Origin: an uncultured Lachnospiraceae bacterium
GTDB taxonomy: Bacteria > Bacillota > Clostridia > Lachnospirales > Lachnospiraceae
DNA length: 64,000 nucleotides
Direction of reading: 5' to 3'
NCBI GenBank assembly: GCA_902789665.1
Contig: CADAOY010000002.1
Coordinates: 124,001-188,000 of the forward strand
In this document: piece after piece, positions 1-64,000 of the stretch
Position numbering within the stretch: the first letter of the stretch is position 1
Layout of the letters: the number at the start of each line of letters is the position of its first letter
Notes under the pieces: model-generated
Seen by the model: the letters and a program-made list of their open reading frames with translations, nothing else
The model's database searches: none
What the model was told of the DNA's origin: nothing
Made by a program: the position numbers and the translations under genes

Positions 1-2
1 GA

Positions 3-149
3 GAATTGATTGGAATGCAACCCGGGGACGTACCAACAACATTTGCGGATACAAAATCTTTAGAAACTGATTTTGGCTTTGTGCCTAATGTGGGTATTGA
101 AATTGGACTTGGGAAATTTGCACATTGGTATAGAGAGTACTATCAATAA
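3..149 (+). CDS. UDP-glucuronate 4-epimerase, C-terminal end (partial)
   Basis: The first 49 codons of the window read in one frame into a TAA and give the tail of an extended SDR sugar-nucleotide epimerase. The residues MQPGDVPTTFAD and the ending FAHWYREYYQ match the C-terminus of bacterial UDP-glucuronate 4-epimerases, which interconvert UDP-GlcA and UDP-GalA for capsule synthesis. The Rossmann fold and catalytic YxxxK lie upstream of the window, so the family call rests on the tail alone. It is the first gene of the + strand polysaccharide locus, 30 bases ahead of the next gene. Confidence 0.75.
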   Translation, partial: ELIGMQPGDVPTTFADTKSLETDFGFVPNVGIEIGLGKFAHWYREYYQ

Positions 150-179
150 TTTAGATATGATAGGCTATTGGGGATAAAT

Positions 180-1295
180 ATGAAAAATAGAGTTATGCTT
201 ATTATGCCTGGGTTATTTGTAGGTGGGGCTGAAAAACAGTACAGATATATTATGGAATCGATATGTGAAGAGTTTTCTGTGACTGTGTTGTTACTTAATA
301 GACCATTACTTGGGCATGAAATAGAAACAGAGTCTTTTATAAAAGAACATGGGGATATTGATTTTGTTCAGTTAAATGGCGATGCTCTTAATAAAGAAAA
401 ATCGGGGATAGTTATTCGCAAAATAAGCAAGTTTCATTCCTTGTGCATACAGCATATTTGGTTGCGGTTAAATTTAAAAAAGTACAATGTTGATATTGTT
501 ATGTTTTCTTACTTGACGCAATTGCTAGAAACTAAACTATTTTGTAAAAATCATGTGAAGGTTGTGTTTAATGAGAGAAATACAGGACGCCAAATTTGTG
601 ATAAAGATTACAAAATTAAACTATTAAAACAGTGTAATCAAGTCGTTTGTAATTCGAAGTATGCTTCTAGTTTTCTAAACGAAAAAGCAAATGTTTCTTC
701 CTTAGTGATTAATAATGGGATAGTCTTTACTCAGATAGATAAGGTTGAACACAATAAATATGTAATACTTATTCCGGCTAGGGTTAACAAAATAAAGAAT
801 CAAAAAATAGTTGTGGAATCTTTGATACGACTTAAAGAAAAACATGGTAGTGAGTTAGTAAAAAATATTAATTGTATTTTTGCAGGGAGTATAGAGGATT
901 TAAGTTATCAAAATGAAATGGTTGAATTGATAACAGGTAATAACCTAGACGTTGTTTTCTCTGGTTTTGTCGGGAATATTAAAGAACTATATTCAAAAAC
1001 AGATTTAATTATTCTTCCATCGCTTGAAGAGGGGACGCCTAACATTTTATTGGAAGCGTATGCATATTCCATTCCGAGGCTTATATCAGATATACCAATG
1101 AATAGGGATTGCATTATAGATTCGGATGAGTTGTTCAATCCTAATTCTTCGGAAGAATTGGCTTGCAAAATTTTTGACAAAATGCAAAATCAGGGAAGTG
1201 TTAATTCGTGTAAAGAACTTAAATACTTGATTGATAACTATGGAATTGAAAAAATGAAAGCAACTTATCTTAAAGTAATTAATGAAGTTATATAA
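180..1295 (+). CDS. GT4-family glycosyltransferase
   Basis: A 371-residue retaining glycosyltransferase of the GT-B fold, expected to add one sugar to the lipid-linked repeat unit on the cytoplasmic side of the membrane. The N-terminus has the acceptor-loop signature MPGLFVGGAEKQ (about residues 8-19). The C-terminal domain has the EX7E motif in EEGTPNILLEA (about 282-292), which binds the donor phosphate and ribose in GT4 enzymes. I chose ATG 180, not TTG 168, because a GGGG ribosome-binding site sits 6-7 bases ahead of 180. Donor and linkage cannot be told from sequence. Confidence 0.85.
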   Translation: MKNRVMLIMPGLFVGGAEKQYRYIMESICEEFSVTVLLLNRPLLGHEIETESFIKEHGDIDFVQLNGDALNKEKSGIVIRKISKFHSLCIQHIWLRLNLKKYNVDIVMFSYLTQLLETKLFCKNHVKVVFNERNTGRQICDKDYKIKLLKQCNQVVCNSKYASSFLNEKANVSSLVINNGIVFTQIDKVEHNKYVILIPARVNKIKNQKIVVESLIRLKEKHGSELVKNINCIFAGSIEDLSYQNEMVELITGNNLDVVFSGFVGNIKELYSKTDLIILPSLEEGTPNILLEAYAYSIPRLISDIPMNRDCIIDSDELFNPNSSEELACKIFDKMQNQGSVNSCKELKYLIDNYGIEKMKATYLKVINEVI

Positions 1296-1319
1296 GATAG
1301 TTAAAAATAGGAGTGTTTG

Positions 1320-2459
1320 ATGAAAACGATATTGTTTGATTTATACAATTCCCAACCTTTTAAACAATCAAAATATCATGGTGGTGGGGAATATATAAAA
1401 ACCATTTTTAAATATTTGGTAGATAATAAACTTGATCAAATTAATTTGGTTACTTTTTTTGATAAGGATAAATTCCTTGATGAATATATTTTAAAACTAA
1501 TTGAAGATAATAATATTAAATGCTTTTATATTAAAGAGTTACAAGAAATAAAAAACATATTTCCAAAGATACACATAGATATTCTATATTCAGGAATACC
1601 GTACTATTACAAAAAAGAATGGTTCCCCAAGAATTTGGTGTTTAAAGGAACAATTCATGGCTTGAGATATTTAGAAAAGCCAACGGATCAGTATGCTCCT
1701 TTATACTTTGTTGGAATGGAGTCTTTGAAAGAAAGAGTAAAATTGATTTTCAAAGAGCAATTTAGAAGAAAAAAATATAATGAATTTAAAAATCTGATCA
1801 CAATTATTGATGAAATGATTATTGTTTCAAATCATTCTTATTTTTCTCTAGTAAGTTTTTTTCCGGAAGTATTGAAAAAAAAGAATTATGTTCTGTATAC
1901 TCCTTCAAAACAGTACAATTATTGTGAACAAAGTGAAACAGATTATGATTTTCCATATATTTTACTTATGGGTGGAAATAGATGGGAAAAAAATTGCTAT
2001 AGAGAAATAATGGCTATTGAAAATTTATTTAAAAAGGGATTAATAAAAGACTATAAAGTTGTAGTGATTGGTCGAGTGACAAATAAAATTACTAAAAAAA
2101 TTCGTGATTTAGATAAATATATTTTTAAAGATTATGTAGGTTCAAATGAATTAGAAAAATTATTTAAATTTACTGAATTGTTTATGTATTGTTCACTGAA
2201 TGAAGGGTTTGGGATGCCACCATTGGAAGCGATGAAATACGGAAAAACATGCATAGTTTCTGGAGTGTGTTCGCTTCCTGAAGTATGTGGGAATGCGGTG
2301 TATTATGTTAATCCGTACGATATAAATGAAATTTCAGGAAGAATATTAAATGCCTTGAGATACAAGATTAATATAAAAGAAGTTGTTAAAAGAGTAGAAG
2401 ATATAAGAAGAAAACAGGATGAAGATTTAGAAAAAACATGTGAAGTAATAATAAAATGA
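1320..2459 (+). CDS. GT4-family glycosyltransferase
   Basis: A second GT-B glycosyltransferase of 379 residues. The N-terminal part carries HGGGEYIKT, a glycine-rich acceptor-side loop. The C-terminal half has NEGFGMPPLEAM (about 294-305), followed by SLPEVCGNAVYYVNPYD, the textbook C-terminal GT4 (mannosyl/glucosyltransferase) region. AGGAG at 1309-1313 sits 6 bases before ATG 1320 and decides the start. The gene lies 24 bases after the previous one, so they are probably co-transcribed. The donor sugar is unknown. Confidence 0.87.
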   Translation: MKTILFDLYNSQPFKQSKYHGGGEYIKTIFKYLVDNKLDQINLVTFFDKDKFLDEYILKLIEDNNIKCFYIKELQEIKNIFPKIHIDILYSGIPYYYKKEWFPKNLVFKGTIHGLRYLEKPTDQYAPLYFVGMESLKERVKLIFKEQFRRKKYNEFKNLITIIDEMIIVSNHSYFSLVSFFPEVLKKKNYVLYTPSKQYNYCEQSETDYDFPYILLMGGNRWEKNCYREIMAIENLFKKGLIKDYKVVVIGRVTNKITKKIRDLDKYIFKDYVGSNELEKLFKFTELFMYCSLNEGFGMPPLEAMKYGKTCIVSGVCSLPEVCGNAVYYVNPYDINEISGRILNALRYKINIKEVVKRVEDIRRKQDEDLEKTCEVIIK

Positions 2460-2481
2460 GTGTGATTAGGATGATTTTTGT

Positions 2482-3039
2482 ATGATAAAAAACAAAAAAG
2501 ATTTAGAAGCATATTTAAAAGCTGATAAAGAACAATTGGGGATTGTGCGCAGTATACCTCGTCCTTTTACAGACGAAATTTGGAAATATGAAATTGTTTT
2601 GAGAAAATATGAATATTGGTTGAATCGTAAGCAGAATATAGTTAGTATTATTATGAAAAATGTCTATAAATTAATTTTTCATCGACTATCTATAAAACTG
2701 GGTATTTTTATTGGACCTAATACATGTGGAAAAGGATTATGTATAACGCATCCTAATTGTATTCAGATTAATTGGAAGGCTTCAGTAGGTGAAAACTTAA
2801 GAATTCAAGAAGGCGTCACAATTGGGGGGAATCTTGGAGGTGTTCCTAAAATTGGTAATAATGTTTTTGTGGGTTCTGGGGCAAAAATAATTGGTGATGT
2901 TTCTATTTCAGATGGAGTTGCAATTGGCGCAAATGCAGTTGTTGTAAAAGATATTTTGGAACCCAATATAACTGTAGCAGGTGTTCCTGCAAAAAAAATT
3001 AGTAACAAAGGTTCTAAAGGATTTATTAGAAGTCATTAA
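2482..3039 (+). CDS. Left-handed beta-helix O-acetyltransferase (serine acetyltransferase-like)
   Basis: A 185-residue acetyltransferase with hexapeptide-repeat architecture: an alpha-helical N-terminal half, then imperfect [LIV]-G-x4 turns from about residue 85 (IGPNTCGKGLCITHP, VGENLRIQEGVTIGG, IGNNVFVGSGAKIIGDV, IGANAVVVKD) and the closing VAGVPAKKI. This arrangement is shared by CysE and by the polysaccharide acetyltransferases near capsule clusters. Inside a glycosyltransferase operon, acetyl-CoA-dependent O-acetylation of a sugar is much more likely than serine acetylation. The substrate is not predictable. Confidence 0.82.
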   Translation: MIKNKKDLEAYLKADKEQLGIVRSIPRPFTDEIWKYEIVLRKYEYWLNRKQNIVSIIMKNVYKLIFHRLSIKLGIFIGPNTCGKGLCITHPNCIQINWKASVGENLRIQEGVTIGGNLGGVPKIGNNVFVGSGAKIIGDVSISDGVAIGANAVVVKDILEPNITVAGVPAKKISNKGSKGFIRSH

Positions 3040-3060
3040 AAAGGTTTAAGAGAGTATTAA

Positions 3061-4290
3061 ATGACGAATCTACAAAAAAACAAAGTGTCTAAAACTGAAT
3101 TGTTAATATACTTTATTATGACGCCCTTTTTATTACCTAGGGGTTTTAGCGAGTATTTCTATATCTATAAAACGGTATGCACAATATGGATTTATTTATC
3201 TGCTTTAATTATACTAATGTTTTTTTTATTATATATTAAAGAAAAAAAGTTTAGGATTAAAAGAAATATTAAATGGATGATTACGTATTATTCATATTTG
3301 GTTATAGATACAGTTATTATTCAAAACACCATTCATGAAGGTTTTCAAAAAATGTTTATTACGCCTATTCTTTGTTTGGGTTGTATGATTTTTTTGGAAA
3401 ATAAATTTGAAGTTTTTTTTGAATGTATTTCGAGTCTTTTAATCTTTTTTATGGGATTAAATATATTTGTTTTTAACCCAATTTTTTTTGATAGTTTTTT
3501 TGACCCTTCAATAAAAATATTATTTTTAGGCCATGTACAAATATGTTCACAAATAGGGATGCTTGGGTTAATAACTTCATATGTTATTAAAAGAGTTAGT
3601 AATAAAAAAGCAAAACCATTTGTTTTATTGGTATTGTCGCTAATAACTATGGCGATGGCTAAGACGGTTTTGTCTATTGTTTGTTTGAGTCTCTTTTTTG
3701 TATATATTATTATTCAAAAGTTCTTCTCTAAAAAAAGAATATTAGTCAATTATAAAATATTGTTTACTGCATTTTTTTTATTGAATATATCTTTATTTAT
3801 TTTTTTAAGAAGGAATAATTGGAATTTTTCAAAGTTAGGACTAAGTACTTCGTTGCATGGAAGGCTTGTTATTTGGCAACAGATATTTGAACTATTAAAA
3901 GATAGATGGGTCTTTGGATATGGAACATATGGATATAGAATATTTGTATATTGGAATGAATGGGTAGATGTTGATGGGATGATTTATGCGCATAACCAAA
4001 TTCTTCAAACTTTGCTTGATGGAGGCTTGGTATTGTTGGTGCTATTTCTATTAATGATTTGTGGATATATTTCTGCAGTTAAATATAGAATGTTAGACAT
4101 AGGAATGGGTAATATTTTGTCATTAGTGCTTGGCTCTTATTTTTTAATAATGATTATTGAAAGCCCATGTGAATACTATTATATTTTTGTGCTTTTAAGT
4201 ATAATGCCTTATTTGCATAAGAGTTCAATGAAGATTAATAGTGATTTAAATGGTACAGGTTTGTATTTGGAGAAAAAATGTATTCGTTAA
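3061..4290 (+). CDS. Wzy-like polysaccharide polymerase / O-antigen ligase family membrane protein
   Basis: A 409-residue, very hydrophobic protein with about ten membrane segments. It is expected to polymerise lipid-linked repeat units on the outer face of the membrane. The diagnostic region is the large extracytoplasmic loop near residues 265-330: RLVIWQQIFELLKDRWVFGY, then GTYGYRIF and AHNQILQTLLDGGL. This is the usual Wzy/WaaL PF04932 layout (R...W...G.G...HN..L..l...G). ATG 3061 follows a 21-base gap. The end overlaps the next gene by 13 bases, so translation is probably coupled. Confidence 0.85.
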   Translation: MTNLQKNKVSKTELLIYFIMTPFLLPRGFSEYFYIYKTVCTIWIYLSALIILMFFLLYIKEKKFRIKRNIKWMITYYSYLVIDTVIIQNTIHEGFQKMFITPILCLGCMIFLENKFEVFFECISSLLIFFMGLNIFVFNPIFFDSFFDPSIKILFLGHVQICSQIGMLGLITSYVIKRVSNKKAKPFVLLVLSLITMAMAKTVLSIVCLSLFFVYIIIQKFFSKKRILVNYKILFTAFFLLNISLFIFLRRNNWNFSKLGLSTSLHGRLVIWQQIFELLKDRWVFGYGTYGYRIFVYWNEWVDVDGMIYAHNQILQTLLDGGLVLLVLFLLMICGYISAVKYRMLDIGMGNILSLVLGSYFLIMIIESPCEYYYIFVLLSIMPYLHKSSMKINSDLNGTGLYLEKKCIR

Positions 4291-5198
4291 TTGTGGTAGA
4301 TTATTGTTCTATAGAACAATCAATTGAGTATGTGGAACATATATGGAGTGTTTTAAGTGAAAAAGATAACATAAAATTCATTATAGTTGATAATTCTCCA
4401 TATATCCAAGAAGAAATAATAATATCTAGGGGATATATAAGATCTGATGTTAAAGTGATTTATAATAAAAAATGCTATTTTTATTATAAAAATGATATTA
4501 ATATATGTTACTGTTATTCTGAAGAAAATCTTGGCTTTGCAAAAGGCAATAATTTTGGTACGATTATTTCGGATGAGTTATTTGGCAGTGAATATTATAT
4601 TGTTAGTAATAATGATTTGAAAATAGATGGAGAATTGAATCTTTCGTTATTTGAATCGTTGTTTAAATATAATCCTGAAATTGCAGTTATTGGACCTAAA
4701 ATTGTTGGTAAGAATGGAACAATCCAGAGCCCACATAAAAGAGTTTCAGCTTTTAAAAGATTGATCGCATATTATTGGCTTTGTCGGTGGCCTTTTTATA
4801 TTAATATTGATTATGATTATACTGGCAATAGTAAGGAGTGCTATCGAGTAATGGGGTGTTTTATGATAATAAGTGCGCAAGCATTTAAGGCGGCTGGAAG
4901 ATTTGATTCTAACACCTTCTTGTTTTTTGAGGAATCAATTTTAAGTGAGAGATTACAGAGGATTGGTTTTAAAACATACTTTTATAATGATTTGACAGTT
5001 GTTCATGAACATAGTGCTACAATAAAAAAAATGAATTCTTTAATAAAAAGTGAAAAATTAGTTTTTGAATCGGGTTGTTATTATTATAAAATGTATCGAA
5101 ATACTCCTAAAATACTCATAGAATTCGCTAAAGTAAATTTTAATTTTTATCTTTTGTCTTTAAAAATTAAGCTTGTGCTAAAAAAATATTTGATTTGA
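4278..5198 (+). CDS. GT2-family glycosyltransferase (rhamnosyltransferase-like)
   Basis: A 306-residue inverting GT-A glycosyltransferase. It opens with LIVVDYCS and has NLGFAKGNNFG (about 85-95), the nucleotide-binding loop of GT2 rhamnosyltransferase-like proteins. Then comes YIVSNNDLKIDG, where the usual DXD position reads as NND, and FLFFEESILSERL, which supplies the ED-type base region. The start overlaps the end of the polymerase gene by 13 bases. RmlB and RmlC are encoded further on, which makes a rhamnose donor possible but not shown. Confidence 0.83.
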   Translation: MYSLIVVDYCSIEQSIEYVEHIWSVLSEKDNIKFIIVDNSPYIQEEIIISRGYIRSDVKVIYNKKCYFYYKNDINICYCYSEENLGFAKGNNFGTIISDELFGSEYYIVSNNDLKIDGELNLSLFESLFKYNPEIAVIGPKIVGKNGTIQSPHKRVSAFKRLIAYYWLCRWPFYINIDYDYTGNSKECYRVMGCFMIISAQAFKAAGRFDSNTFLFFEESILSERLQRIGFKTYFYNDLTVVHEHSATIKKMNSLIKSEKLVFESGCYYYKMYRNTPKILIEFAKVNFNFYLLSLKIKLVLKKYLI

Positions 5199-5376
5199 AG
5201 AATGTGTTGTTTATGTTTAATATAGACTTGATTATAGATGATTTGTTTTATTTCCGATATTAACTATAATGTTTTATTGTATATAGTGTTGATTATACAG
5301 TTTTCATTGGATATATTTTCAATTGATTGACTTTTTTATTAATATTGAGATTATTCTAACTGAGGCTAGATGTTGT

Positions 5377-6393
5377 ATGAAAAATAAATTTAGTAAAGAA
5401 TCAGATATGATTGATTACGATGAAGTGGATATTACTTTTTTAGTGCTAACTTATAACTCTAATTTACACAAATTGTTTGTCACTCTTAATTCAATTATTT
5501 CTCAAAAAAATATTAGATATCAGTTGGTTATTTCTGATGATGGCTCTGAGCTATTTGATAAAACTGCAATTGAGGAATTTCTAATTAAGAATAAAGTTAC
5601 GAATTATATTGTCAAAACTTTAAATGAAAACGTTGGAACGGTTGGTAACATACGTAATGGATTGTGTTTTTGCAAAAGCGAGTATGTAAAATTGCTAAGT
5701 CCAGGTGATTATTTATATGGTGTAAATATAGCAAGAGAATGGTTGGATTGTATAAAAAAAAATAACGCATCAGTTTGTTTTGGTGAATGCATTTATTATA
5801 ATTACTATAATAATGAATTGGTTCCTGTTTCGATGTATTCTAGTCCGCAAATAAATGATAAGTTTTATAAAGGAAGGTGGGAGTATAATTATCTTATTTT
5901 TGATGATAGGTGTATAGGGGCCTGTGTGTTATTAAAAACAGAATTATTAAAAGAATATATTGAATTAATATATGGAAAAATAAAGTATACGGAAGATAAT
6001 ATTTATAGAATTATGGCGTATAAATGTGAAAAGGCGTGTTATTTAAGGAAGGAATCACTTCTCTATGAATACGGAACAGGCATTTCTACTTCGGGTAGTC
6101 AAAAATGGGAGGAATTAATAAAAAAAGAATTTTTAATTGCGGATGAAATAATGATGAATATACCAATTAATGATTATTTTTTAGAAAATAATTTTAAGCG
6201 AAAGGTAGATCAGCAAAGTGAAACAAACAGAATAAAGAGAAGGTTTAAATATTTATTTATTAACGGTGTTATTTATAATAAAATTAGATGTTTAAAGAAA
6301 AAGAAAACAAGTACGGTGATTGATATGGAATATGTTCATAAAATTCATTGTCTTAATAATATTATGAAAGGTGATGATGCTGTATGCAGGTAA
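5377..6393 (+). CDS. GT2-family glycosyltransferase
   Basis: A 338-residue GT-A protein. After a short polar N-terminus it has the GT2 core TFLVLTYNSNLHKL, then LVISDDGSE (the SDDGS nucleotide-binding motif) and LNENVGTVGNIRNGL. SPGDYLYG takes the place of the DXD loop. The reading frame is open from TTG 5323, but ATG 5377 is preferred because it has a GAGG upstream and the GT2 fold begins just after it. It follows a 178-base AT-rich gap with no gene and ends 10 bases inside the next gene. Confidence 0.8.
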   Translation: MKNKFSKESDMIDYDEVDITFLVLTYNSNLHKLFVTLNSIISQKNIRYQLVISDDGSELFDKTAIEEFLIKNKVTNYIVKTLNENVGTVGNIRNGLCFCKSEYVKLLSPGDYLYGVNIAREWLDCIKKNNASVCFGECIYYNYYNNELVPVSMYSSPQINDKFYKGRWEYNYLIFDDRCIGACVLLKTELLKEYIELIYGKIKYTEDNIYRIMAYKCEKACYLRKESLLYEYGTGISTSGSQKWEELIKKEFLIADEIMMNIPINDYFLENNFKRKVDQQSETNRIKRRFKYLFINGVIYNKIRCLKKKKTSTVIDMEYVHKIHCLNNIMKGDDAVCR

Positions 6394-6812
6394 TAAAATA
6401 CGTTTTTCAACCCCATGGTGATGAAAGAGGACAGTTAGTTTCATTGGAAGAATTCAAAGATATTCCTTTTAAAATAAAAAGAGTATACTATATGTATGAT
6501 ACTGCTAAGGGAGTGATTAGAGGGTTTCATGCTCATAAATCGCTACAACAGATATTGGTTTGTATACATGGTAGTTGCAAGATAAAACTTGATAATGGAA
6601 AAGAAAGTAAAATAATACCACTTGAAAAACCGTATGAAGGTGTTTATGTTTCTAATGCTATGTGGAGAGAGATGTTTGATTTTAGCCCTGATGCTGTGCT
6701 TATGGTTTTAGCTTCTGAACTATATGATGAATCAGATTATATAAGAAATTATGATGAATTTTTAGAGTATGTTAATAATTGTGGAGATAAAAAAAACGTA
6801 GATGAGGTATAG
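6384..6812 (+). CDS. fdtA: dTDP-4-keto-6-deoxyglucose 3,4-ketoisomerase (FdtA/QdtA family)
   Basis: A 142-residue single-domain cupin. [10 protein letters not shown] near the start, the metal-site-like [11 protein letters not shown] (about 50-60) and [10 protein letters not shown] match the sugar 3,4-ketoisomerases FdtA, QdtA and TylM3. These convert dTDP-4-keto-6-deoxyglucose, the RmlB product, to the 3-keto isomer. The gene overlaps its upstream neighbour by 10 bases, and the partner aminotransferase follows 1 base after its stop, the normal pairing for dTDP-Fuc3N or dTDP-Qui3N synthesis. Whether the product is the galacto (Fdt) or gluco (Qdt) isomer cannot be read from the sequence. Confidence 0.85.
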
Positions 6813-6813
6813 A

Positions 6814-7911
6814 ATGAAAGTTCCTTTTGTTAGCTTTGTTCCGATGGAAAATGAATTAAATGAACAATTAAGAGACGCTTTTGAACGCGTATTTTCTCGC
6901 TCGTGGTATATTGATGGAGCTGAAGATGATTTGTTTGAAAAAGAGTTTGCGATATATATTGGGGTGAAATATTGTATTGGCGTTGGTAATGGGCTAGATG
7001 CGTTGATGCTTTGTCTTAAAGCATTAGGAATTGAAGAAGGAGATGAGGTGATTGTTCCATCAAATACATATATTGCAACCGCGTTAGCTGTTACGTATGT
7101 TGGAGCCAAACCAGTATTTGTAGAACCAATAATCGATACATTCAATATTGATCCTTCAAAAATTGAAGCAGCAATTAATGAACATACTAAGGCTATTATG
7201 CCAGTTCATCTTTACGGACAAGCATGTGATATGGATCCAATTATGGATATCGCAAAGAAATATGACTTGAAGATTGTGGAAGATTGCGCTCAGGCGCATG
7301 GAGCTACATATAAAGGCAGAAAAGTTGGTACATTTGGTGATGCTGCTGGATTTAGTTTCTATCCTGGTAAAAATCTTGGAGCACTTGGTGATGCAGGCGC
7401 GGTTGTTACAAATAATAAAGAACTAGCAGACAAAGTACGTGCCTTGGGTAATTATGGTTCTGATTTTAAATATCATCACATATATAAAGGAAATAATAGT
7501 CGTCTTGATGAACTACAGGCAGCGTTCCTTTTAGCAAAATTACCGCTTTTGGATAAAATGAATGCAGAAAGAAGAAGAATTGCAAATAGGTATTTGCAAG
7601 AAATAAAAAATGATAAGATACAGCTACCATTGGTGCCCAATTATACTGTTCCTGTATGGCATATATTTGCGATTCGTTGCAACGAAAGAGACAGACTTGG
7701 AGCTTATTTAGATAATGAAGGAATATGTACAAATAAGCATTATCCAATTCCTATACATCTTCAGGACTGTTATAGCGAATTGGGATATGGAATGGGAGCA
7801 TTCCCAATAGCAGAGGAAATAAGTAATACGGAGTTAAGTATTCCAATGTACTATGGATTGACAAATGAAGAAGTAACATATGTAATAGATAGAATTAATT
7901 CGTTTAAATAA
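6814..7911 (+). CDS. fdtB: dTDP-3-amino-3,6-dideoxyhexose aminotransferase (FdtB-like, DegT/DnrJ/EryC1)
   Basis: A 365-residue PLP aminotransferase of the DegT/DnrJ/EryC1 family. It has [17 protein letters not shown], the cofactor-binding EDCAQAHGA, and the Schiff-base lysine K186 in [18 protein letters not shown]. Its relatives transfer an amino group to the 3-keto sugar made by FdtA. An in-frame ATG at 6802 also exists, but its GAGG serves as the ribosome-binding site of ATG 6814, so 6814 is used. Together with fdtA and the distant rmlB this makes a dTDP-3-amino-3,6-dideoxyhexose pathway. Confidence 0.87.
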
Positions 7912-7941
7912 TAGATTAGAGAAATATGGTTTGAGGTATAT

Positions 7942-8981
7942 ATGAATACAATAAAAAGGGAAAGACAATCAAATATTGAGGTTCTGAGAATCTTTTCTAT
8001 TATTGGTGTTATTGTGCTTCATTATAATAATAGATTGTATGGAAACGCATTTGGTATAACAGATAATATTGTTATTAATCATTTTGCCCTGATTTTGTTG
8101 GAGTCTCTTTGCATTTGTTCTGTGAATGTATTTATTATAATATCGGCTTACTATTTATCGAAAAGCAATAGAAGAAATATAATACGTATAGTTGATCTTT
8201 TTATTCAGGTGATTGTTTTTTCGGTCGTAAAATACTTAATTAGTGCAAGGGCAAATATCACTTTAAAAGGACTAATATGTTCGTGTATTCCCAATAACTA
8301 TTTTGTTACATTGTATGCTACATTATATATTATATCTCCACTGATTAACACTTTCCTAGACTTTCCGAAAATTGATAAGAAGAAAGTTGTAATCATAACA
8401 AGCATTGCTTTTCTTTAATACCTTTTATTGTTGATACTTTTAGTTTTTGGCTTGGTAAATCATTTAATGGTTTAAGTACAATTGGGGCATATGGAAATCA
8501 GTGGGGATATACCATTGTTAATTTTACTTTATTGTATATTTTAGCATCTAATATTGATTGTATACCTCAAATTAAAATGATATGGTTGATGGTTTTGAGT
8601 TTTATTTTGGTTATATTTATTGTATGCTTGGCATATTGGAATGAAGATATTGCATGGGAGTACTGTAGCCCATTTGTAATTATTTTGTCACTTTGTATTT
8701 TTATGATTTTTCAAAAAATTGATATTGGAAGTATAAAGATAGTTAATGAGATGAGTGGTTCTGTATTTACATGTTTTTTAATACATGGATATTTTATTCC
8801 ACATATTAATATTGAATTTTTTGCTACAAAAAATGTTATAGTAATGATTTTACATATTATGATTTCGTCAATTATTATATACTTTGTTTCCTATTTAGTA
8901 TGGAAAGCGTATATCTTTATTTATAAAATGCTTACTGACCGAATTGACAAGTCAAAATTGGATTTTGATTTTTATAAGTAA
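7942..8981 (+). pseudogene. Acyltransferase 3 family membrane protein, broken by a frameshift
   Basis: Two frames together give a complete acyltransferase-3 (OafA/WecH-like) membrane protein of about 346 residues. The first part (7942-8418) starts RQSNIEVLRIFSIIGVIVLHY, with the conserved R and H. It stops at TAA 8416. The continuation is in the next frame from about 8412 and reads IPFIVDTFSFWLG, then GAYGNQWGYTIVNFTLLYIL, which is the expected middle of the family. One missing T in the run CTTTA near 8412-8415 explains the break. It could be a real loss of function or a sequencing error. An intact version would O-acetylate a polysaccharide sugar. Confidence 0.8.
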
Positions 8982-9041
8982 TATTTTCGTCTTACTATAT
9001 TTTTGGTGATGTTAGGAAAATAGTTTCAAGAGGTTGATTAA

Positions 9042-9521
9042 ATGAAACTTAGAAAGTTAGAAAAAAAAGATGCCAGTTTAATGCTTGAATGGATGCATGA
9101 CGATTTTGTAGTACATGATTTACGAACAGATTTTGCATCAAAAACAATTGAAGATTGTTTGTCTTTTATAGAGAATTCAAATAATACAAAAACAGATCTT
9201 CACCTTGCAATCGTGGATGATAATGATGAATATATGGGGACGGTTAGTCTCAAAAATATTAATAATGAATCTGCAGAGTTTGGTATTACAGTTCGAAAAA
9301 TTGCAATGGGAAAAGGCTTTTCTAGTTATGGTATGTCAGAAATAATAAAGATTGGAAAAGAAAAAAAGAAATTGAAAAAAATATATTGGTGTGTGCATCC
9401 TGATAATCATAGAGCTGTGCGTTTTTATGAAAAGAAACACTACAGACATGTTTTGGCACCTGATGAAGCTTGTGGATATACAGAGAATGAGAAAAAGGAA
9501 TATATTTGGTATGAAGTGTAG
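9042..9521 (+). CDS. GNAT-family N-acetyltransferase
   Basis: A 159-residue RimJ/RimL-type GNAT protein. It has the N-terminal LRKLEKKDASLMLEWMHD, beta-strand EYMGTVSLKNI, the acetyl-CoA pyrophosphate loop RKIAMGKGFSSYG (about 86-98) and HPDNHRAVRFYEKKHY near the C-terminus. In this locus the most economical role is N-acetylation of the dTDP-3-amino sugar made by FdtA/FdtB. The FdtC/QdtC acetyltransferases known for that step are beta-helix enzymes, so a GNAT would be an alternative solution. This role is inference. Confidence 0.8.
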   Translation: MKLRKLEKKDASLMLEWMHDDFVVHDLRTDFASKTIEDCLSFIENSNNTKTDLHLAIVDDNDEYMGTVSLKNINNESAEFGITVRKIAMGKGFSSYGMSEIIKIGKEKKKLKKIYWCVHPDNHRAVRFYEKKHYRHVLAPDEACGYTENEKKEYIWYEV

Positions 9522-9563
9522 ATATGTAAGAACAAGATTTCATGAAAGGTATATTTGCCATAG

Positions 9564-11006
9564 ATGAAAATATTAAAAGAAAAGTGGACAAAAACACCTA
9601 TTGCGGTTAAAGCTTCAACGTCATATGCGATATGTAGTGTTTTACAGAGATGTCTGTCATTTATTACGCTCCCACTATTTACACGTCTTCTTTCGACTGA
9701 ACAATATGGTCAACTTACTATTTACCAGTCGTGGAGTGGAATACTATCAATTTTTCTTACCTTGAATCTTGCGTATGGATCATTTTCTACAGCGATGGTT
9801 AAATACGAAAAGGATAGGGATGGATATATTTCGGCCGTGGAAGGAATATGCCTAGGATTAGCTGGGATGTTTATGGCAATATATCTACCTTTGCGGGGAT
9901 TGTGGAACAAACTGTTTGAACTCCCTACATTGATGATGTGTCTAATGGTTATAGAGTTACTAGGATCGACAGCTATTCAATTGTGGAGTGGAAAAAAGAG
10001 ATTTGAATTCAAGTATAAAAGTGTGGTATGTGTTACTCTTTTAATGTCAATACCTTCTCCAATTATTGCATATTATTTGGTTATTAGTACCACGGAGAAA
10101 GGATATGCAAGAATCCTTGGGTATTCATCTGTAACTGTGTTTGTCGGAGGAATATTTTATGTTTTTAATGCATTAAAAGGAAAAAAGATATTTTATAAAG
10201 AGTATTGGAAATATGCTCTTGGATTTAATTTGCCATTGTTGTTTTATTATTTATCCCAGGTGGTTTTCAATCAAAGTGATCGAATAATGATAAGCCATAT
10301 GGTAGGAAAAGATAAAGCAGCTATATATGGGGTGGCTTACTCTCTTGCAACAATTTTGACATTCGTTTTGAATGCTATAAATAATTCGTATGTTCCGTGG
10401 TACTATGGTAAAATAAAAGAAGGAAAGCAAGAAGAAAATAAAAAAGTATCTTTGATAATAGCTTTAATTATGTCTGTTCTCTTATCTGGTGTGATATGGT
10501 TTGCGCCAGAGATTATATCGTTATTGGCTGGTGAAGAATATGTAGAGGCAAAGTTTGTTGTTCCTCCTGTTGCAATTAGTATTCTCTTGCTTTTTTATGC
10601 GCAATTATTTATTAATGTTGAGTTCTATTACGAGGAAAAAAAGAAATTAATATGGGCTTCTTTATGGGCTGCTCTTATCAATCTGCTTTTGAATTGGGTA
10701 TTCATAAGAAAATTTGGTTTTGTTTCTGCGGCATATACTACATTGGCGAGTTATGTTATATTTGTGATAGCCAATTATTTGGCAATGAAAAAGGTTTTGA
10801 ATGAAAAAGGAATAAAGGATGATGCATACAATTATAAAATGTTAATTATGCTTTTCGTAGTTTTTTGTTGCGTATCTATTATTGGAGTATGTATATATAA
10901 TAGTTTTGTAATTAGAGTTATAATTGCAAGTGTGGTAATGATTGGTGTTCTGTTAAAGGGTAAGTCTATACTTTGTATTATTCGCTCAATAAAGAAACGG
11001 ACATAA
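9564..11006 (+). CDS. Wzx-like oligosaccharide flippase
   Basis: A 480-residue polysaccharide biosynthesis/MATE-like protein with about 12-14 membrane segments, expected to flip undecaprenyl-PP-linked repeat units across the membrane. It opens with the typical AVKASTSYAICSVLQRCLSF followed by LPLFTRLLSTEQYGQLTIYQ, the conserved first helices of the family. FNQSDRIMISHMVGKDKAA in the middle matches its central motif. With the Wzy polymerase at 3061 it completes a Wzx/Wzy export route. The ribosome-binding site is weak: GAAAGG about 14 bases ahead. Confidence 0.88.
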   Translation: MKILKEKWTKTPIAVKASTSYAICSVLQRCLSFITLPLFTRLLSTEQYGQLTIYQSWSGILSIFLTLNLAYGSFSTAMVKYEKDRDGYISAVEGICLGLAGMFMAIYLPLRGLWNKLFELPTLMMCLMVIELLGSTAIQLWSGKKRFEFKYKSVVCVTLLMSIPSPIIAYYLVISTTEKGYARILGYSSVTVFVGGIFYVFNALKGKKIFYKEYWKYALGFNLPLLFYYLSQVVFNQSDRIMISHMVGKDKAAIYGVAYSLATILTFVLNAINNSYVPWYYGKIKEGKQEENKKVSLIIALIMSVLLSGVIWFAPEIISLLAGEEYVEAKFVVPPVAISILLLFYAQLFINVEFYYEEKKKLIWASLWAALINLLLNWVFIRKFGFVSAAYTTLASYVIFVIANYLAMKKVLNEKGIKDDAYNYKMLIMLFVVFCCVSIIGVCIYNSFVIRVIIASVVMIGVLLKGKSILCIIRSIKKRT

Positions 11007-11211
11007 GATATAGTGAGCCACATTATTTATATTTGCTTTGAAATGTTTGCTAGGAAAATTGGGGACTAGTATCGTTATTTACAATATTTATATTTGATGT
11101 AAAAAAACATTCTTTATTGGAATTTTACAGTAAGGATTAAAAAGCATTGTTGTAAATGAAAGTGTTTAGTGACTTTTTTGATGATTAAAATATACATAAG
11201 GATATTATATA

Positions 11212-12507
11212 ATGAATAAGGAAAAATTAAAGAAGATAAAAGTGCTTTATTTTCCGTATAAAGCAATAAAAAATATAGTGTTTGGAACCGTTTACTATAC
11301 TCACTATATAAGTTCGCTTTTACATATAAAGAAAAACAAAAAAAGAGTACAAGAAAAGATTGAGAGAAAAGAAGTATTAAAGGTCATATTTATTGTTCAG
11401 TATATACCTGGTTGGAATAAACTTGAACCAATATATACCAAAATGAAAAAAGATGACAGATTTAATCCAATAATTCTATGTGTTCCGCTAAATATACAAA
11501 ATAATAAGTTGATGGATGATAAAGGGAATGATACATATAGATATCTTGTAGAACGTGGGTATGAAGCTGTTGACGCTTTGTTAGAGGATGGCAATTGGTA
11601 TGATTTAAAAAAAATACAACCTGATTATGTATTTCATTCTCGGCCTTATAATTATTTTATGCCTACAGTTTATACAAGTAATACAATTGTAAAGTATGCT
11701 CTAATATGTAATGTTCTTTATGGCGCATGTCTTACAAAAAATGGCTTAGATGTTACGTTGAATAAGAATTATTTTAGAGATGTTTATATATATTTCGCAT
11801 TTGATAAAAGTGAAGTAGATTATTTTCAATATAGATACAGACTGGGAACCAAACTTAAAATTCAAAGAAGCTTGCCGTGTGGCGCTATAGGACTGGAACA
11901 AATGTTAGAAGCAAGAACTGCGAAAACGGTTAATTCTTTTAGAAAAACGCTTCTTTGGACCCCAAGATGGTCAACAGATTTATATGTTGGTGGTAGCAAT
12001 TTTTTTAATTACAAAAATGATATTATTAAATTGGCAAATAAATATCAGGATATTTTATTTATTATAAGGCCACACCCATTGATGTTTGATAATTTTATTA
12101 AAACAGGGGAAATGACAAAAAGTGATGTTGAAAAGTTCAAAAAGCTCTGCAAAGAGGAGAATAATATAATATTAGATGAGTCAAAAGAGTATTCAGATAA
12201 GTTCTGGAATAGTGATTTTTTGATAACAGATGCATCGGGTATAGTTCCTGAATACTTTATAACCCAAAAACCAATTATGTATTGTCATACGAATGCTAAG
12301 TTTGAATATTTAGATTATGCAGATGATTTAATACGGTCTTGTTATGAAGTGAATAATAAAAGTGATTTATATAAATATTTTGATGAATTGGTAAATGCAG
12401 AAGATTCAAAAATGAATAAAAGATTGGCTTGTATAAACCAATATTTTAGCAGTGCTAATAATAATAGTAACAATGTTTTGGAGGCATTAGTTGGTTGTGT
12501 TTTATGA
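11212..12507 (+). CDS. CDP-glycerol:poly(glycerophosphate) glycerophosphotransferase-like protein
   Basis: A 431-residue member of the TagB/TagF-type glycerophosphotransferase group. The N-terminal half has a degenerate GT-B-like region (VIFIVQYIPGWNKLEPIYTK). The C-terminal half has TLLWTPRWSTD, IIRPHPLMFDN (the conserved HPL) and FWNSDFLITDASGIVPEYF, the two signatures of the family's active site. It should transfer a polyol-phosphate from a CDP donor to a sugar acceptor at the membrane. A TagD-like domain that could supply CDP-glycerol is encoded at 15226. It sits alone between AT-rich gaps of 205 and 332 bases. Confidence 0.8.
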   Translation: MNKEKLKKIKVLYFPYKAIKNIVFGTVYYTHYISSLLHIKKNKKRVQEKIERKEVLKVIFIVQYIPGWNKLEPIYTKMKKDDRFNPIILCVPLNIQNNKLMDDKGNDTYRYLVERGYEAVDALLEDGNWYDLKKIQPDYVFHSRPYNYFMPTVYTSNTIVKYALICNVLYGACLTKNGLDVTLNKNYFRDVYIYFAFDKSEVDYFQYRYRLGTKLKIQRSLPCGAIGLEQMLEARTAKTVNSFRKTLLWTPRWSTDLYVGGSNFFNYKNDIIKLANKYQDILFIIRPHPLMFDNFIKTGEMTKSDVEKFKKLCKEENNIILDESKEYSDKFWNSDFLITDASGIVPEYFITQKPIMYCHTNAKFEYLDYADDLIRSCYEVNNKSDLYKYFDELVNAEDSKMNKRLACINQYFSSANNNSNNVLEALVGCVL

Positions 12508-12839
12508 AAAGAATAATAATTGTCAAGTTCACAAGTATTGGTTTTGTGCTTTGCTTATGGCCACTTTTGATTGACAATAATGTTTTGTATATTAACTTAT
12601 GTTGGACATACGGATAAATTACTTTTATGATAGAATTTGTTGTTAAAATAGTTTTGGCTTTGGAATGTTTTTTTTATTATACATAATAATCAATTGAACT
12701 ATCACATTATTGCACTGAAGATAATATGCTATTTATAGGGTAATTAATTGTGGAGTTGTTTTTATCACATAGGCGTGTATAATGAGGTATTTAATCATTT
12801 ATCATATTAAAATATTTAGAAAAACGGGAGAAAGAAAAT
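12508..12839 (+). other. AT-rich intergenic region, no convincing gene
   Basis: These 332 bases separate the glycerophosphotransferase gene from the next cassette. A short frame (12504-12617, 37 codons starting MKRIIIVKFTSIG) begins in the TTATGA overlap with the upstream stop codon. It has no recognisable ribosome-binding site or family, and I do not call it. The rest is stop-rich. A possible promoter close to the right edge is listed separately. Confidence 0.5.
12756..12783 (+). promoter_or_regulatory. Possible promoter for the 12840-16578 cassette
   Basis: TTGTTT (12756-12761), a 16-base spacer and a perfect TATAAT (12778-12783) lie about 57 bases before the start of the class V aminotransferase gene. 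The -35 box is a poor match. The position after a long gap fits a separate transcription start for this four-gene unit. Confidence 0.35.
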
Positions 12840-13916
12840 ATGAAAATTGAAGATTACAAATTATTTACTATTGGACCTACTCAAATGTATCAAAGTACAC
12901 TTGAAGTTAGGAAGCATGTTGTGCCTTATTTTAGAACGGCTGAGTTTTCCAATTTAATGCTTGATAATGAAAGGTTAATCAAAAAACTCCAGTTTGCAAA
13001 TGAAGAATCAAAAGTTGTTTTTCTAACAGCGTCTGGAAGTGGAGCGATGGAGGCCTCTGTTATTAATTGTTTTGATGGTAGTGATAAGTTGTTGATTATT
13101 TCTGGCGGCACCTTTGGTGAACGATTTGAAAAAATCTGTGAAATACATAATATTCCATTTGAGGCTTTAAAACTTGGAGCAGATGAAGAGTTGAAAGCAT
13201 CTCATTTTGATGAATTCAATAACAAGGGTTTTACTGGATTGCTTGTTAATATTGATGAGACATATACTGGACAATTATATGATATCAATATAATAAAAGA
13301 TTTCTGTGAGAGAAATGATATGTATCTGGTTGTTGATGCTATTAGTTCATTTTTGGCAGACCCATATTATATGGAGCAAAATAATATTGATGTCACAATT
13401 GTAAGTTCTCAAAAAGGTTTATGTTTAGCACCAGGTCTTTCAATTATCACACTTAGTCCACGAATGGTGGATAAAATAAATAAGATCGATGTTAAATCAT
13501 TATACTTCGATTATAAGGATTATTTTAAGAATATGGAACGTGGACAAACTCCATTTACTCCTGCTGTGGGTGTTTGCTTTGAATTAAATGATATGCTTCA
13601 CAAAATAGATGAGCAGGGAATTGAAGACAGGATAAAAGAAGTTAAAGATAGATGTGATTATTTTAGAGGTAGGATTAGTTCATTGCCTATCCACCTTCCG
13701 TCATATCCTTTGTCTAATGCAATATCGCCAATTAGGTTTGAAAAAGATATTGCTATGGACTTTTTTGTGTATTTGAAAGACAAAAAGCATATTATGGTTA
13801 ATCCTGTAGGGGGAGAATTAGGAAAGCGAAGTATACGCGTTTCACATGTAGGAGATCTTGTTAACGATGATTATGATTATTTGATAGATGAAATAAAGAA
13901 ATATTTTGAAATGTAA
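12840..13916 (+). CDS. Class V aminotransferase, 2-aminoethylphosphonate transaminase-like
   Basis: A 358-residue PLP enzyme of aminotransferase class V. The start FTIGPTQMYQSTLEV with HVVPYFRTAEFSNLM resembles AEP transaminase (PhnW/AEPT). LTASGSGAMEASVIN forms the phosphate cup, VVDAISSF has the PLP-ring aspartate, and K192 in SSQKGLCLAPG is the Schiff-base lysine. Such enzymes interconvert phosphonoacetaldehyde and 2-aminoethylphosphonate, but relatives use alanine, glycine or serine substrates. No phosphonopyruvate-forming enzymes are in the window, so the substrate is open. A GGGAGAAAG ribosome-binding site precedes ATG 12840. The gene leads a four-gene unit with spacings of 2-14 bases. 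Confidence 0.8.
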   Translation: MKIEDYKLFTIGPTQMYQSTLEVRKHVVPYFRTAEFSNLMLDNERLIKKLQFANEESKVVFLTASGSGAMEASVINCFDGSDKLLIISGGTFGERFEKICEIHNIPFEALKLGADEELKASHFDEFNNKGFTGLLVNIDETYTGQLYDINIIKDFCERNDMYLVVDAISSFLADPYYMEQNNIDVTIVSSQKGLCLAPGLSIITLSPRMVDKINKIDVKSLYFDYKDYFKNMERGQTPFTPAVGVCFELNDMLHKIDEQGIEDRIKEVKDRCDYFRGRISSLPIHLPSYPLSNAISPIRFEKDIAMDFFVYLKDKKHIMVNPVGGELGKRSIRVSHVGDLVNDDYDYLIDEIKKYFEM

Positions 13917-13929
13917 GGGGAAGGATAGA

Positions 13930-14502
13930 ATGGATGATGCCATAAAAAAAGAATTTCTTCAGTTTTGCAAGGAGATTGCTCCAGAAGCAAACTTTGTTTT
14001 TATGAATCCCAAAGAAGCAGTTTTTGAGGAATGTGTTAAAATGAATTGCTTTTATTGTGGCAAGTATGGTCGTAATTGGAGATGCCCACCTAATTTGCCA
14101 GATTTAGACTATCCTAGGATGTTTGCTGAATATGATGAGGGATTGTTTGTGTATTTTACTTTTGATGTAACAAATAAAACCCAATTTGAGAGCATTCGTT
14201 CGGAATCAAGTGTCGTATTGCATAAGGCATTGTTACAAATTGAGAAATGGTTTTATAATCACAATTGTTCAACTGCAATATCATTTGGCGCAGGAAGTTG
14301 CAAACTATGTAAAGGTGGTTGCGGAAAAGATAGATGCAACAATCCATATATGTCTCGAAGTCCGTTAGAGTCAACTGGAGTAAATATTGTTAAGACAGCA
14401 GCCAAGTTTGGAATTGATGTCAAATTTCCAACAGATGATACATTAATGAGACTTGGGTTAGTAATGTGGCAGGAACCAGAAAAAATAGAAGGGAGTATAT
14501 AA
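13930..14502 (+). CDS. DUF2284 predicted metal-binding protein
   Basis: A 190-residue cysteine-rich protein. The N-terminal motif CFYCGKYGRNWRCPPN (about 37-52) and the C-terminal cluster CKLCKGGCGKDRC (about 123-135) are the hallmark of DUF2284 (PF10050), whose cysteines probably bind a metal or Fe-S cluster. No reaction has been assigned to the family as far as I know. AAGGGGAAGG 6 bases ahead of ATG 13930 fixes the start, although an ATG at 13906 is also in frame. It is tightly packed between an aminotransferase and a nucleotidyltransferase, an odd place for this family. Confidence 0.8.
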   Translation: MDDAIKKEFLQFCKEIAPEANFVFMNPKEAVFEECVKMNCFYCGKYGRNWRCPPNLPDLDYPRMFAEYDEGLFVYFTFDVTNKTQFESIRSESSVVLHKALLQIEKWFYNHNCSTAISFGAGSCKLCKGGCGKDRCNNPYMSRSPLESTGVNIVKTAAKFGIDVKFPTDDTLMRLGLVMWQEPEKIEGSI

Positions 14503-14504
14503 AA

Positions 14505-15212
14505 ATGAAATATATATTTATGGTGGCGGGAAAAGGAACTCGATTACAACCACTTACTTTAAAACATCCTAAATCAATGTATAAATTGGACGAGCAAACT
14601 ACTTTACTTCAGAGAATGGTGCGTTTAATAAAGAAACATGATAAAAATGCGGATGTTGTGATAGTGACAGGTCATATGCATAGAGCAATAGAAGAACAGA
14701 TAGATGGTGCAACATTTGTTTATAATCCATTTTATGAGGTTACAAATTCGATTGCATCATTATGGTTTGCTAAGGAACATCTTGATGCTGATAACATAGT
14801 TCTTATTGATGGTGACATTGTAATGTCTGATGAACTTGTTAAAGATGTGATGTGTCAACCAGTTGATAAACCATTAGTTCTCGTTGACAGTTCGATTAAG
14901 ACTGATGGGGATTATAATGTGGAAGTTTCTGGCGACCAGGTGCTAGTTATGAGTAAAGATTTAGATAATTACTATGGTGAATATGCTGGCGTGACGAAAC
15001 TTGATCATAAGAGCGCTTTATTAATGAGAGAAGAAATGGATAATATGATTGAGGAAGGCTTTTATGATCAGTGGTATGAGAATGCACTAGTTCAATTGAT
15101 TTTTAAGAATGATTTTAAACTATATTATACAGATATTTCTAATTATGATTGGACTGAAGTGGATTCAGTAAATGATTTATTATTAGCTAAGCGTATACAT
15201 ACTCAGGATTAG
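14505..15212 (+). CDS. LicC/PntC-like cytidylyltransferase (NTP_transferase fold)
   Basis: A 235-residue nucleotidyltransferase. The N-terminus has the signature AGKGTRLQPLTLKHPKSM. TNSIASLWFAKEHL and VLIDGDIVM (metal-binding Asp) follow, and the end has WTEVDSVNDLLLA. That layout matches phosphocholine cytidylyltransferase LicC and aminoethylphosphonate cytidylyltransferase PntC rather than hexose-1-P enzymes, which are longer. PntC is often fused to an AEP transaminase. Here the two are separate genes of one cassette, which favours activation of a small amino-phosphonate or amino-alcohol phosphate. ATG 14505, not 14466, follows GAAGGGAG. Confidence 0.75.
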   Translation: MKYIFMVAGKGTRLQPLTLKHPKSMYKLDEQTTLLQRMVRLIKKHDKNADVVIVTGHMHRAIEEQIDGATFVYNPFYEVTNSIASLWFAKEHLDADNIVLIDGDIVMSDELVKDVMCQPVDKPLVLVDSSIKTDGDYNVEVSGDQVLVMSKDLDNYYGEYAGVTKLDHKSALLMREEMDNMIEEGFYDQWYENALVQLIFKNDFKLYYTDISNYDWTEVDSVNDLLLAKRIHTQD

Positions 15213-15225
15213 TAAGTATCGAAGA

Positions 15226-16578
15226 ATGAAAGAAAGCAAAGTGACAAGAGTAATTACATATGGAACATACGATTTACTTCATTTTGGACACATAAGGTTG
15301 TTGGAACGTGCTAAAGCACTGGGTGATTATCTGATTGTAGGTATTACATCTGATGATTATGACAGGAGTCGTGGAAAAATTAATGTCCAGCAGTCGTTAA
15401 TGGAACGTGTTGAAGCAGTACGTGCCACAGGGCTTGCAGATGAGATAATCGTAGAAGAATATGAAGGCCAAAAAATAGATGATATCAAACGCCATAGTGT
15501 GGATATTTTTGCTATAGGATCTGATTGGATTGGAAAGTTTGATTATCTTGATGAATATTGTAAAGTTGTGTATCTAGATAGAACAGAGGGTGTATCTAGT
15601 TCTGAGATAAGGACAGTAGATAGAAGGATTAGGCTTGGGTTGATAGGCGGAAACGAGAGTAATATCCTTTTGAAATATGTTAGTGAGAGTAATCTAGTAA
15701 ATGGTATTATCATTTCTGGTATTATGTTTGAAAATGATGCAATTGATTCGCGACTTGCAAGTTTGCCGAGATATATAAATTATGGTGAATTACTAGATAA
15801 TAGTGATGCTGTTTATATTATTTCTAATCCAACTGAACATTATAATCAAATAAAAACGGCATTAAATCGTGGAAAACATGTGATATGCGAGTCGCCAATA
15901 GCAATAGGCGATAGGAAAGTTTCTGAATTATTTGATTTGGCGGAAAAGAAAAAGGTAGTATTATTAGATGCTATAAAAACGGCTTATTCGACAGCATATG
16001 ATCGTTTGATGCTTATGGCAAAAACTGGTAAAATTGGTAAAATTGTGTCTGTTGATGCTACGTGCACGAGTTTACGAGAGGTGACTGATTTGGAAGTTCC
16101 TACAGCTTGGAATAGTATATGTGGCTGGGGACCAACTGCGATGCTGCCAATTTTTCAGTTGTTTGGAACAAATTATAAAAAAATAAATATTTCATCATAT
16201 TTTTTAGATGAGAAGAATGCTTATGATTTGTTTACGCATATTGATTTTCAATACGCTGATGGTGTTGCAACACTTAAAGTTGGTAGAGGGGTGAAATCAG
16301 AAGGCGAATTGATAATATCTGGTACAAAAGGATATATTTATGTACCAGCGCCGTGGTGGAAAACAGATTATTTTGAAATTAGATATGAGAACTCAAGTGA
16401 TAATAAGAGATATTTTTATCAACTAGAAGGTGAAGGTATAAGATATGAGTTGGTTGCATTTGTTAAAGCGATTGAATTAAAGAAAAATTATTCTTATATT
16501 AGTAAAGATGTATCTATAGGTATAGGTAGGGTTGTAGGAGATTTTTACGATAAAAACAACATGTTGGTGATTGGATAA
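15226..16578 (+). CDS. TagD-like cytidylyltransferase fused to Gfo/Idh/MocA oxidoreductase
   Basis: A 450-residue fusion. Residues 1-130 are a glycerol-3-phosphate cytidylyltransferase-like domain: GTYDLLHFGHIRLL with HxGH at 19-22, MERVEAVRATG, and EGVSSSEIR at 121-129. Residues 135-450 are a Gfo/Idh/MocA-type oxidoreductase with a Rossmann strand LGLIGG and AVYIISNPTEHY. The usual EKP motif reads ESP (221-223), so its lysine is missing. Such a protein could reduce a keto-phosphate and activate the product, for instance making CDP-glycerol for the transferase at 11212. Both the fusion and the ESP change leave the substrate open. It is the last gene before the IS66 remnant. Confidence 0.82.
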   Translation: MKESKVTRVITYGTYDLLHFGHIRLLERAKALGDYLIVGITSDDYDRSRGKINVQQSLMERVEAVRATGLADEIIVEEYEGQKIDDIKRHSVDIFAIGSDWIGKFDYLDEYCKVVYLDRTEGVSSSEIRTVDRRIRLGLIGGNESNILLKYVSESNLVNGIIISGIMFENDAIDSRLASLPRYINYGELLDNSDAVYIISNPTEHYNQIKTALNRGKHVICESPIAIGDRKVSELFDLAEKKKVVLLDAIKTAYSTAYDRLMLMAKTGKIGKIVSVDATCTSLREVTDLEVPTAWNSICGWGPTAMLPIFQLFGTNYKKINISSYFLDEKNAYDLFTHIDFQYADGVATLKVGRGVKSEGELIISGTKGYIYVPAPWWKTDYFEIRYENSSDNKRYFYQLEGEGIRYELVAFVKAIELKKNYSYISKDVSIGIGRVVGDFYDKNNMLVIG

Positions 16579-16689
16579 GTTTATTTTTGATTCTTACATC
16601 GGAATGAGCCAATCCTGATTGTTAATTTAACACAGAATATTTTTTTTGATAATCAAAGTTTTTTAGGGTTTGGCAAACTTTTTTAGGGT

Positions 16690-17916
16690 ATGACTTTAGG
16701 GGCTGATAAGGTTAAGGCTTGGCGAACGCCAGTGGCTCACTTTTATAGTAGCATTTATAATGAGCATCACGTTCACCAGTATGTTTCTAAGAAAAACAAT
16801 GGTACTATCGTCAAGGCTCCAAGACCGGTTGATTTGTTTAGAAACAGCATTGCAACTCCCGCTCTTGTTGCTTCAATCATAAACGGCAAATATGTTAATG
16901 CTCTTCCTCTGGAAAGGCAATCCAGAGCTTATAAAGCCAATGGCATCAATCTAAACTCTAATACAATGGCTAACTGGGTTGTTAACAGTACTGAATCTTA
17001 CTTTTCTCTTGTTTACGACAAAATACACAATCTCATATATGACAGCAAGGTAATTCACGCAGACGAAACGCCAACCAAAGTTATGCGAATAAACGGCAAA
17101 GCAGTTCCTAACGGTAAGAAAACATACATGTGGGTATACTGTAGTAATCCTATCAGTAATTCGCCACCTATTGTTCTGTATGATTGGCAGCCATCCAGAA
17201 AAACGGATCATCCGAGAGAATTTCTTAAAAATTATTCCGGCACCGTGGTTACAGACGGATACCAAGTATATCATAAACTTGGTAAAGAAAGCCCTGATTT
17301 AAACATTGCCGGTTGTTGGGTTCATGCAAGAAGGCCATTCGCTGAATTCATCAAATCCGTCAAGCCTGAAGTTGCCAAAACTTCTATAGCCGGTGAGGCA
17401 TACGATATGATAACCCAGATCATGAATGAGGATAACAGTTATGATGACTTATCCCCATCTAACAGAAAGAAACAACGTCAAAAGAATCTTAAAGATAAAG
17501 TTGACGCTTACTTTGCGTGGGTGAAAATAAAATATGAACAAGTCACCAAAAACAGTGCTATCGGTAAGGCATTAGGATACAGCATAAACCAGGAAGAATA
17601 CCTTCGCAAGTTCTTATCTGACGGAAATATACCTATAGATAATAACATTGCCAAAAGGGCTATAAGACCGTTCAATATTGGACGTAAAAATTTCGTCATA
17701 ATAGAATCTGAAAACGGTGCTAAAGCAAGTGCTATTCTGTATAGCCTTGTTGAAACGGCTAAAGCAAACCAGATAAATACATACAAATATCTGGAACTAC
17801 TCCTTACAGAGATTCCAAAACATATGGATGATAAAAATCTGGACTTCATCGACGATCTTTTACCTTGGTCACCTCTTGTACAGAAACAATGTCCAAGCAT
17901 CTATAAAAAATCTTAA
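16690..17916 (+). CDS. IS66-family transposase (TnpC), 5'-truncated remnant
   Basis: From about residue 25 the 408-residue frame is IS66 TnpC: HHVHQYVSKKNNGTIVKAP, NSIATPALVASIINGKYVNA, the DDE catalytic region with HADETPTKV, VTDGYQVYHKL and the C-terminal IPIDNNIAKRAIRPF-IGRKNF. Full TnpC is about 500 residues, so the N-terminal zinc-finger part is gone. The first 24 residues are unrelated and cross the repeat at 16738-16759, where the homology begins. No tnpA or tnpB is present, so the element is not autonomous. It marks the left edge of the accessory block. Confidence 0.87.
   Translation: MTLGADKVKAWRTPVAHFYSSIYNEHHVHQYVSKKNNGTIVKAPRPVDLFRNSIATPALVASIINGKYVNALPLERQSRAYKANGINLNSNTMANWVVNSTESYFSLVYDKIHNLIYDSKVIHADETPTKVMRINGKAVPNGKKTYMWVYCSNPISNSPPIVLYDWQPSRKTDHPREFLKNYSGTVVTDGYQVYHKLGKESPDLNIAGCWVHARRPFAEFIKSVKPEVAKTSIAGEAYDMITQIMNEDNSYDDLSPSNRKKQRQKNLKDKVDAYFAWVKIKYEQVTKNSAIGKALGYSINQEEYLRKFLSDGNIPIDNNIAKRAIRPFNIGRKNFVIIESENGAKASAILYSLVETAKANQINTYKYLELLLTEIPKHMDDKNLDFIDDLLPWSPLVQKQCPSIYKKS
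16738..16759 (+). repeat. Copy A of a dispersed short repeat, at the IS66 truncation point
   Basis: The 22 bases CACTTTTATAGTAGCATTTATA are identical to positions 20278-20299 and nearly so at 18016-18038. This copy lies exactly where the IS66 TnpC homology begins, which suggests that the end of another element recombined into the transposase gene. Confidence 0.7.
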
Positions 17917-17947
17917 ATTATCAATGTACAATAAAAATATTTACATC

Positions 17948-17969
17948 CCTACAGAAATGTAGGTTTTTT
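17948..17969 (+). terminator. Rho-independent terminator after the IS66 transposase
   Basis: CCTACA (17948-17953), a GAAA tetraloop and TGTAGG (17958-17963) form a perfect 6-bp stem followed by six T. It lies 31 bases after the transposase stop. Confidence 0.85.
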
Positions 17970-18350
17970 AATACATGGTACTCATGATTGAGGGCTTATC
18001 GTCAACCTGAATGTGAACTTTTTATAGTAGCATTTACAAGCATTTATAACAGTACAAATTTTTAGTTAATTACGTTTAATTTCTAGTATCAAGAAAAACG
18101 GATTATACTAAGTATTGCTTTACCCGACTTTTTGTAGTGCGGAATCTGATTGGCGTCAATAATAGCTATGTTGTGTTTATTCATGAATTACATAAATCGT
18201 TGTTTATCTATTCTTAAAAATTTCATATCTTCGTACCTGGTAATATTTAGAAAGATTTAACAAATAAAGGAAATGATGTATGGTATTATGAATGTAGTGA
18301 ACTATAGAGTTAAAAAAAAGTAAATGTTTATGCTCTGCTTTGAAACATAG
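17970..18350 (+). other. Stop-rich junk between IS66 remnant and HNH pseudogene
   Basis: Nothing here reads as an intact gene. It includes repeat copy B. On the - strand a decayed frame (about 18110-18225) reads MKFLRIDKQRFM, a stop, then NIAIIDANQIPHYKKSGK. I could not assign it to a family. The region looks like scar tissue from past insertions. Confidence 0.5.
18016..18038 (+). repeat. Copy B of the dispersed short repeat
   Basis: AACTTTTTATAGTAGCATTTACA matches copies A and C apart from one extra T and the outer bases. It is preceded by GTCAACCTGAATGTGAAC, which shares the words GTCAAC and GAATGT with the copy at 20253. Confidence 0.6.
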
Positions 18351-18764
18351 ATGATGAATATTTATATATGCGGGTTGAAAAACCCTCTTGTGCCAGTCTC
18401 AACAGAGGAAATCTATTTCCCATTTGAAACAAGTTATAAGGAGGGAGGTAAAACTTATACGCTTAATGCAGTTTATGAGCGTGATGTAAATCTTCGAAAA
18501 GAAGTAATAAATGTTTTTCGTAATAAACATAATGGAGAGTTGTTTTGTTCAATTTGCGGCTTTGATTTTTCGAAAAGATATGGTGAATATGGTTCAGATT
18601 TTATAGAGGTTCATCATATAAAACCCCTTTCGTAGGATGAACGAGGTGAACATCAAGCAGATCCGGCTGAGTTAATATGCGTTTGCTCTAATTGTCATAG
18701 GATGCTGCATCATAAAAAACCGGCAATAATGCCAGATGAACTAAAAGAATTAATTCAAGAATAA
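18351..18764 (+). pseudogene. HNH endonuclease interrupted by a TAG stop
   Basis: The frame encodes MMNIYICGLKNPLVPVSTEE, then FCSICGFDFSKRYGEYG and FIEVHHIKPLS, where TAG (18633-18635) falls. The same frame continues for 42 codons with DERGEHQADPAELICVCSN and CHRMLHH, which supplies the second half of the HNH zinc/catalytic site, and ends at TAA 18762. Joined, this is a McrA-like HNH nuclease (CxxC...HH...CxxC...H). The nonsense codon splits the active site, so the product should be inactive unless the stop is read through. The sequence ahead of 18351 has an in-frame stop, so the N-terminus may also be missing. Confidence 0.8.
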
Positions 18765-18887
18765 GTGATTGCCTTTTTGATTGATAACTGGAATAGGACT
18801 GCTACATCTAAGAGTATATGTAAGGCGATGGAGGAGTATTATAACGTATATTTTATGGATTTGGAGCTTGTGGGAGTGATAAAATGA
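18765..18887 (+). CDS. Possible 40-residue open frame coupled to the KAP NTPase gene
   Basis: Directly after the HNH frame's TAA, GTG 18765 opens a 40-codon frame (VIAFLIDNWNRTATSK...LELVGVIK). Its TGA overlaps the ATG of the KAP gene as ATGA, an arrangement typical of translational coupling. I do not recognise it. It could be the tail of a longer lost gene, a coupled leader peptide, or chance. Confidence 0.25.
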   Translation: MIAFLIDNWNRTATSKSICKAMEEYYNVYFMDLELVGVIK

Positions 18888-20242
18888 GTAAATATGAAAT
18901 AATGCCGACAGATGAGAATTTGATTAAAGAGATTCAGTTGAATTCTTTGCGTAGAAATGAGGATTTGGAATGTTTTTGTAGGTTATTATCAACTAGAAAA
19001 AAAGCAACTACAATTTCAATAGAAGGAAACTGGGGATGTGGAAAGACTTTTTTTGTTAAACAATTATTCTTAATCATTAATGCTTACAATAAACAAAATA
19101 ACTTTGATAAAAAGAAGAGATATGATATCAATAGTTTTTTTGACAATTATCACCAAAGTGATTTGGACTCACAGTTCGCTATTTATTATGATGCGTGGAA
19201 AAATGACAACGATAGTGATCCTTTAGCATCAATTATATACGAGATGGCACAACAGTTAGATTTACTATATGAGTTTAAGGACACAAATCTAATAAATGGG
19301 GCAATAGAGATTCTTGATTTTCTTTCGAAAACTAGGATTAATGATTTTATTAAGGCGTTAAAAAATACAAATTCAGTTAATGAAATCGAAAAAGAAAAGA
19401 GCTTTGAAGAAAGAATCAAAGAGTTTATTTCAAATGCTATAAATGAACGTGGTAATAGGATGGTATTGTTTATTGATGAACTAGATAGATGTAAACCGAC
19501 GTATGCTGTTAAATTACTTGAAGAAATAAAGCATTATTTATTTGATGATAGAATAACGATAATTTTTTCGGTTAATTCTGAAGAGTTACAACATACAATT
19601 AAACATTTTTATGGAAATGACTTTGACGCTTTGAGATATTTGGATAAGTTTTTTGATTATAGGTTTAGTTTGCCTAAAATTAGTATGGATTTATTTTATC
19701 AAAGAATTGGATTTGATGAAAACTCTATGTGTGCGATTGTTACGCAGAAATTTATTAATAAATATAAACTAGAGATAAGAGAGGCAATACGATATATTGA
19801 ACATGTAGAAATTGTTACGAATGGTTTAGAAGCACATTATTCAGTTGGAATGGTTAATCGTGATGGAGCAGTGAAGCGATTTTTACTGTCGACAATTATA
19901 CCTATTGGATTAGGTTTGAGAGGAATTAATAGCGGGTTATATAATGATTTTATATCGGGAAAAGATTACTCTTTGTTGGCAGTAATATATGAAGATGATG
20001 TTTTTGCATATATGTTTTATGATTTATTGTCTACTAATGAGACTTTTAATGAAGGTGAAGGTAAAAAACAAATTTCATTAGAGATGGTTATGAAAAAAGT
20101 CTATGATGCCATTTTTATTAATGCCTATTCACAAGAAAATCCTAGTGTTAGAATTGGTAAGTATCTATTTACTTCGTCGGCAAAAGAGTATGTTCTTTCG
20201 GCATTAAGTATGATATTTGATGATGCAAATTACTCTATATAG
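18884..20242 (+). CDS. KAP-family P-loop NTPase
   Basis: A 452-residue KAP NTPase. Walker A is GNWGCGKT (48-55), and YYDAWKNDNDSDPLASI (about 101-117) is the family's conserved YxxW region. Walker B is MVLFIDELDRCKP (193-205), followed by IFSVNSEELQHTIKHFYG. Unlike many KAP proteins, I see no membrane segments inserted between Walker A and B. KAP NTPases occur in several phage-defence systems as the ATP-driven component. Neighbours here are nuclease, YaaC-like and SEFIR genes, so a defence role is likely but inferred. ATG 18884 follows GGGAG. Confidence 0.87.
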   Translation: MSKYEIMPTDENLIKEIQLNSLRRNEDLECFCRLLSTRKKATTISIEGNWGCGKTFFVKQLFLIINAYNKQNNFDKKKRYDINSFFDNYHQSDLDSQFAIYYDAWKNDNDSDPLASIIYEMAQQLDLLYEFKDTNLINGAIEILDFLSKTRINDFIKALKNTNSVNEIEKEKSFEERIKEFISNAINERGNRMVLFIDELDRCKPTYAVKLLEEIKHYLFDDRITIIFSVNSEELQHTIKHFYGNDFDALRYLDKFFDYRFSLPKISMDLFYQRIGFDENSMCAIVTQKFINKYKLEIREAIRYIEHVEIVTNGLEAHYSVGMVNRDGAVKRFLLSTIIPIGLGLRGINSGLYNDFISGKDYSLLAVIYEDDVFAYMFYDLLSTNETFNEGEGKKQISLEMVMKKVYDAIFINAYSQENPSVRIGKYLFTSSAKEYVLSALSMIFDDANYSI

Positions 20243-20252
20243 TATTTGCGAT

Positions 20253-20299
20253 TGTGAATGTCAACGAAAAAATTTACCACTTTTATAGTAGCATTTATA
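20253..20299 (+). repeat. Copy C of the dispersed repeat, longest version
   Basis: This copy is composite. TGTGAATGTCAACGAAAAA (20253-20271) recurs exactly at 29055-29073. CACTTTTATAGTAGCATTTATA (20278-20299) recurs exactly at 16738-16759. Together they look like the end of an insertion sequence. TG...TCAAC with internal short repeats is reminiscent of IS21-type termini, but this is only a resemblance from memory. No transposase gene is attached. Confidence 0.65.
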
Positions 20300-20333
20300 G
20301 CCACTTAGTATAATACAAAGGGGGTATTAATAT

Positions 20334-21521
20334 ATGAAAAGGAAGACTAAGCTTGAATTGACGAGACCATTGTGTGTGAATGGACGTGAGGTTCAGATTA
20401 ATAAAGCATATACAAATCAACAATTTGTAAAGCCTACCACTTTGGCGGATGATATTTTTACATATGTTAGTTTTTTCTATATGACCCATCGTAAGGCCAT
20501 GCACTATAAGAATCCTTTATTGAAAGATGAATATGGGGATGCAAAGCAATATGATTACGAATTCTATTGGAAACAGGCAGAGAATTTTTATCAGGCATAT
20601 AATTCAATGCCATTTGAGACAAAACCTGTGGCAGCATATTATTGCATGCTTAATGCAGCGAAATCATATATTTCATATTCATCTTCGTCTGTCGATGATT
20701 TTGTTGAACAATTTGGAACACATGGCATTAATGAAAGTAAGAGTGTTGAGAAGTCTATAATATTTGATTTGGATAGGATACAGGTAAAGCATAAAGATAA
20801 AGGTGTCTTTCCATTGATGGGAAGAATGTTGGATAAAAACTTTAATGAAGTCTGGCAAACAAGTAAATCATATTCTTTAAAACAATTATTATATAATTTG
20901 TGTTTTGTACATAGAGCGTATGTGCTTACATATTCTACAAGAAATAAAACAGAGGAATTGTTTATACCGTTATATAATAAAAGTGTACCAACATATTATA
21001 GAGGAAATGATAATAAATCATATTTAGTTTGCTTTTTAGATCTAAAGCATTGTGTAAAAAAAGGACCAGTTATTTCTAGCATTTCAACGGAATTTATAGA
21101 AAGTAAAGATGAATATAAGAACAATGAAAAACCTATAGATAACAAAAATGTTACAATAATACGAAGTAAAGATGGGTTGCCTTATTATACAGATAGTATT
21201 TCAAAGGAAATAAGATGCTACAATAATATGTTTAGAAGGAATTTTGTATATATTCATGGCAATAGTCGTATGTGGTATATAAAAAGGACTGATTTGACTT
21301 CTGAAAATATCATTAATTTGAATAGTACGACAATTAATATGGCAGTAATGCATAGAATAAGCGAAATAGCCCGATACAAGCCGGAACAGTTGAATAGGAT
21401 GCTGAAATCAAAAGAAAAGTGGTTGATTCATGAATATATATCTAATTCATTAGATCAATTTATTGATGAGATTTCTGCTGAAATTACAAAGCAGGAGATA
21501 ATGTGTTCGGGGATGAGGTGA
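20334..21521 (+). CDS. YaaC-like protein
   Basis: A 395-residue soluble protein. The region FYWKQAENFYQAYNSMPFET, then PVAAYYCMLNAAKSYIS and FGTHGINES, followed by GVFPLMGRML, matches the YaaC-like family (PF14175), which I recall as common in defence islands and of unknown biochemical role. The C-terminal half has long helices ending IDEISAEITKQE. AAGGGGG lies 7-8 bases before ATG 20334. It starts 34 bases after repeat copy C and is followed by a 284-base gap with no gene before the SEFIR gene. Confidence 0.65.
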   Translation: MKRKTKLELTRPLCVNGREVQINKAYTNQQFVKPTTLADDIFTYVSFFYMTHRKAMHYKNPLLKDEYGDAKQYDYEFYWKQAENFYQAYNSMPFETKPVAAYYCMLNAAKSYISYSSSSVDDFVEQFGTHGINESKSVEKSIIFDLDRIQVKHKDKGVFPLMGRMLDKNFNEVWQTSKSYSLKQLLYNLCFVHRAYVLTYSTRNKTEELFIPLYNKSVPTYYRGNDNKSYLVCFLDLKHCVKKGPVISSISTEFIESKDEYKNNEKPIDNKNVTIIRSKDGLPYYTDSISKEIRCYNNMFRRNFVYIHGNSRMWYIKRTDLTSENIINLNSTTINMAVMHRISEIARYKPEQLNRMLKSKEKWLIHEYISNSLDQFIDEISAEITKQEIMCSGMR

Positions 21522-21805
21522 GTTGCACTGAATAACAACTCAGATTCTATTTTATAGGCCAGTAGTATAAGTGTTGTTGATGATGATTTTGAATGTGTCA
21601 TCTTTCTGAATGTAGTCAAGAAAGTTGGGCTTTGTTTGTGCTTAAAACACTGTAAATGTGGAATCATAAAAAAATATTTGAGAATTGTTATATTTTGGTC
21701 TAAATAACAAGCAAAGTGCAAAACTGACGACGATTATAAAAAGGTAATATGAAAAGGAATACTATAACATAAATATACAATTACTGATAAATGGAGGATT
21801 ATTAT

Positions 21806-23002
21806 ATGATTTTTGTATCTTACTCTAGGATAAATAATAAGTCAGATGATTGTGTTGTAAAACTTGTCAACAAATTGCGAGGTTTAGGTTATAATGTGGA
21901 AATGGATGAAATGATTATCCAAGAAAAAAGCTCAATCAATTTCACAGAAATGATGTCTAAATCATTGAAAACTGCAGAAAAAGTAATAGTTGTTTTATCA
22001 GAATCTTATAAGATAAAAGCTGATTCTTTTTTGGGTGGCGTTGGTGAAGAATATAGGTATATAATAAGTGATATAAAAGCAAATGATAATAAATATATAC
22101 TTGTATCGTTTGACTCCAATTTTACTACGTGCCTTGATAAAATATTGCCGGATTATTTGAAAGAACGTCAAGTATTATATGTTGATTTGAATGATGTAGA
22201 ATCTTCAGAATTGATGTATAAACTTTCTGGAGTCAAAAAAATAATATTTACGGATGTTAACACAAGTAAGTATATCCCCAAGTGCCATAGTGTGAGCAAA
22301 AAAACTGATGACGATTGCATTTTTAGAAAGAGTGAGTTTGATTATATAAACGATTCTACGATTTTTTTTGACTCTAGAATAAGAGACGCTTTTCCGGGAG
22401 TTCGTGGCTTGAAAATATTTGACAATCCAGTAGAATGTGTTGAAAGATTAAGTATTCTCTTGAAACCCCCATTGTATATAAAAAGTTTAACTGATCCAAT
22501 ATGGTATTTTAGAGGACATAGTTGCTTGCAAATTAATAGTTTTGCAATCATAAATAAAAACAAAGTTTTACTTGGCCATGATGAATATATCATAGATAAG
22601 ATTGGCGTATATATTAATCCAGATATGTATTATCGTGATTTTGTATATGTACAAACCAAGCCAGATATGACTTGTGGAGTATATGGATACGATAATGTAG
22701 ATGATGGCTATGAAGAATTTGGCATTGTTGGCGATAGATTTATAACTAGGGCAGAGTATGATGATGGATCGGCTGTTATAGATGGAATTGTTGTGCAAGT
22801 TGATGATAAAGCTGAATTAAGAACAAGACATTTATTACCATATAATTTTATATTATGTGCAAAGTTTAATCCAGTAAATAGTAGTCTTGGAGATGAAATT
22901 ACGCAGAAATATTGTGAAGGAATATTAAGAGGTGAGTTGACCTTGGATGATCTTGTGAAAAAAATTGAGAAGCTAACCAGAAGGGAGATATTTAAGGGCT
23001 AA
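21806..23002 (+). CDS. SEFIR/TIR-domain protein with uncharacterised C-terminal region
   Basis: A 398-residue protein. Residues 1-140 are a SEFIR/TIR-type domain: MIFVSYSRINNK, LRGLGYNVEMDEMI, KVIVVLSESYKIKAD, and FLGGVGEEYRYI, where the GGVGxE segment is typical of bacterial SEFIR. The remaining ~250 residues (including DPIWYFRGHSCLQINSF and VYVQTKPDMTCGVYGY) match nothing I know and may sense an infection trigger. ATG 21806 is used because GGAGG lies 9 bases upstream, inside an alternative ATG at 21791. Bacterial TIR/SEFIR proteins often deplete NAD or make a nucleotide signal on phage infection. Confidence 0.8.
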   Translation: MIFVSYSRINNKSDDCVVKLVNKLRGLGYNVEMDEMIIQEKSSINFTEMMSKSLKTAEKVIVVLSESYKIKADSFLGGVGEEYRYIISDIKANDNKYILVSFDSNFTTCLDKILPDYLKERQVLYVDLNDVESSELMYKLSGVKKIIFTDVNTSKYIPKCHSVSKKTDDDCIFRKSEFDYINDSTIFFDSRIRDAFPGVRGLKIFDNPVECVERLSILLKPPLYIKSLTDPIWYFRGHSCLQINSFAIINKNKVLLGHDEYIIDKIGVYINPDMYYRDFVYVQTKPDMTCGVYGYDNVDDGYEEFGIVGDRFITRAEYDDGSAVIDGIVVQVDDKAELRTRHLLPYNFILCAKFNPVNSSLGDEITQKYCEGILRGELTLDDLVKKIEKLTRREIFKG

Positions 23003-23152
23003 TTGGCGTTGTTTTCGATAAAATGCAAATGTTGGCTTTATAATGAGTTGAATAAAAATGTTAAGAAAAGATTCTTAGGTGTAAGTATATATTATCTGGG
23101 TGAGGTGTTGAAATTATTTGTGAATTGAAATGCGAAAAAGGAGTGGAATAAT

Positions 23153-23842
23153 ATGTCTATTTATGAAGTATATATGGAGGTATTAAGTAGTCAATCATCG
23201 AGCAAAATAATAACAAGGAAGGAAATAATCGAATTAATTCATAAAAAATATAAATATATACCGTCAAATAGTATTTTACCAAGTGACTTTTGTTATAATT
23301 CTCTCAATAAAGGGATTAAAGTTGAAAAACATAAAAAATTGTTTTGGAAAGAGGGTTATGGAAAATACTCTTATAAAGGACCTCATTTCGACAATTCGAA
23401 CAACAACCCAGATGAATTTGTAAAGCAAAATGAAATAGCACAAAAAGATATGAAATTACTAAAAGAGCTTGGAATTGATGATTGTACACTTTTTATTTCT
23501 AGAGAAGAATCTTGCCAAGATGCTGATAACAAAAAATACTATGATGCAAAGATTCGCTTTTATGCACGTAACGAAGATATTGCAAAAAAGGCGAAAGAAA
23601 GAGCAAATGGTATTTGCCAGTTATGCAATAAAAAAGCGCCTTTCAAGTATAATGTGGGTAATCAAAAAGTGCCTTGCCTTGAAGCACATCACGTTATTTG
23701 GCTTTCAAAAGGGGGAAAGGATGATTTGAGCAATATAGTTGCTTTGTGCCCAAACTGTCATAAAAAAGTACATCTGCTTGCGGATCAAAAAGATATAGAA
23801 TATTTACAAAATATATTAAATAATAGAATAATAGGAGATTAA
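23153..23842 (+). CDS. HNH endonuclease domain protein
   Basis: A 229-residue protein with a C-terminal HNH nuclease: CQLCNKKAPF (about 156-165), CLEAHHVIWLSKGGKDDLSN and VALCPNCHKKVH. All four zinc cysteines and the HH/N/H catalytic residues are present. The N-terminal ~70 residues (SIYEVYMEVLSSQSSSKIIT, IELIHKKY) look like a winged-helix DNA-binding segment. AAAAGGAG precedes ATG 23153, and the stop is 2 bases ahead of rmlB. It is the last gene of the accessory block and could be a restriction-type effector. Confidence 0.87.
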   Translation: MSIYEVYMEVLSSQSSSKIITRKEIIELIHKKYKYIPSNSILPSDFCYNSLNKGIKVEKHKKLFWKEGYGKYSYKGPHFDNSNNNPDEFVKQNEIAQKDMKLLKELGIDDCTLFISREESCQDADNKKYYDAKIRFYARNEDIAKKAKERANGICQLCNKKAPFKYNVGNQKVPCLEAHHVIWLSKGGKDDLSNIVALCPNCHKKVHLLADQKDIEYLQNILNNRIIGD

Positions 23843-23844
23843 AT

Positions 23845-24867
23845 ATGAGCACAGTAATTGTAACAGGTGGAGCAGGATTTATTGGCGGAAATTTTGTCCA
23901 TTATTATTTAGGGGCACATCCTGAGGACAGGGTGGTATGTGTAGATAAACTTACATATGCAGGTAATCTGTCTACATTAGCTCCGGTAATGGATAATCCG
24001 AATTTCAGATTCTGTAAGCTAGATATTTGTGACAGAGAGGGGATATTTAAACTCTTTGAAGAAGAGAAGCCGGATATTGTAATTAATTTTGCGGCTGAGA
24101 GTCATGTGGATAGAAGTATTGAGAATCCGCAGATTTTCCTTGAGACAAATATTATTGGTACAAGTGTTATGATGGATGCTTGTAGGAATTTTGGGAATGT
24201 GAGATATCATCAGGTTAGTACTGATGAGGTTTATGGGGATCTTCCGTTAGACAGACCGGATATGTTCTTTACAGAGGAAACACCGATACATACTTCAAGT
24301 CCTTATTCAAGTAGTAAGGCTGGGGCTGATCTTCTGGTGCAGGCATATTATAGGACTTATGGACTTCCTATAACGATATCCCGATGCAGTAATAACTATG
24401 GACCATATCATTTTCCTGAGAAACTGATTCCGCTTATGATTGCCAACTGTCTTAATGATAAGCCGTTACCAGTATATGGTGAGGGACTTAATGTGCGTGA
24501 CTGGCTTTATGTGGAAGATCATTGCAAGGCTATTGATCTTATTGTTCATAAGGGAAGAATAGGTGAAGTTTACAATGTTGGTGGTCATAATGAAATGAAG
24601 AATATTGATATTGTTAAACTCATTATTAAGGAACTTGGTAAGAGTGAGGATCTGATTACATATGTAACTGACCGTAAGGGACATGATCTTCGATATGCTA
24701 TTGACCCGACTAAGATTCATAATGAACTTGGATGGCTTCCGGAGACTAAGTTTGCAGATGGTATTAAGAAGACGATTAAGTGGTATTTAGATAATACACA
24801 ATGGTGGGAAGAAATAATATCAGGTGAATATCAGAATTATTATGATAAGATGTATAGTAACAGATAA
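23845..24867 (+). CDS. rmlB: dTDP-glucose 4,6-dehydratase
   Basis: A 340-residue extended SDR enzyme that makes dTDP-4-keto-6-deoxyglucose with tightly bound NAD+. It has the GGAGFIGGNFVHY dinucleotide motif, NFAAESHVDRSI, the STDEVYGDL active-site motif with the T-D-E acid pair, and the catalytic YSSSKAGADLL (YxxxK). Length is normal for RmlB. AGGAG precedes ATG 23845. Its product is the branch point for FdtA/FdtB (6384-7911) and, through RmlC, for dTDP-L-rhamnose. rmlA and rmlD are not in the window. Confidence 0.95.
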   Translation: MSTVIVTGGAGFIGGNFVHYYLGAHPEDRVVCVDKLTYAGNLSTLAPVMDNPNFRFCKLDICDREGIFKLFEEEKPDIVINFAAESHVDRSIENPQIFLETNIIGTSVMMDACRNFGNVRYHQVSTDEVYGDLPLDRPDMFFTEETPIHTSSPYSSSKAGADLLVQAYYRTYGLPITISRCSNNYGPYHFPEKLIPLMIANCLNDKPLPVYGEGLNVRDWLYVEDHCKAIDLIVHKGRIGEVYNVGGHNEMKNIDIVKLIIKELGKSEDLITYVTDRKGHDLRYAIDPTKIHNELGWLPETKFADGIKKTIKWYLDNTQWWEEIISGEYQNYYDKMYSNR

Positions 24868-24882
24868 TTGGTGAGGTGTGAT

Positions 24883-25449
24883 ATGGCTTTTACTTTTGAA
24901 AAAACTAAGTTGCCTGGAGTTGTAGTTATACAGCCGCAGGTTTTCGGGGATAACAGGGGTTATTTCATGGAAACTTATAAGAAGGGTGATTATGCTGCCG
25001 CAGGAATTGATAAAGAGTTTGTGCAGGATAATGAATCTTCAAGTACCAAGGGAGTTCTTAGGGGACTTCACTTCCAGAAGAATCATACACAGGGTAAATT
25101 GGTTCGTGTTACGCACGGAGAGGTTTTTGATGTGGCTGTGGATGTAAGACCTGGTTCTGAAACTTACGGTCAGTGGGTTGGAGTAACATTATCATCAGAG
25201 AAGAAGAATATGTTCTATATACCGGAAGGATTTGCACATGGATTCTTAGTACTTTCTGATACAGCAGAGTTTGTATATAAGTGTACTGATGTTTATGATC
25301 CAACTTCAGAGGGAGGTATTCCTTGGAATGATCCGGATATAAATGTTGAGTGGCCTAAGCTTGATGTTCCTTATAAGACTTCTGAGAAGGATGAGAAGCA
25401 TGAAGGGTTTAAGGAGCAGGATTTCAAGTGGGCTGAGAAGTGGGTGTAA
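24883..25449 (+). CDS. rmlC: dTDP-4-dehydrorhamnose 3,5-epimerase
   Basis: A 188-residue cupin epimerase: LPGVVVIQPQVFGDNRGYFM, the catalytic-base region RGLHFQKN, GEVFDVAVDVRPGS, and PEGFAHGFLVLSD, all standard for RmlC. It converts the RmlB product towards dTDP-L-rhamnose. ATG 24883 is chosen over an in-frame TTG at 24868 because TGAGGTG lies just ahead. It directly follows rmlB and probably shares its mRNA. A GATATC-loop-GATATC hairpin about 20 bases downstream lacks a T tract. Confidence 0.94.
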   Translation: MAFTFEKTKLPGVVVIQPQVFGDNRGYFMETYKKGDYAAAGIDKEFVQDNESSSTKGVLRGLHFQKNHTQGKLVRVTHGEVFDVAVDVRPGSETYGQWVGVTLSSEKKNMFYIPEGFAHGFLVLSDTAEFVYKCTDVYDPTSEGGIPWNDPDINVEWPKLDVPYKTSEKDEKHEGFKEQDFKWAEKWV

Positions 25450-25501
25450 TGTAATATAATGTTATAGATATCGGTTTGTGATATCGGCCGTTTGTGTTGA
25501 C

Positions 25502-25595
25502 ATAGCCGTACGAACATGTTAGGATTGAATTGGTTGGAATTTGTTTGAACGAACAAATTTTGGCGTAATTTGGATTGATATGTGCGTACGGCTAT
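25502..25595. promoter_or_regulatory. Nested inverted repeats upstream of hipBA, probable operator region
   Basis: ATAGCCGTACGAACAT (25502-25517) and ATGTGCGTACGGCTAT (25580-25595) are inverted copies with one mismatch. Between them AATTTGTT (25538-25545) and AACAAATT (25552-25559) form a second perfect inverted repeat. The outer right arm ends 13 bases before hipB. HipB antitoxins repress their own operon by binding inverted repeats here, so this is the likely autoregulatory site. It could also extrude as a cruciform. Confidence 0.6.
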
Positions 25596-25608
25596 TTTTG
25601 GTGGTGCT

Positions 25609-25833
25609 ATGAAAGATTATAAGAAAATTAATAATGCGGCAGATTTTGGAAAAATGATAAGGGACAAGCGCAAGAAACTGGGGTATACGCAGCAGTACCT
25701 ATGTGATGTTACGGGGATAAGTACGAGTTTTATTTCTGATTTGGAGAATGGGAAAGAAACGGCGGAGCTGGGGAAGGCGATTTTTCTGGCGAATATGTTA
25801 GGGCTGGATGTTGGACTCATGGAGAGAGGGTAA
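25609..25833 (+). CDS. hipB: HipB-like antitoxin, XRE-family HTH
   Basis: A 74-residue helix-turn-helix protein: IRDKRKKLGYTQQYLCDVTG, then ISTSFISDLENGKETAELGK, the canonical XRE fold with TxxFISxxENG recognition helix. ATG 25609 rather than GTG 25582 is used. The protein length, and the hipA start only 2 bases after its stop, are characteristic of hipBA operons, where HipB neutralises HipA and represses the operon. The inverted repeats directly upstream are its probable targets. Confidence 0.88.
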   Translation: MKDYKKINNAADFGKMIRDKRKKLGYTQQYLCDVTGISTSFISDLENGKETAELGKAIFLANMLGLDVGLMERG

Positions 25834-25835
25834 AA

Positions 25836-27077
25836 GTGAAGAAACTTGATGTATATATACAAGTTAATGGTGAGTTTGTTTATGTAGGGGATATTGTAGG
25901 CAAAGACTACAGCGATGCGACATTTGGATATGGTGATGATTATTTGGCTTCGGCATTAAGACCAATATCTATAAGTCTTCCGCTACAAAAGGAACGTTTT
26001 AGCAAAGAACAGACTTACAGGTATTTTGAAGGATTGCTGCCGGAGGGTTTTGCAAGACGTTCTGTTGCCAAGTGGATTGAAACAGATGAATTGGACTATT
26101 TGACGATACTTGAAAAACTGGGAAGCGAATGTCTTGGAGCCATCAGGATAGGTGATGCTAAACAAGATGATTCTTATGAATTACTGTTGCCGTCCAGGAT
26201 TAAGGATCTGGCATCAGAAGGGACGACTGAATCTACAAAACTATTGATGGAAACACATCTGTCTTTAACCGGTGCGTCTGGAAAAGTTGGGCTGTACTAT
26301 GATGAGCAGAGTGATAAATGGTATTTGCCACATGGGCTAAATGCAAGCACGCATATTCTTAAGCAGAGTCATATAAGATATAAAAAGATGGTTGTCAATG
26401 AACTTCTATGTATGAGAGTTGCCAGGGAAATGGGTATTGATGTGGCAGAGAGTTTAATTATGAATTTAGGTTCCGGAAGGGATGAAGACGTGCTGTATGT
26501 CACCCGGAGATTTGACAGGGTTATGCCAGGTGATTCGTCTCAAGGCATGTTTTCTCCGTACAGACTTCATCAGGAAGATTTTGGTCAGGCGATGGGGATT
26601 GATGCGATTAATAAGTACGAGACGGTTAAGCAGGGATATGTTGGCAGAATGTTTGATCTTGTTCGAAGCTATTCGTCGAAGCCGGTTGAGGATGTGTTAA
26701 AACTTTGGGATATGATTGTTTTTAATTACCTTATTGGTAATACGGACAGTCATATTAAGAATTATTCATTGCTGTATAGTGCCGGACTGGAGCAAATAAG
26801 ACTGGCTCCAGCGTATGACATTATTTCCACGAAAGTGTATGATGGAATGGAAAATATGGCTTTCTATATTGGTGATGAGAGGAATATTAATAATATAGGA
26901 GCAGAGCAGTTTAAGATGGCGGCTGATGAAGCCAGGATTAGTCAGAGTGTTGCCATGGAGAGATACGACCATATAGCAAGAAATGTAGGAGAGGTTATTA
27001 GTAAAGTTTCTGCTGAAATGGCGAGTGAAGGTTTTGAGGATGCTGTGTGGGTTGGGGAGAAAATTAAAGAGGATTGA
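25836..27077 (+). CDS. hipA: HipA-like serine/threonine kinase toxin
   Basis: A 413-residue HipA-family kinase starting at GTG 25836 behind GGAGAGAGGG. The N-terminal couple domain has VYIQVNGEFVYVGDI and YFEGLLPEGFARR. The kinase core has SLTGASGKVGL (Ser-rich loop), HILKQSHIRYK (ATP-binding lysine), VTRRFDR, the catalytic loop NTDSHIKN (302-309) and the metal-binding LAPAYDIIST. All catalytic residues seem intact. HipA of E. coli phosphorylates glutamyl-tRNA synthetase and halts growth. The target here is unknown. A strong terminator follows. Confidence 0.9.
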   Translation: MKKLDVYIQVNGEFVYVGDIVGKDYSDATFGYGDDYLASALRPISISLPLQKERFSKEQTYRYFEGLLPEGFARRSVAKWIETDELDYLTILEKLGSECLGAIRIGDAKQDDSYELLLPSRIKDLASEGTTESTKLLMETHLSLTGASGKVGLYYDEQSDKWYLPHGLNASTHILKQSHIRYKKMVVNELLCMRVAREMGIDVAESLIMNLGSGRDEDVLYVTRRFDRVMPGDSSQGMFSPYRLHQEDFGQAMGIDAINKYETVKQGYVGRMFDLVRSYSSKPVEDVLKLWDMIVFNYLIGNTDSHIKNYSLLYSAGLEQIRLAPAYDIISTKVYDGMENMAFYIGDERNINNIGAEQFKMAADEARISQSVAMERYDHIARNVGEVISKVSAEMASEGFEDAVWVGEKIKED

Positions 27078-27080
27078 ATG

Positions 27081-27107
27081 AAAACCAGGTTTTATGGCCT
27101 GGTTTTT
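27081..27107 (+). terminator. Rho-independent terminator after hipA
   Basis: AAAACCAGG (27081-27089) pairs with CCTGGTTTT (27098-27106) around an 8-base loop and runs into the T tract. It sits 4 bases after the hipA stop and 6 bases before the next promoter. Confidence 0.85.
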
Positions 27108-27112
27108 GCATA

Positions 27113-27141
27113 TTGACACGTGGATTATTAATGAGTATAAT
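27113..27141 (+). promoter_or_regulatory. Consensus sigma-A promoter for the XRE regulator
   Basis: TTGACA (27113-27118), a 17-base spacer and TATAAT (27136-27141) match the consensus perfectly. The start site should be near 27148, giving a leader of about 55 bases to ATG 27203. Confidence 0.85.
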
Positions 27142-27148
27142 ACATATA

Positions 27149-27161
27149 ATTGAATTTCAAT
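27149..27161. promoter_or_regulatory. Palindrome at the transcription start, probable XRE operator
   Basis: ATTGAATTTCAAT is a perfect 6-bp inverted repeat around one base, sitting on the predicted +1 of the promoter at 27113-27141. That is the expected place for autorepression by the XRE protein encoded next. Confidence 0.5.
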
Positions 27162-27202
27162 TTTAGATATTGAATAATGTTTAGGCAAAAGGAGTAAATT
27201 TG

Positions 27203-27628
27203 ATGACTATAAGTGAGCGTATATTTGAGAGATTAACAATGATGCGTATGACACAGAAAGAGTTTTCGGAGAAAACAGGGATACAGCAAAGTACAATCAG
27301 TGAGTGGAAGAAGAATAAAACCAATCCATCTTCAGATAAGATTATGTCGATATGCAAGGTTCTTGGAGTTACAGCCGATTGGCTGCTTTCGGGGGTTGAC
27401 CCGGCAGGGAGCAGAGTTGATGGATTTGAGTACTATACTGTAAAGAAAGATACGGATATGGGAAGGCTGATTGCATATTATAATAAACTGAATCCTGGGA
27501 AAAGGGAACGTATTATGGGATATATTGAAGGGTTTATGTCAATGGAGAAAAGTACGGGCTTCTTTACAGATGACTTTATGGAGGATTATGAGTCGTCTAA
27601 GCCGAATGATAAGAGGGTGGAATTGTAA
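27203..27628 (+). CDS. XRE-family transcriptional regulator
   Basis: A 141-residue phage-repressor-like regulator. Residues 1-65 are an HTH of the CI/Cro type: ERIFERLTMMRMTQKEFSEK, TGIQQSTISEWKKNKTNPSS and VLGVTADWLLSGVDP. The C-terminal part (YYNKLNPGKRERIMGYIEGF) is a short helical dimerisation segment. There is no peptidase domain, so it is not a LexA-like repressor. ATG 27203 follows AAAAGGAG. It has its own consensus promoter with a palindrome at +1. It may be a leftover prophage or mobile-element regulator. Confidence 0.85.
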   Translation: MTISERIFERLTMMRMTQKEFSEKTGIQQSTISEWKKNKTNPSSDKIMSICKVLGVTADWLLSGVDPAGSRVDGFEYYTVKKDTDMGRLIAYYNKLNPGKRERIMGYIEGFMSMEKSTGFFTDDFMEDYESSKPNDKRVEL

Positions 27629-27652
27629 TATTATGGGGAGGTAGTATAAGTA

Positions 27653-27751
27653 TTGGCAGAAATATATAGATTTGATTCAAATGGAAAACCTTTTTTGTTC
27701 CCTACAATGGAACTTGACAAAAGTGATGGTAGGAAGATTATATTGACTTAA
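27653..27751 (+). CDS. Possible 32-residue peptide, remnant of a longer gene
   Basis: TTG 27653 opens a 32-codon frame (AEIYRFDSNGKPFLFPTM...GRKIILT) 12 bases after GGGGAGG. The strong ribosome-binding site suggests that a real gene once began here. The short length and promoter-like TTGACT overlapping its end suggest truncation. I do not recognise the sequence. Confidence 0.3.
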   Translation: MAEIYRFDSNGKPFLFPTMELDKSDGRKIILT

Positions 27752-27771
27752 ACAAAATATATTGGTATGGT
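27743..27771 (+). promoter_or_regulatory. Promoter-like pair ahead of the first Abi-associated RNA candidate
   Basis: TTGACT (27743-27748), a 17-base spacer and TATGGT (27766-27771) precede a hairpin-ended segment. The same layout recurs at 28053-28147 ahead of the intact Abi_2 gene. Confidence 0.45.
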
Positions 27772-27777
27772 ATAGGT

Positions 27778-27835
27778 AACAATTCCCCCAGGCCTCTACT
27801 TAGGTATGCACACTTGGGGGCTTTCTGTTTTTAAG
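27778..27835 (+). ncRNA. Candidate small RNA with terminator, upstream of decayed Abi_2 gene
   Basis: A start near 27778 would give an RNA of about 55 nt. It contains CCCCCA (27785-27790) pairing with TGGGGG (27815-27820) and an inner CCT/AGG hairpin, followed by a T-rich tail (CTTTCTGTTTTT). Its place directly before an Abi_2 remnant mirrors the RNA ahead of the intact Abi_2 gene. It could instead simply be a terminator for the XRE gene. Confidence 0.4.
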
Positions 27836-27846
27836 GGGGTATTTCT

Positions 27847-27969
27847 ATTAAAAAGTTTAAAACAATACAGGAACAAATAGATACATTAAAAAGTCGAGGG
27901 TTAATTATTCCTGAAAATGATTACCTATTGGCTGAAGAGTTTTTATTATGGTTCTTGTTACTTCTGTGA
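27847..27969 (+). pseudogene. Abi_2 (AbiD/AbiF) family remnant, N-terminal fragment
   Basis: The frame reads KKFKTIQEQIDTLKSRGLII, then PENDYLLAEEFLLW before losing similarity and ending at TGA 27967. That is the N-terminal signature of Abi_2 proteins. Compare LTIDEQIEKLKSHGVTIED in the intact gene at 28168. The start codon position is ATT, behind AAGGGGG, so the ATG may be mutated. The ~250 residues after it, with the HEPN motif, are missing. Confidence 0.55.
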
Positions 27970-28052
27970 AAAAGTTAAATGGTAAATGATTGTAAATATA
28001 AAATAAAAAATTGCTTAGATAAATTTTTTCGGCAGCATTTGCAAATAAGGGG

Positions 28053-28081
28053 TTGGATTTTTTTTGTGGATACGATATAAT
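28053..28081 (+). promoter_or_regulatory. Promoter of the Abi_2-associated RNA candidate
   Basis: TTGGAT (28053-28058), a 17-base spacer and a perfect TATAAT (28076-28081) predict a start near 28088, only 60 bases before a terminator and 80 before the Abi_2 gene. Confidence 0.65.
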
Positions 28082-28087
28082 TATATT

Positions 28088-28147
28088 AACAGAGTTGCCC
28101 AGTCTTTGCATTGGGGACCAGGTCGGGACTTGTATCTCGACCTTTTT
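28088..28147 (+). ncRNA. Candidate ~60-nt RNA ahead of Abi_2, possible RNA antitoxin
   Basis: A promoter at 28053-28081 and a terminator hairpin (GGTCGGGA 28121-28128, loop CTTGTA, TCTCGACC 28135-28142, then five T) delimit a short non-coding unit ending 20 bases before the Abi_2 start. A conserved structured RNA (abiF motif) is known next to Abi_2 genes, and from memory these RNAs act as antitoxins of HEPN RNases. I cannot confirm that this sequence fits that motif. Some read-through would be needed to express Abi_2 from the same promoter. Confidence 0.55.
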
Positions 28148-28167
28148 ACTTATAAGGAGCAATGTTT

Positions 28168-29046
28168 ATGGAATTAAAACGACCACTTACAATTGACGAA
28201 CAAATAGAAAAGTTGAAATCTCATGGAGTTACAATTGAAGATGACAACGAAGCAAAATCATTTTTACAGCAGGTTAGTTATTATAGACTTACAGGATATA
28301 CCTTACAATTTAGAAAAACACCTTCTAATAGTGACTTGGCAACAAGTCATTCTTTGTCTGAAATACGAGAGCTATATAAATTCGATGCTCAGCTTAGAAC
28401 ATTAATTCGTCATTATATTGAAATAAATGAGGTATACTACAAAACGCTTATTTCAAGAGAGTTTGCTTTAGAAAAATGTCTTCAACCACCACATGATCAG
28501 CATTATGATCCGGACAATTATTACAATAAAGAAGGCTTCGATAAAACAATTAAAAGATTTGAAAAAGAAGAACAATACTATGAAGACAGCTTAATTGTTA
28601 AGCATCATAAGCAAAATTATTCAGGGAAAATGCCTATGTGGGTTATGTTTGAGCTTATGTCATTTTCAAACATCTCAATGTTGTATAGTGCAATGTACGT
28701 AAGCACACAAAACGAAATTGCGAATAAAGTTGGAATTGGTGGAAAAACCTTGGCAAACCATCTTCATTGTATGGCTGTTTTGAGAAATAAATGTGCTCAT
28801 GCCTCAAGATTAATAAATACAAGATATAATCCACCGGCAAAGTTATCGCAAAAATTCTTGAGAGATAACCCAAGCATTAGTAATGATTCGTTATTTGCAT
28901 ATCTAAAAACTCTTAAATATAGATTACCATCCGATACGCTTAGGATAGAGTTTAAAGATGAAATAATTAAATTGTTGGATGAATATGCAGATGTGGTAGA
29001 TTTGTCATTGATTGGATTTCCGACTAATTATAAAAATATTCTGTAA
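28168..29046 (+). CDS. Abi_2 (AbiD/AbiF) family HEPN protein, abortive infection
   Basis: A 292-residue Abi_2 protein: LTIDEQIEKLKSHGV, FLQQVSYYRLTGYTLQF, ELYKFDAQLRTLIRHYIEIN and MPMWVMFELMSFSNISMLY are its usual blocks. The C-terminal LRNKCAHASRL contains RxxxxH (R206-H211), the catalytic motif of HEPN ribonucleases. Upstream ATG 28162 is only 2 bases from GGAG, so ATG 28168 (spacing 8) is preferred. Abi_2 proteins stop phage growth by killing or arresting the infected cell. Expression probably depends on limited read-through of the terminator just upstream. A decayed second copy lies at 27847. Confidence 0.88.
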   Translation: MELKRPLTIDEQIEKLKSHGVTIEDDNEAKSFLQQVSYYRLTGYTLQFRKTPSNSDLATSHSLSEIRELYKFDAQLRTLIRHYIEINEVYYKTLISREFALEKCLQPPHDQHYDPDNYYNKEGFDKTIKRFEKEEQYYEDSLIVKHHKQNYSGKMPMWVMFELMSFSNISMLYSAMYVSTQNEIANKVGIGGKTLANHLHCMAVLRNKCAHASRLINTRYNPPAKLSQKFLRDNPSISNDSLFAYLKTLKYRLPSDTLRIEFKDEIIKLLDEYADVVDLSLIGFPTNYKNIL

Positions 29047-29054
29047 TGGTTGTA

Positions 29055-29073
29055 TGTGAATGTCAACGAAAAA
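29055..29073 (+). repeat. Copy D of the dispersed repeat (left part only)
   Basis: TGTGAATGTCAACGAAAAA is identical to 20253-20271, eight bases after the Abi_2 stop. The second half (CACTTTTATAG...) is absent, so only one end segment remains. Confidence 0.6.
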
Positions 29074-29088
29074 GTTTTCCAAAGAAAG

Positions 29089-29117
29089 ATTTGCGGTCGA
29101 AAATTTCGACCGCAAAT
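29089..29117. repeat. Near-perfect 29-base palindrome
   Basis: ATTTGCGGTCGAA (29089-29101) and its inverted copy (29105-29117) leave only three central bases unpaired. It has no T tract on the + strand. It lies 15 bases after repeat copy D. It may be a bidirectional terminator, a protein-binding site or part of a miniature element. Confidence 0.7.
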
Positions 29118-29204
29118 ATAAATCCCAAAAGCAGATTGCTTCCACATTTTTTAATTTAATTATTATTTCATTTCATATGTGATTATGTTATTATGGAAAT
29201 ATAT

Positions 29205-29264
29205 AAGGGCTGGTCGTTAGACCCAGGTCCATCGACGGTGGGGAAGTTCCCCGCCATTTTTTTT
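29205..29264 (+). ncRNA. Third terminator-ended RNA candidate near Abi_2
   Basis: GGTC-GTTA-GACC (29212-29223) is followed by the linker CAGGTCCATCGAC and a strong terminator, GGTGGGG (29237-29243), loop AAGTT, CCCCGCC (29249-29255) and eight T. There is no gene for 160 bases upstream. The unit could be a small RNA of about 60 nt or only the terminator of the Abi_2 transcript. I see no convincing promoter for it. Confidence 0.4.
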
Positions 29265-29286
29265 AATGAGATATATAAAATAAATG

Positions 29287-29316
29287 TTGATTTAAGAATA
29301 ATAATAAAGGTAAAAT
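29287..29316 (+). promoter_or_regulatory. Promoter of nagB and its leader
   Basis: TTGATT (29287-29292), an 18-base spacer and TAAAAT (29311-29316) predict a start near 29322, exactly where a structured leader begins. Confidence 0.5.
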
Positions 29317-29321
29317 ATAAG

Positions 29322-29416
29322 AGTCGGGAGCAAGGGTGAGATGAGGCGATGTCGTGGTGACCGTGTGATGATTGTGTGGTGCCAGTGGACTTGGTAAAGG
29401 CTGAGGGCTCTTGCTA
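29322..29416 (+). promoter_or_regulatory. Structured 5' leader candidate of nagB
   Basis: This G-rich stretch stands out from its AT-rich flanks. AGCAAGGG near its 5' end pairs with CTCTTGCT at its 3' end (8 bp, one G-U), closing a ~80-nt domain. Short internal hairpins include GGTGACC and TGGTGCCA. It contains no reading frame of note, no tRNA T-loop and no terminator. It ends about 30 bases before nagB. It may be a cis-regulatory RNA. I cannot match it to the glmS ribozyme or another class I know. Confidence 0.45.
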
Positions 29417-29443
29417 GATAATAAATATACGTGGGGTGAATAA

Positions 29444-30235
29444 ATGAGAGTAGTTATTCAGGAAAATTATGAAAAGATGTGTAAATGGGCAGCAGATTAT
29501 ATTGCGGCTAAGATTAAGGCTCATAAAGAGGACAGACCTTTTGTGTTAGGGCTTCCTACAGGTTCTAGTCCTATAGGTGTTTATCAGGAACTTGTTAAGA
29601 AGAATAAGGCCGGTGAGTTATCTTTTGCCAACGTGGTTACATTCAATATGGATGAGTATTTGGGACTGCCACATGAGCATGATCAGAGTTACTGGTATTT
29701 CATGCATGATAACTTCTTTGATCATCTTGTGGATATGAAGCCTGAGAATATTAATATTCTTAATGGTATGACAGATGACCCTGAAGGTGAGTGTGCAAGA
29801 TATGAAGAGAAAATTGCATCTTACGGTGGAATAGATTTATTTATGGGTGGTATCGGAGTTGATGGACATATAGCATTTAATGAGCCATTTACATCATTAT
29901 CATCAAGAACAGGTGTGAGAAACTTAACTACAGATACAAGGATTGTTAATTCAAGATTCTTTGGAAATGATCCCGAGAAGGTTCCAAGTCAGGCTTTATC
30001 AGTTGGTGTTGGAACAGTATTTGACAGTAAAGAAGTTTTGGTTTTAATTAACGGCCATAATAAAGCTCAGGCACTTGCTGCAACAGTTGAAGGAGCAGTA
30101 AGCCAGAAGTGGACATGCAGTGTGCTTCAGAATCATAATGGAGCCATCATTGCCTGCGATGAGGCAGCATGTGGTGAGCTTAAAGTTGATACATATAAGT
30201 ATTTTCTTGATATTGAGAAGAAGGAAAGATACTAA
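29444..30235 (+). CDS. nagB: Glucosamine-6-phosphate deaminase
   Basis: A 263-residue NagB, which converts glucosamine-6-P to fructose-6-P and ammonia in amino-sugar catabolism. It shows FVLGLPTGSSPIGVYQELVK, TFNMDEYLGL (catalytic Asp), GGIGVDGHIAFNEPF (catalytic His) and SVGVGTVFDSKEVL. Full length for the family. GTGGGGTG is the ribosome-binding site, 6 bases before ATG 29444. It is preceded by a structured leader candidate and followed by a terminator, so it is monocistronic. Fructose-6-P is also the ManA substrate of the downstream operon. Confidence 0.95.
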   Translation: MRVVIQENYEKMCKWAADYIAAKIKAHKEDRPFVLGLPTGSSPIGVYQELVKKNKAGELSFANVVTFNMDEYLGLPHEHDQSYWYFMHDNFFDHLVDMKPENINILNGMTDDPEGECARYEEKIASYGGIDLFMGGIGVDGHIAFNEPFTSLSSRTGVRNLTTDTRIVNSRFFGNDPEKVPSQALSVGVGTVFDSKEVLVLINGHNKAQALAATVEGAVSQKWTCSVLQNHNGAIIACDEAACGELKVDTYKYFLDIEKKERY

Positions 30236-30250
30236 GATGATATGCTAATG

Positions 30251-30278
30251 AAAGGGCCGTTTAAAACGGTCCTTTTTT
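30251..30278 (+). terminator. Rho-independent terminator after nagB
   Basis: GGGCCGTTT pairs with AACGGTCC (one G-U) and is followed by six T. It lies 15 bases after the nagB stop. Confidence 0.85.
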
Positions 30279-30296
30279 GTGGAGGGAGGGAAGAGA

Positions 30297-31328
30297 ATGA
30301 AGGTTGCTTTTTTTGATGCCAAGGAATATGATCAGAATTCCTTTGAAATAGCTAATAGTGATGGTAAGTATGAGATTTCATTTTATGAGACAAGGCTTAC
30401 CAAGGATACTTGCAGGTTGGCTGAAGGCTGTGATGTTGTTTGTGTATTCGTTAATGATGATGTCGGCCGTGATGTAATTGATGAACTGGTTAAGATGAAT
30501 GTTAAGCTTATTGCTTTAAGGTGTGCCGGATATAATAACGTGGATATTCAGTATGCTTATGGAAAGATTCATGTTGTTCGTGTGCCAGCATATTCGCCTT
30601 ATGCGGTTGCTGAACATGCGATGGCGTTGTTATTGACGTCAATCAGGAGAATTCATAAGGCTTATATCAGAACTAAGGATTTTAACTTTAGTTTAAATGG
30701 ACTGACCGGTTTTGATCTTCATGGGAAGACGATTGGTATAGTAGGTACCGGTAAGATTGGAAGAATCTTTATTGATATATGTCGCGGTTTTGGAATGAAT
30801 GTGATTGCATATGATAAGTTTCCTGCTAAGGACAGTGGTATTGAATATGTAGATATTGATGAACTTTGGAGAAGAAGTGATATCATATCGCTTCATTGTC
30901 CATTGACTGATGAGAACAGGCATATGGTTAATTCTGAGAACATTGCCAAAATGAAGAAAGGTGTTGTAATTATTAATACATCAAGAGGTGCTCTTATAGA
31001 TGCAGAAGCCCTTGTAGAAGGAATAAAAATGCGTCAGGTTGGAGCAGCATGCCTTGATGTATATGAAGAGGAATCCAATGTATTCTTCCATGATTATTCA
31101 GGACATATCGTGGATGATGACGTGCTTGCAAGACTTATATCAATGCCAAATGTTATTGTTACATCACATCAGGCATTCTTAACCAACGAGGCTCTTGCCA
31201 ATATAGCGGATACTACTTTTGGAAATATAGAGGAATTCTTTGATAAAGAATACAGTATTAATGAGATTTGTTATAAGTGCCCTGAACTTGCCAATTGCAA
31301 GCAGGAGCATAATAAGAAGTGCTTCTAG
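30297..31328 (+). CDS. D-2-hydroxyacid dehydrogenase (D-lactate dehydrogenase-like)
   Basis: A 343-residue NAD-dependent D-isomer-specific 2-hydroxyacid dehydrogenase: ALRCAGYNNVDIQ (substrate-binding Arg region), GKTIGIVGTGKIGRIF (NAD site), SLHCPLTDENRHMV and INTSRGALIDAEAL (second Arg), with EEESNVFFHDYSG and TSHQAFLTNEAL carrying the Glu and His of the active site. The pattern fits fermentative D-lactate dehydrogenase. A short C-terminal tail is cysteine-rich (CYKCPELANC...KKC), which is unusual and might bind metal. GGAGGGAGGGAAGAG precedes ATG 30297. Confidence 0.88.
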   Translation: MKVAFFDAKEYDQNSFEIANSDGKYEISFYETRLTKDTCRLAEGCDVVCVFVNDDVGRDVIDELVKMNVKLIALRCAGYNNVDIQYAYGKIHVVRVPAYSPYAVAEHAMALLLTSIRRIHKAYIRTKDFNFSLNGLTGFDLHGKTIGIVGTGKIGRIFIDICRGFGMNVIAYDKFPAKDSGIEYVDIDELWRRSDIISLHCPLTDENRHMVNSENIAKMKKGVVIINTSRGALIDAEALVEGIKMRQVGAACLDVYEEESNVFFHDYSGHIVDDDVLARLISMPNVIVTSHQAFLTNEALANIADTTFGNIEEFFDKEYSINEICYKCPELANCKQEHNKKCF

Positions 31329-31378
31329 AATTAATATTTTTTTAATGAATTGTTACCATTTTGACACACTTTATTTTC

Positions 31379-31408
31379 TTTACAAAGAAGATTGATGTGA
31401 GATATAAT
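31379..31408 (+). promoter_or_regulatory. Promoter of the rubrerythrin gene
   Basis: TTTACA (31379-31384), an 18-base spacer and TATAAT (31403-31408) give a leader of about 77 bases to ATG 31492. Confidence 0.55.
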
Positions 31409-31491
31409 GTACTAGGTGGCGGGCCTTAGAAACAAGGGTTTGCAAACAAGAATAATGGGAATGCTATGTATAGCAAAAAGGAGGAATGAAA

Positions 31492-32031
31492 ATGGCTAAT
31501 AAGTACGCAGGAACACAGACAGAGAAGAATCTTCAGGCTGCATTCGCAGGTGAGTCTCAGGCAAGAAATAAATATACATATTTCGCTTCCAAGGCTAAGA
31601 AGGAAGGCTATGAGCAGATTGCTGAATTATTCTTAAAGACTGCAGATAATGAGAAAGAGCATGCTAAGATCTGGTTCAAGGAACTTGAAGGCATCGGAAC
31701 TACAGCAGAGAATCTTGCTGCAGCAGCTGATGGTGAAAACTATGAGTGGACAGATATGTATGAAGACTTTGCTAAGACAGCTGAGGCTGAAGGCTTCACA
31801 GCACTTGCTTATAAGTTTCGTGCAGTAGCAGCAATTGAGAAGCAGCATGAAGAGAGATATAGAGCACTTCTTAAGAATGTAGAGATGCAGGAAGTATTCG
31901 CTAAGAGCGAAGTTAAGGTTTGGGAGTGCAGAAACTGCGGTCATATCGTAGTTGGTACAAAGGCTCCTGAAGTTTGTCCTGTTTGTGCTCATCCACAGAG
32001 TTACTTCGAAGTACATGCTGATAACTTCTAA
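31492..32031 (+). CDS. rbr: Rubrerythrin
   Basis: A 179-residue non-haem di-iron peroxidase that protects anaerobes from hydrogen peroxide. The ferritin-like domain has [36 protein letters not shown] and [13 protein letters not shown] (the Glu/His iron ligands). The C-terminal rubredoxin-like domain has [20 protein letters not shown] and VCAHPQSYF, with both CxxC pairs. ATG 31492 is favoured over ATG 31486 because AAAGGAGG would be only one base from the latter. A hairpin lies downstream. Confidence 0.95.
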
Positions 32032-32058
32032 TATTTAATAGTTGATAATAGTATTACG

Positions 32059-32080
32059 GGGCTTGGCTTGGGCTAAGCCC
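32059..32080 (+). terminator. Terminator-like hairpin after rubrerythrin
   Basis: GGGCTTGGC, loop TTG-G and GGCTAAGCCC form a stem of about nine pairs with one G-U. The following TTAATCTTT tract is weak. Confidence 0.55.
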
Positions 32081-32121
32081 TTAATCTTTGGGAAGATTTT
32101 ATAATTAGTTTATAATTATCA

Positions 32122-32150
32122 TTGACTAATAACGATAAAAATGGTATATT
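32122..32150 (+). promoter_or_regulatory. Promoter of the DUF4870 gene
   Basis: TTGACT (32122-32127), a 17-base spacer and TATATT (32145-32150) lie about 60 bases before ATG 32211. Confidence 0.65.
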
Positions 32151-32210
32151 TTAGACGTTGCAAGATTTATTTTTATGCAAGTATTATTTATTTTTATGTA
32201 GGAGGACGAA

Positions 32211-32477
32211 ATGGATACTAAAACAACAGGCATTTTAGCTTACATTACAATCGTTGGTTGGCTCATTGCTTTCTTAGCTGGTGACAAGGAAGGTGCTAAG
32301 TTCCACTTAAATCAGGGTCTTGTATTATTCCTCTTTGGTTTACTTGGTGTAATCCCTGTAGTAGGACAGATTTGGGCAATCTTCGTATTTGTATGCCTTA
32401 TCATTGGTCTTATCGGCGCTATCAACGGCGAAGAGAAAGAAGTTCCACTTCTTGGAAAGATCAGAATTCTTAAATAA
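32211..32477 (+). CDS. DUF4870-like small membrane protein
   Basis: An 88-residue protein with two to three membrane segments: ILAYITIVGWLIAFLAGD, then KFHLNQGLVLFLFGLLGV and WAIFVFVCLIIGLIGAING. The HLNQGLVLF block is typical of the DUF4870/Tic20-like family of unknown function. TAGGAGGA precedes ATG 32211. It has its own promoter and a strong terminator, so it is a single-gene unit. Codon use is G/C-richer at third positions than in the polysaccharide locus, suggesting good expression. Confidence 0.82.
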   Translation: MDTKTTGILAYITIVGWLIAFLAGDKEGAKFHLNQGLVLFLFGLLGVIPVVGQIWAIFVFVCLIIGLIGAINGEEKEVPLLGKIRILK

Positions 32478-32501
32478 TTAAAATTGAGTAGTGATAGAAA
32501 A

Positions 32502-32528
32502 CCCCCGTGCTAGCGCACGGGGGTTTTT
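32502..32528 (+). terminator. Strong rho-independent terminator after the DUF4870 gene
   Basis: CCCCCGTGC (32502-32510), loop TAGC and GCACGGGGG (32515-32523) followed by five T. Confidence 0.92.
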
Positions 32529-32539
32529 GCGTTGGGGGA

Positions 32540-32700
32540 GCCTGCGGCGCTTCTCACCCCACGCTTTCGCGTGGGGCGAGGGGAAATGGGTGTGATGTGC
32601 CTGCGGCGCTGTACGCACGTTTTAGCTTGGTTGAGTGGAATGGGGTGTGCTTGCGGCACTGTACGCACGCCTTTGCTTGGGCAAGTGGGAATGGAAGTGT
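32540..32700. repeat. G/C-rich imperfect tandem repeat, three units
   Basis: Three units begin GCCTGCGGCGCT (32540), GCCTGCGGCGCT (32599) and GCTTGCGGCACT (32649). Units 2 and 3 both continue TGTACGCACG. Each unit ends in a GGGAATGG/GGAATGG-like word and GTGTG. Unit 1 contains a perfect hairpin, CCCCACGC-TTTC-GCGTGGGG (32557-32576). The stretch is clearly G/C-richer than its surroundings. No coding frame is convincing on either strand. Confidence 0.65.
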
Positions 32701-32757
32701 GCAGATTGAGTGAACACGAAGACGCACTGGTACGGGCGTAAGATTGGTGTGTTTTTG

Positions 32758-32786
32758 TTGGAATAGAGTAGTATCTGTGGTATAAT
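32758..32786 (+). promoter_or_regulatory. Promoter of the gmd operon
   Basis: TTGGAA (32758-32763), a 17-base spacer and TATAAT (32781-32786) lie 39 bases before gmd. Confidence 0.6.
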
Positions 32787-32825
32787 TACTATGTATGTGT
32801 TTAAGACAGATAGGAGTATGAATAT

Positions 32826-33914
32826 ATGAAAAAAGCATTGATAACTGGTGTGACCGGGCAGGATGGTTCTTATCTTTCTGAGTTTCTGATTGAGAAGGGC
32901 TATGATGTGCATGGTATTATTCGTAGAAGTTCTGTGGATTACAGGGAGAGAATTGCGCATTTAGAGGGCCATCCAAACTTCCATCTTCATTATGGAGATA
33001 TGGGTGATACCGCATCTTTGATTAAGGTTATTGCCATGATTCGCCCTGATGAGATATATAACTTAGCAGCTCAGAGCCATGTTCAGGTGTCATTTGATTC
33101 ACCTGAATTTACTGCGGATGTGGATGCAGTAGGTGTGCTTAGAGTACTTGAGGCTGTAAGAATTACTGGGCTTGCAGATACATGCCGTATATATCAGGCT
33201 TCTACTTCTGAATTGTATGGCAAGGTTGAAGAGGTTCCACAGTCTGAGACTACTCCTTTCCATCCGTACAGTCCTTATGCAGTTGCAAAGCAGTATGGTT
33301 TCTGGATTGTGAAGGAATACAGAGAAGCATATAACATGTTCTGCTGCAGTGGTATCCTGTTTAATCATGAATCAGAACGTCGTGGTGAGACTTTCGTTAC
33401 AAGAAAGATTACTCTCGCAGCTGCCCGTATAGTGCAGGGTAAGCAGGATAAGCTTTACTTAGGAAATCTTTCATCACTTCGTGACTGGGGATATGCTAAG
33501 GATTATGTTGAATGTATGTGGTTAATCCTTCAGCATGATAAGCCGGATGATTTCGTTATTGCAACTGGAGAACAGCATACAGTTAGAGACTTTGCTACTT
33601 TAGCTTTCCATTATGCAGGCATTGAACTTAAGTGGGAAGGCGAAGGAGTAGATGAGAAGGGTATAGATGCAAAGACCGGAAAAGTGCTGGTTGAGGTATC
33701 ACCTGACTTCTACAGACCGACCGATGTAGTTAACTTACTTGGTGACCCGAGTAAGGCTAAGAAGGAACTTGGATGGAATCCAACCAAGACATCATTTGAT
33801 GAACTTGTAAGAATTATGGTTGAGCATGATATGAAGAAGGTAGCTGTTGAGAGAGCAGATGAGCATGTAGAAACCAATCTGGCAGAATATTTGGAAAAAG
33901 GTGTTGTGAAATAA
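32826..33914 (+). CDS. gmd: GDP-mannose 4,6-dehydratase
   Basis: A 362-residue extended SDR enzyme that converts GDP-D-mannose to GDP-4-keto-6-deoxymannose. It has [20 protein letters not shown] (NADP site), [24 protein letters not shown] and [14 protein letters not shown] (YxxxK), with [18 protein letters not shown], which is unique to GMD. ATG 32826 follows a TAGGAG. It is the first gene of an operon with fcl, manC, manA and further sugar genes. Confidence 0.97.
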
Positions 33915-33915
33915 G

Positions 33916-34860
33916 ATGATGGAGAAAGATGCGAAGATATATGTGGCTGGACACCGTGGAATGGTGGGTTCTGCCATAGTTAGAGAACTTGAGAGACAGG
34001 GATATCATAACCTGGTACTTAGAACTCATAAGGAACTTGACCTTACAAGGCAGGATCAGGTAGAAAAGTTCTTTGAAGAAGAAAAGCCTGAATATGTATT
34101 TCTTGCAGCAGCCAAGGTGGGTGGCATTATGGGTAATGCTACGGCTAAGGCGGATTTTATGTATGATAACATGATTCTCGAAATGAATGTAATTCATTCA
34201 GCATGGAAGAATGGCTGTAAGAAGTTAGAGTTTCTTGGTTCGTCCTGTATATATCCAAGGCTTGCACCTCAGCCAATGAAAGAGGACTGTCTTCTTACAT
34301 CGGCTTTGGAACAGACTAATGAAGCTTATGCTCTTGCGAAGATTTCAGGGCTTAAGTACTGCGAATATCTTAATACTCAATATGGCACAGATTATATTTC
34401 AGTAATGCCAACTAATCTTTATGGACCAAATGATAATTATCATCCTGAGCACAGTCATGTGCTTCCGGCCCTTATTAGAAGATTCCATGAGGCCAAGGTT
34501 TCAGGATTAAAGGAAGTAGTATGCTGGGGTGACGGCTCACCACTTAGAGAATTCTTATATGTAGATGACCTGGCTAATCTTTGCGTATTTCTTATGAATA
34601 ATTATTCAGGTAATGAGACAGTTAATGCAGGTACAGGTAAGGAGCTTACAATTAAGGAACTTACTGAATTAGTTGCCAAGGTTATAGGATATGAAGGCGA
34701 GATTAAGTGGGATCCTTCAAAGCCTAACGGTACACCAAGAAAACTTCTTGATGTATCCAAGGCGAAGAATCTTGGTTGGGAATATAAGACAGAACTTGAG
34801 GATGGAATTAAGCTGGCGTACGAGGATTTCTTAAATAATCCAATGAGAGCAGAAAGGTAA
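33916..34860 (+). CDS. fcl: GDP-L-fucose synthase
   Basis: A 314-residue bifunctional 3,5-epimerase/4-reductase that makes GDP-L-fucose from the Gmd product. It shows [52 protein letters not shown] and [15 protein letters not shown] with the catalytic Tyr/Lys. It starts 1 base after gmd. ATG 33916 and ATG 33919 are adjacent and cannot be separated by ribosome-binding site. Full length for WcaG/Fcl. Confidence 0.96.
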
Positions 34861-34869
34861 GGTTAAGTG

Positions 34870-36186
34870 ATGAATATTGTACTTTTGTCAGGTGGTAGTG
34901 GAAAGAGATTATGGCCTTTATCAAATGAAATACGATCAAAACAGTTTATTAAGATTTTTAAAACTGATGTTGAGGGTGAGTATGAATCCATGGTTCAGAG
35001 GGTTTACAAACAGATTAAAAAAGTTGACCCTAATGCCAGTGTAACTATTGCTACAAGTAAGACACAGGTTTCTGCAATTCATAATCAGTTAGGCCAGGAT
35101 GTAGGCATTTCAATAGAACCTTGCAGAAGAGACACTTTTCCGGCCATAGCTCTGGCCAGTGCATATTTACATGATGTAATGGGTGTAAGAGAAAATGAGC
35201 CTGTAGTGGTTTGTCCTGTTGATCCATATGTAAATGAGGACTATTTTGAAGCTGTTAAGAACCTGTCCGATAGAGCCGCAAATAGTGATGCTAATCTTGT
35301 GCTTATGGGTATTGAACCAACATATCCGTCAGAAAAATATGGATATATTATTCCGAAGAGTAAAGACGATATCAGTGATGTTTCTGAGTTTAAAGAAAAG
35401 CCAACAGAAGAAGTCGCTAAAGAATATATATCTAAAGGTGCCTTATGGAATGGTGGTGTATTCGCATACAAACTTGGATATGTTCTTAATAAGTCTCATG
35501 AATTGATTAATTATACGGATTATGATCATTTATTTAATATTTATGAGACGTTACCAAAGATTTCATTCGACTATGAAGTTGTAGAAAAAGAACCTAAGAT
35601 TGAGGTTATGCGATTCAATGGTCAGTGGAAGGATTTAGGAACATGGAATACTCTTGCTGAGGCAATGGAAGATAATGTTATTGGTAAGGGTATGATTGGT
35701 GGAGACAGTGAGAATGTACATATCATTAATGAGACAGATATGGAGATTCTTGCCATGGGACTTAAAGATGTAATTATTTCAGCATCTCCTGATGGCATTA
35801 TCATTAGTGATAAGGAGCAAAGTTCCTATATAAAACCATATGTTGACCGAATTGCTGAGCCGGTAAAATATGCCGAAAAGAGCTGGGGTTCATTTAGAGT
35901 TATAGATGTAGATAAAGAAAGTATGACCATTAAGGTTACACTTAATCCGGGACATAGTATGAATTACCACTCTCATCAGCATCGCGATGAAGTGTGGGTA
36001 GTAGTAGAAGGACAGGGAAAGACAATAATTGATGGCATGGAACAGTCTGTAGGAGTTGGTGATGTTATTACCATGCAATCTGGTTGCAGACATACTGTTA
36101 TTGCAGAGACTGAACTTAAACTTATTGAAGTTCAGTTAGGCAGGGAGATAGATGTCAATGACAAACAAAAATTCAAACTTGAATAA
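34870..36186 (+). CDS. manC: Mannose-1-phosphate guanylyltransferase (ManC-like)
   Basis: A 438-residue protein forming GDP-mannose from mannose-1-P and GTP. The nucleotidyltransferase part has LLSGGSGKRLWPLSNEIRSK, VVCPVDPYV, VSEFKEKPTEEVA and LWNGGVFAYKLG. The C-terminal ~110 residues form a type II mannose-6-P isomerase-like cupin (LNPGHSMNYHSHQHRDEVW, VVVEGQGK). A GTG at 34867 is in frame, but ATG 34870 is more likely. The end overlaps manA by 35 bases in another frame. Confidence 0.94.
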   Translation: MNIVLLSGGSGKRLWPLSNEIRSKQFIKIFKTDVEGEYESMVQRVYKQIKKVDPNASVTIATSKTQVSAIHNQLGQDVGISIEPCRRDTFPAIALASAYLHDVMGVRENEPVVVCPVDPYVNEDYFEAVKNLSDRAANSDANLVLMGIEPTYPSEKYGYIIPKSKDDISDVSEFKEKPTEEVAKEYISKGALWNGGVFAYKLGYVLNKSHELINYTDYDHLFNIYETLPKISFDYEVVEKEPKIEVMRFNGQWKDLGTWNTLAEAMEDNVIGKGMIGGDSENVHIINETDMEILAMGLKDVIISASPDGIIISDKEQSSYIKPYVDRIAEPVKYAEKSWGSFRVIDVDKESMTIKVTLNPGHSMNYHSHQHRDEVWVVVEGQGKTIIDGMEQSVGVGDVITMQSGCRHTVIAETELKLIEVQLGREIDVNDKQKFKLE

Positions 36187-37159
36187 GCCTTTCTTCTTAA
36201 AGCCTGCTGCCAAGGATTATCTTTGGGGTGGAAGTCGTTTAAATGACGATTACTCCAAAGAGATTGACACATCACCTCTGGCAGAGACGTGGGAAGCCAG
36301 TACACACCCGGATGGAGTCAGTATGGTGGCTTCGGGTGAATATGAAGGACAAAACTTACTTGAGGTAATTAAGTCGCATCCTGAGTATCTGGGAACTCAT
36401 CCTAAGAATCGTGAAGGTCTTCCAATTCTTGTCAAATTAATTGATGCAAAACTTGATTTATCTGTTCAGGTTCATCCTAATGATGAGTATGCGTTTAAAC
36501 ATGAGAATGGACAGCAGGGCAAGACGGAGATGTGGTATGTGCTTGATGCAGATCCCAATGCGGAACTTGTCTATGGTTTTAATAAAGATATGACAAAAGA
36601 CAAGGTTCAAGATGCTCTTAATAATGGTAAGATAGAGAAATATCTGCAGAAAGTTAAGGTTAAGAAGGATGATGTTTTCTATATCGAAGCAGGTATAGTT
36701 CATGCTATCGGTGGTGGAATACTGGTTGCCGAGATTCAGGAAAATTCCAATCTTACATACAGGCTGTATGATTACGACAGAGAGGATAAGAATGGACAAA
36801 TGCGAGAACTGCATATAGATAAGGCTCTTGAGGTGGCAAACCTTAAGTCATCCAAAGAACCAAGGCAGCCTCTTCGTGTGCTTAGATATATACCTGGCTG
36901 TGCTAAGGAATTATTATGCAGATGCGAATACTTCGAAGTGTACAGAATGCTGATTAATACGGAAAGATGCAGGTCAATGGTGGATTTTAAATCTGATGAA
37001 CTTTCTTTCAGAATTTTGCTTTGTACTGACGGATGTGGTTCTATTCGTTATGATGATAAGTCTTATGATTTCTTCAAAGGCGACTGTATCTTTGTGCCGG
37101 CATCATCGGTGGATATAAAGATACATGGACAGGCGCAGTTCCTGGACATTAGAGGATAA
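36152..37159 (+). CDS. manA: Mannose-6-phosphate isomerase, class I
   Basis: A 335-residue zinc-dependent phosphomannose isomerase linking fructose-6-P to mannose-6-P. It has FFLKPAAKDYLWGGSRL, AETWEASTHPDGVS, LSVQVHPNDEYAF (zinc-binding HPND), EMWYVLDADP and VEAGIVHAIGGGILVAEIQ-like ending motifs (IEAGIVHAIG). The start overlaps manC by 35 bases, with AGGGAG 4 bases before ATG 36152. ATG 36158 is also possible. A phosphomannomutase is missing from the window, so that step must be encoded elsewhere. Confidence 0.94.
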   Translation: MSMTNKNSNLNKPFFLKPAAKDYLWGGSRLNDDYSKEIDTSPLAETWEASTHPDGVSMVASGEYEGQNLLEVIKSHPEYLGTHPKNREGLPILVKLIDAKLDLSVQVHPNDEYAFKHENGQQGKTEMWYVLDADPNAELVYGFNKDMTKDKVQDALNNGKIEKYLQKVKVKKDDVFYIEAGIVHAIGGGILVAEIQENSNLTYRLYDYDREDKNGQMRELHIDKALEVANLKSSKEPRQPLRVLRYIPGCAKELLCRCEYFEVYRMLINTERCRSMVDFKSDELSFRILLCTDGCGSIRYDDKSYDFFKGDCIFVPASSVDIKIHGQAQFLDIRG

Positions 37160-37180
37160 TTAATTTAGGAGGTATCGCTC

Positions 37181-38167
37181 ATGAGCGATAAAACCAGAAG
37201 AAAAAGAGTTGTAGTATTTGGTGGTGGAACAGGGCTTAGTTGTCTTTTGCAGGGACTTAAGTTGTTTCCTATTGATGTTACAACCATAGTTGCAGTAAGT
37301 GATAATGGAAGCAGTACGGGTGTACTTAAAGAAGAACTTGATATTCCTGCAGTCGGTGATGTAGGTAAGGTACTGCTTGCTATGGCTAACGTGGACGATG
37401 ATTTTGTAAGTTTGCTTAGATACAGATTTAAGGAAGAAGGCTCACTTTATAATCATCCTGTTCGTAATATTATGCTGGCTGCCCTTATAAACCTTAAAGG
37501 GAATCTTACAGAGGCGACCAAATATATGGCGACGCTTCTTAATGTACAGGGTACGGTGCTGCCCCTTACTGAGGAAAAGGTTGATCTTGTAGGCCACGGT
37601 GATAAAGATTATTACGGAGAGGAAGAGGTCAGTCTTAATATTAAGAATATTGACAGAATCTCCTATGATCATGAGGTTGGTGTAGGCGAGGATGTGCTTA
37701 TGAGCGTGCTTAATGCAGACCTTATAATCTTTAGTTCGGGATCGCTCTATACAAGTATTATTCCAAATCTCTTATCTAAGGATGTGCTTAAGGCAATTGA
37801 TTCATCCAAGGCGCCGATTATGTATGTATCTAACTTAGTAACTCAGCCGGGTGAGACTGATGGATATGCGGTAAGCGACCATCTTAAGGTCCTTAATTCT
37901 TATCTTGGAAACAGAAAGATTAATTACGTGGTTGCCAATGATGCAAAGATTCAGGATGAGATTATAGAGAAATATATAAAAGATGAGAATAAACATCAGG
38001 TTCCGCTTGATGCTGATGAGATTAGCAAAATGGGCGTCACCTTAATTGCTGATGATGTCTTTGATGTAGATGATGGAAGGGTAAGACATGATTATCTTAA
38101 GACAGCATATCTTATCTTCCAGGTGCTTATGGAAAATAGTGGTTACGACCACATTTTATATATTTAA
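37181..38167 (+). CDS. CofD/YvcK-family protein (gluconeogenesis factor-like)
   Basis: A 328-residue CofD-fold protein: VVVFGGGTGLSCLLQGLK, VAVSDNGSSTGVLKEEL, VGDVGKVLLAMAN and IIFSSGSLYTSIIPNLL. These fit YvcK/MgfK, a UDP-sugar-binding factor needed for normal cell-wall growth on gluconeogenic carbon sources, better than lactyl-transferase CofD. In most Firmicutes yvcK sits between rapZ and whiA. Here it is inside a sugar-nucleotide operon without them, so it may be a paralogue. TTAGGAGG precedes ATG 37181. Confidence 0.87.
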   Translation: MSDKTRRKRVVVFGGGTGLSCLLQGLKLFPIDVTTIVAVSDNGSSTGVLKEELDIPAVGDVGKVLLAMANVDDDFVSLLRYRFKEEGSLYNHPVRNIMLAALINLKGNLTEATKYMATLLNVQGTVLPLTEEKVDLVGHGDKDYYGEEEVSLNIKNIDRISYDHEVGVGEDVLMSVLNADLIIFSSGSLYTSIIPNLLSKDVLKAIDSSKAPIMYVSNLVTQPGETDGYAVSDHLKVLNSYLGNRKINYVVANDAKIQDEIIEKYIKDENKHQVPLDADEISKMGVTLIADDVFDVDDGRVRHDYLKTAYLIFQVLMENSGYDHILYI

Positions 38168-38179
38168 GGAGATTTTGTG

Positions 38180-39295
38180 ATGTACGATTATTTAATTGTA
38201 GGTGCAGGTCTTTATGGTGCTACATGTGCCAATATATTAACCAAGGCCGGTAAGAAGGTTCTCATAATTGATAAAAGAGATACTATTGCAGGAAATATCT
38301 ATACAAGGGATGAGAATGGTATTAAGGTGCATGTTTACGGGGCGCATATTTTTCACACTAATGATGATGAAGTGTGGGAATATGTAACCAAGTTTGGCGA
38401 GTTTAATGATTATATTAATTCGCCGATTGCAAACTACCATGGAGAGATGTACCACCTGCCATTTAATATGAATACATTTAAGGAAATGTGGGGTGTGACT
38501 GAAGCCGAAGAGGCAGAGGCGATTATTGCATCTCAAAGGCAGGAGATTAAAGGCGAGATTACAAATCTTGAGGAGCAGGCAATATCGTTAGTTGGCCGTG
38601 ATGTATATGAGAAACTGATTAAGGGTTATACCCAGAAACAGTGGGGGAGACCTTGCAATGAACTTCCGTCATTTATAATTAAGAGACTGCCGGTTCGTTT
38701 TACATATGATAATAATTATTTCAATGCCAAGTATCAGGGCATTCCTGTGGCAGGTTATACTGCTCTTGTAGAAAAGATGATTGAAGGCTGCGATGTAAAA
38801 CTTGGGGTTGATTACTTATCTGATAAGGCTGGGTTTGATGGACAGGCGACCCATGTGATTTATACAGGGCCGATTGATGCCTATTATGATTATAAGTTTG
38901 GCTCGCTTAAGTACAGAACTGTAAGATTTGAAACTGAGGCTCTGGATACCAATGATTTCCAGGGCAATGCGGTAATTAATTATACAGATGCCGAGACGCC
39001 TTATACCAGAATTATTGAGCATAAGTGGTTTAATTTTGGTAAGGATGAGAATGGTAATGAGATAGATGGCACCATTATAAGCCGTGAGTACAGCACGGAG
39101 TGGTCATTAGGTGATGAGCCTTATTATCCCGTTAATGATGAGGAAAATGGGGCACTTTATGCTAAATACCGTGCTCTGGCAGATGAAGATGATGTTATTA
39201 TAGCAGGAAGACTTGGGGAATATCGTTATTATGATATGGATCAGGTTATTAGAAGTGCTATTGATATGATGAAGAGTAAAGGATATACGATTTAA
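38180..39295 (+). CDS. glf: UDP-galactopyranose mutase
   Basis: A 371-residue flavoprotein that ring-contracts UDP-galactopyranose to UDP-galactofuranose. The FAD site is LIVGAGLYGATCANILTK with VLIIDKR. GAHIFHTNDDEVWEYV, YTQKQWGRPCNELP and RLPVRFTYDNNYF, with conserved arginines, are specific to Glf. ATG 38180 is preferred over GTG 38177, with AAGGAG upstream. It indicates galactofuranose in the polysaccharide assembled with this operon's products. Confidence 0.96.
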   Translation: MYDYLIVGAGLYGATCANILTKAGKKVLIIDKRDTIAGNIYTRDENGIKVHVYGAHIFHTNDDEVWEYVTKFGEFNDYINSPIANYHGEMYHLPFNMNTFKEMWGVTEAEEAEAIIASQRQEIKGEITNLEEQAISLVGRDVYEKLIKGYTQKQWGRPCNELPSFIIKRLPVRFTYDNNYFNAKYQGIPVAGYTALVEKMIEGCDVKLGVDYLSDKAGFDGQATHVIYTGPIDAYYDYKFGSLKYRTVRFETEALDTNDFQGNAVINYTDAETPYTRIIEHKWFNFGKDENGNEIDGTIISREYSTEWSLGDEPYYPVNDEENGALYAKYRALADEDDVIIAGRLGEYRYYDMDQVIRSAIDMMKSKGYTI

Positions 39296-39326
39296 GTTTA
39301 GTTTAACCTGAAGGAAGAAGATTATT

Positions 39327-40526
39327 ATGGCTGAGAAGTTGGCAATTAATGGCGGTGTGCCGGTAAGAGACAAAAATCATAAAATATTTTACGGAAAGCA
39401 GTGGATAGATGAGGCTGATGTTAAGGCAGTAACTGATGTACTGGTCAGTCCGTATTTAACCTGTGGTCCTAAGATAGATGAACTTGAGAAGAGGCTGTCT
39501 AAAGTAACAGGTGCTCCTTTCGTTACCGCTGTAAGTAATGGTACTGCAGCCCTTCATATAGCATGCATGGCTATAGGAATTAAAGAAGGTGACGAGGTTA
39601 TAGTATCTGCCATTACTTTTGCAGCCAGTGCAAACTGCGTATTATACTGTGGCGGTACACCGGTATTTGCTGATGTTGATGAGAAGACATATAACATTGA
39701 TGTTGAAGATGTTAAGCGTAAGATTACACCTAAGACAAAGGCTGTCATAGCGGTGGACTTTACCGGACAGGCTGCTAATCTTAAGGCGATAAGAGAGTTA
39801 TGCGATGAGCATGGTTTGTATTTTATTGAAGATGCGGCTCATTCCATTGGAACAGTTTATGACGGTAAGAAGGTAGGTTCCATAGCGGACATTACTACAT
39901 TCAGCTTCCACCCGGTTAAGACTGTTACTGCAGGTGAAGGCGGAGCGGTAGCGACCATACATGAAGACCTTCATAAGAAGATTCATCTTCTTCGCTCTCA
40001 TGGTATTACAAGGGATATGAGTGAGATGCGTAATCCGTCGGATGCCAAGTGGTATAACGAGCAGGTTATGCTTGGATATAATTACAGGATGACTGATTTT
40101 CAGGCAGCATTATTGCTTAGTCAGTTAGATAAACTTCCAATGTTTATTGAGAAACGTAAAGAGATTAGGAAAAAATACGATGAGGCTTTCTCTAAGTGTG
40201 AAGGCATCATTCTTCAGGAATGCATTCCTGAATCCGACACAGCATGGCACTTATATATTATTCGTCTTGATAAGAGCGTGATTAAGGCATCCCGTAGAGA
40301 ATTTTTCGATGCGCTTTACGAGGAAGGTACCTGTCCGCAGGTTCATTATCTTCCTGTATATATGCATTCATATTATGAGAGTTTAGGTTATAAGAAAGGA
40401 CTGTGCCCGGTGGCCGAAAGTATATATGATAGTATTATGAGTATTCCTTATTATCCGGCTTTGACTGATGAGGAAGTTAAAGACGTAATTAAGGCAGTTT
40501 GTAAGGTGGCAGAAAATTACAGATGA
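39327..40526 (+). CDS. DegT/DnrJ/EryC1 aminotransferase, PseC-like
   Basis: A 399-residue PLP aminotransferase of nucleotide sugars. It has AVSNGTAALHIACMAIGIKE, FIEDAAHSIGTVYDGKKVGS, K198 in FHPVKTVTAGEGGAV (Schiff base) and LGYNYRMTDFQAALLLSQL. The HPVK/TAGEGG form and the N-terminal PYLTCGPKIDELEKRL are most like PseC, the UDP-4-amino-sugar transaminase of pseudaminic-acid synthesis. No PseB, PseH, PseG or PseI is seen, so the product is probably another 4-amino sugar. Confidence 0.85.
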   Translation: MAEKLAINGGVPVRDKNHKIFYGKQWIDEADVKAVTDVLVSPYLTCGPKIDELEKRLSKVTGAPFVTAVSNGTAALHIACMAIGIKEGDEVIVSAITFAASANCVLYCGGTPVFADVDEKTYNIDVEDVKRKITPKTKAVIAVDFTGQAANLKAIRELCDEHGLYFIEDAAHSIGTVYDGKKVGSIADITTFSFHPVKTVTAGEGGAVATIHEDLHKKIHLLRSHGITRDMSEMRNPSDAKWYNEQVMLGYNYRMTDFQAALLLSQLDKLPMFIEKRKEIRKKYDEAFSKCEGIILQECIPESDTAWHLYIIRLDKSVIKASRREFFDALYEEGTCPQVHYLPVYMHSYYESLGYKKGLCPVAESIYDSIMSIPYYPALTDEEVKDVIKAVCKVAENYR

Positions 40527-42088
40527 TGACAGAAAAGAAGAAAAAGTTAATACAAAAATGCATCATGATTGCAATGCCTGTTTTGCTGGCGCTTATTATA
40601 GGATATTTAGGATTCTATATGTTTTTTGCAAAGGTTAATACAGACAGTTCTTTCAGGGCTGACGTATCTGCCATGGCATCAGATGTATATGACACTATGC
40701 TGATTAATACATATGATGAGAAGGTTTATAATCCTGAACTTATGGCTATGTATACAAATAGCAAAATCTATGAGTGCACACATACATGCCATCGTCTTCC
40801 TGATTTAGGTGAGTTAATTGAGAAGTCCGCATCACAGGATAATAAACTAAGAGTTGTTTATATTTCACTTGATCCAGAGATAATTAATAAGTATTATTTT
40901 TCTTCTTCAAGAGCATATACAAAAGCGCTTAATAACAGGCTTATGAATGTAATAAACAAGTACCCGAATATTGAATTTCGCGTGCTTTATCCGGCATATT
41001 CCATTAAGTACTGGAATACCATGAGTCTTACTGATGGAATAAGCTCAGGCCAGAGAGAGATAATGGATGATTATGAGATTATTACCACAGTTCTTACAAC
41101 TGCTCCTAATGTTAAAGTTTACTGGGCAGGTGATGAGGAATGGATAATCGGTAATGAACTTAATTATCTTGATGATGTAATGGATAATGGATGCTGTTAT
41201 GTTGGTAATACCAATCCAAAAATCAAAGAACTTGAATATACCAATGATTACATAGATGATTTGCTCTTAGGTTATAGCATTAATGGTGCTGATATGGAAC
41301 TAAATAATGCGAATGCAAGCATTCGTATGGAGAAGTTAAGAGGCGTGCTACTAAAGGATAAGGAAATCATTGATGATGATTATGATAACGTGGATGTGAT
41401 TTTCTTTGGGGACAGTATAGTTGGTAATTTTACTGATACATCCTCCATACCTGGTGTTGTTGCAGGTCTTACCAAGTGCCATGTCTACAATATGGCGACA
41501 GGGGGTTCGTCGGGAACCTATATTCCGGGAAGAAGTAATAACTTCAATATGGCATCACAGGCTTATGTATCTCTGGATGAAAGTTATATCACAAGTGGTT
41601 TCCAGGCAAGGCTTGGACTTGAAGTATTTAAAGAACACATGAATACAAGTAATAATAATATCGATAAGAGAGATACTTATTACGTTGTTCATTTTGGAGT
41701 TAATGATTATTTCGCGTCATTCTCTGTGGACGGTTATATAGAAGGAATGGATGAAGGAATTAACAGGCTAAGGGAAAATGATCCTGATGCCAAAATCCTG
41801 GTCATTGTTCCAAACCAGACTGCATACTTTGACTACGGCAGAACAATAGTTGATCCGTACAAAGAAGGTGGAGCCCAGTATATAGAATATATAGAAGCGC
41901 TTCGAGAGTATGTATCAGGGCGTGAAGATTATGAGTCAAGTGTATATATGCTTGATAACTATAACATGATTCAGGTATATGACGATTATTCATCTCATTA
42001 TTATACCAACGACGGTGTTCATTTGAATGGATACGGACGCTATCTTACAGGCGTAAATATAGCCCGTTGGCTTGAAAATTTGAGATAA
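40523..42088 (+). CDS. Membrane-anchored SGNH/GDSL hydrolase-like protein
   Basis: A 521-residue protein. One N-terminal membrane segment (CIMIAMPVLLALIIGYLGFY, about 13-32) anchors an extracytoplasmic part. The C-terminal ~230 residues form an SGNH fold: VIFFGDSIVGNF (block I Ser), NMATGGSSGTY (block II Gly), VHFGVNDYF (block III Asn) and TNDGVHLNGYG (block V Asp-x-x-His). The middle ~250 residues are unrecognised. Similar anchored SGNH proteins acetylate or deacetylate cell-wall polymers. The ATGA overlap with the aminotransferase gene shows operon membership. Confidence 0.82.
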   Translation: MMTEKKKKLIQKCIMIAMPVLLALIIGYLGFYMFFAKVNTDSSFRADVSAMASDVYDTMLINTYDEKVYNPELMAMYTNSKIYECTHTCHRLPDLGELIEKSASQDNKLRVVYISLDPEIINKYYFSSSRAYTKALNNRLMNVINKYPNIEFRVLYPAYSIKYWNTMSLTDGISSGQREIMDDYEIITTVLTTAPNVKVYWAGDEEWIIGNELNYLDDVMDNGCCYVGNTNPKIKELEYTNDYIDDLLLGYSINGADMELNNANASIRMEKLRGVLLKDKEIIDDDYDNVDVIFFGDSIVGNFTDTSSIPGVVAGLTKCHVYNMATGGSSGTYIPGRSNNFNMASQAYVSLDESYITSGFQARLGLEVFKEHMNTSNNNIDKRDTYYVVHFGVNDYFASFSVDGYIEGMDEGINRLRENDPDAKILVIVPNQTAYFDYGRTIVDPYKEGGAQYIEYIEALREYVSGREDYESSVYMLDNYNMIQVYDDYSSHYYTNDGVHLNGYGRYLTGVNIARWLENLR

Positions 42089-42187
42089 GATATTTATAAT
42101 GAACTTTGTAGGGTTTACGGTTGTTTGAGCGTATTGTATGCAGCGGTGCCCTTGGTTATAAGTTAATACAAAAAAGGAGATTGAAAA

Positions 42188-43588
42188 ATGATTTGTCCAA
42201 ATTGTGGAAATGAAATTTCAGATGGTTCTGTTTTCTGCCCAAATTGTGGAAACAAGATTGAAAATGCAGTTGCTGCGGCTGCTAACGAAGCAGTTAAAGC
42301 AGCAGAGCCTGTTGTAGAAGAAGTAAAGGCTGAAACTGCTGAGGCAGTAGAAGAAGTTAAGACTGAAGCTACTGAAGCAGTAGAAGAGGTTAAGGCTGAG
42401 GCTGCTGAAACAGTAGAAGAGGTTAAGACTGAGGCTGCACCAGTTGCCCGGGCTGTTCAGGAGGCTGCTCCTGTAGTAGAGGCTGCACCAGTTGTTGAGG
42501 CTGTTCAGGAGGCTGCTCCTGTTGTTGAGCCTGCACCAGCTGTTGAACCAGCGCCTGCTGTAGAGCCAACACCAGTTGTAGAGCCAACTGCTCAGACATT
42601 TAGTTATGATACAACATATGCTATGGGAGATGCTCCTGTAGAAGAGCCAAAGAAGAAAGGCAATGGTCTTGGAATCACTGCAATGGTTTTTGGTATTCTT
42701 TCAGTTGTATGTTGTCCTTTAGCAGGATTATTAGGACTTATCGGTCTTATTCTTTCAATTATTTCATTTATTAAGAAGCCGGCTAAGAAGGGATTTACAA
42801 TTGCAGGTCTTATCCTTTCAATTCTTGGTATGTTTATCGGTCTTATCGTTGGTATTGTTGCTATTATCAATGCAGGTGCCATTGCAGGTGCCTTAGGCTT
42901 AGGCGCTGCAACTACAGCAGCAACTGCAGCAGCATGGGATGATTATGATGATTACGACGATTATGATTTTGATGACTATAATTATGATGATATAGACTTT
43001 GATAACTTCGAAGACTATTTTGTAACACCATCAGAAGATACTGATGATACAGATGATTATAGTTATGACGATGATACTGATGACTATGATTATGATGATG
43101 ACACAGATGATACATATGATCCATATGCATCAGGATACAGAAATGTTGAATCTAATAACATAATTATGCATGTTGATGAGTACTGGTATCATTATGACCG
43201 TGGTGAAGATGGTACTGACGGCTGGGCTGTATTCACAAATGATGCAGGCGATGAGCTTGAACTTCCTGCATACGTAATTGATACTTCATACTATGGCAGC
43301 ACTGCTCAGGAAGAGTATGAAGCTATCTGCGCTAACTTCTTCCAGGATGAGGGAAGTGAGAAAATCAGCCAGGACGATACTTTAACAACTTATTTCTGGG
43401 ATGAAGACTGGCAGTATGGTATTATTGAAGGCATCAGCCCATATGGTGAATTCACAAATATCACAATCTGCATCAATGAAGATGAGCAGACAGCAGTAAT
43501 TCTTATGTGCAGACCTTATGGTTCAGGACAGGACGGTTTCAACAGAGAAGGACTTATTGATTTCATAGACTACATTGAATTTAGATAA
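42188..43588 (+). CDS. Zinc-ribbon, DUF4190-like membrane protein with hendecad repeats
   Basis: A 466-residue mosaic. Residues 1-22 are a zinc ribbon (CPNCGNEISDGSVFCPNCG). Residues 42-82 hold 11-residue VEEVKxEAxEA repeats, followed by Val/Glu/Pro/Ala repeats to about 135. Residues 158-245 form a DUF4190-like hairpin of hydrophobic helices (LGITAMVFGILSVVCCPLAG). Residues 250-315 are Asp/Tyr-rich, and the last ~150 form a soluble domain (YWYHYDRGEDGTDGW...). The zinc ribbon and repeats should be cytoplasmic and the C-terminal domain outside, or the reverse. Function unknown. Confidence 0.75.
   Translation: MICPNCGNEISDGSVFCPNCGNKIENAVAAAANEAVKAAEPVVEEVKAETAEAVEEVKTEATEAVEEVKAEAAETVEEVKTEAAPVARAVQEAAPVVEAAPVVEAVQEAAPVVEPAPAVEPAPAVEPTPVVEPTAQTFSYDTTYAMGDAPVEEPKKKGNGLGITAMVFGILSVVCCPLAGLLGLIGLILSIISFIKKPAKKGFTIAGLILSILGMFIGLIVGIVAIINAGAIAGALGLGAATTAATAAAWDDYDDYDDYDFDDYNYDDIDFDNFEDYFVTPSEDTDDTDDYSYDDDTDDYDYDDDTDDTYDPYASGYRNVESNNIIMHVDEYWYHYDRGEDGTDGWAVFTNDAGDELELPAYVIDTSYYGSTAQEEYEAICANFFQDEGSEKISQDDTLTTYFWDEDWQYGIIEGISPYGEFTNITICINEDEQTAVILMCRPYGSGQDGFNREGLIDFIDYIEFR
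42314..42445 (+). repeat. 33-base tandem repeat (four units) inside a coding region
   Basis: Units begin at 42314, 42347, 42380 and 42413, each with GTAGAAGA at the start. They encode VEEVKAETAEA-type 11-mers that would make a long amphipathic helix. The last unit is incomplete. Confidence 0.85.
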
Positions 43589-43618
43589 GATTTATAATAA
43601 TTAAAGATTAAAGAATTG

Positions 43619-43649
43619 CCACCCTCTTAAATAAAGGAGGGTGGTTTTT
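43619..43649 (+). terminator. Rho-independent terminator before the cellulase gene
   Basis: CCACCCTC (43619-43626) pairs with GAGGGTGG (43637-43644), followed by five T. Confidence 0.9.
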
Positions 43650-43669
43650 CGACTAAGAAAGAGATAAGA

Positions 43670-46372
43670 ATGAAGAAAAGAACTATAATTACAATCATTG
43701 CAGTTACAGCAGGACTTGCACTTTTGTGGAGTGGCATAGTGGTGCTGCTTTATTTCTCAACAAAGAAGCATAATGATGGAGAGACGATAGCCATAGAAGA
43801 AGCTCTGGATGATGTTTCGGGTAATGCCAGTGCAACAGAGGAGAAATCAGATGATGAACCGGATGAGACCATCGTCAGCGTTGATTCTGAGCATAACTAT
43901 GGTACTATCAGTAATCACATTGTTGTAGGTACTGCAAAAGGTGAAGGCTATGAAGGCATTAAGGGAACCGGTGATTATAATTATGGTGAAGCTTTGCAGA
44001 AATCTCTTATTTTTTATGAACTTCAGCGTTCAGGTGCTCTTCCTGAAACAGTAAGATGTAACTGGAGGGGAGATTCCTGTTTGGGTGATGGCTCAGATAA
44101 TAATATTGATCTTACAGGTGGCTGGTATGACGCGGGAGATAACATTAAATTTAATCTTCCAATGTCTTATACATCAACCATGCTTGCCTGGTCTTTATAT
44201 GAGGACAAACAGTCTTATATAGACAGTAATCAGTATGAATATGCCCTTGCAAATATCAAGTGGGCTAATGATTATTTTATTAAATGTCATCCGGAAGATG
44301 AGGTTTATTATTATCAGGTTGGAGAAGGTGGTTCTGACCACGGATTCTGGGGACCATGTGAAGTTGTGGACCTTGCAACGAACAGACCATCCTATAAGGT
44401 GGATAAAGATCATCCGGGTGGTGCCGTATGCGCTGAAACTGCTGCATCACTTGCTGCTGCATCTGTAGTATTCAAGGATGAAGATGCAGAATATTCAAAA
44501 CTTTGCTTACAGCATGCCAAGAGTTTATATGAATTTGCAGCCAAGTATCCTTCAGATGACGGATATACAGCAGCAAACGGATTCTATAATTCATGGAGCG
44601 GCTCATCAGATGAATTGTCATGGGCATCCATCTGGCTTTATATTGCAACCAATGATAAGTCTTATCTTGATAAGGCAAAGACATATTATGAAGCGGCAGG
44701 TCATGATTATGACTGGGCTATGTGCTGGGATGATGTGCACATTGGCTGCCTTATGATGCTTGCCAAACTTACAGATGAAAAAGAATATAAAGATGAAATA
44801 GAACATCATCTTGATTACTGGACAACAGGTACTGCAGATGGTGAGAGAATTACATATTCTCCTAAAGGCCTTGCATGGCTTGACAGCTGGGGTTCTCTTC
44901 GTTATGCCACAACTACAGCTTTTATTGCCTGTGTATATTCAAGATGGGATGGAGCAGATTCAAAGAAGGCTGATACGTACTGGGATTTTGCAGTAGGTCA
45001 GGCTAATTATGCTCTTGGTAGTTCAGGACGCTCATATCTTATAGGCTTTGGTGAAGATTATCCGACTCATCCGCATCACAGAACAGCCCAGGGTTCATAT
45101 GCCAATAACATGAATGAGCCTGCTGAATTCAGACATACTTTATATGGCGCTTTGGTTGGCGGACCTGATGCATCTGATGGATATACAGATGAGGTGTCAA
45201 ATTATACAACCAACGAAGTAGCCTGTGATTATAATGCAGGATTTACAGGACTTATGGCTGCTCTTTATAGTAAATATCATGGACAGACTCTGGTTAACTT
45301 TGGAGCAGTAGAAGATATCACATATGATGAGATGTATGTAGAGGCCGCTGTAAATGTTGACGGCGATGACTTTACCGAGATTAAGTGCATGACATATAAT
45401 GTATCTTCTTTCCCTGCAAGAAAAGCCAATAACTTGGAGTTAAGATACTTTATTGACTTATCAGAAGTTTATGCGGCAGGCGGCTCTGCAGAAGATGTGG
45501 AGATAACCACCAATTATATGCAGGGCGCCACAGTGGATGGAATAAAGACATGGGATGAAGATAATCATATCTACTACTTAAGTATTCTTTATGATGATTC
45601 ACTTTATCCGGGTGGACAGGAGAATTATAAGAAAGAAACACAGGTCAGAATGATATGTAAGACAGCCTGGGATCCGTCAAATGATTATTCCTATGAAGGA
45701 CTTCCAAATGGAAATGTGGTTTTAACCACGAAAATTGCTTTATATGAAGATGGTAAATTAATCTTCGGAAGCGAGCCTGATCAGGGTAATAATGCAGGGC
45801 AGAGTGTGGTTAGTCTTGGAAGTGGATCAGGTAATGGTTCCGGTAATGGATCAGGAAATGCCTCTGGAGATGACGGTAATAATCAGGGCTCTGGCGGACA
45901 GCCTGCAAATAATGTTACGAGTGTAGCATCTGAAGGAGACTTATCACTTCAGGTTAAATATAATCAGTCAGGTTCTAATGTAAACAGTATTGCCGGCACA
46001 ATAACAATTACAAATGAGGGTAAAGACAGCATTGATTTATCCGATATAAGTATAGAGTATTATTTTACCAACGAAGATTCCAAATCAATGACCTTCAACT
46101 GTTACTACGCTTCCATGCAAAACGGAGATACATACAGTGCGCTTAGTTCTGTAACAGGTAAGTTCGACAAGGCTGATGGAGATAATGCGGATACAGTTTG
46201 TGTTATTACTCCGGGCAGCGGAACTTTGGCAAGTGGTGGAACTGTGGGCATTGATTTTGCCATTAATCATGATGACTGGTCATCACTTAATATGACTAAT
46301 GATTATTCATCTGATGCAGGTAATGTTGTTATCGTATCAGGAAATAAGGTAATATTTGGAAAAAGACCTTAA
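43670..46372 (+). CDS. GH9 endoglucanase with two CBM3-like modules
   Basis: A 900-residue secreted cellulase. It has an N-terminal signal anchor (IITIIAVTAGLALLWSGIVV) and an acidic spacer. The GH9 catalytic domain (about 100-543) has YNYGEALQKSLIFYELQRSG, GGWYDAGDNIKFNLPMS (catalytic-base aspartates), HHRTAQGSY and NEVACDYNAGFTG (proton-donor Glu). A CBM3c-like module (about 545-705) abuts the catalytic domain, then a Gly/Ser/Asn linker (about 712-748) and a C-terminal CBM3 (about 754-900). This is the processive endoglucanase architecture. No dockerin is present, so it is anchored or free rather than cellulosomal. Confidence 0.93.
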   Translation: MKKRTIITIIAVTAGLALLWSGIVVLLYFSTKKHNDGETIAIEEALDDVSGNASATEEKSDDEPDETIVSVDSEHNYGTISNHIVVGTAKGEGYEGIKGTGDYNYGEALQKSLIFYELQRSGALPETVRCNWRGDSCLGDGSDNNIDLTGGWYDAGDNIKFNLPMSYTSTMLAWSLYEDKQSYIDSNQYEYALANIKWANDYFIKCHPEDEVYYYQVGEGGSDHGFWGPCEVVDLATNRPSYKVDKDHPGGAVCAETAASLAAASVVFKDEDAEYSKLCLQHAKSLYEFAAKYPSDDGYTAANGFYNSWSGSSDELSWASIWLYIATNDKSYLDKAKTYYEAAGHDYDWAMCWDDVHIGCLMMLAKLTDEKEYKDEIEHHLDYWTTGTADGERITYSPKGLAWLDSWGSLRYATTTAFIACVYSRWDGADSKKADTYWDFAVGQANYALGSSGRSYLIGFGEDYPTHPHHRTAQGSYANNMNEPAEFRHTLYGALVGGPDASDGYTDEVSNYTTNEVACDYNAGFTGLMAALYSKYHGQTLVNFGAVEDITYDEMYVEAAVNVDGDDFTEIKCMTYNVSSFPARKANNLELRYFIDLSEVYAAGGSAEDVEITTNYMQGATVDGIKTWDEDNHIYYLSILYDDSLYPGGQENYKKETQVRMICKTAWDPSNDYSYEGLPNGNVVLTTKIALYEDGKLIFGSEPDQGNNAGQSVVSLGSGSGNGSGNGSGNASGDDGNNQGSGGQPANNVTSVASEGDLSLQVKYNQSGSNVNSIAGTITITNEGKDSIDLSDISIEYYFTNEDSKSMTFNCYYASMQNGDTYSALSSVTGKFDKADGDNADTVCVITPGSGTLASGGTVGIDFAINHDDWSSLNMTNDYSSDAGNVVIVSGNKVIFGKRP

Positions 46373-46463
46373 AAAATTGTGTTAAAATCGCCGAAAATGT
46401 GATATTGTAGGTGTAGGCGGAGTAAAAAACTTTGTCTTATAAATGTAGTTTGAGGAACGGGTT

Positions 46464-48185
46464 ATGCCAGCTAAGAAATTAAATGACCTGTGGCCTGGAA
46501 TAGAAAGTAATGTGGCGGTGCTTCACGGAATAGTGAATGATACCATACTTTCCAAGCTTGAGCTTGCCAGGGGTTCCAGCCCAGAGACAATTGAAAAGAA
46601 AGCCAGAGTTAATCTTGTTAATGCTTTCAGCAGGGCGATATATGGCGAGAATATGCTTAAGATAGACAAGAAGAATCTCAGAACAGAGATTGCTCTTGCT
46701 ACAGATAAGTATACTCATTTCCTGTCTTCAGTGCGTATTGGTGACAAGGATCTCATTGATATATTTGGGGAGGAGAAGCTTCTTAACAAGGATACAGGTG
46801 TTGAGGCTATCCTTAAGATTATTCCGGATGAGATTGCCTATGTAAATGATGATTGTAAGGGTATATATGTTTTCGATATTAATGGAGTTATGATCCTTCC
46901 TGAGATTACCGTTAATATGAAGAACCTGTTTACCTGTAAATATGATAAATATGATGATATTCCAAAACCGAAGAAGAGCGAGTTCATTACGAATCACGCC
47001 AAGTACGTTGAGGATACCAAACTTTATGAAGAATATCAGCAGGCCCTTCAGGATACAGAGACTGTGGGTATTGCGATTGATAAGTCAATGAAGAGAATCT
47101 CCAATGCGGCTTCGACTGCAGGTAAGAGAGATGAGGTGAAGGCAGAGAACTTCAGGCTTCATTTCCTTAAGGCCCAGAGGCAGACATCAGAGATTAATGA
47201 ATATACCACCCTGGTTGGAATTGCCAGAGAGGTTGAGAATCTTCAGAAGATAATTGAGGATAAGAAGACCGACAGAAGAACTTATAATCGTTCTTTGGAG
47301 CAGACTGACATAATGAAGATAAGGATGAGAGTCCTGGAAAAAATCATTGCCGAGCGTAACTGTCATCTTGAACTTGTACGCTTAACCAGTGAATATGCCA
47401 CATATGCGGAATATCTTGTTTTTGATAATCTGCCGGAGGATGTAAGAAGAAGGCTTACACTTATTCGAAGCATTTCACAGGTTGTTATTGATACCCTAAA
47501 GGATATTCATAAGGGCGATGAGATTGCATCCTTTGATTACTATGGAAATCTTCTTAAGGCCGGTGATGTGAACTTATCCGGCGATGATATGAAGGATGCT
47601 CTCGACAGAATGGAAGAACTTTACAGTGATTACTTTAGAAGTGACCTTCCGCAGATATCTCTGGAAAAACTCCAGGAGATTGAAGGATATGTTAAAGAGA
47701 GACGTTCAATCCTTCAGGCAGTTGAAAAAGGTGAAGATATAGAATACTTCCTGCCGCTTTCAGTGGCTCGTTTTACACGTCAGAATAAGGAAGTGTCCAA
47801 ATATACAACAGAAGTTGTTGATATGGCTATAAAGGCCAATTTCATGCAGATAGCGGCCAAAGAAGATGAGGAGATGCTTCTTCTTGGAAATCCTGCAATG
47901 TCTCCGGAGCGAAGAGCCATCGGTTATGCCGAAGCCATGGAGCACAAGATGTGTATGGATCAGCTCTTTATGTGTATGACTGTGGCTGACCAGTTTAAGA
48001 TTCTTAAGACTCTTGAGCAGAAAGATATCACAGCTGAGATTCAGAACTACACAGATCTTCATGATGCACTGGCTGTAAGCTATGTGGAAATCAAGGAAGA
48101 GGAGACTGAGAGAAGGGAGCAGTTCGAGGATTTTGACCACGATATTACTCCTGATAAAGATAAATTTGATATAGATTTTAAGTAA
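46464..48185 (+). CDS. Conserved-looking helical protein of unknown function, paired with a TIR gene
   Basis: A 573-residue soluble protein that I do not recognise. It is rich in charged residues and predicted helices. AREVENLQKIIEDKKTDRRT and the following ~40 residues look like a coiled coil (about 250-310). A short globular segment near 110-170 has DDCKGIYVFDINGVMILPEI. There is no signal peptide, membrane segment or catalytic signature that I can name. GAGGAA precedes ATG 46464. The stop lies 57 bases before a zinc-ribbon/TIR protein gene on the same strand, suggesting a two-gene unit in which this could be a sensor or scaffold. Confidence 0.65.
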   Translation: MPAKKLNDLWPGIESNVAVLHGIVNDTILSKLELARGSSPETIEKKARVNLVNAFSRAIYGENMLKIDKKNLRTEIALATDKYTHFLSSVRIGDKDLIDIFGEEKLLNKDTGVEAILKIIPDEIAYVNDDCKGIYVFDINGVMILPEITVNMKNLFTCKYDKYDDIPKPKKSEFITNHAKYVEDTKLYEEYQQALQDTETVGIAIDKSMKRISNAASTAGKRDEVKAENFRLHFLKAQRQTSEINEYTTLVGIAREVENLQKIIEDKKTDRRTYNRSLEQTDIMKIRMRVLEKIIAERNCHLELVRLTSEYATYAEYLVFDNLPEDVRRRLTLIRSISQVVIDTLKDIHKGDEIASFDYYGNLLKAGDVNLSGDDMKDALDRMEELYSDYFRSDLPQISLEKLQEIEGYVKERRSILQAVEKGEDIEYFLPLSVARFTRQNKEVSKYTTEVVDMAIKANFMQIAAKEDEEMLLLGNPAMSPERRAIGYAEAMEHKMCMDQLFMCMTVADQFKILKTLEQKDITAEIQNYTDLHDALAVSYVEIKEEETERREQFEDFDHDITPDKDKFDIDFK

Positions 48186-48189
48186 AATG

Positions 48190-48222
48190 ACGTGACATTG
48201 GGGACGGTTCTTGATGTCACGT
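48190..48222. repeat. REP-like palindrome with GGGGACGG core
   Basis: ACGTGACAT (48190-48198) and ATGTCACGT (48214-48222) are perfect inverted arms around TGGGGACGGTTCTTG. Similar TGACA...GGGACGG...TGTCA elements are, from memory, dispersed in Firmicutes genomes with RAYT-type Y1 transposases. A related copy is at 58742-58770. Confidence 0.7.
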
Positions 48223-48242
48223 TGTTAAGTTGGAGACCGAAA

Positions 48243-49637
48243 ATGGAAAAACTTCGTTGCAAAATCTGCGGCGCGGAACTGAATACAAAACCACATTTCA
48301 CCTATATCACATGCCAGAATTGTGGAATGGAGCAGACACTTCCAAGGCTTAAGTCGGAGCCGGAGGTGGTTATTTATAATGCGGCTCACAGGGACAGGAT
48401 TCTAACTAATGATTTTATTCTGTCCAGAGAAAAGATGGATAATCTCTGGAGATTCAATGCGAAAGAGGCGGACCTTGGTTATGACATGATGCTGGCTCAG
48501 TATGGCGTTGTATATTATCAGCTTCCTGACAAAACCTCATATCCTATTTTGGCGAAATATGTGGATACGCCGATACCACTTTATGAGCCTTATCAGAGGG
48601 CTTTACAGCTTGGTAATGACAAGCAGATAGCCATCTGGAAGAAGCAGGCCAAAGAGATAGAGGATATTCGCAAGAAATGCGCTCCATACAAGGATTATTA
48701 CAAAGACGAGAAGGTCGATGTTTTAATTGACTGGGCATATGATACTGATGAAATGGCAGAACTGGCTGAAGAGATAATTAAGGAGCTTAACAAGGCAGGA
48801 TATTATACTTTTGCCCGTAACAGGATATTTAAATATAAGCCGGATGTGGATGTTTCAGACAGGCAGCATTTTTTGATGCAGCGTTATGAGGCGGCGAAAA
48901 TTGGGAAATGTTGTCTTTGCTTAAATGTAAATGAGTTGTTCAGGGGATATGGTTTCTTCTGTTTATACAGCGCTGAGCATAAGGATGATGCCAAGTTTAT
49001 TGAACTTACCAGCCTTGAACCGTCGCCATTTTTCAAGGAAAGTGTTTTATTTGGGGATGCCGACTGGAAGAAGCAGCTGGTTGAGGCTGTTAAGAAGGTT
49101 ATTGGACCTCCGGGTTCGGCCAAGGCTTTGGGTGCGTCAGCCGATTCGGATGATGATGACGATGATGCCGATATGACGGCAGCACTTGAAGAAATGCGTA
49201 AACTTCGTGAGACTGTGAGAGATGCACTTAAGAGCCTTAGTGAGGCAGGGGCTTCAAAATCAGTATTTATAAGTTATAGTAGCAGGGAGACTGCTGAGGC
49301 AAGGAAGGTTAAGGATCTTCTCGAGAAAGAAGGCATAAGCTGCTGGATGGCACCTGAATCAATACCAGCAGGCAGTGATTATGGTAATGAGATAGCCAAT
49401 GCGATTAGAACGGCTGACTTTGTGGTTGTAATGCTTTCAGCAAATTCACAGAGTTCGAAGTGGGTGTCAAAGGAAGTGGACTTTGCACTAAAATATGACA
49501 GAACGGTAATTCCGTTCCAGTTGGACGATTCAGAGCTTACTCCGGCCTTTGATTTCAGGCTTACGGATGTGCAGAGAATATATGCAAACGGAAGGTTCTA
49601 TGAGGCCTTTAGTGAACTTTTGAAGAGAATAGGGTGA
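48243..49637 (+). CDS. Zinc-ribbon / TIR-domain protein
   Basis: A 464-residue protein. The N-terminus is a zinc ribbon (CKICGAELN, then CQNCGMEQ). A ~300-residue middle region contains KIGKCCLCLNVNELFRGYGF and an acidic stretch (SADSDDDDDDADM). The TIR domain occupies about 340-464: VFISYSSRETAEARKVKDLL, GISCWMAPESIPAGSDYG, VVVMLSANSQSSKWVSKEVD (the catalytic-type Glu) and DVQRIYANGRFYEAF. The in-frame upstream codons from 48192 run through the palindrome, so ATG 48243 with GGAG upstream is used. Bacterial TIR proteins commonly cleave NAD+ in phage defence. Confidence 0.85.
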   Translation: MEKLRCKICGAELNTKPHFTYITCQNCGMEQTLPRLKSEPEVVIYNAAHRDRILTNDFILSREKMDNLWRFNAKEADLGYDMMLAQYGVVYYQLPDKTSYPILAKYVDTPIPLYEPYQRALQLGNDKQIAIWKKQAKEIEDIRKKCAPYKDYYKDEKVDVLIDWAYDTDEMAELAEEIIKELNKAGYYTFARNRIFKYKPDVDVSDRQHFLMQRYEAAKIGKCCLCLNVNELFRGYGFFCLYSAEHKDDAKFIELTSLEPSPFFKESVLFGDADWKKQLVEAVKKVIGPPGSAKALGASADSDDDDDDADMTAALEEMRKLRETVRDALKSLSEAGASKSVFISYSSRETAEARKVKDLLEKEGISCWMAPESIPAGSDYGNEIANAIRTADFVVVMLSANSQSSKWVSKEVDFALKYDRTVIPFQLDDSELTPAFDFRLTDVQRIYANGRFYEAFSELLKRIG

Positions 49638-49665
49638 TGGGAAGGAGTCATTCCCGGCGCCGGAT

Positions 49666-50595
49666 TTAATGAATTAATAACGCTAATAATGGGAGAGTTA
49701 TCAGACAAAGGAGCGTGCTTAAGAGTATGCAGTTGGCTGATGACTCTCTTTCGCTTTTATGAATCTCGGCGAGGGTCAGGATAACTGAAGCACAAGGGGT
49801 GCCTGAAAGAATTAAAATGCTGTATTTAAGAACCGGGTCGACCGGCAGGAAATATACCAGGGCAAATGAAAACAGTGGGAATACAAGGAGTTTCATGCCG
49901 CAGATGAAATAGACAAATGGAGTTGTGAAGAGTTTCTTCGGATCCATTGCGGAGAGTCTGATTCCCAGAATTATCATACATACCGGGGTTGTCATTGTGC
50001 CAAGAAGGTTAATGGATGTAACTGCCTGGGTTGGAAGATATTTATAAAAATCGATTACATATAAAGGAAGGCCGATGAGCATACCGATAAAAGCCGGATT
50101 GGCTACAGCGGACTTGATTGAAATGAATTTCTTATCTGACGTCAGTGCATATACGCCTAAAGTAAATACGAAGATATTCATTGTGATGACGAAGATGCAG
50201 GAATAGCAGGCTACTTCAGGGTTATTAGGAAATAAGGCCTTAATAAGAGGCAGGCCGAAAAATCCTACATTACCGAAGGTACTTGCGGTAGTCATCATTC
50301 TGTATTTACTGTCTGCGAATTTCTTATGGAAAAAAAGAATCAGAATGCACATGAAGATAAGCTGAGTGCATATGCTGATAATTGCAAATAGTCCCATTCT
50401 AAAGAGATTAACCTTTGATACCTCCATATTCATGAATGCTGAAATTATCATCATTGGGGAGAGTATGTAGATTAATACTGCTGATAAAGTGGGAAGGTGC
50501 TCAGGTTTGGCCATCTTGGCTTTCGCTAAAAGAAAACCTGTCATCATATATGCAATTGATGTAATTACGCTAATATACGCTATCTGAAAACTCAT
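49666..50595 (-). CDS. AEC-family (auxin efflux carrier) transporter
   Basis: A 309-residue membrane protein of the AEC family with about ten helices in two five-helix repeats: MTGFLLAKAKMAKPEHLPTL, NVGFFGLPLIKALF (the conserved GN.GF.G.P block) and LSGTPCASVILTLAE. Bacterial members export organic acids such as malate or lactate. It converges with the TIR gene, 28 bases apart. On its own strand a TATAAT lies about ten bases before the ATG, and no clear ribosome-binding site is visible, so the message might be leaderless or start at a later Met. Confidence 0.87.
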   Translation of the reverse strand: MSFQIAYISVITSIAYMMTGFLLAKAKMAKPEHLPTLSAVLIYILSPMMIISAFMNMEVSKVNLFRMGLFAIISICTQLIFMCILILFFHKKFADSKYRMMTTASTFGNVGFFGLPLIKALFPNNPEVACYSCIFVITMNIFVFTLGVYALTSDKKFISIKSAVANPAFIGMLIGLPLYVIDFYKYLPTQAVTSINLLGTMTTPVCMIILGIRLSAMDPKKLFTTPFVYFICGMKLLVFPLFSFALVYFLPVDPVLKYSILILSGTPCASVILTLAEIHKSERESSANCILLSTLLCLITLPLLALLIH

Positions 50596-50650
50596 AAGGA
50601 AATATTATATTAGATGGGGGCAAAAAGCAAGGGAGATTGTGTTCAGGAAG

Positions 50651-50694
50651 AAAAATGTGCCCCCATTTGACACTTCATTGAGAGGTGTGGGGGC
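50651..50694 (-). terminator. Terminator of the membrane LuxR-type regulator gene
   Basis: On the - strand GCCCCCA (50694-50688) pairs with TGGGGGC (50665-50659), with an inner helix formed by ACACCT and AAGTGT, and five T at 50655-50651. It lies about 80 bases after the regulator's stop. Confidence 0.6.
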
Positions 50695-50775
50695 TCCTGT
50701 TAGTAATAATTATAACAAAAAGTATGTTAAATACAACTCTTTTTAGAGAAGAATAATTGATAATACAACTCTGGC

Positions 50776-52611
50776 TTATCGTTCTTCATAGAAAAGGGCG
50801 CTGATCTCAGGAAGGGAGTTGGTGCCTGTTTTTTCTTTTATGCCCGCTATGTGCCTTGAGATTGTTCGTAAGGTGATGTTTTGCATGTCTGCCAGCTCTT
50901 TCTGAGTTTTGCCGGGATTAGCGAGAAAGAGGGAGAGGGTGGCTGTTTCTTTATCTGATAATTTGTATTTACCTGCCCAGGAAGCGACCTGCTCGTCGAA
51001 GGATGGGGTGGACGCCGGGGCAGAGGTTGTGGCTGAGGTCGGAGTGGTCCCCGGGGCGGAGGTTGTGGTGATGGTCGGAGTGGACGCCGGAACGGCGGGT
51101 GCGGTCGGGGTAGACGCTGGGGCGGAGGTTGTGACCGTGGTCGGAGTGGTCCCCGGGGTAGAGGTTGTGCCAGGTGCTGGTATCTGGTTGTCTGATTCGT
51201 TTGGCGAGGTTGGAGCATTAGCAGGGGCAATGCCAGGGGTGTCATAGTAAAGCTGCTTTACAGCCTGGAATGAGGAACAGCCTGTCTTGTCGCAGATATT
51301 ACTTAAGGTTCGGTAGAGGACGGATCTGGATATATACAGGTTCCTTGCAAGTTCTGACATATTACCGTCAAAAGAAATAGCTGTAATGAACAGTTCCGCT
51401 TCTTTATCCGTAAGATTATATTTCTTAACAAAATCATAAGGTGATATATGATAGACGCTGTCTGTCTTTGCTTCGGACATATTGAGTTCACCTGTAATGG
51501 CAAAGATAATAATGATAATAATGGTGCAAACAAGCTCAATTCCTACAATGATATAACTTGGAAAAGTATAAAAAAGTGGAGTAATAAAAATAAATGAAAA
51601 AATAGAGTCCACCACACGGCCACTGGTAGCAATAAGCGGCGCGAAACGCTGGCCACGTGAAAGCTTAAGCATCATCAGCACAAAGAAACTGTTATTGGTT
51701 CCAGCAACTATGTAATAAATACAGGCATTAGCATAGGTTGACGATACGTCCTTTAGAAGTATAGGATTAAGAATTCCGAATAGCACAAGGGTAATGGAGA
51801 TGATGCTGATATATTTCATATCCTTTATTTCCATAGCAATACCCATAATAATATAAGGAATTATAATAAATAGTCTCGGCGAATCGTAAACGGCCATATT
51901 GTTATGATACAGACCTTCCAAGAGGGAGAAAGTAAGGAAGTTTCCAATAAACTCATATAATATGACAACGATAATCATTGAGATAAAGAAAAAGAGGAAA
52001 CTATGCTTGTTTTCTAATTCGATTTTGTCATCGCTAAGTTCACCGGGTAAAGTATCGTTACTAAGCACCCAGTCAGTCATCGCTTTAAGGAAAGCAACTA
52101 CTAACAGAGCATACAAGCATACATTGGATGAAAGTATAAATTGCATAACATATTGGCATAGAATGGCAGCGGATGTACCTATGATGTAAATAAGCCCTAC
52201 AAAGTGTAATTTATCAAGGGCTACAGACAGGTGAACATAGTAATAGACACATTCAAATCCTATCAATATAGTGAAAAGATACATGCAAAATATGAAAATA
52301 TGTGAGTTGTGTGTTTTATAAATAAATAGAATCGCAGGAGCACTTAGAAGTGAAATAATTCCCATCAGACGTTTTAATGTGGTCTTGCTTATATGAATAA
52401 AGCTTAAGATAAGGCCGGCAATGATAATTGAACAGCCAAAAGTAAGCATGATAAGCCTGTTATGAAACATGGCTCTGTTTTCGTCCATAAATTCGTTAAT
52501 ACGCATATTGGAATAACTCATTACAGTTGAGTAAGTAAAATTATAGAAGAAAAATAAAATTGCAAGTAAAATATGATTCTTGCCAAATCTTTTTTTAGAG
52601 CCGATGTCCAT
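50776..52611 (-). CDS. Twelve-TM membrane protein with two LuxR-type HTH domains
   Basis: A 611-residue protein. The first ~375 residues hold about twelve membrane helices in an MFS-like layout (ILLAILFFFYNFTYSTVMSY onward). A LuxR-type HTH follows (about 388-450: YNLTDKEAELFITAISFD, NMSELARNLYISRSVLYRTL). A Thr/Pro/Ala-rich linker (about 455-538) leads to a second HTH (about 545-605: YKLSDKETATLSLFL, TQKELADMQNITLRTISRHI). The design suggests a membrane sensor that binds DNA directly. GAGGTG lies just before ATG 52611. GTGTCACC words at 52616 and 52734 flank the divergent spacer and might be operator sites for the adjacent surface-protein gene. Confidence 0.8.
   Translation of the reverse strand: MDIGSKKRFGKNHILLAILFFFYNFTYSTVMSYSNMRINEFMDENRAMFHNRLIMLTFGCSIIIAGLILSFIHISKTTLKRLMGIISLLSAPAILFIYKTHNSHIFIFCMYLFTILIGFECVYYYVHLSVALDKLHFVGLIYIIGTSAAILCQYVMQFILSSNVCLYALLVVAFLKAMTDWVLSNDTLPGELSDDKIELENKHSFLFFFISMIIVVILYEFIGNFLTFSLLEGLYHNNMAVYDSPRLFIIIPYIIMGIAMEIKDMKYISIISITLVLFGILNPILLKDVSSTYANACIYYIVAGTNNSFFVLMMLKLSRGQRFAPLIATSGRVVDSIFSFIFITPLFYTFPSYIIVGIELVCTIIIIIIFAITGELNMSEAKTDSVYHISPYDFVKKYNLTDKEAELFITAISFDGNMSELARNLYISRSVLYRTLSNICDKTGCSSFQAVKQLYYDTPGIAPANAPTSPNESDNQIPAPGTTSTPGTTPTTVTTSAPASTPTAPAVPASTPTITTTSAPGTTPTSATTSAPASTPSFDEQVASWAGKYKLSDKETATLSLFLANPGKTQKELADMQNITLRTISRHIAGIKEKTGTNSLPEISALFYEER
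51004..51180 (-). repeat. Low-complexity tandem repeat encoding the interdomain linker
   Basis: Words such as GGTCGGAGTGGTCCCCGGGG and GGCGGAGGTTGTG recur several times and encode TTSAPASTPT/TPGTTPT-type units on the - strand. The block is much G/C-richer than the rest of the gene. Unit number probably varies between strains. Confidence 0.75.
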
Positions 52612-52808
52612 AATGTGTCACCTCAAAATATCCCATAAAATCAAAGATTATTATAAAAAATTAAAAATATAATTCAAGGGCAAAATCGGCGAATGTCTAC
52701 AATATGACACCCATTTTGGGCATTAGAAACATGTGTCACCTTATATTTGGGGAGGCTGGTTGGTAAGATGGGGGTATCAGTTTTGTGAAAAATGAAAGGA
52801 GATATTAG

Positions 52809-53960
52809 ATGAAAAAGTTTTTAAGTAAAGTTCTGCCGATTTCTTTGGCAGCTGTTTTGGTGCTTGGACTGATACCTGCAGTTGGGGTGAAGGCTGCGAA
52901 TGTGATACCTGCAGGAGAAAACACTATTGGATTATATGAATCTGGTGAGTTTGGCGAACCAGATATGCAAAATGATGTTTTAAGACTGCCTGGAGATGCA
53001 TCAGCAACAGCAGTATCAGTTGATGCAGCAAACAAAACCGTGACATTTACTGATTTGAATGCAGGAAGAATGGATATAGACGTAGATGGATGGACATTTG
53101 TATTCAGTGGAACCAATGCTATCGCAAGAGATTTAGTTGTTGAAGACGGAACTGCTACTGTTATGGTAAATGAGGGTGGCAGTTTTACAGTAAATAATTT
53201 GATATATGGTACTGTAAATTTAGGAGAAGGAACAACAGCCAGTGTTTCTCTTGAACCAGTTTCTACAACTACGGTAGAAAGTATGTATGTCGGTTGGGAT
53301 GAAGAAACAAATGAGCCGATTTACGAAGATCAAGAGATTCCCGTAACAGCTGTTCCTGGTCCTATAGTATTTACAAATTCTGCTGATGCAGCAAAGGAAG
53401 AAACCAAGGAAGAAACCAAGGAAGAAACCAAGGAAGAAACCAAAGAAGAAGCTAAGGAAGAAACTAAAGAAGAAGCAAAGGAAGAAGCAGCTGCTCCTGC
53501 TGAGCTTAAGATTTTAGACGGTGCAGATCAGGAAGTTGACGGTACAGGTGATGTTACAATCAGAGCAAACGGTGAGTTTGATAACTTCTCTAAACTTCTT
53601 ATGGATGGAGCAGAAGTAAGTGAGGAATTCTATACAAAGAAGGCAGGTTCTACAATCGTAACTCTTAAGGCATCATATGTAGCAAGTCTTGGCGCAGGTG
53701 CTCATACAGTTTCATTCGTATATAAGGATGGCAGCACAGTTAAGACTACATTAACACTTAAGGCAGCAGCTAATTCTGAAGCAGCTCCTGCAGCTACAAA
53801 CACATCTACAACAGTAGATTCAACTCCTGCAGCAGCTCCTGCAGCCACAGCAGATGTAGCTCCTAAGACAGGTGAGAATATTATGTGGCTTTATGTAATT
53901 CTTGCAATGTCAGCTCTTGGTATGGGTGTTACAGCAGTTAGTATTAAGAAAAATAAATAA
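52809..53960 (+). CDS. Secreted surface protein with KEET repeats and a C-terminal sorting-like signal
   Basis: A 383-residue exported protein. A signal peptide (residues 1-29, ending VGVKA) is followed by a region without recognised domain (about 30-195), eight KEE[TA] repeats (about 196-227), a ~90-residue beta-rich domain (KILDGADQEVDGTGDVTIRA...KDGSTVKTTLTLKA), an Ala/Pro/Thr linker and a tail APKTGEN-hydrophobic stretch-KKNK. The tail has the layout of a sortase substrate with PKTGE in place of LPxTG. It might equally be a simple membrane anchor. It is divergent from the LuxR-type regulator, which may control it. Confidence 0.72.
   Translation: MKKFLSKVLPISLAAVLVLGLIPAVGVKAANVIPAGENTIGLYESGEFGEPDMQNDVLRLPGDASATAVSVDAANKTVTFTDLNAGRMDIDVDGWTFVFSGTNAIARDLVVEDGTATVMVNEGGSFTVNNLIYGTVNLGEGTTASVSLEPVSTTTVESMYVGWDEETNEPIYEDQEIPVTAVPGPIVFTNSADAAKEETKEETKEETKEETKEEAKEETKEEAKEEAAAPAELKILDGADQEVDGTGDVTIRANGEFDNFSKLLMDGAEVSEEFYTKKAGSTIVTLKASYVASLGAGAHTVSFVYKDGSTVKTTLTLKAAANSEAAPAATNTSTTVDSTPAAAPAATADVAPKTGENIMWLYVILAMSALGMGVTAVSIKKNK
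53394..53489 (+). repeat. 12-base tandem repeat, eight units
   Basis: AAGGAAGAAACC is repeated four times nearly perfectly, then four more diverged units follow. It encodes KEETKEET...KEEA. The charged rigid stretch probably acts as a stalk and is prone to copy-number change. Confidence 0.9.
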
Positions 53961-53990
53961 TCCTTCGCAAAACTAAAAAATATAGGGAAG

Positions 53991-54014
53991 ACGGTGCCTT
54001 CGGGCACCGTTTTT
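53991..54014 (+). terminator. Rho-independent terminator after the surface-protein gene
   Basis: ACGGTGCC, UUCG tetraloop and GGCACCGT (53991-54010) followed by five T: a textbook stable terminator. Confidence 0.95.
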
Positions 54015-54059
54015 CTTATGGTGGAACTTTGTAAGCCTGTGGCATACTTGGGGGAAAAG

Positions 54060-54068
54060 TGGTATAAT
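54060..54068 (+). promoter_or_regulatory. Extended -10 promoter for the GH3 gene
   Basis: TG-N-TATAAT at 54060-54068 lies 30 bases before ATG 54098. No clear -35 box is present. Confidence 0.45.
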
Positions 54069-54097
54069 TAAAAAAGTTTTGCAAAAGGAGAAAATAC

Positions 54098-56158
54098 ATG
54101 CATAAGAAGATTTATAAAAGTATATTATGTGCTGTGATGGCTGCGGTGATGACAGTTTCGATGGTGAGCTGTAATGCACCGGAAGTACCGGAGGAGAAGC
54201 CTGAAGAGGTTATTGAGATTGCCCCGGAGGTAGAGGAGCCGGTTGAAACCGAAGAAGAAGAGGTAGCAGAGGAACTTGAAGAAGGTTATTCTGATGATGA
54301 TATCCGTTCCATGATTGCGGGAATGACTACTGAGCAGAAAGTGGCTCAGATGATTACCATAGATGTACGTAAGTACGGCCCGGATGCTGATAATATAAAG
54401 CCTGTAACTGAACTTCCTGATGAACTTAAGGCTATGCTTAATAAATATGATTTCGGCGGCGTTATTCTGTTTCAGGATAATGTAACAGGTACTGAGCAGT
54501 GTGTTAAGTTAATTGCAGATATTGATGAGGCGTGTGCAGGAGAAGGGGCTTCAGGTAAGATTGCTCCACTTATTTCCATTGACCAGGAAGGCGGAAATGT
54601 AACAAGACTTCCTATGGGAACCAATATGCCGGGCAATATGCTTCTTGGTGCCACAGGAAATAAGGATTATGCATTTGAAAGTGGAACTGTATTAGGCAGA
54701 GAATTATATGCACTTGGAATCGACGTGGATTTTGCCCCAGTTTGTGATGTTAATAATAATCCGGCCAATCCAATTATCGGTGTAAGGTCATTTGGTGATG
54801 ATCCGGAAGCTGTATCTGAGATGTCAGTAAGTATGGTGGAAGGTCTCAGGGCAGAGGGAATAATCTCAGCTCTTAAGCATTTCCCGGGACATGGCAATAC
54901 AGATACAGATTCTCATACAGGTCTTCCTGTAATCGAAAGTTCGCTGGATGAATTAAGAGCCTGCGAACTTAAGGCTTTTGAAGGGGCGCTCAAGGAAACA
55001 GGTATGGTAATGACTGCGCATATCGTTTATCCTAATGTTTCTACTGAAAAATATACTTCACTTGAAGATGGTGAAGAGATAACTTTGCCTGCAACTTTAT
55101 CTAAAACAATACTTACAGGTGTTCTTAGAAATGAAATGGGTTATGAAGGCGTTATCGTAACAGATGCCATGGATATGGACGCCATTGCCAAGCATATAGA
55201 CAGATATGATGCGGCAACTCTTGCAATTGATGCAGGTGTGGATATGATACTTATGCCGGTTAAATCATCAACTCCTGAAGGCATTGCTGATATGGATGAA
55301 TATATGGGTAAACTGGTTTCCATGGTTGATAATGGCACTATAAGTGTGGAGAGAGTTGATGAATCAGTATTCAGGATTTTAAGACTTAAGGCCGATTATG
55401 GAAAACTTGATTATGCTGAGGCCAGTGCTGAGGATGTTGAGGCACTTGTAACAAATGCAAAAACAATAGTGGGTTCAGAAGGCAACCATTATACTGAATA
55501 TGAGATTGCCAAAGAAGGAACTACATTAATTTATAATGGTGAAAATGATGACGTGCTTCCACTTAATGCAAATGAAGACAGAGGTTTGATTATTTATTCG
55601 GCTGCAAGGGCTGAGTTCAATCTTGCATGCGAAAATGCATTTGAAAGATTAGAAGATGAAGGCCTGGCTAACGAGGCATCATTAGTCGGTTTTGTGGATG
55701 TGGAAGAGAAAAGCATTGACGAGATAAAGGCAATGATGGCCGACGCGGATTTTGTCATTTTATTAAATGAATGTAACAATCTTGATATGATTAATCCTGA
55801 ACTTGAAACTTCTACAGCAGCCAAAAAGATGCACGAAGTTGCGGATGCAGTGAAGGATGAGCAGAAACTCATTATTGTCAGTACACATCTTCCATATGAT
55901 GTGGGAGTATTTGATAATGCAGATGCGGTTGTATGTGCATATGGCAAGAAATGTCTGACAGGCAGCATGGATAATGAACTTGAAGATGGAGACAACAGGG
56001 CATATGGCGTTAATACTGAGGCGGCAATATGCGGTATCTTCGGTGAATATGAGTTTAATGGAACACTTCCTGTAAATGTTTATAAGCTTGATTCTGATTA
56101 TAAGCTGACCGATGAAATTCTCTACGAAAGAGGCTATGGAATCAGACAGTATGAATAG
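54098..56158 (+). CDS. GH3 beta-N-acetylhexosaminidase lipoprotein (NagZ-like)
   Basis: A 686-residue lipoprotein. The signal peptide ends in a lipobox (SMVSC, Cys about 26), followed by a Glu/Pro-rich spacer. The GH3 TIM-barrel (about 70-440) has GGVILFQDNV, ISIDQEGGNVTRLPMG, and KHFPGHGNTDTDSHTGLP (about 261-278), the NagZ-specific loop with the His/Asp dyad. VIVTDAMDMDAI carries the nucleophile Asp. The remaining ~240 residues form the GH3 C-terminal alpha/beta domain. It should trim GlcNAc from peptidoglycan or chitin-like fragments outside the cell, feeding NagB. Confidence 0.9.
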   Translation: MHKKIYKSILCAVMAAVMTVSMVSCNAPEVPEEKPEEVIEIAPEVEEPVETEEEEVAEELEEGYSDDDIRSMIAGMTTEQKVAQMITIDVRKYGPDADNIKPVTELPDELKAMLNKYDFGGVILFQDNVTGTEQCVKLIADIDEACAGEGASGKIAPLISIDQEGGNVTRLPMGTNMPGNMLLGATGNKDYAFESGTVLGRELYALGIDVDFAPVCDVNNNPANPIIGVRSFGDDPEAVSEMSVSMVEGLRAEGIISALKHFPGHGNTDTDSHTGLPVIESSLDELRACELKAFEGALKETGMVMTAHIVYPNVSTEKYTSLEDGEEITLPATLSKTILTGVLRNEMGYEGVIVTDAMDMDAIAKHIDRYDAATLAIDAGVDMILMPVKSSTPEGIADMDEYMGKLVSMVDNGTISVERVDESVFRILRLKADYGKLDYAEASAEDVEALVTNAKTIVGSEGNHYTEYEIAKEGTTLIYNGENDDVLPLNANEDRGLIIYSAARAEFNLACENAFERLEDEGLANEASLVGFVDVEEKSIDEIKAMMADADFVILLNECNNLDMINPELETSTAAKKMHEVADAVKDEQKLIIVSTHLPYDVGVFDNADAVVCAYGKKCLTGSMDNELEDGDNRAYGVNTEAAICGIFGEYEFNGTLPVNVYKLDSDYKLTDEILYERGYGIRQYE

Positions 56159-56181
56159 TGGAAATACTATAATACTTCCTA

Positions 56182-56210
56182 TTGAAATTTTACCTTTAAA
56201 AAGGTACACT
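56182..56210 (+). promoter_or_regulatory. Promoter of leuS
   Basis: TTGAAA (56182-56187), a 17-base spacer and TACACT (56205-56210) leave a leader of about 40 bases, too short for a T-box. Confidence 0.5.
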
Positions 56211-56255
56211 AATAATGTTTGACAAAATTATCATATTTAGAAAAGGAATTAAACA

Positions 56256-58706
56256 ATGAAAAACGGTGACAGATTGTATAATCCGGCTGAGATTGAGCCT
56301 AAGTGGCAGAAATACTGGGAAGAAAATCAGACATTCAAGACTGATGTCTGGGATTTTAGCAAGCCAAAATTCTATGCCCTTGATATGTTTCCATATCCAT
56401 CAGGTGTAGGCCTTCATGCAGGTCATCCTGAAGGATATACTGCAACAGATATTGTATCACGTATGAAGAGAATGCAGGGCTACAATGTTCTTCATCCAAT
56501 GGGATATGATTCATTTGGTCTTCCTGCAGAGCAGTATGCTGTTACAACAGGACATCATCCTAATGGATTTACAGAGGAGAATATAAAGACTTTCTCAAAA
56601 CAGCTTAAGGAACTTGGTTTTGACTATGACTGGAGCAAAATGGTCGCCACCTCAGATCCAAAGTTCTACAAGTGGACACAGTGGATATTCAAACAGTTAT
56701 ACCTGGACGGATATGCTAAATATATTGATATGCCGGTTAACTGGTGTGAAGAATTAGGTACCGTTTTATCAAATGATGAAGTTATAGATGGTAAGTCAGA
56801 GCGTGGCGGTTATCCTGTTGTTCGTAAGAATATGAAGCAGTGGGTTATTGATCAGCCTGCATTTGCTGAGGAACTTCTTGATGGTCTTAATGAGATTGAC
56901 TGGCCTGAAAGTACCAAGGCTATTCAGCGTAACTGGATTGGTCGTTCAACCGGTGTAGAAGTTAAGTTTGATATTGTTGGCGGTGGAGAGTTCTCCATCT
57001 TTACAACCTGTATTGAAACAATCTACGGTATTACATTCATGGTTCTTGCTCCTGATGGAGACATTGTTAAGGGTCTTCTTGACAGGGTTCAGAACAGGGA
57101 TGAGGTTCAGGCTTATATTGATGAGACCTTAAAGAAAAATGATATGGACCGTACAGAACTTAATAAGACAAAGTCAGGATGTGAGCTTAAGGGCGTAACC
57201 TGTATTAATCCGGTTAATGGCAAGGAAGTAAGAATGTTTATCGGCGACTTCGTTCTTGCAAGTTATGGTACAGGTGCTGTTATGGCGGTTCCAAGCCATG
57301 ACCAGAGAGACTTTGAATATGCAATCGCTCACAATATTGAGATGATTCAGGTTATTGATGGCGATGAGAAGTTAGGTCATGTAGATGTGTCAGGGGCGGC
57401 TTTTGAAAAAGGGGCTTATCTTGGCAAGGGATATAAGTTAATTAATTCAGAAGAATTTACAGGTCTTACTGTTGAGGAAGCCAAGGAAGCAATTACATCA
57501 AAACTTGAGAAAATGGGCGTTGCCAAGAGAACAGTTAACTACCACTTCAGAGAGTGGATATTTGCGCGTCAGCGTTACTGGGGTGAGCCGGTGCCTGTTG
57601 TTCATGGTGAAGATGGTGAGATTCATGTGCTTGATGACAGTGAACTTCCGCTTATTCTGCCTGAACTTGAGGATTACAAGGGTAAGAACGGCAAGGCTCC
57701 GCTTGACAATGCAACTGAGTGGAAGAAATATGATAAGAACGGCATAAAGGGTGTGAGAGAGACATCCACAATGCCTGGTTCAGCCGGTTCGAGCTGGTAT
57801 TATTTCAGATATATTGATCCTGATAATGAGAATGAGTTCGCTAATCAGGAACTCCTTAAGCACTGGATGCCGGTTGACCTTTATATCGGTGGACCGGAGC
57901 ATGCGGTAGGTCACCTTATGTATTCTCGTATCTGGAACAGATTCTTATATAATAAGGGCTTAGCGCCAACCAAGGAGCCATTTAAGAAACTGGTTCACCA
58001 GGGCATGATTTTGGGTGAGAATGGTATCAAGATGGGTAAGAGATTCCCAGAATTTGTTGTTAACCCAAGTGATATTGTAAGAGAATATGGTGCAGATACT
58101 TTAAGATTATATGAAATGTTCATGGGACCTCTTGAGGTTTCAAAGCCATGGAGCCAGACTGGTGTTGAAGGCTCACGTAAGTTCCTTGGAAGAGTATGGA
58201 ACTTCTTTACAAACGCTGAGAATCTTACAGATGACAATGATGGCGAGCTTACAAAGGTTTACCATCAGACAGTTAAGAAAGTTACTGATGATTTTGAAGC
58301 ACTTGCATTTAATACAGCTATCAGCCAGATTATGATTTTTATGAATGCAGCATACAAGAAGGGAACATGTCCTAAGGAATATGCTGAAGGCATAATCAAG
58401 ATGTTATCATGTATTACACCTCATATCGGTGAGGAACTCTGGAGCATCTTAGGACACGATAGTACAATCGCTTACGAGCCATGGCCTAAGTATGATGAGA
58501 AGGAACTTGTTGAGAACGAGATTGAAATCGGTGTTCAGATTGCAGGTAAACTTAAGGGTACAGTTCTTATTGGTGTAGATGAGGAGCAGGATAGTGCCAT
58601 TGCCAAGGCTAAGGCTAATCCGGCAATTGCCAAGGCACTTGAGGGCAAGACCATCATCAAGGAAATATATGTAAAGGGTAAGATTATAAATATTGTTGCA
58701 AAATAG
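56256..58706 (+). CDS. leuS: Leucine--tRNA ligase
   Basis: An 816-residue class I aminoacyl-tRNA synthetase charging tRNA-Leu. The HIGH region is MFPYPSGVGLHAGHPEGYTA (HAGH), with HPMGYDSFGLPAEQYA after it. The CP1 editing domain shows STMPGSAGSSWYYFRYIDP-type and GTGAVMAVPSHDQRDFEYA sequences. The KMSKS loop reads KMGKR, which keeps both lysines. The C-terminal domain ends KGKIINIVAK. Length is typical of bacterial LeuRS. AAAAGGAA is the ribosome-binding site. Confidence 0.97.
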   Translation: MKNGDRLYNPAEIEPKWQKYWEENQTFKTDVWDFSKPKFYALDMFPYPSGVGLHAGHPEGYTATDIVSRMKRMQGYNVLHPMGYDSFGLPAEQYAVTTGHHPNGFTEENIKTFSKQLKELGFDYDWSKMVATSDPKFYKWTQWIFKQLYLDGYAKYIDMPVNWCEELGTVLSNDEVIDGKSERGGYPVVRKNMKQWVIDQPAFAEELLDGLNEIDWPESTKAIQRNWIGRSTGVEVKFDIVGGGEFSIFTTCIETIYGITFMVLAPDGDIVKGLLDRVQNRDEVQAYIDETLKKNDMDRTELNKTKSGCELKGVTCINPVNGKEVRMFIGDFVLASYGTGAVMAVPSHDQRDFEYAIAHNIEMIQVIDGDEKLGHVDVSGAAFEKGAYLGKGYKLINSEEFTGLTVEEAKEAITSKLEKMGVAKRTVNYHFREWIFARQRYWGEPVPVVHGEDGEIHVLDDSELPLILPELEDYKGKNGKAPLDNATEWKKYDKNGIKGVRETSTMPGSAGSSWYYFRYIDPDNENEFANQELLKHWMPVDLYIGGPEHAVGHLMYSRIWNRFLYNKGLAPTKEPFKKLVHQGMILGENGIKMGKRFPEFVVNPSDIVREYGADTLRLYEMFMGPLEVSKPWSQTGVEGSRKFLGRVWNFFTNAENLTDDNDGELTKVYHQTVKKVTDDFEALAFNTAISQIMIFMNAAYKKGTCPKEYAEGIIKMLSCITPHIGEELWSILGHDSTIAYEPWPKYDEKELVENEIEIGVQIAGKLKGTVLIGVDEEQDSAIAKAKANPAIAKALEGKTIIKEIYVKGKIINIVAK

Positions 58707-58741
58707 TGCCACTAGGGACGGGGGAATATGCATCTTTCATA

Positions 58742-58770
58742 ATGACAAAAGGGACGGAGACGTTTGTCAT
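58742..58770. repeat. REP-like palindrome with GGGACGG core
   Basis: ATGACAAA (58742-58749) and TTTGTCAT (58763-58770) are perfect inverted arms around AGGGACGGAGACG. A partial related word, CACTAGGGACGGGG, lies just upstream at 58710-58723. Compare 48190-48222. Confidence 0.65.
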
Positions 58771-58803
58771 ATTTCACAACGCAACTTTTAGGAGGAAACA
58801 GTA

Positions 58804-59670
58804 ATGGAATTAAAACCAATTAAAGAAGGAAAAGTTAGAGAGATTTATGATAATGGCGACAGCTTAATTATGGTTGCAACAGACCGTATCAGCTGCTTCG
58901 ATGTTATCCTTAATAATGAAGTTACAAAGAAGGGTACAGTACTTACCCAGATGTCAAAATTCTGGTTTGATATGACAGAGGATATCATTCCTAATCATAT
59001 GATTTCCGTTGATGTTAATGATATGCCTGAATTCTTCCGTCAGCCTAAGTTTGATGGTAATTCAATGATGTGTAAGAAACTTAATATGCTTCCTATCGAG
59101 TGTATCGTAAGAGGTTATATTACAGGTTCAGGCTGGGCAAGTTATCAGAAAGATGGCACAGTATGCGGAATTAAATTACCAGAAGGATTAAAGGAATCAG
59201 ATAAGCTTCCTGAGCCAATTTACACACCTTCAACAAAGGCTGAAATTGGTGATCATGATGAGAACATTTCATATGAGCAGTCAATCGCTCACCTTGAAAA
59301 ATACTTCCCTGGTAAGGGCGAGGAATATGCCAAGAAACTTAAAGATGCTACAATTAAGTTGTATGTAAAGTGTGCTGATTATGCACTTTCAAAGGGCATC
59401 ATCATTGCAGATACAAAGTTTGAATTTGGTCTTGATGAAGATGGTAATTTAGTTATCGGTGATGAAATGTTAACACCGGACAGCTCAAGATTCTGGCCAC
59501 TTGAAGGTTATGAACCGGGACATGGTCAGCCATCATTTGACAAGCAGTTTGCAAGAGACTGGCTCAAGGCTAATGAAGGTCATAACTGGACATTACCTCA
59601 GGATATTGTTGATAAGACAATTGCTATTTATCTTGAAGGTTATGAGAAGTTAACCGGTAAGAAGTTATAA
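58804..59670 (+). CDS. purC: Phosphoribosylaminoimidazole-succinocarboxamide synthase (SAICAR synthetase)
   Basis: A 288-residue ATP-dependent ligase joining CAIR and aspartate in purine synthesis. It has IKEGKVREIYDNGDSLIMVA (the EGKVR/K.iY ATP-site start), DRISCFDVILNN, IECIVRGYITGSGWASYQ and DTKFEFGLDEDGNL. This is the longer PurC form with the GSGW motif and extended C-terminus (DKTIAIYLEGYEKLTGKK). AGGAGG precedes ATG 58804. No other pur genes are adjacent, so it is an isolated locus here. Confidence 0.96.
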   Translation: MELKPIKEGKVREIYDNGDSLIMVATDRISCFDVILNNEVTKKGTVLTQMSKFWFDMTEDIIPNHMISVDVNDMPEFFRQPKFDGNSMMCKKLNMLPIECIVRGYITGSGWASYQKDGTVCGIKLPEGLKESDKLPEPIYTPSTKAEIGDHDENISYEQSIAHLEKYFPGKGEEYAKKLKDATIKLYVKCADYALSKGIIIADTKFEFGLDEDGNLVIGDEMLTPDSSRFWPLEGYEPGHGQPSFDKQFARDWLKANEGHNWTLPQDIVDKTIAIYLEGYEKLTGKKL

Positions 59671-59742
59671 TTTTTAAGTTAAAAATTTAAATTTTAATTT
59701 TTAATTTTATTATCTTATTTATTATCTTAAAGAAGGTTTTAT

Positions 59743-61302
59743 TTGAAGGCAAAAACATTTTTAAAAGATAAAAATATATATATTGCGCTTATAAGTGTAT
59801 TTGTTTTTGGAATAATTGCTCACGGGTACAGATTTTTTGATCTGGCATTTGGTGGGGATTCAATGCTTATGATAGTGCAGGATGATTATTTATGGCAGGT
59901 ATCCCTTGGAAGGTTTATGCAGCCTCTTCTTCTTATGCTTAGAGGCGGCATGGAGACTCCTCTGCTTATTGGCTTTTTGTCAATGCTGTGGATTGGGTTA
60001 TCTGCTTTAATCATTATAAGAATGCTTAATATTAAAAGTTATTTGGGCATTATTCTTACAGCCGGAATTATGGTATGTAATACGGTGCTTACATCTGCCA
60101 ATGCAGCTTTCCTTGGATGGCTTGATTTATATGCTGTAGCTCTGCTTCTTGCAGTACTTGGTGTAAGACTTATTGATAAGGATAAAATCTGGCAGATTAT
60201 TCTTGGAATTCTATGTATCGCCTTATCGCTTGGAACATATCAGTCATATCTCTTTGTGGCTGTTGGTCTTATGATGTTTGTTATCATAAGAGAGTTATAC
60301 AGTAATTCTGAGATTAAGAAGACACTTCTTAAGGCTTTAAGATATGTGGCATCCCTTCTTATTGGCGGTGGTATTTACTATCTTCTTTGGAAACTGATTC
60401 TTAAAAGTATTCACCTTGATGCGGCAGAAAGCTACAACGGTATTGCAGATGTGGGTAATTACAGTAATACTTCCATCTTTGGTCTTATTGGTCTTACATA
60501 TAAGAAGTTCTTTGAATTTTTGTGTAAGCCGGGATTATTTATCCATCCTGATATGGAAGGAAGACTGGCAGGTTCATTCTGGCCTCTGGTGCTTCTTTTT
60601 GCAAATATTCTGATATTCTTAATGATAATCGAACTTATCATCATTATTAATATGATTACCAAGAAAGGCCTCTGGGCTTATATCCTTCAGGCTCTTATTG
60701 TTATTTTGCTTCCATTTGGACTTGGAGGTGTAACCTTTATTTCAAAGGGACTTATTCATCCATTAATGATATATGGTTCATATATGATATATATCTTCTT
60801 CATAGCTGTTATGGAAGATTATCTTCAGGTGGCCGCAGAGAAGGCGAAGGATATACATCTTTCTTTGGTACAGATTATTGTAATGGTGCTGCTTGGAATT
60901 CTTATATGGAATAATATTGTATATTCAAATCAGATTTATCTTAAGAGAGCCTTACAGGAAAATGTGGTTAAAACCACAATGACTTCCATACTTGATGACA
61001 TTAAGGATGTGGATGGATATGTGCCGGGCATTACTCCTGTGGCATTTTATGGAGATCTTGATACTAATGAGTATATATATGATATTAATGGAACTGAACA
61101 ACTTACAGTCTATGGCATGGGCAAGACTTCCCTTAGTTATCAGGGAACTGACTATGCATACATTAAATATTACACTTCTGAAAGAATTAATCTTACAAGG
61201 GCTGAATATAACAATTCTGATGTTCTTGCAATGCCACAGTATCCAAATCAGGGTTCGATAGGCTTTGTGGGAGATGTTCTTGTCATCAAATTATCAGATT
61301 AG
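59743..61302 (+). CDS. GtrII-like membrane glucosyltransferase family protein
   Basis: A 519-residue membrane protein with about ten to twelve helices. The first extracytoplasmic loop, DLAFGGDSMLMIVQDDYLWQ, then VSLGRFMQPLLLML, has the acidic pair and GR.x.P pattern of Glucos_trans_II (PF14264) proteins, which add glucose from a lipid carrier to surface polysaccharide. The ~100-residue C-terminal end is soluble. No ATG is near the start. TTG 59743 follows AGAAGG and is the best choice. The 70-base AT-only spacer after purC shows no clear terminator. Confidence 0.75.
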   Translation: MKAKTFLKDKNIYIALISVFVFGIIAHGYRFFDLAFGGDSMLMIVQDDYLWQVSLGRFMQPLLLMLRGGMETPLLIGFLSMLWIGLSALIIIRMLNIKSYLGIILTAGIMVCNTVLTSANAAFLGWLDLYAVALLLAVLGVRLIDKDKIWQIILGILCIALSLGTYQSYLFVAVGLMMFVIIRELYSNSEIKKTLLKALRYVASLLIGGGIYYLLWKLILKSIHLDAAESYNGIADVGNYSNTSIFGLIGLTYKKFFEFLCKPGLFIHPDMEGRLAGSFWPLVLLFANILIFLMIIELIIIINMITKKGLWAYILQALIVILLPFGLGGVTFISKGLIHPLMIYGSYMIYIFFIAVMEDYLQVAAEKAKDIHLSLVQIIVMVLLGILIWNNIVYSNQIYLKRALQENVVKTTMTSILDDIKDVDGYVPGITPVAFYGDLDTNEYIYDINGTEQLTVYGMGKTSLSYQGTDYAYIKYYTSERINLTRAEYNNSDVLAMPQYPNQGSIGFVGDVLVIKLSD

Positions 61303-61324
61303 TGCTTTAATTTAGTGAAATCTC

Positions 61325-61353
61325 TTGTAATAAACCACAATATATTGTATAAT
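61325..61353 (+). promoter_or_regulatory. Promoter of the 61403 gene
   Basis: TTGTAA (61325-61330), a 17-base spacer and TATAAT (61348-61353), with a leader of about 43 bases. Confidence 0.6.
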
Positions 61354-61402
61354 TTGTAATAGTTTGTTAAAAAAAACACAAACTGATTAGGGGGAGGGTA
61401 TT

Positions 61403-61906
61403 ATGGATAATAAGAGTGTTACATTTACATTTGATTCATTGCCTAATAATGTGGCTGAGCTTCAGGCGTTACCGGAAAGTTCACTGGACACACCTTTTAA
61501 AACAGCCGCTCTGGTAGTTCTTGCTTTGGCAAGATATGAAGCAAGTCAGCAGGACTCAATAGATATGCTTAATTTTCTTAAGGGACCTGAAAGTGTTAAT
61601 CAGTTTCAGATTCAGTTCTTAAGAGACAGACTTGCAGGCAAGCAGTATAAAGTTAATTCTTTCTTCGAAGGAACAAGCCCTGAGAACAGTTATAAGATGA
61701 GTGCTCCTTACAAGATTACTGTATCAGAGAATCCTTACAGTTATCCGGAAGAAAACTGGGCTACATTATGGCTTAAGTCATCAGGCGCTGATTCAATGAG
61801 AGAAGTTAAGTTAAGATGTAAACCAAGTACAGGACAGTGGTTTATGGTAGATCAGATGTTACTTGCTGACATCAGAGTACCTGCTGCTTCTGATCCTTGG
61901 GCATAA
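61403..61906 (+). CDS. Small soluble protein of unknown function (possibly DUF6935)
   Basis: A 167-residue cytoplasmic protein without signal or membrane segment. Notable segments are TFDSLPNNVAELQALPESSL, ALVVLALARYEASQQDSID, ENWATLWLKSSGADSMREV and FMVDQMLLADIRVPAASDPW. I recall similar proteins in Lachnospiraceae annotated as DUF6935, but have no functional clue. GGGGGAGGG 7 bases before ATG 61403 is a very strong ribosome-binding site. It has its own promoter and a terminator-like hairpin downstream, indicating a single-gene unit with high expression. Confidence 0.65.
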   Translation: MDNKSVTFTFDSLPNNVAELQALPESSLDTPFKTAALVVLALARYEASQQDSIDMLNFLKGPESVNQFQIQFLRDRLAGKQYKVNSFFEGTSPENSYKMSAPYKITVSENPYSYPEENWATLWLKSSGADSMREVKLRCKPSTGQWFMVDQMLLADIRVPAASDPWA

Positions 61907-62008
61907 AAATATATTTGTGTAATTTGTGTAATTTGTGGAATGATCCGGGTACAGGGAACCGGAAAATGTGTATTATGTGTTTAATATTGGGAATGGAGAA
62001 AATTATAG

Positions 62009-62057
62009 GGTGTTACCAGGCGTATAATTGTACGTCTTGTTTGTAACACCTTTTTTT
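62009..62057 (+). terminator. Two-helix terminator hairpin
   Basis: GGTGTTAC (62009-62016) pairs with GTAACACC (62043-62050), with an inner AGGCGTA/TACGTCT helix, followed by seven T. It lies about 100 bases after the 61403 gene. Confidence 0.8.
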
Positions 62058-62147
62058 ATGCAAAGAAGTCGAAAGGCCTGCTTACGCCTGGCGGGTACAA
62101 GGTAAGTGAGACAGGCAGGATTGGCATAAATAGAAAGGAATATATCT

Positions 62148-62954
62148 ATGGAAAATCTTATTGAGATTAAAGACATGCATAAGATATATAATCCTGGTGA
62201 AAATGAAGTAAGAGCGCTGGACGGCGTTGACCTTTCAATTGATGACAAGGAATTTGTTGCAATAATTGGTCAGTCGGGTTCCGGTAAATCAACCCTGATG
62301 AATATGTTAGGGTGTCTTGATGTACCGACCAGTGGCAGCTATTATCTTCACGGACAGGATGTATCTCAGATGCTGGATGATGAATTATCAGATATAAGAA
62401 ACAAGGAGATAGGATTTATCTTCCAGGGATTCAATCTTATATCTAATCTGACAGCTTTGGAGAATGTGGAATTACCACTTATATACAGAGGAGTAGGTAA
62501 GAAAGAAAGAACTGAACTTGCCAAGGTAGCATTAGAAAAAGTTGGTCTTGGCAACCGTATGTCACATAAGCCTACTGAAATGTCCGGTGGTCAGCAGCAG
62601 AGAGTTGCAATAGCAAGAGCCATAGCGCAGGCGCCGCCTATAATATTAGCGGATGAGCCTACCGGTAACCTTGATTCCAGATCCAGTGAAGAAATCATGG
62701 GTATCCTTAAGGATTTACATGAAGAGGGAAGAACGGTAATTCTTATTACGCATGATAATGGTATTGCAGCAAGAGCAAAGAGAGTTATTCGTATAAGTGA
62801 TGGCAGAATCATTGACGACTATATGAATGATAAAGAAACAATGGCACATGCAGATACCAATAAGAATATAGCAGGAAGTGAGATGCCTAAAGAGGTTGCA
62901 GTCACCATGCTTGCTAATTATGATGATGAGCCTGCAGGGGATAAGGAGGAATAA
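62148..62954 (+). CDS. ABC transporter ATP-binding protein (MacB/LolD-type)
   Basis: A 268-residue ATPase: [20 protein letters not shown] (Walker A), [20 protein letters not shown] (Q-loop), [16 protein letters not shown] (signature), [13 protein letters not shown] (Walker B) and LITHDN (H-loop). The region fits the MacB-type exporters for peptides or antibiotics. A ~40-residue polar tail extends past the usual end. The next gene, an adaptor protein, begins immediately after its stop, so this is a tripartite-type exporter operon whose permease should lie beyond the window. The 62060-62147 leader has pairable words (CTTAC/GTAAG inside GCCTG/CAGGC). Confidence 0.95.
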
Positions 62955-64000
62955 ATGAGCAAGAAAAAAGATGTAGAACTTACAAGAGAAGAAAGAGCTA
63001 AAAAGCAAAAAAGAAAAAGAATCTTACTTATAGTAGGAGGAGTATTATTATTCTTCTTTATCGTAATTGTTGTGGCAGTAATTATTATTGCGAAGAATAT
63101 TTCCAATTCTTTTGCATCAGGTGCTGAAGTAGAGAAGATGGAAGCAAGAGACATTCAGTCAAGCTTCACAATTGGCGGTACAATCCAGAGTGATAATACA
63201 GTTAATTTAACAACCCCTTCAGCCATTCTGGTTGCTGATGCAATTCCGGTTGGTACTTTTGTTAAGAAGGGTGATCCTATCCTGGTATTTGACAGAACAT
63301 CTTTCGATGAAGCTTATACAGTTGCTGATGTTCAGGATACAATTTCCATGAATACATATTTATCTTCAATGGAGAAGATGGATGATGCACTCACAAAGTT
63401 AAACGCAGCACAGGCTGATGTTAATAAGTATACAAAGCTTGTTAATGAGCAACAGGCAATAGTTGACAATCTTAAGGCAGGCATGACAGATACAGATCAG
63501 AGAATTGCCCAGCTTCAGAGTAAAATTGCTATCGCCAGAGCAGAACTTGATGAATATACACTTTATGCCAAGGCTGGTGATACTTATGGCATGTCCGCTG
63601 AAGGTATGGGTACTTATGAGTCATATGCTGAAGCAAAGACACTTGAAATCGCTCAGGCATCAAGAGAACTTGCAGCACTTCAGAGTGGTATGACAAATGT
63701 TAATCAGACAACTGCATTATCTGATGCAACAACAAAACTTACTGAGTATAAGGCTGAACTTGCTAAAGCTAAAGGCGAAGTAGAAACTTATGGCGCAACT
63801 GCAGGTAATGAATATGACAGAGAGAATGTTCTTCTTAATGGTCAGCTTACACAGATAAGCATCGGAAAGGGAACAGAGATTCTTGATAATTATCCGGATG
63901 GTATTGTAAGAGCACCATATGATGGCGTACTTATTGCACTTGCAACAACAAAGGGTAATTATACAACTCCAAATACTACATTCGCGACTTTTGCAAGTCT
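62955..64000 (+). CDS. HlyD-family efflux adaptor protein (partial, 3' end beyond window)
   Basis: The first 348 codons of a membrane-fusion-type adaptor. After a basic N-terminus one membrane helix (ILLIVGGVLLFFFIVIVVAV, about 24-43) anchors it. SFTIGGTIQSDNTVNLTTPS and PVGTFVKKGDPILVFD form the first biotinyl-lipoyl half. Long helices (about 130-290, DALTKLNAAQADVNKYTKLV onward) form the hairpin, and GIVRAPYDGVLIALATTKGN is the second lipoyl half. In Gram-positives these couple MacB-like ABC exporters to the outside. AAGGAGGA precedes ATG 62955. The start lies directly after the ATPase stop. Confidence 0.92.
   Translation, partial: MSKKKDVELTREERAKKQKRKRILLIVGGVLLFFFIVIVVAVIIIAKNISNSFASGAEVEKMEARDIQSSFTIGGTIQSDNTVNLTTPSAILVADAIPVGTFVKKGDPILVFDRTSFDEAYTVADVQDTISMNTYLSSMEKMDDALTKLNAAQADVNKYTKLVNEQQAIVDNLKAGMTDTDQRIAQLQSKIAIARAELDEYTLYAKAGDTYGMSAEGMGTYESYAEAKTLEIAQASRELAALQSGMTNVNQTTALSDATTKLTEYKAELAKAKGEVETYGATAGNEYDRENVLLNGQLTQISIGKGTEILDNYPDGIVRAPYDGVLIALATTKGNYTTPNTTFATFAS

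Follow-up and report, generated by a model that had tools for sequence, protein, structure and literature searches.

Pairs of an AbiF protein and a small RNA are proposed ancestors of Cas13. One of them, PbAbiF with AbiFr in structure 8VZ6, is reportedly the work of Zilberzwige-Tal et al. (Cell 2025). A figure legend in PMC12737573 identifies 8VZ6 as PbAbiF with its ncRNA. For the prophages of C. difficile, the available text of PMC12373285 describes AbiFCd, whose measured toxicity depends on R202 and H207, and the RNA RCd22, which binds and neutralizes AbiFCd in cis and in trans; it also gives AbiF of Clostridioides phage phiC2 as 99.88% identical to AbiFCd. The AbiF-type pair is thus a known kind of system. 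Here we analyze a locus in a 64,000-nt stretch of Lachnospiraceae DNA (the window) and read it, with a probability of about 0.82, as an AbiF-type (type III-like) toxin-antitoxin and phage defense pair in which a short RNA would block a HEPN RNase.

The features of the locus and its surroundings are listed in Table 1. As in AbiF-type (type III-like) pairs, a structured RNA lies upstream of the gene on the same strand, a terminator precedes the gene, and the RNA is conserved with the gene. The terminator stem (28120 to 28143) has 9 bp and is followed by a T run, from which 20 nt lead to the Abi_2 start, too short a distance for a second promoter. Terminator-like sites numbered 5 in 2 kb, against 1.0 in shuffled sequences. 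Folding of positions 28085 to 28148 was moderate relative to shuffles (z −2.34), and that of the longer stretch from 28050 to 28160 was no better than in shuffles (z −0.83). The sequence-only reading of this DNA had proposed a 60-base RNA ending in a terminator immediately before the Abi_2 gene, and this was confirmed. Its “good promoter” held in part. The −10 hexamer is a perfect consensus match, and a −10 box of at least 5/6 was found, nearly always exactly 6 nt before the RNA start, in 22 of 25 RNAs whose upstream sequence was long enough, the window copy among them, against a background of 7.3% of 5,200 random positions in the same loci. The −35 hexamer is weak, matching the consensus at 3/6 positions, and the promoter is absent from our consensus-scan list because that scan requires 4/6.

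Table 1. Features of the Abi_2 locus and of related elements in the window
Feature	Position	Strand	Details
Second AbiF-like unit	27743-27832	+	Promoter-like site TTGACT-17-TATGGT; nested RNA 27778-27832, L016/L020 type
Second Abi_2 gene stump	27844-27960	+	N-terminal ~36 aa, closest to L020/L014 proteins
Candidate promoter	28053-28081	+	−35 TTGGAT (28053-28058), 17-nt spacer, −10 TATAAT (28076-28081)
60-nt RNA	28088-28147	+	Starts with AACAGAG; hairpin GUUgCCC..GGGGAC; CA linker; terminator hairpin
Intrinsic terminator at RNA 3′ end	28120-28147	+	Terminator scan; stem pairs covary in relatives
Predicted Abi_2/AbiD-F HEPN RNase gene	28168-29046	+	292 aa, RNKCAH at R206-H211; Pfam, PADLOC, 8VZ6 and phiC2 AbiF matches
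DUF3800-XI RNA and terminator	29206-29262 (RNA 29206-29252)	+	Rfam RF02975, 58.7 bits, E 2e-10
Third, orphan nested AbiF-like RNA	50651-50701	−	Model R2; own −10 at 50709-50714, terminator

For the Abi_2 gene, the start at 28168 is preferred over 28162 because of the spacing to the ribosome-binding site and because M1, L3, K4, P6, and T8 are invariant in 9/9 aligned relatives. The product has a single Abi_2 domain with one conserved RxxxxH motif in its 292 residues. R206 and H211, which the sequence-only reading had numbered correctly as part of a HEPN motif, are likewise invariant in 9/9 (292-aa numbering). Pfam Abi_2 matched at E 4.9e-43 (148 bits versus 25.6) and PADLOC AbiD at E 1.7e-78, while an NCBIfam search of the protein gave no match. 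Among solved structures, 8VZ6 was the sole match (E 5.9e-21, residues 10 to 289), with the RNxxxH motif aligned, and a full-length alignment to phiC2 AbiF showed 30% identity, with RNKCAH against RNQCAH; the link to the AbiF lineage that had been suggested is thus upheld. The gene product is probably an RNA-cutting toxin, and from tested relatives we infer RNase activity, toxicity, and RNA-protein binding for the window pair.

The window RNA belongs to a real family, with 26 copies in the final set. Model R1 of this family, in whose building the window copy was included, matched the window RNA at E 4e-15, and its next-best window matches had E values of 1 and 1.5. When 14 RNAs were aligned, 94.9% of the cells at paired positions held standard pairs, and both sides had changed at 7/17 pairs (3.1 in shuffled and at most 3 in slid controls). 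With all 26 RNAs, aligned by fitting them to the model, the corresponding values were 93.8% and 7/17 (slid controls at most 3), and 37 cells were double changed, compared with 14.1 in shuffles and at most 7 in slid controls; the number of further pair types was not above that of shuffles (227 of 500). Hairpin pairs 7-36, 8-35, and 12-32 are invariant, and among 23 distinct rows the three innermost hairpin pairs are missing from 4, 11, and 8; proof of the stem therefore comes chiefly from its middle and from the terminator.

We then followed the pairing of RNA and protein. Of 397 genomes of the family, 47 contain Abi_2 relatives with E ≤ 1e-20. These lie in 51 places, of which 30 were examined. 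Among these 30, the RNA lies directly upstream of all seven full-length relatives with at least 50% identity (window included). A Lachnospiraceae MAG from another collection (L002) brings the count to 8/8 full-length genes identified independently of the RNA, and a ninth (L052) came from a search with the RNA itself; no full-length gene lacked the RNA, a statement that covers 8 or 9 genes. A broken gene of the same protein clade in Butyrivibrio (L003) is without the RNA. This conserved, covarying RNA in relatives supports the earlier description of the locus as having the layout of an RNA-regulated toxin.

At about 30% protein identity (L013 to L032), R1 matched 0/20 loci. Instead, a second model, R2, built from nested AbiF-like RNAs without the window sequence, found nested RNAs in 15/20, 8 of these 15 being its training set; a nested RNA was recognized by eye in L016, L018, and L020, and L021 and L032 have neither type. 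In a 27-protein tree, a single clade with support of 100/100 unites the 8 rows that have the window-type RNA, and a sister clade (L013, L015, L019, and others; support 80/87) has nested RNAs; with shuffled labels, the RNA type needs 7.0 changes on the tree on average. R2 was rejected as a general model of nested RNAs, as it misses those of L016, L018, L020, and phiC2 and one in the window described below.

R1 matched 17 of 392 genomes of the order, 16 of them in the same family, and 3 of 196 genomes of the class, all in that family; these samples overlap and cover a part of each group. The lone match outside the family was weak and was judged to be chance. Matches dropped as chance were two of 13 pattern matches (L034 and L041), which have no AACAG start, and the R1 match G503/L062 (E 0.003); a reversed control pattern gave one match. 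Viral contigs, searched by protein for close relatives only and by RNA pattern, yielded no relative, and plasmids yielded no RNA match. Abi_2 relatives occur in 51 phage and 326 plasmid records, all with less than 60% identity.

The window holds further small RNAs that the sequence-only reading had not included in this finding: the RNA at 27778 with its gene stump, the RNA at 50.7 kb, and the DUF3800-XI RNA. The local alignment score of 27778 to 27832 was 49 to both the L016 and the L020 RNA, with a maximum of 29 elsewhere in the window, and 43 against 33 for the L018 RNA. Because R2 misses it, as does Rfam, the call rests on this direct alignment and on the stump, which matched at 59% over 34 aa (blastp-short, E 3e-7, against 31 Abi_2 sequences); blastn-short pieces by themselves were weak (E 0.13), as was the fold of the RNA alone (z −0.74). 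The RNA at 50651 to 50701 scored 28.8 bits with R2 (rough E values of 5e-5 in the window and 0.0018 in the genome). No Abi_2 gene was found within its 3-kb locus, and the gene that follows it matched an auxin efflux carrier model below that model's cutoff. Nearby, 50776 to 52611 (minus strand) encodes a regulator-like protein, LuxR-like by eye, with a long low-complexity stretch of Thr, Ser, Pro, and Ala.

No DUF3800 gene was matched beside the DUF3800-XI RNA at its locus (L093). RNAs of this type occur in 28 of 200 family genomes, and 20 of 30 such loci examined have a relative of the L050 DUF3800-like protein, a name inferred from the adjacent RNA; DUF3800 is treated in the available part of PMC10910872. 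A search of 29 DUF3800-XI loci returned no clear R1 match and two R2 matches. The Abi units are adjoined by a HipB-like/HipA pair (25582 to 27077, plus strand) and a further HTH regulator (27200 to 27628). Between the DUF3800-XI RNA and a glucosamine-6-phosphate isomerase-like gene lies a G-rich stretch (29323 to 29417, plus strand) with no stable fold (z 0.28) and no Rfam match.

What is new here is the occurrence of RNAs that lack an intact toxin gene. To judge gene absence, we compared the window protein by tblastn with about 1.5 kb of sequence to either side of the RNA. Among the 26 RNAs, 9 have a full-length gene downstream, 5 a broken or truncated one (L012, L033, L043, L044, and L046; in L043, by eye, the start codon and last codons remain), and 10 no recognizable gene (L036, L050, L051, L054 to L057, and L059 to L061). 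The one RNA match in a phage record (PV036449, L123) lies at the record end, before the first few leftover gene codons, and is perhaps host DNA beside a prophage. Setting aside L039, which lies at a contig end, an intact gene is missing for 16/25 RNAs: ten have no recognizable gene, and six adjoin a broken one. A single locus in one genus accounts for five of the 16. The −10 box and the core are retained in most of the orphan RNAs. An intact gene is thus often missing next to the RNA, but no full-length gene is without the RNA, which is the asymmetry expected of an antitoxin. That the RNA is often kept in relatives after toxin loss hints at a use of its own.

Nested RNAs gave a similar picture. 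Of 40 places listed, 30 loci were examined by tblastn with 31 relatives, and 9 had a full-length Abi_2 gene (5 of them R2 training loci), 3 a fragment, and 18 none; divergent Abi_2 genes may be missed in this check, and the weakest R2 matches may be chance. The genes downstream of the orphans vary by locus, and a common partner gene behind them, sought by eye, was not seen. In L050 and L051, about 600 nt or less separates an orphan window-type RNA from a DUF3800-XI RNA, and in L051 from a skipping-rope RNA as well, which hints at clusters of small RNA/toxin units. A literature search on type III orphan RNA antitoxins and on abiF with other RNA motifs found, in the text available, no report of orphan AbiF RNAs, and AbiF is not mentioned in the accessible part of PMC12654330.

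Two explanations of the orphans were considered. The first, to which we give an even chance, is that they are young ruins left by lost pairs and serve no function themselves, an explanation compatible with the others. Gene remnants beside six RNAs fit it, as does L061, whose RNA has decayed in its 5′ part and promoter. The five-species locus (L054, L056, L057, L059, and L060) bears on it in both directions. In six of its ten species pairs, the RNA is 97 to 100% identical and the next 200 nt 96 to 98%, hardly different, as young ruins would be, but the four pairs that include the most divergent species show 94 to 95% for the RNA against 83% for the next 200 nt and 52 to 68% for the promoter region. 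The 18/30 nested-type loci without Abi_2 also speak against it. In this locus, conserved across five species in one genus, the orphan RNA lies upstream of a small gene, and the upstream flanks differ; in L054, the small gene is followed by a gene that we take to be zeta-toxin-like.

The second explanation, to which we give less than an even chance, is that solo AbiF-type antitoxin RNAs are kept in this family as trans-acting antidotes or reused small RNAs, independent of a local toxin. It is based on the genome having three AbiF-like RNAs of three subtypes against one intact Abi_2 gene and on RNAs outnumbering intact toxins among the loci examined. If true, AbiF toxins arriving on mobile elements could be disarmed by such solo RNAs, which would be the RNA counterpart of solo protein antitoxins. 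Orphan RNAs offer a natural test of selection on an antitoxin RNA without its toxin.

The orphans also bear on the function of the window RNA, as they suggest a role in trans. An RNA that is purely a cis-acting leader, a terminator or attenuator limiting Abi_2 transcription and unbound by the protein, would account for the terminator 20 nt before the gene with no room for another promoter, and RCd22 also acts in cis according to the available text of PMC12373285. We nevertheless consider this improbable. A leader should decay after gene loss, so the 16 orphans, most with promoter element and core retained, speak against it; in addition, the most conserved part lies in the 5′ hairpin, which termination does not require. 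A role in trans is thus favored over a mere leader, with decay in progress also possible. That the RNA instead guides the RNase to base-paired targets, as crRNA does in Cas13, we regard as very improbable, since the RNA has no free variable stretch that could serve as a spacer, its variation falling in hairpin loops and in pairs, and the 292-aa protein has one HEPN motif, even though the HEPN domains of AbiD/F group with those of Cas13an in the available text of PMC12165695.

For the AbiF-type pair that we favor, we propose the following course of events. A single promoter would produce the 60-nt RNA, mostly ending at its own terminator, and occasional read-through would yield the HEPN RNase mRNA, the terminator keeping toxin output low, as in C. 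difficile. The abundant short RNA would bind and block the RNase; more speculatively, the RNase may be dimeric and contact the RNA through the hairpin and the GGGGACC element. Loss of the RNA, for example through phage shutoff of host transcription (the phage trigger again being more freely supposed), would release the RNase, which would then cut single-stranded RNA and stop growth. Counted against the AbiF-type reading are the lack of an Rfam abiF match, L003, folding of the longer stretch at the level of shuffles, the pair evidence (invariant pairs, inner pairs missing from many copies, and pair types no more numerous than in shuffles), and the count of 8 or 9 genes behind the observation that no full-length gene lacks the RNA.

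The fit to the Rfam abiF model (RF03085, cutoff 37), which the sequence-only reading had raised, failed. At gathering level, Rfam found DUF3800-XI only over the window and no abiF, and between 27600 and 29500 no abiF match appeared down to E 10, while the motif was found before phiC2 AbiF, our positive control, at 37.6 bits. Rfam at its cutoff recovered the nested abiF-like RNA in 1/14 loci at about 30% identity (L030), and since most nested relatives are missed in this way, the negative result alone has limited weight. The different fold weighs more in setting the RNA apart: in Rfam abiF, an outer stem encloses an inner hairpin, whereas the window RNA lacks the outer stem and forms its terminator hairpin separately. 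With the caveat on missed relatives, we rejected Rfam abiF as its identity. Both RNAs occupy the same position before Abi_2 genes, and the window RNA and the nested RNAs of the sister clade (e.g., L013 and L019) have in common that they start with AACAG and that a short stem leads into GGACCA. From these sequence features a common origin is likely, although not proven. The best reading is that the window RNA is a new subtype of the AbiF-type RNA-antitoxin/HEPN-toxin pair, new in relation to Rfam 15 as searched here; the wider AbiF models of Zilberzwige-Tal et al., mentioned in PMC12804078, may cover it. As a second RNA architecture in the same toxin family, it indicates that the RNA partner can be rebuilt, with the nested stem lost and a separate terminator gained, while clade pairing is kept, and RNA swaps between clades could put the coevolution of RNA and HEPN RNase to a direct test.

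Compared by protein alone, PbAbiF (8VZ6) is homologous to the window protein over nearly its whole length. Other described systems resemble the locus in part. The DUF3800-XI RNA (RF02975) is likewise a short hairpin with a terminator, often before a gene and sometimes alone, but its sequence and partner protein are unrelated to the window RNA and Abi_2. Cas13 carries two HEPN domains per protein, where the window protein has one. Neither R1 nor R2 finds the phiC2 RNA, and RCd22 has two abiF motif copies in about 100 to 132 nt, whereas the 60 nt of the window RNA comprise a single, different hairpin and a separate terminator. In layout, however, AbiFCd-RCd22, as presented in the available text of PMC12373285, is like the window locus, with an RNA transcribed from a vegetative promoter, a terminator, and an Abi_2 gene with RNxCAH reached by read-through.
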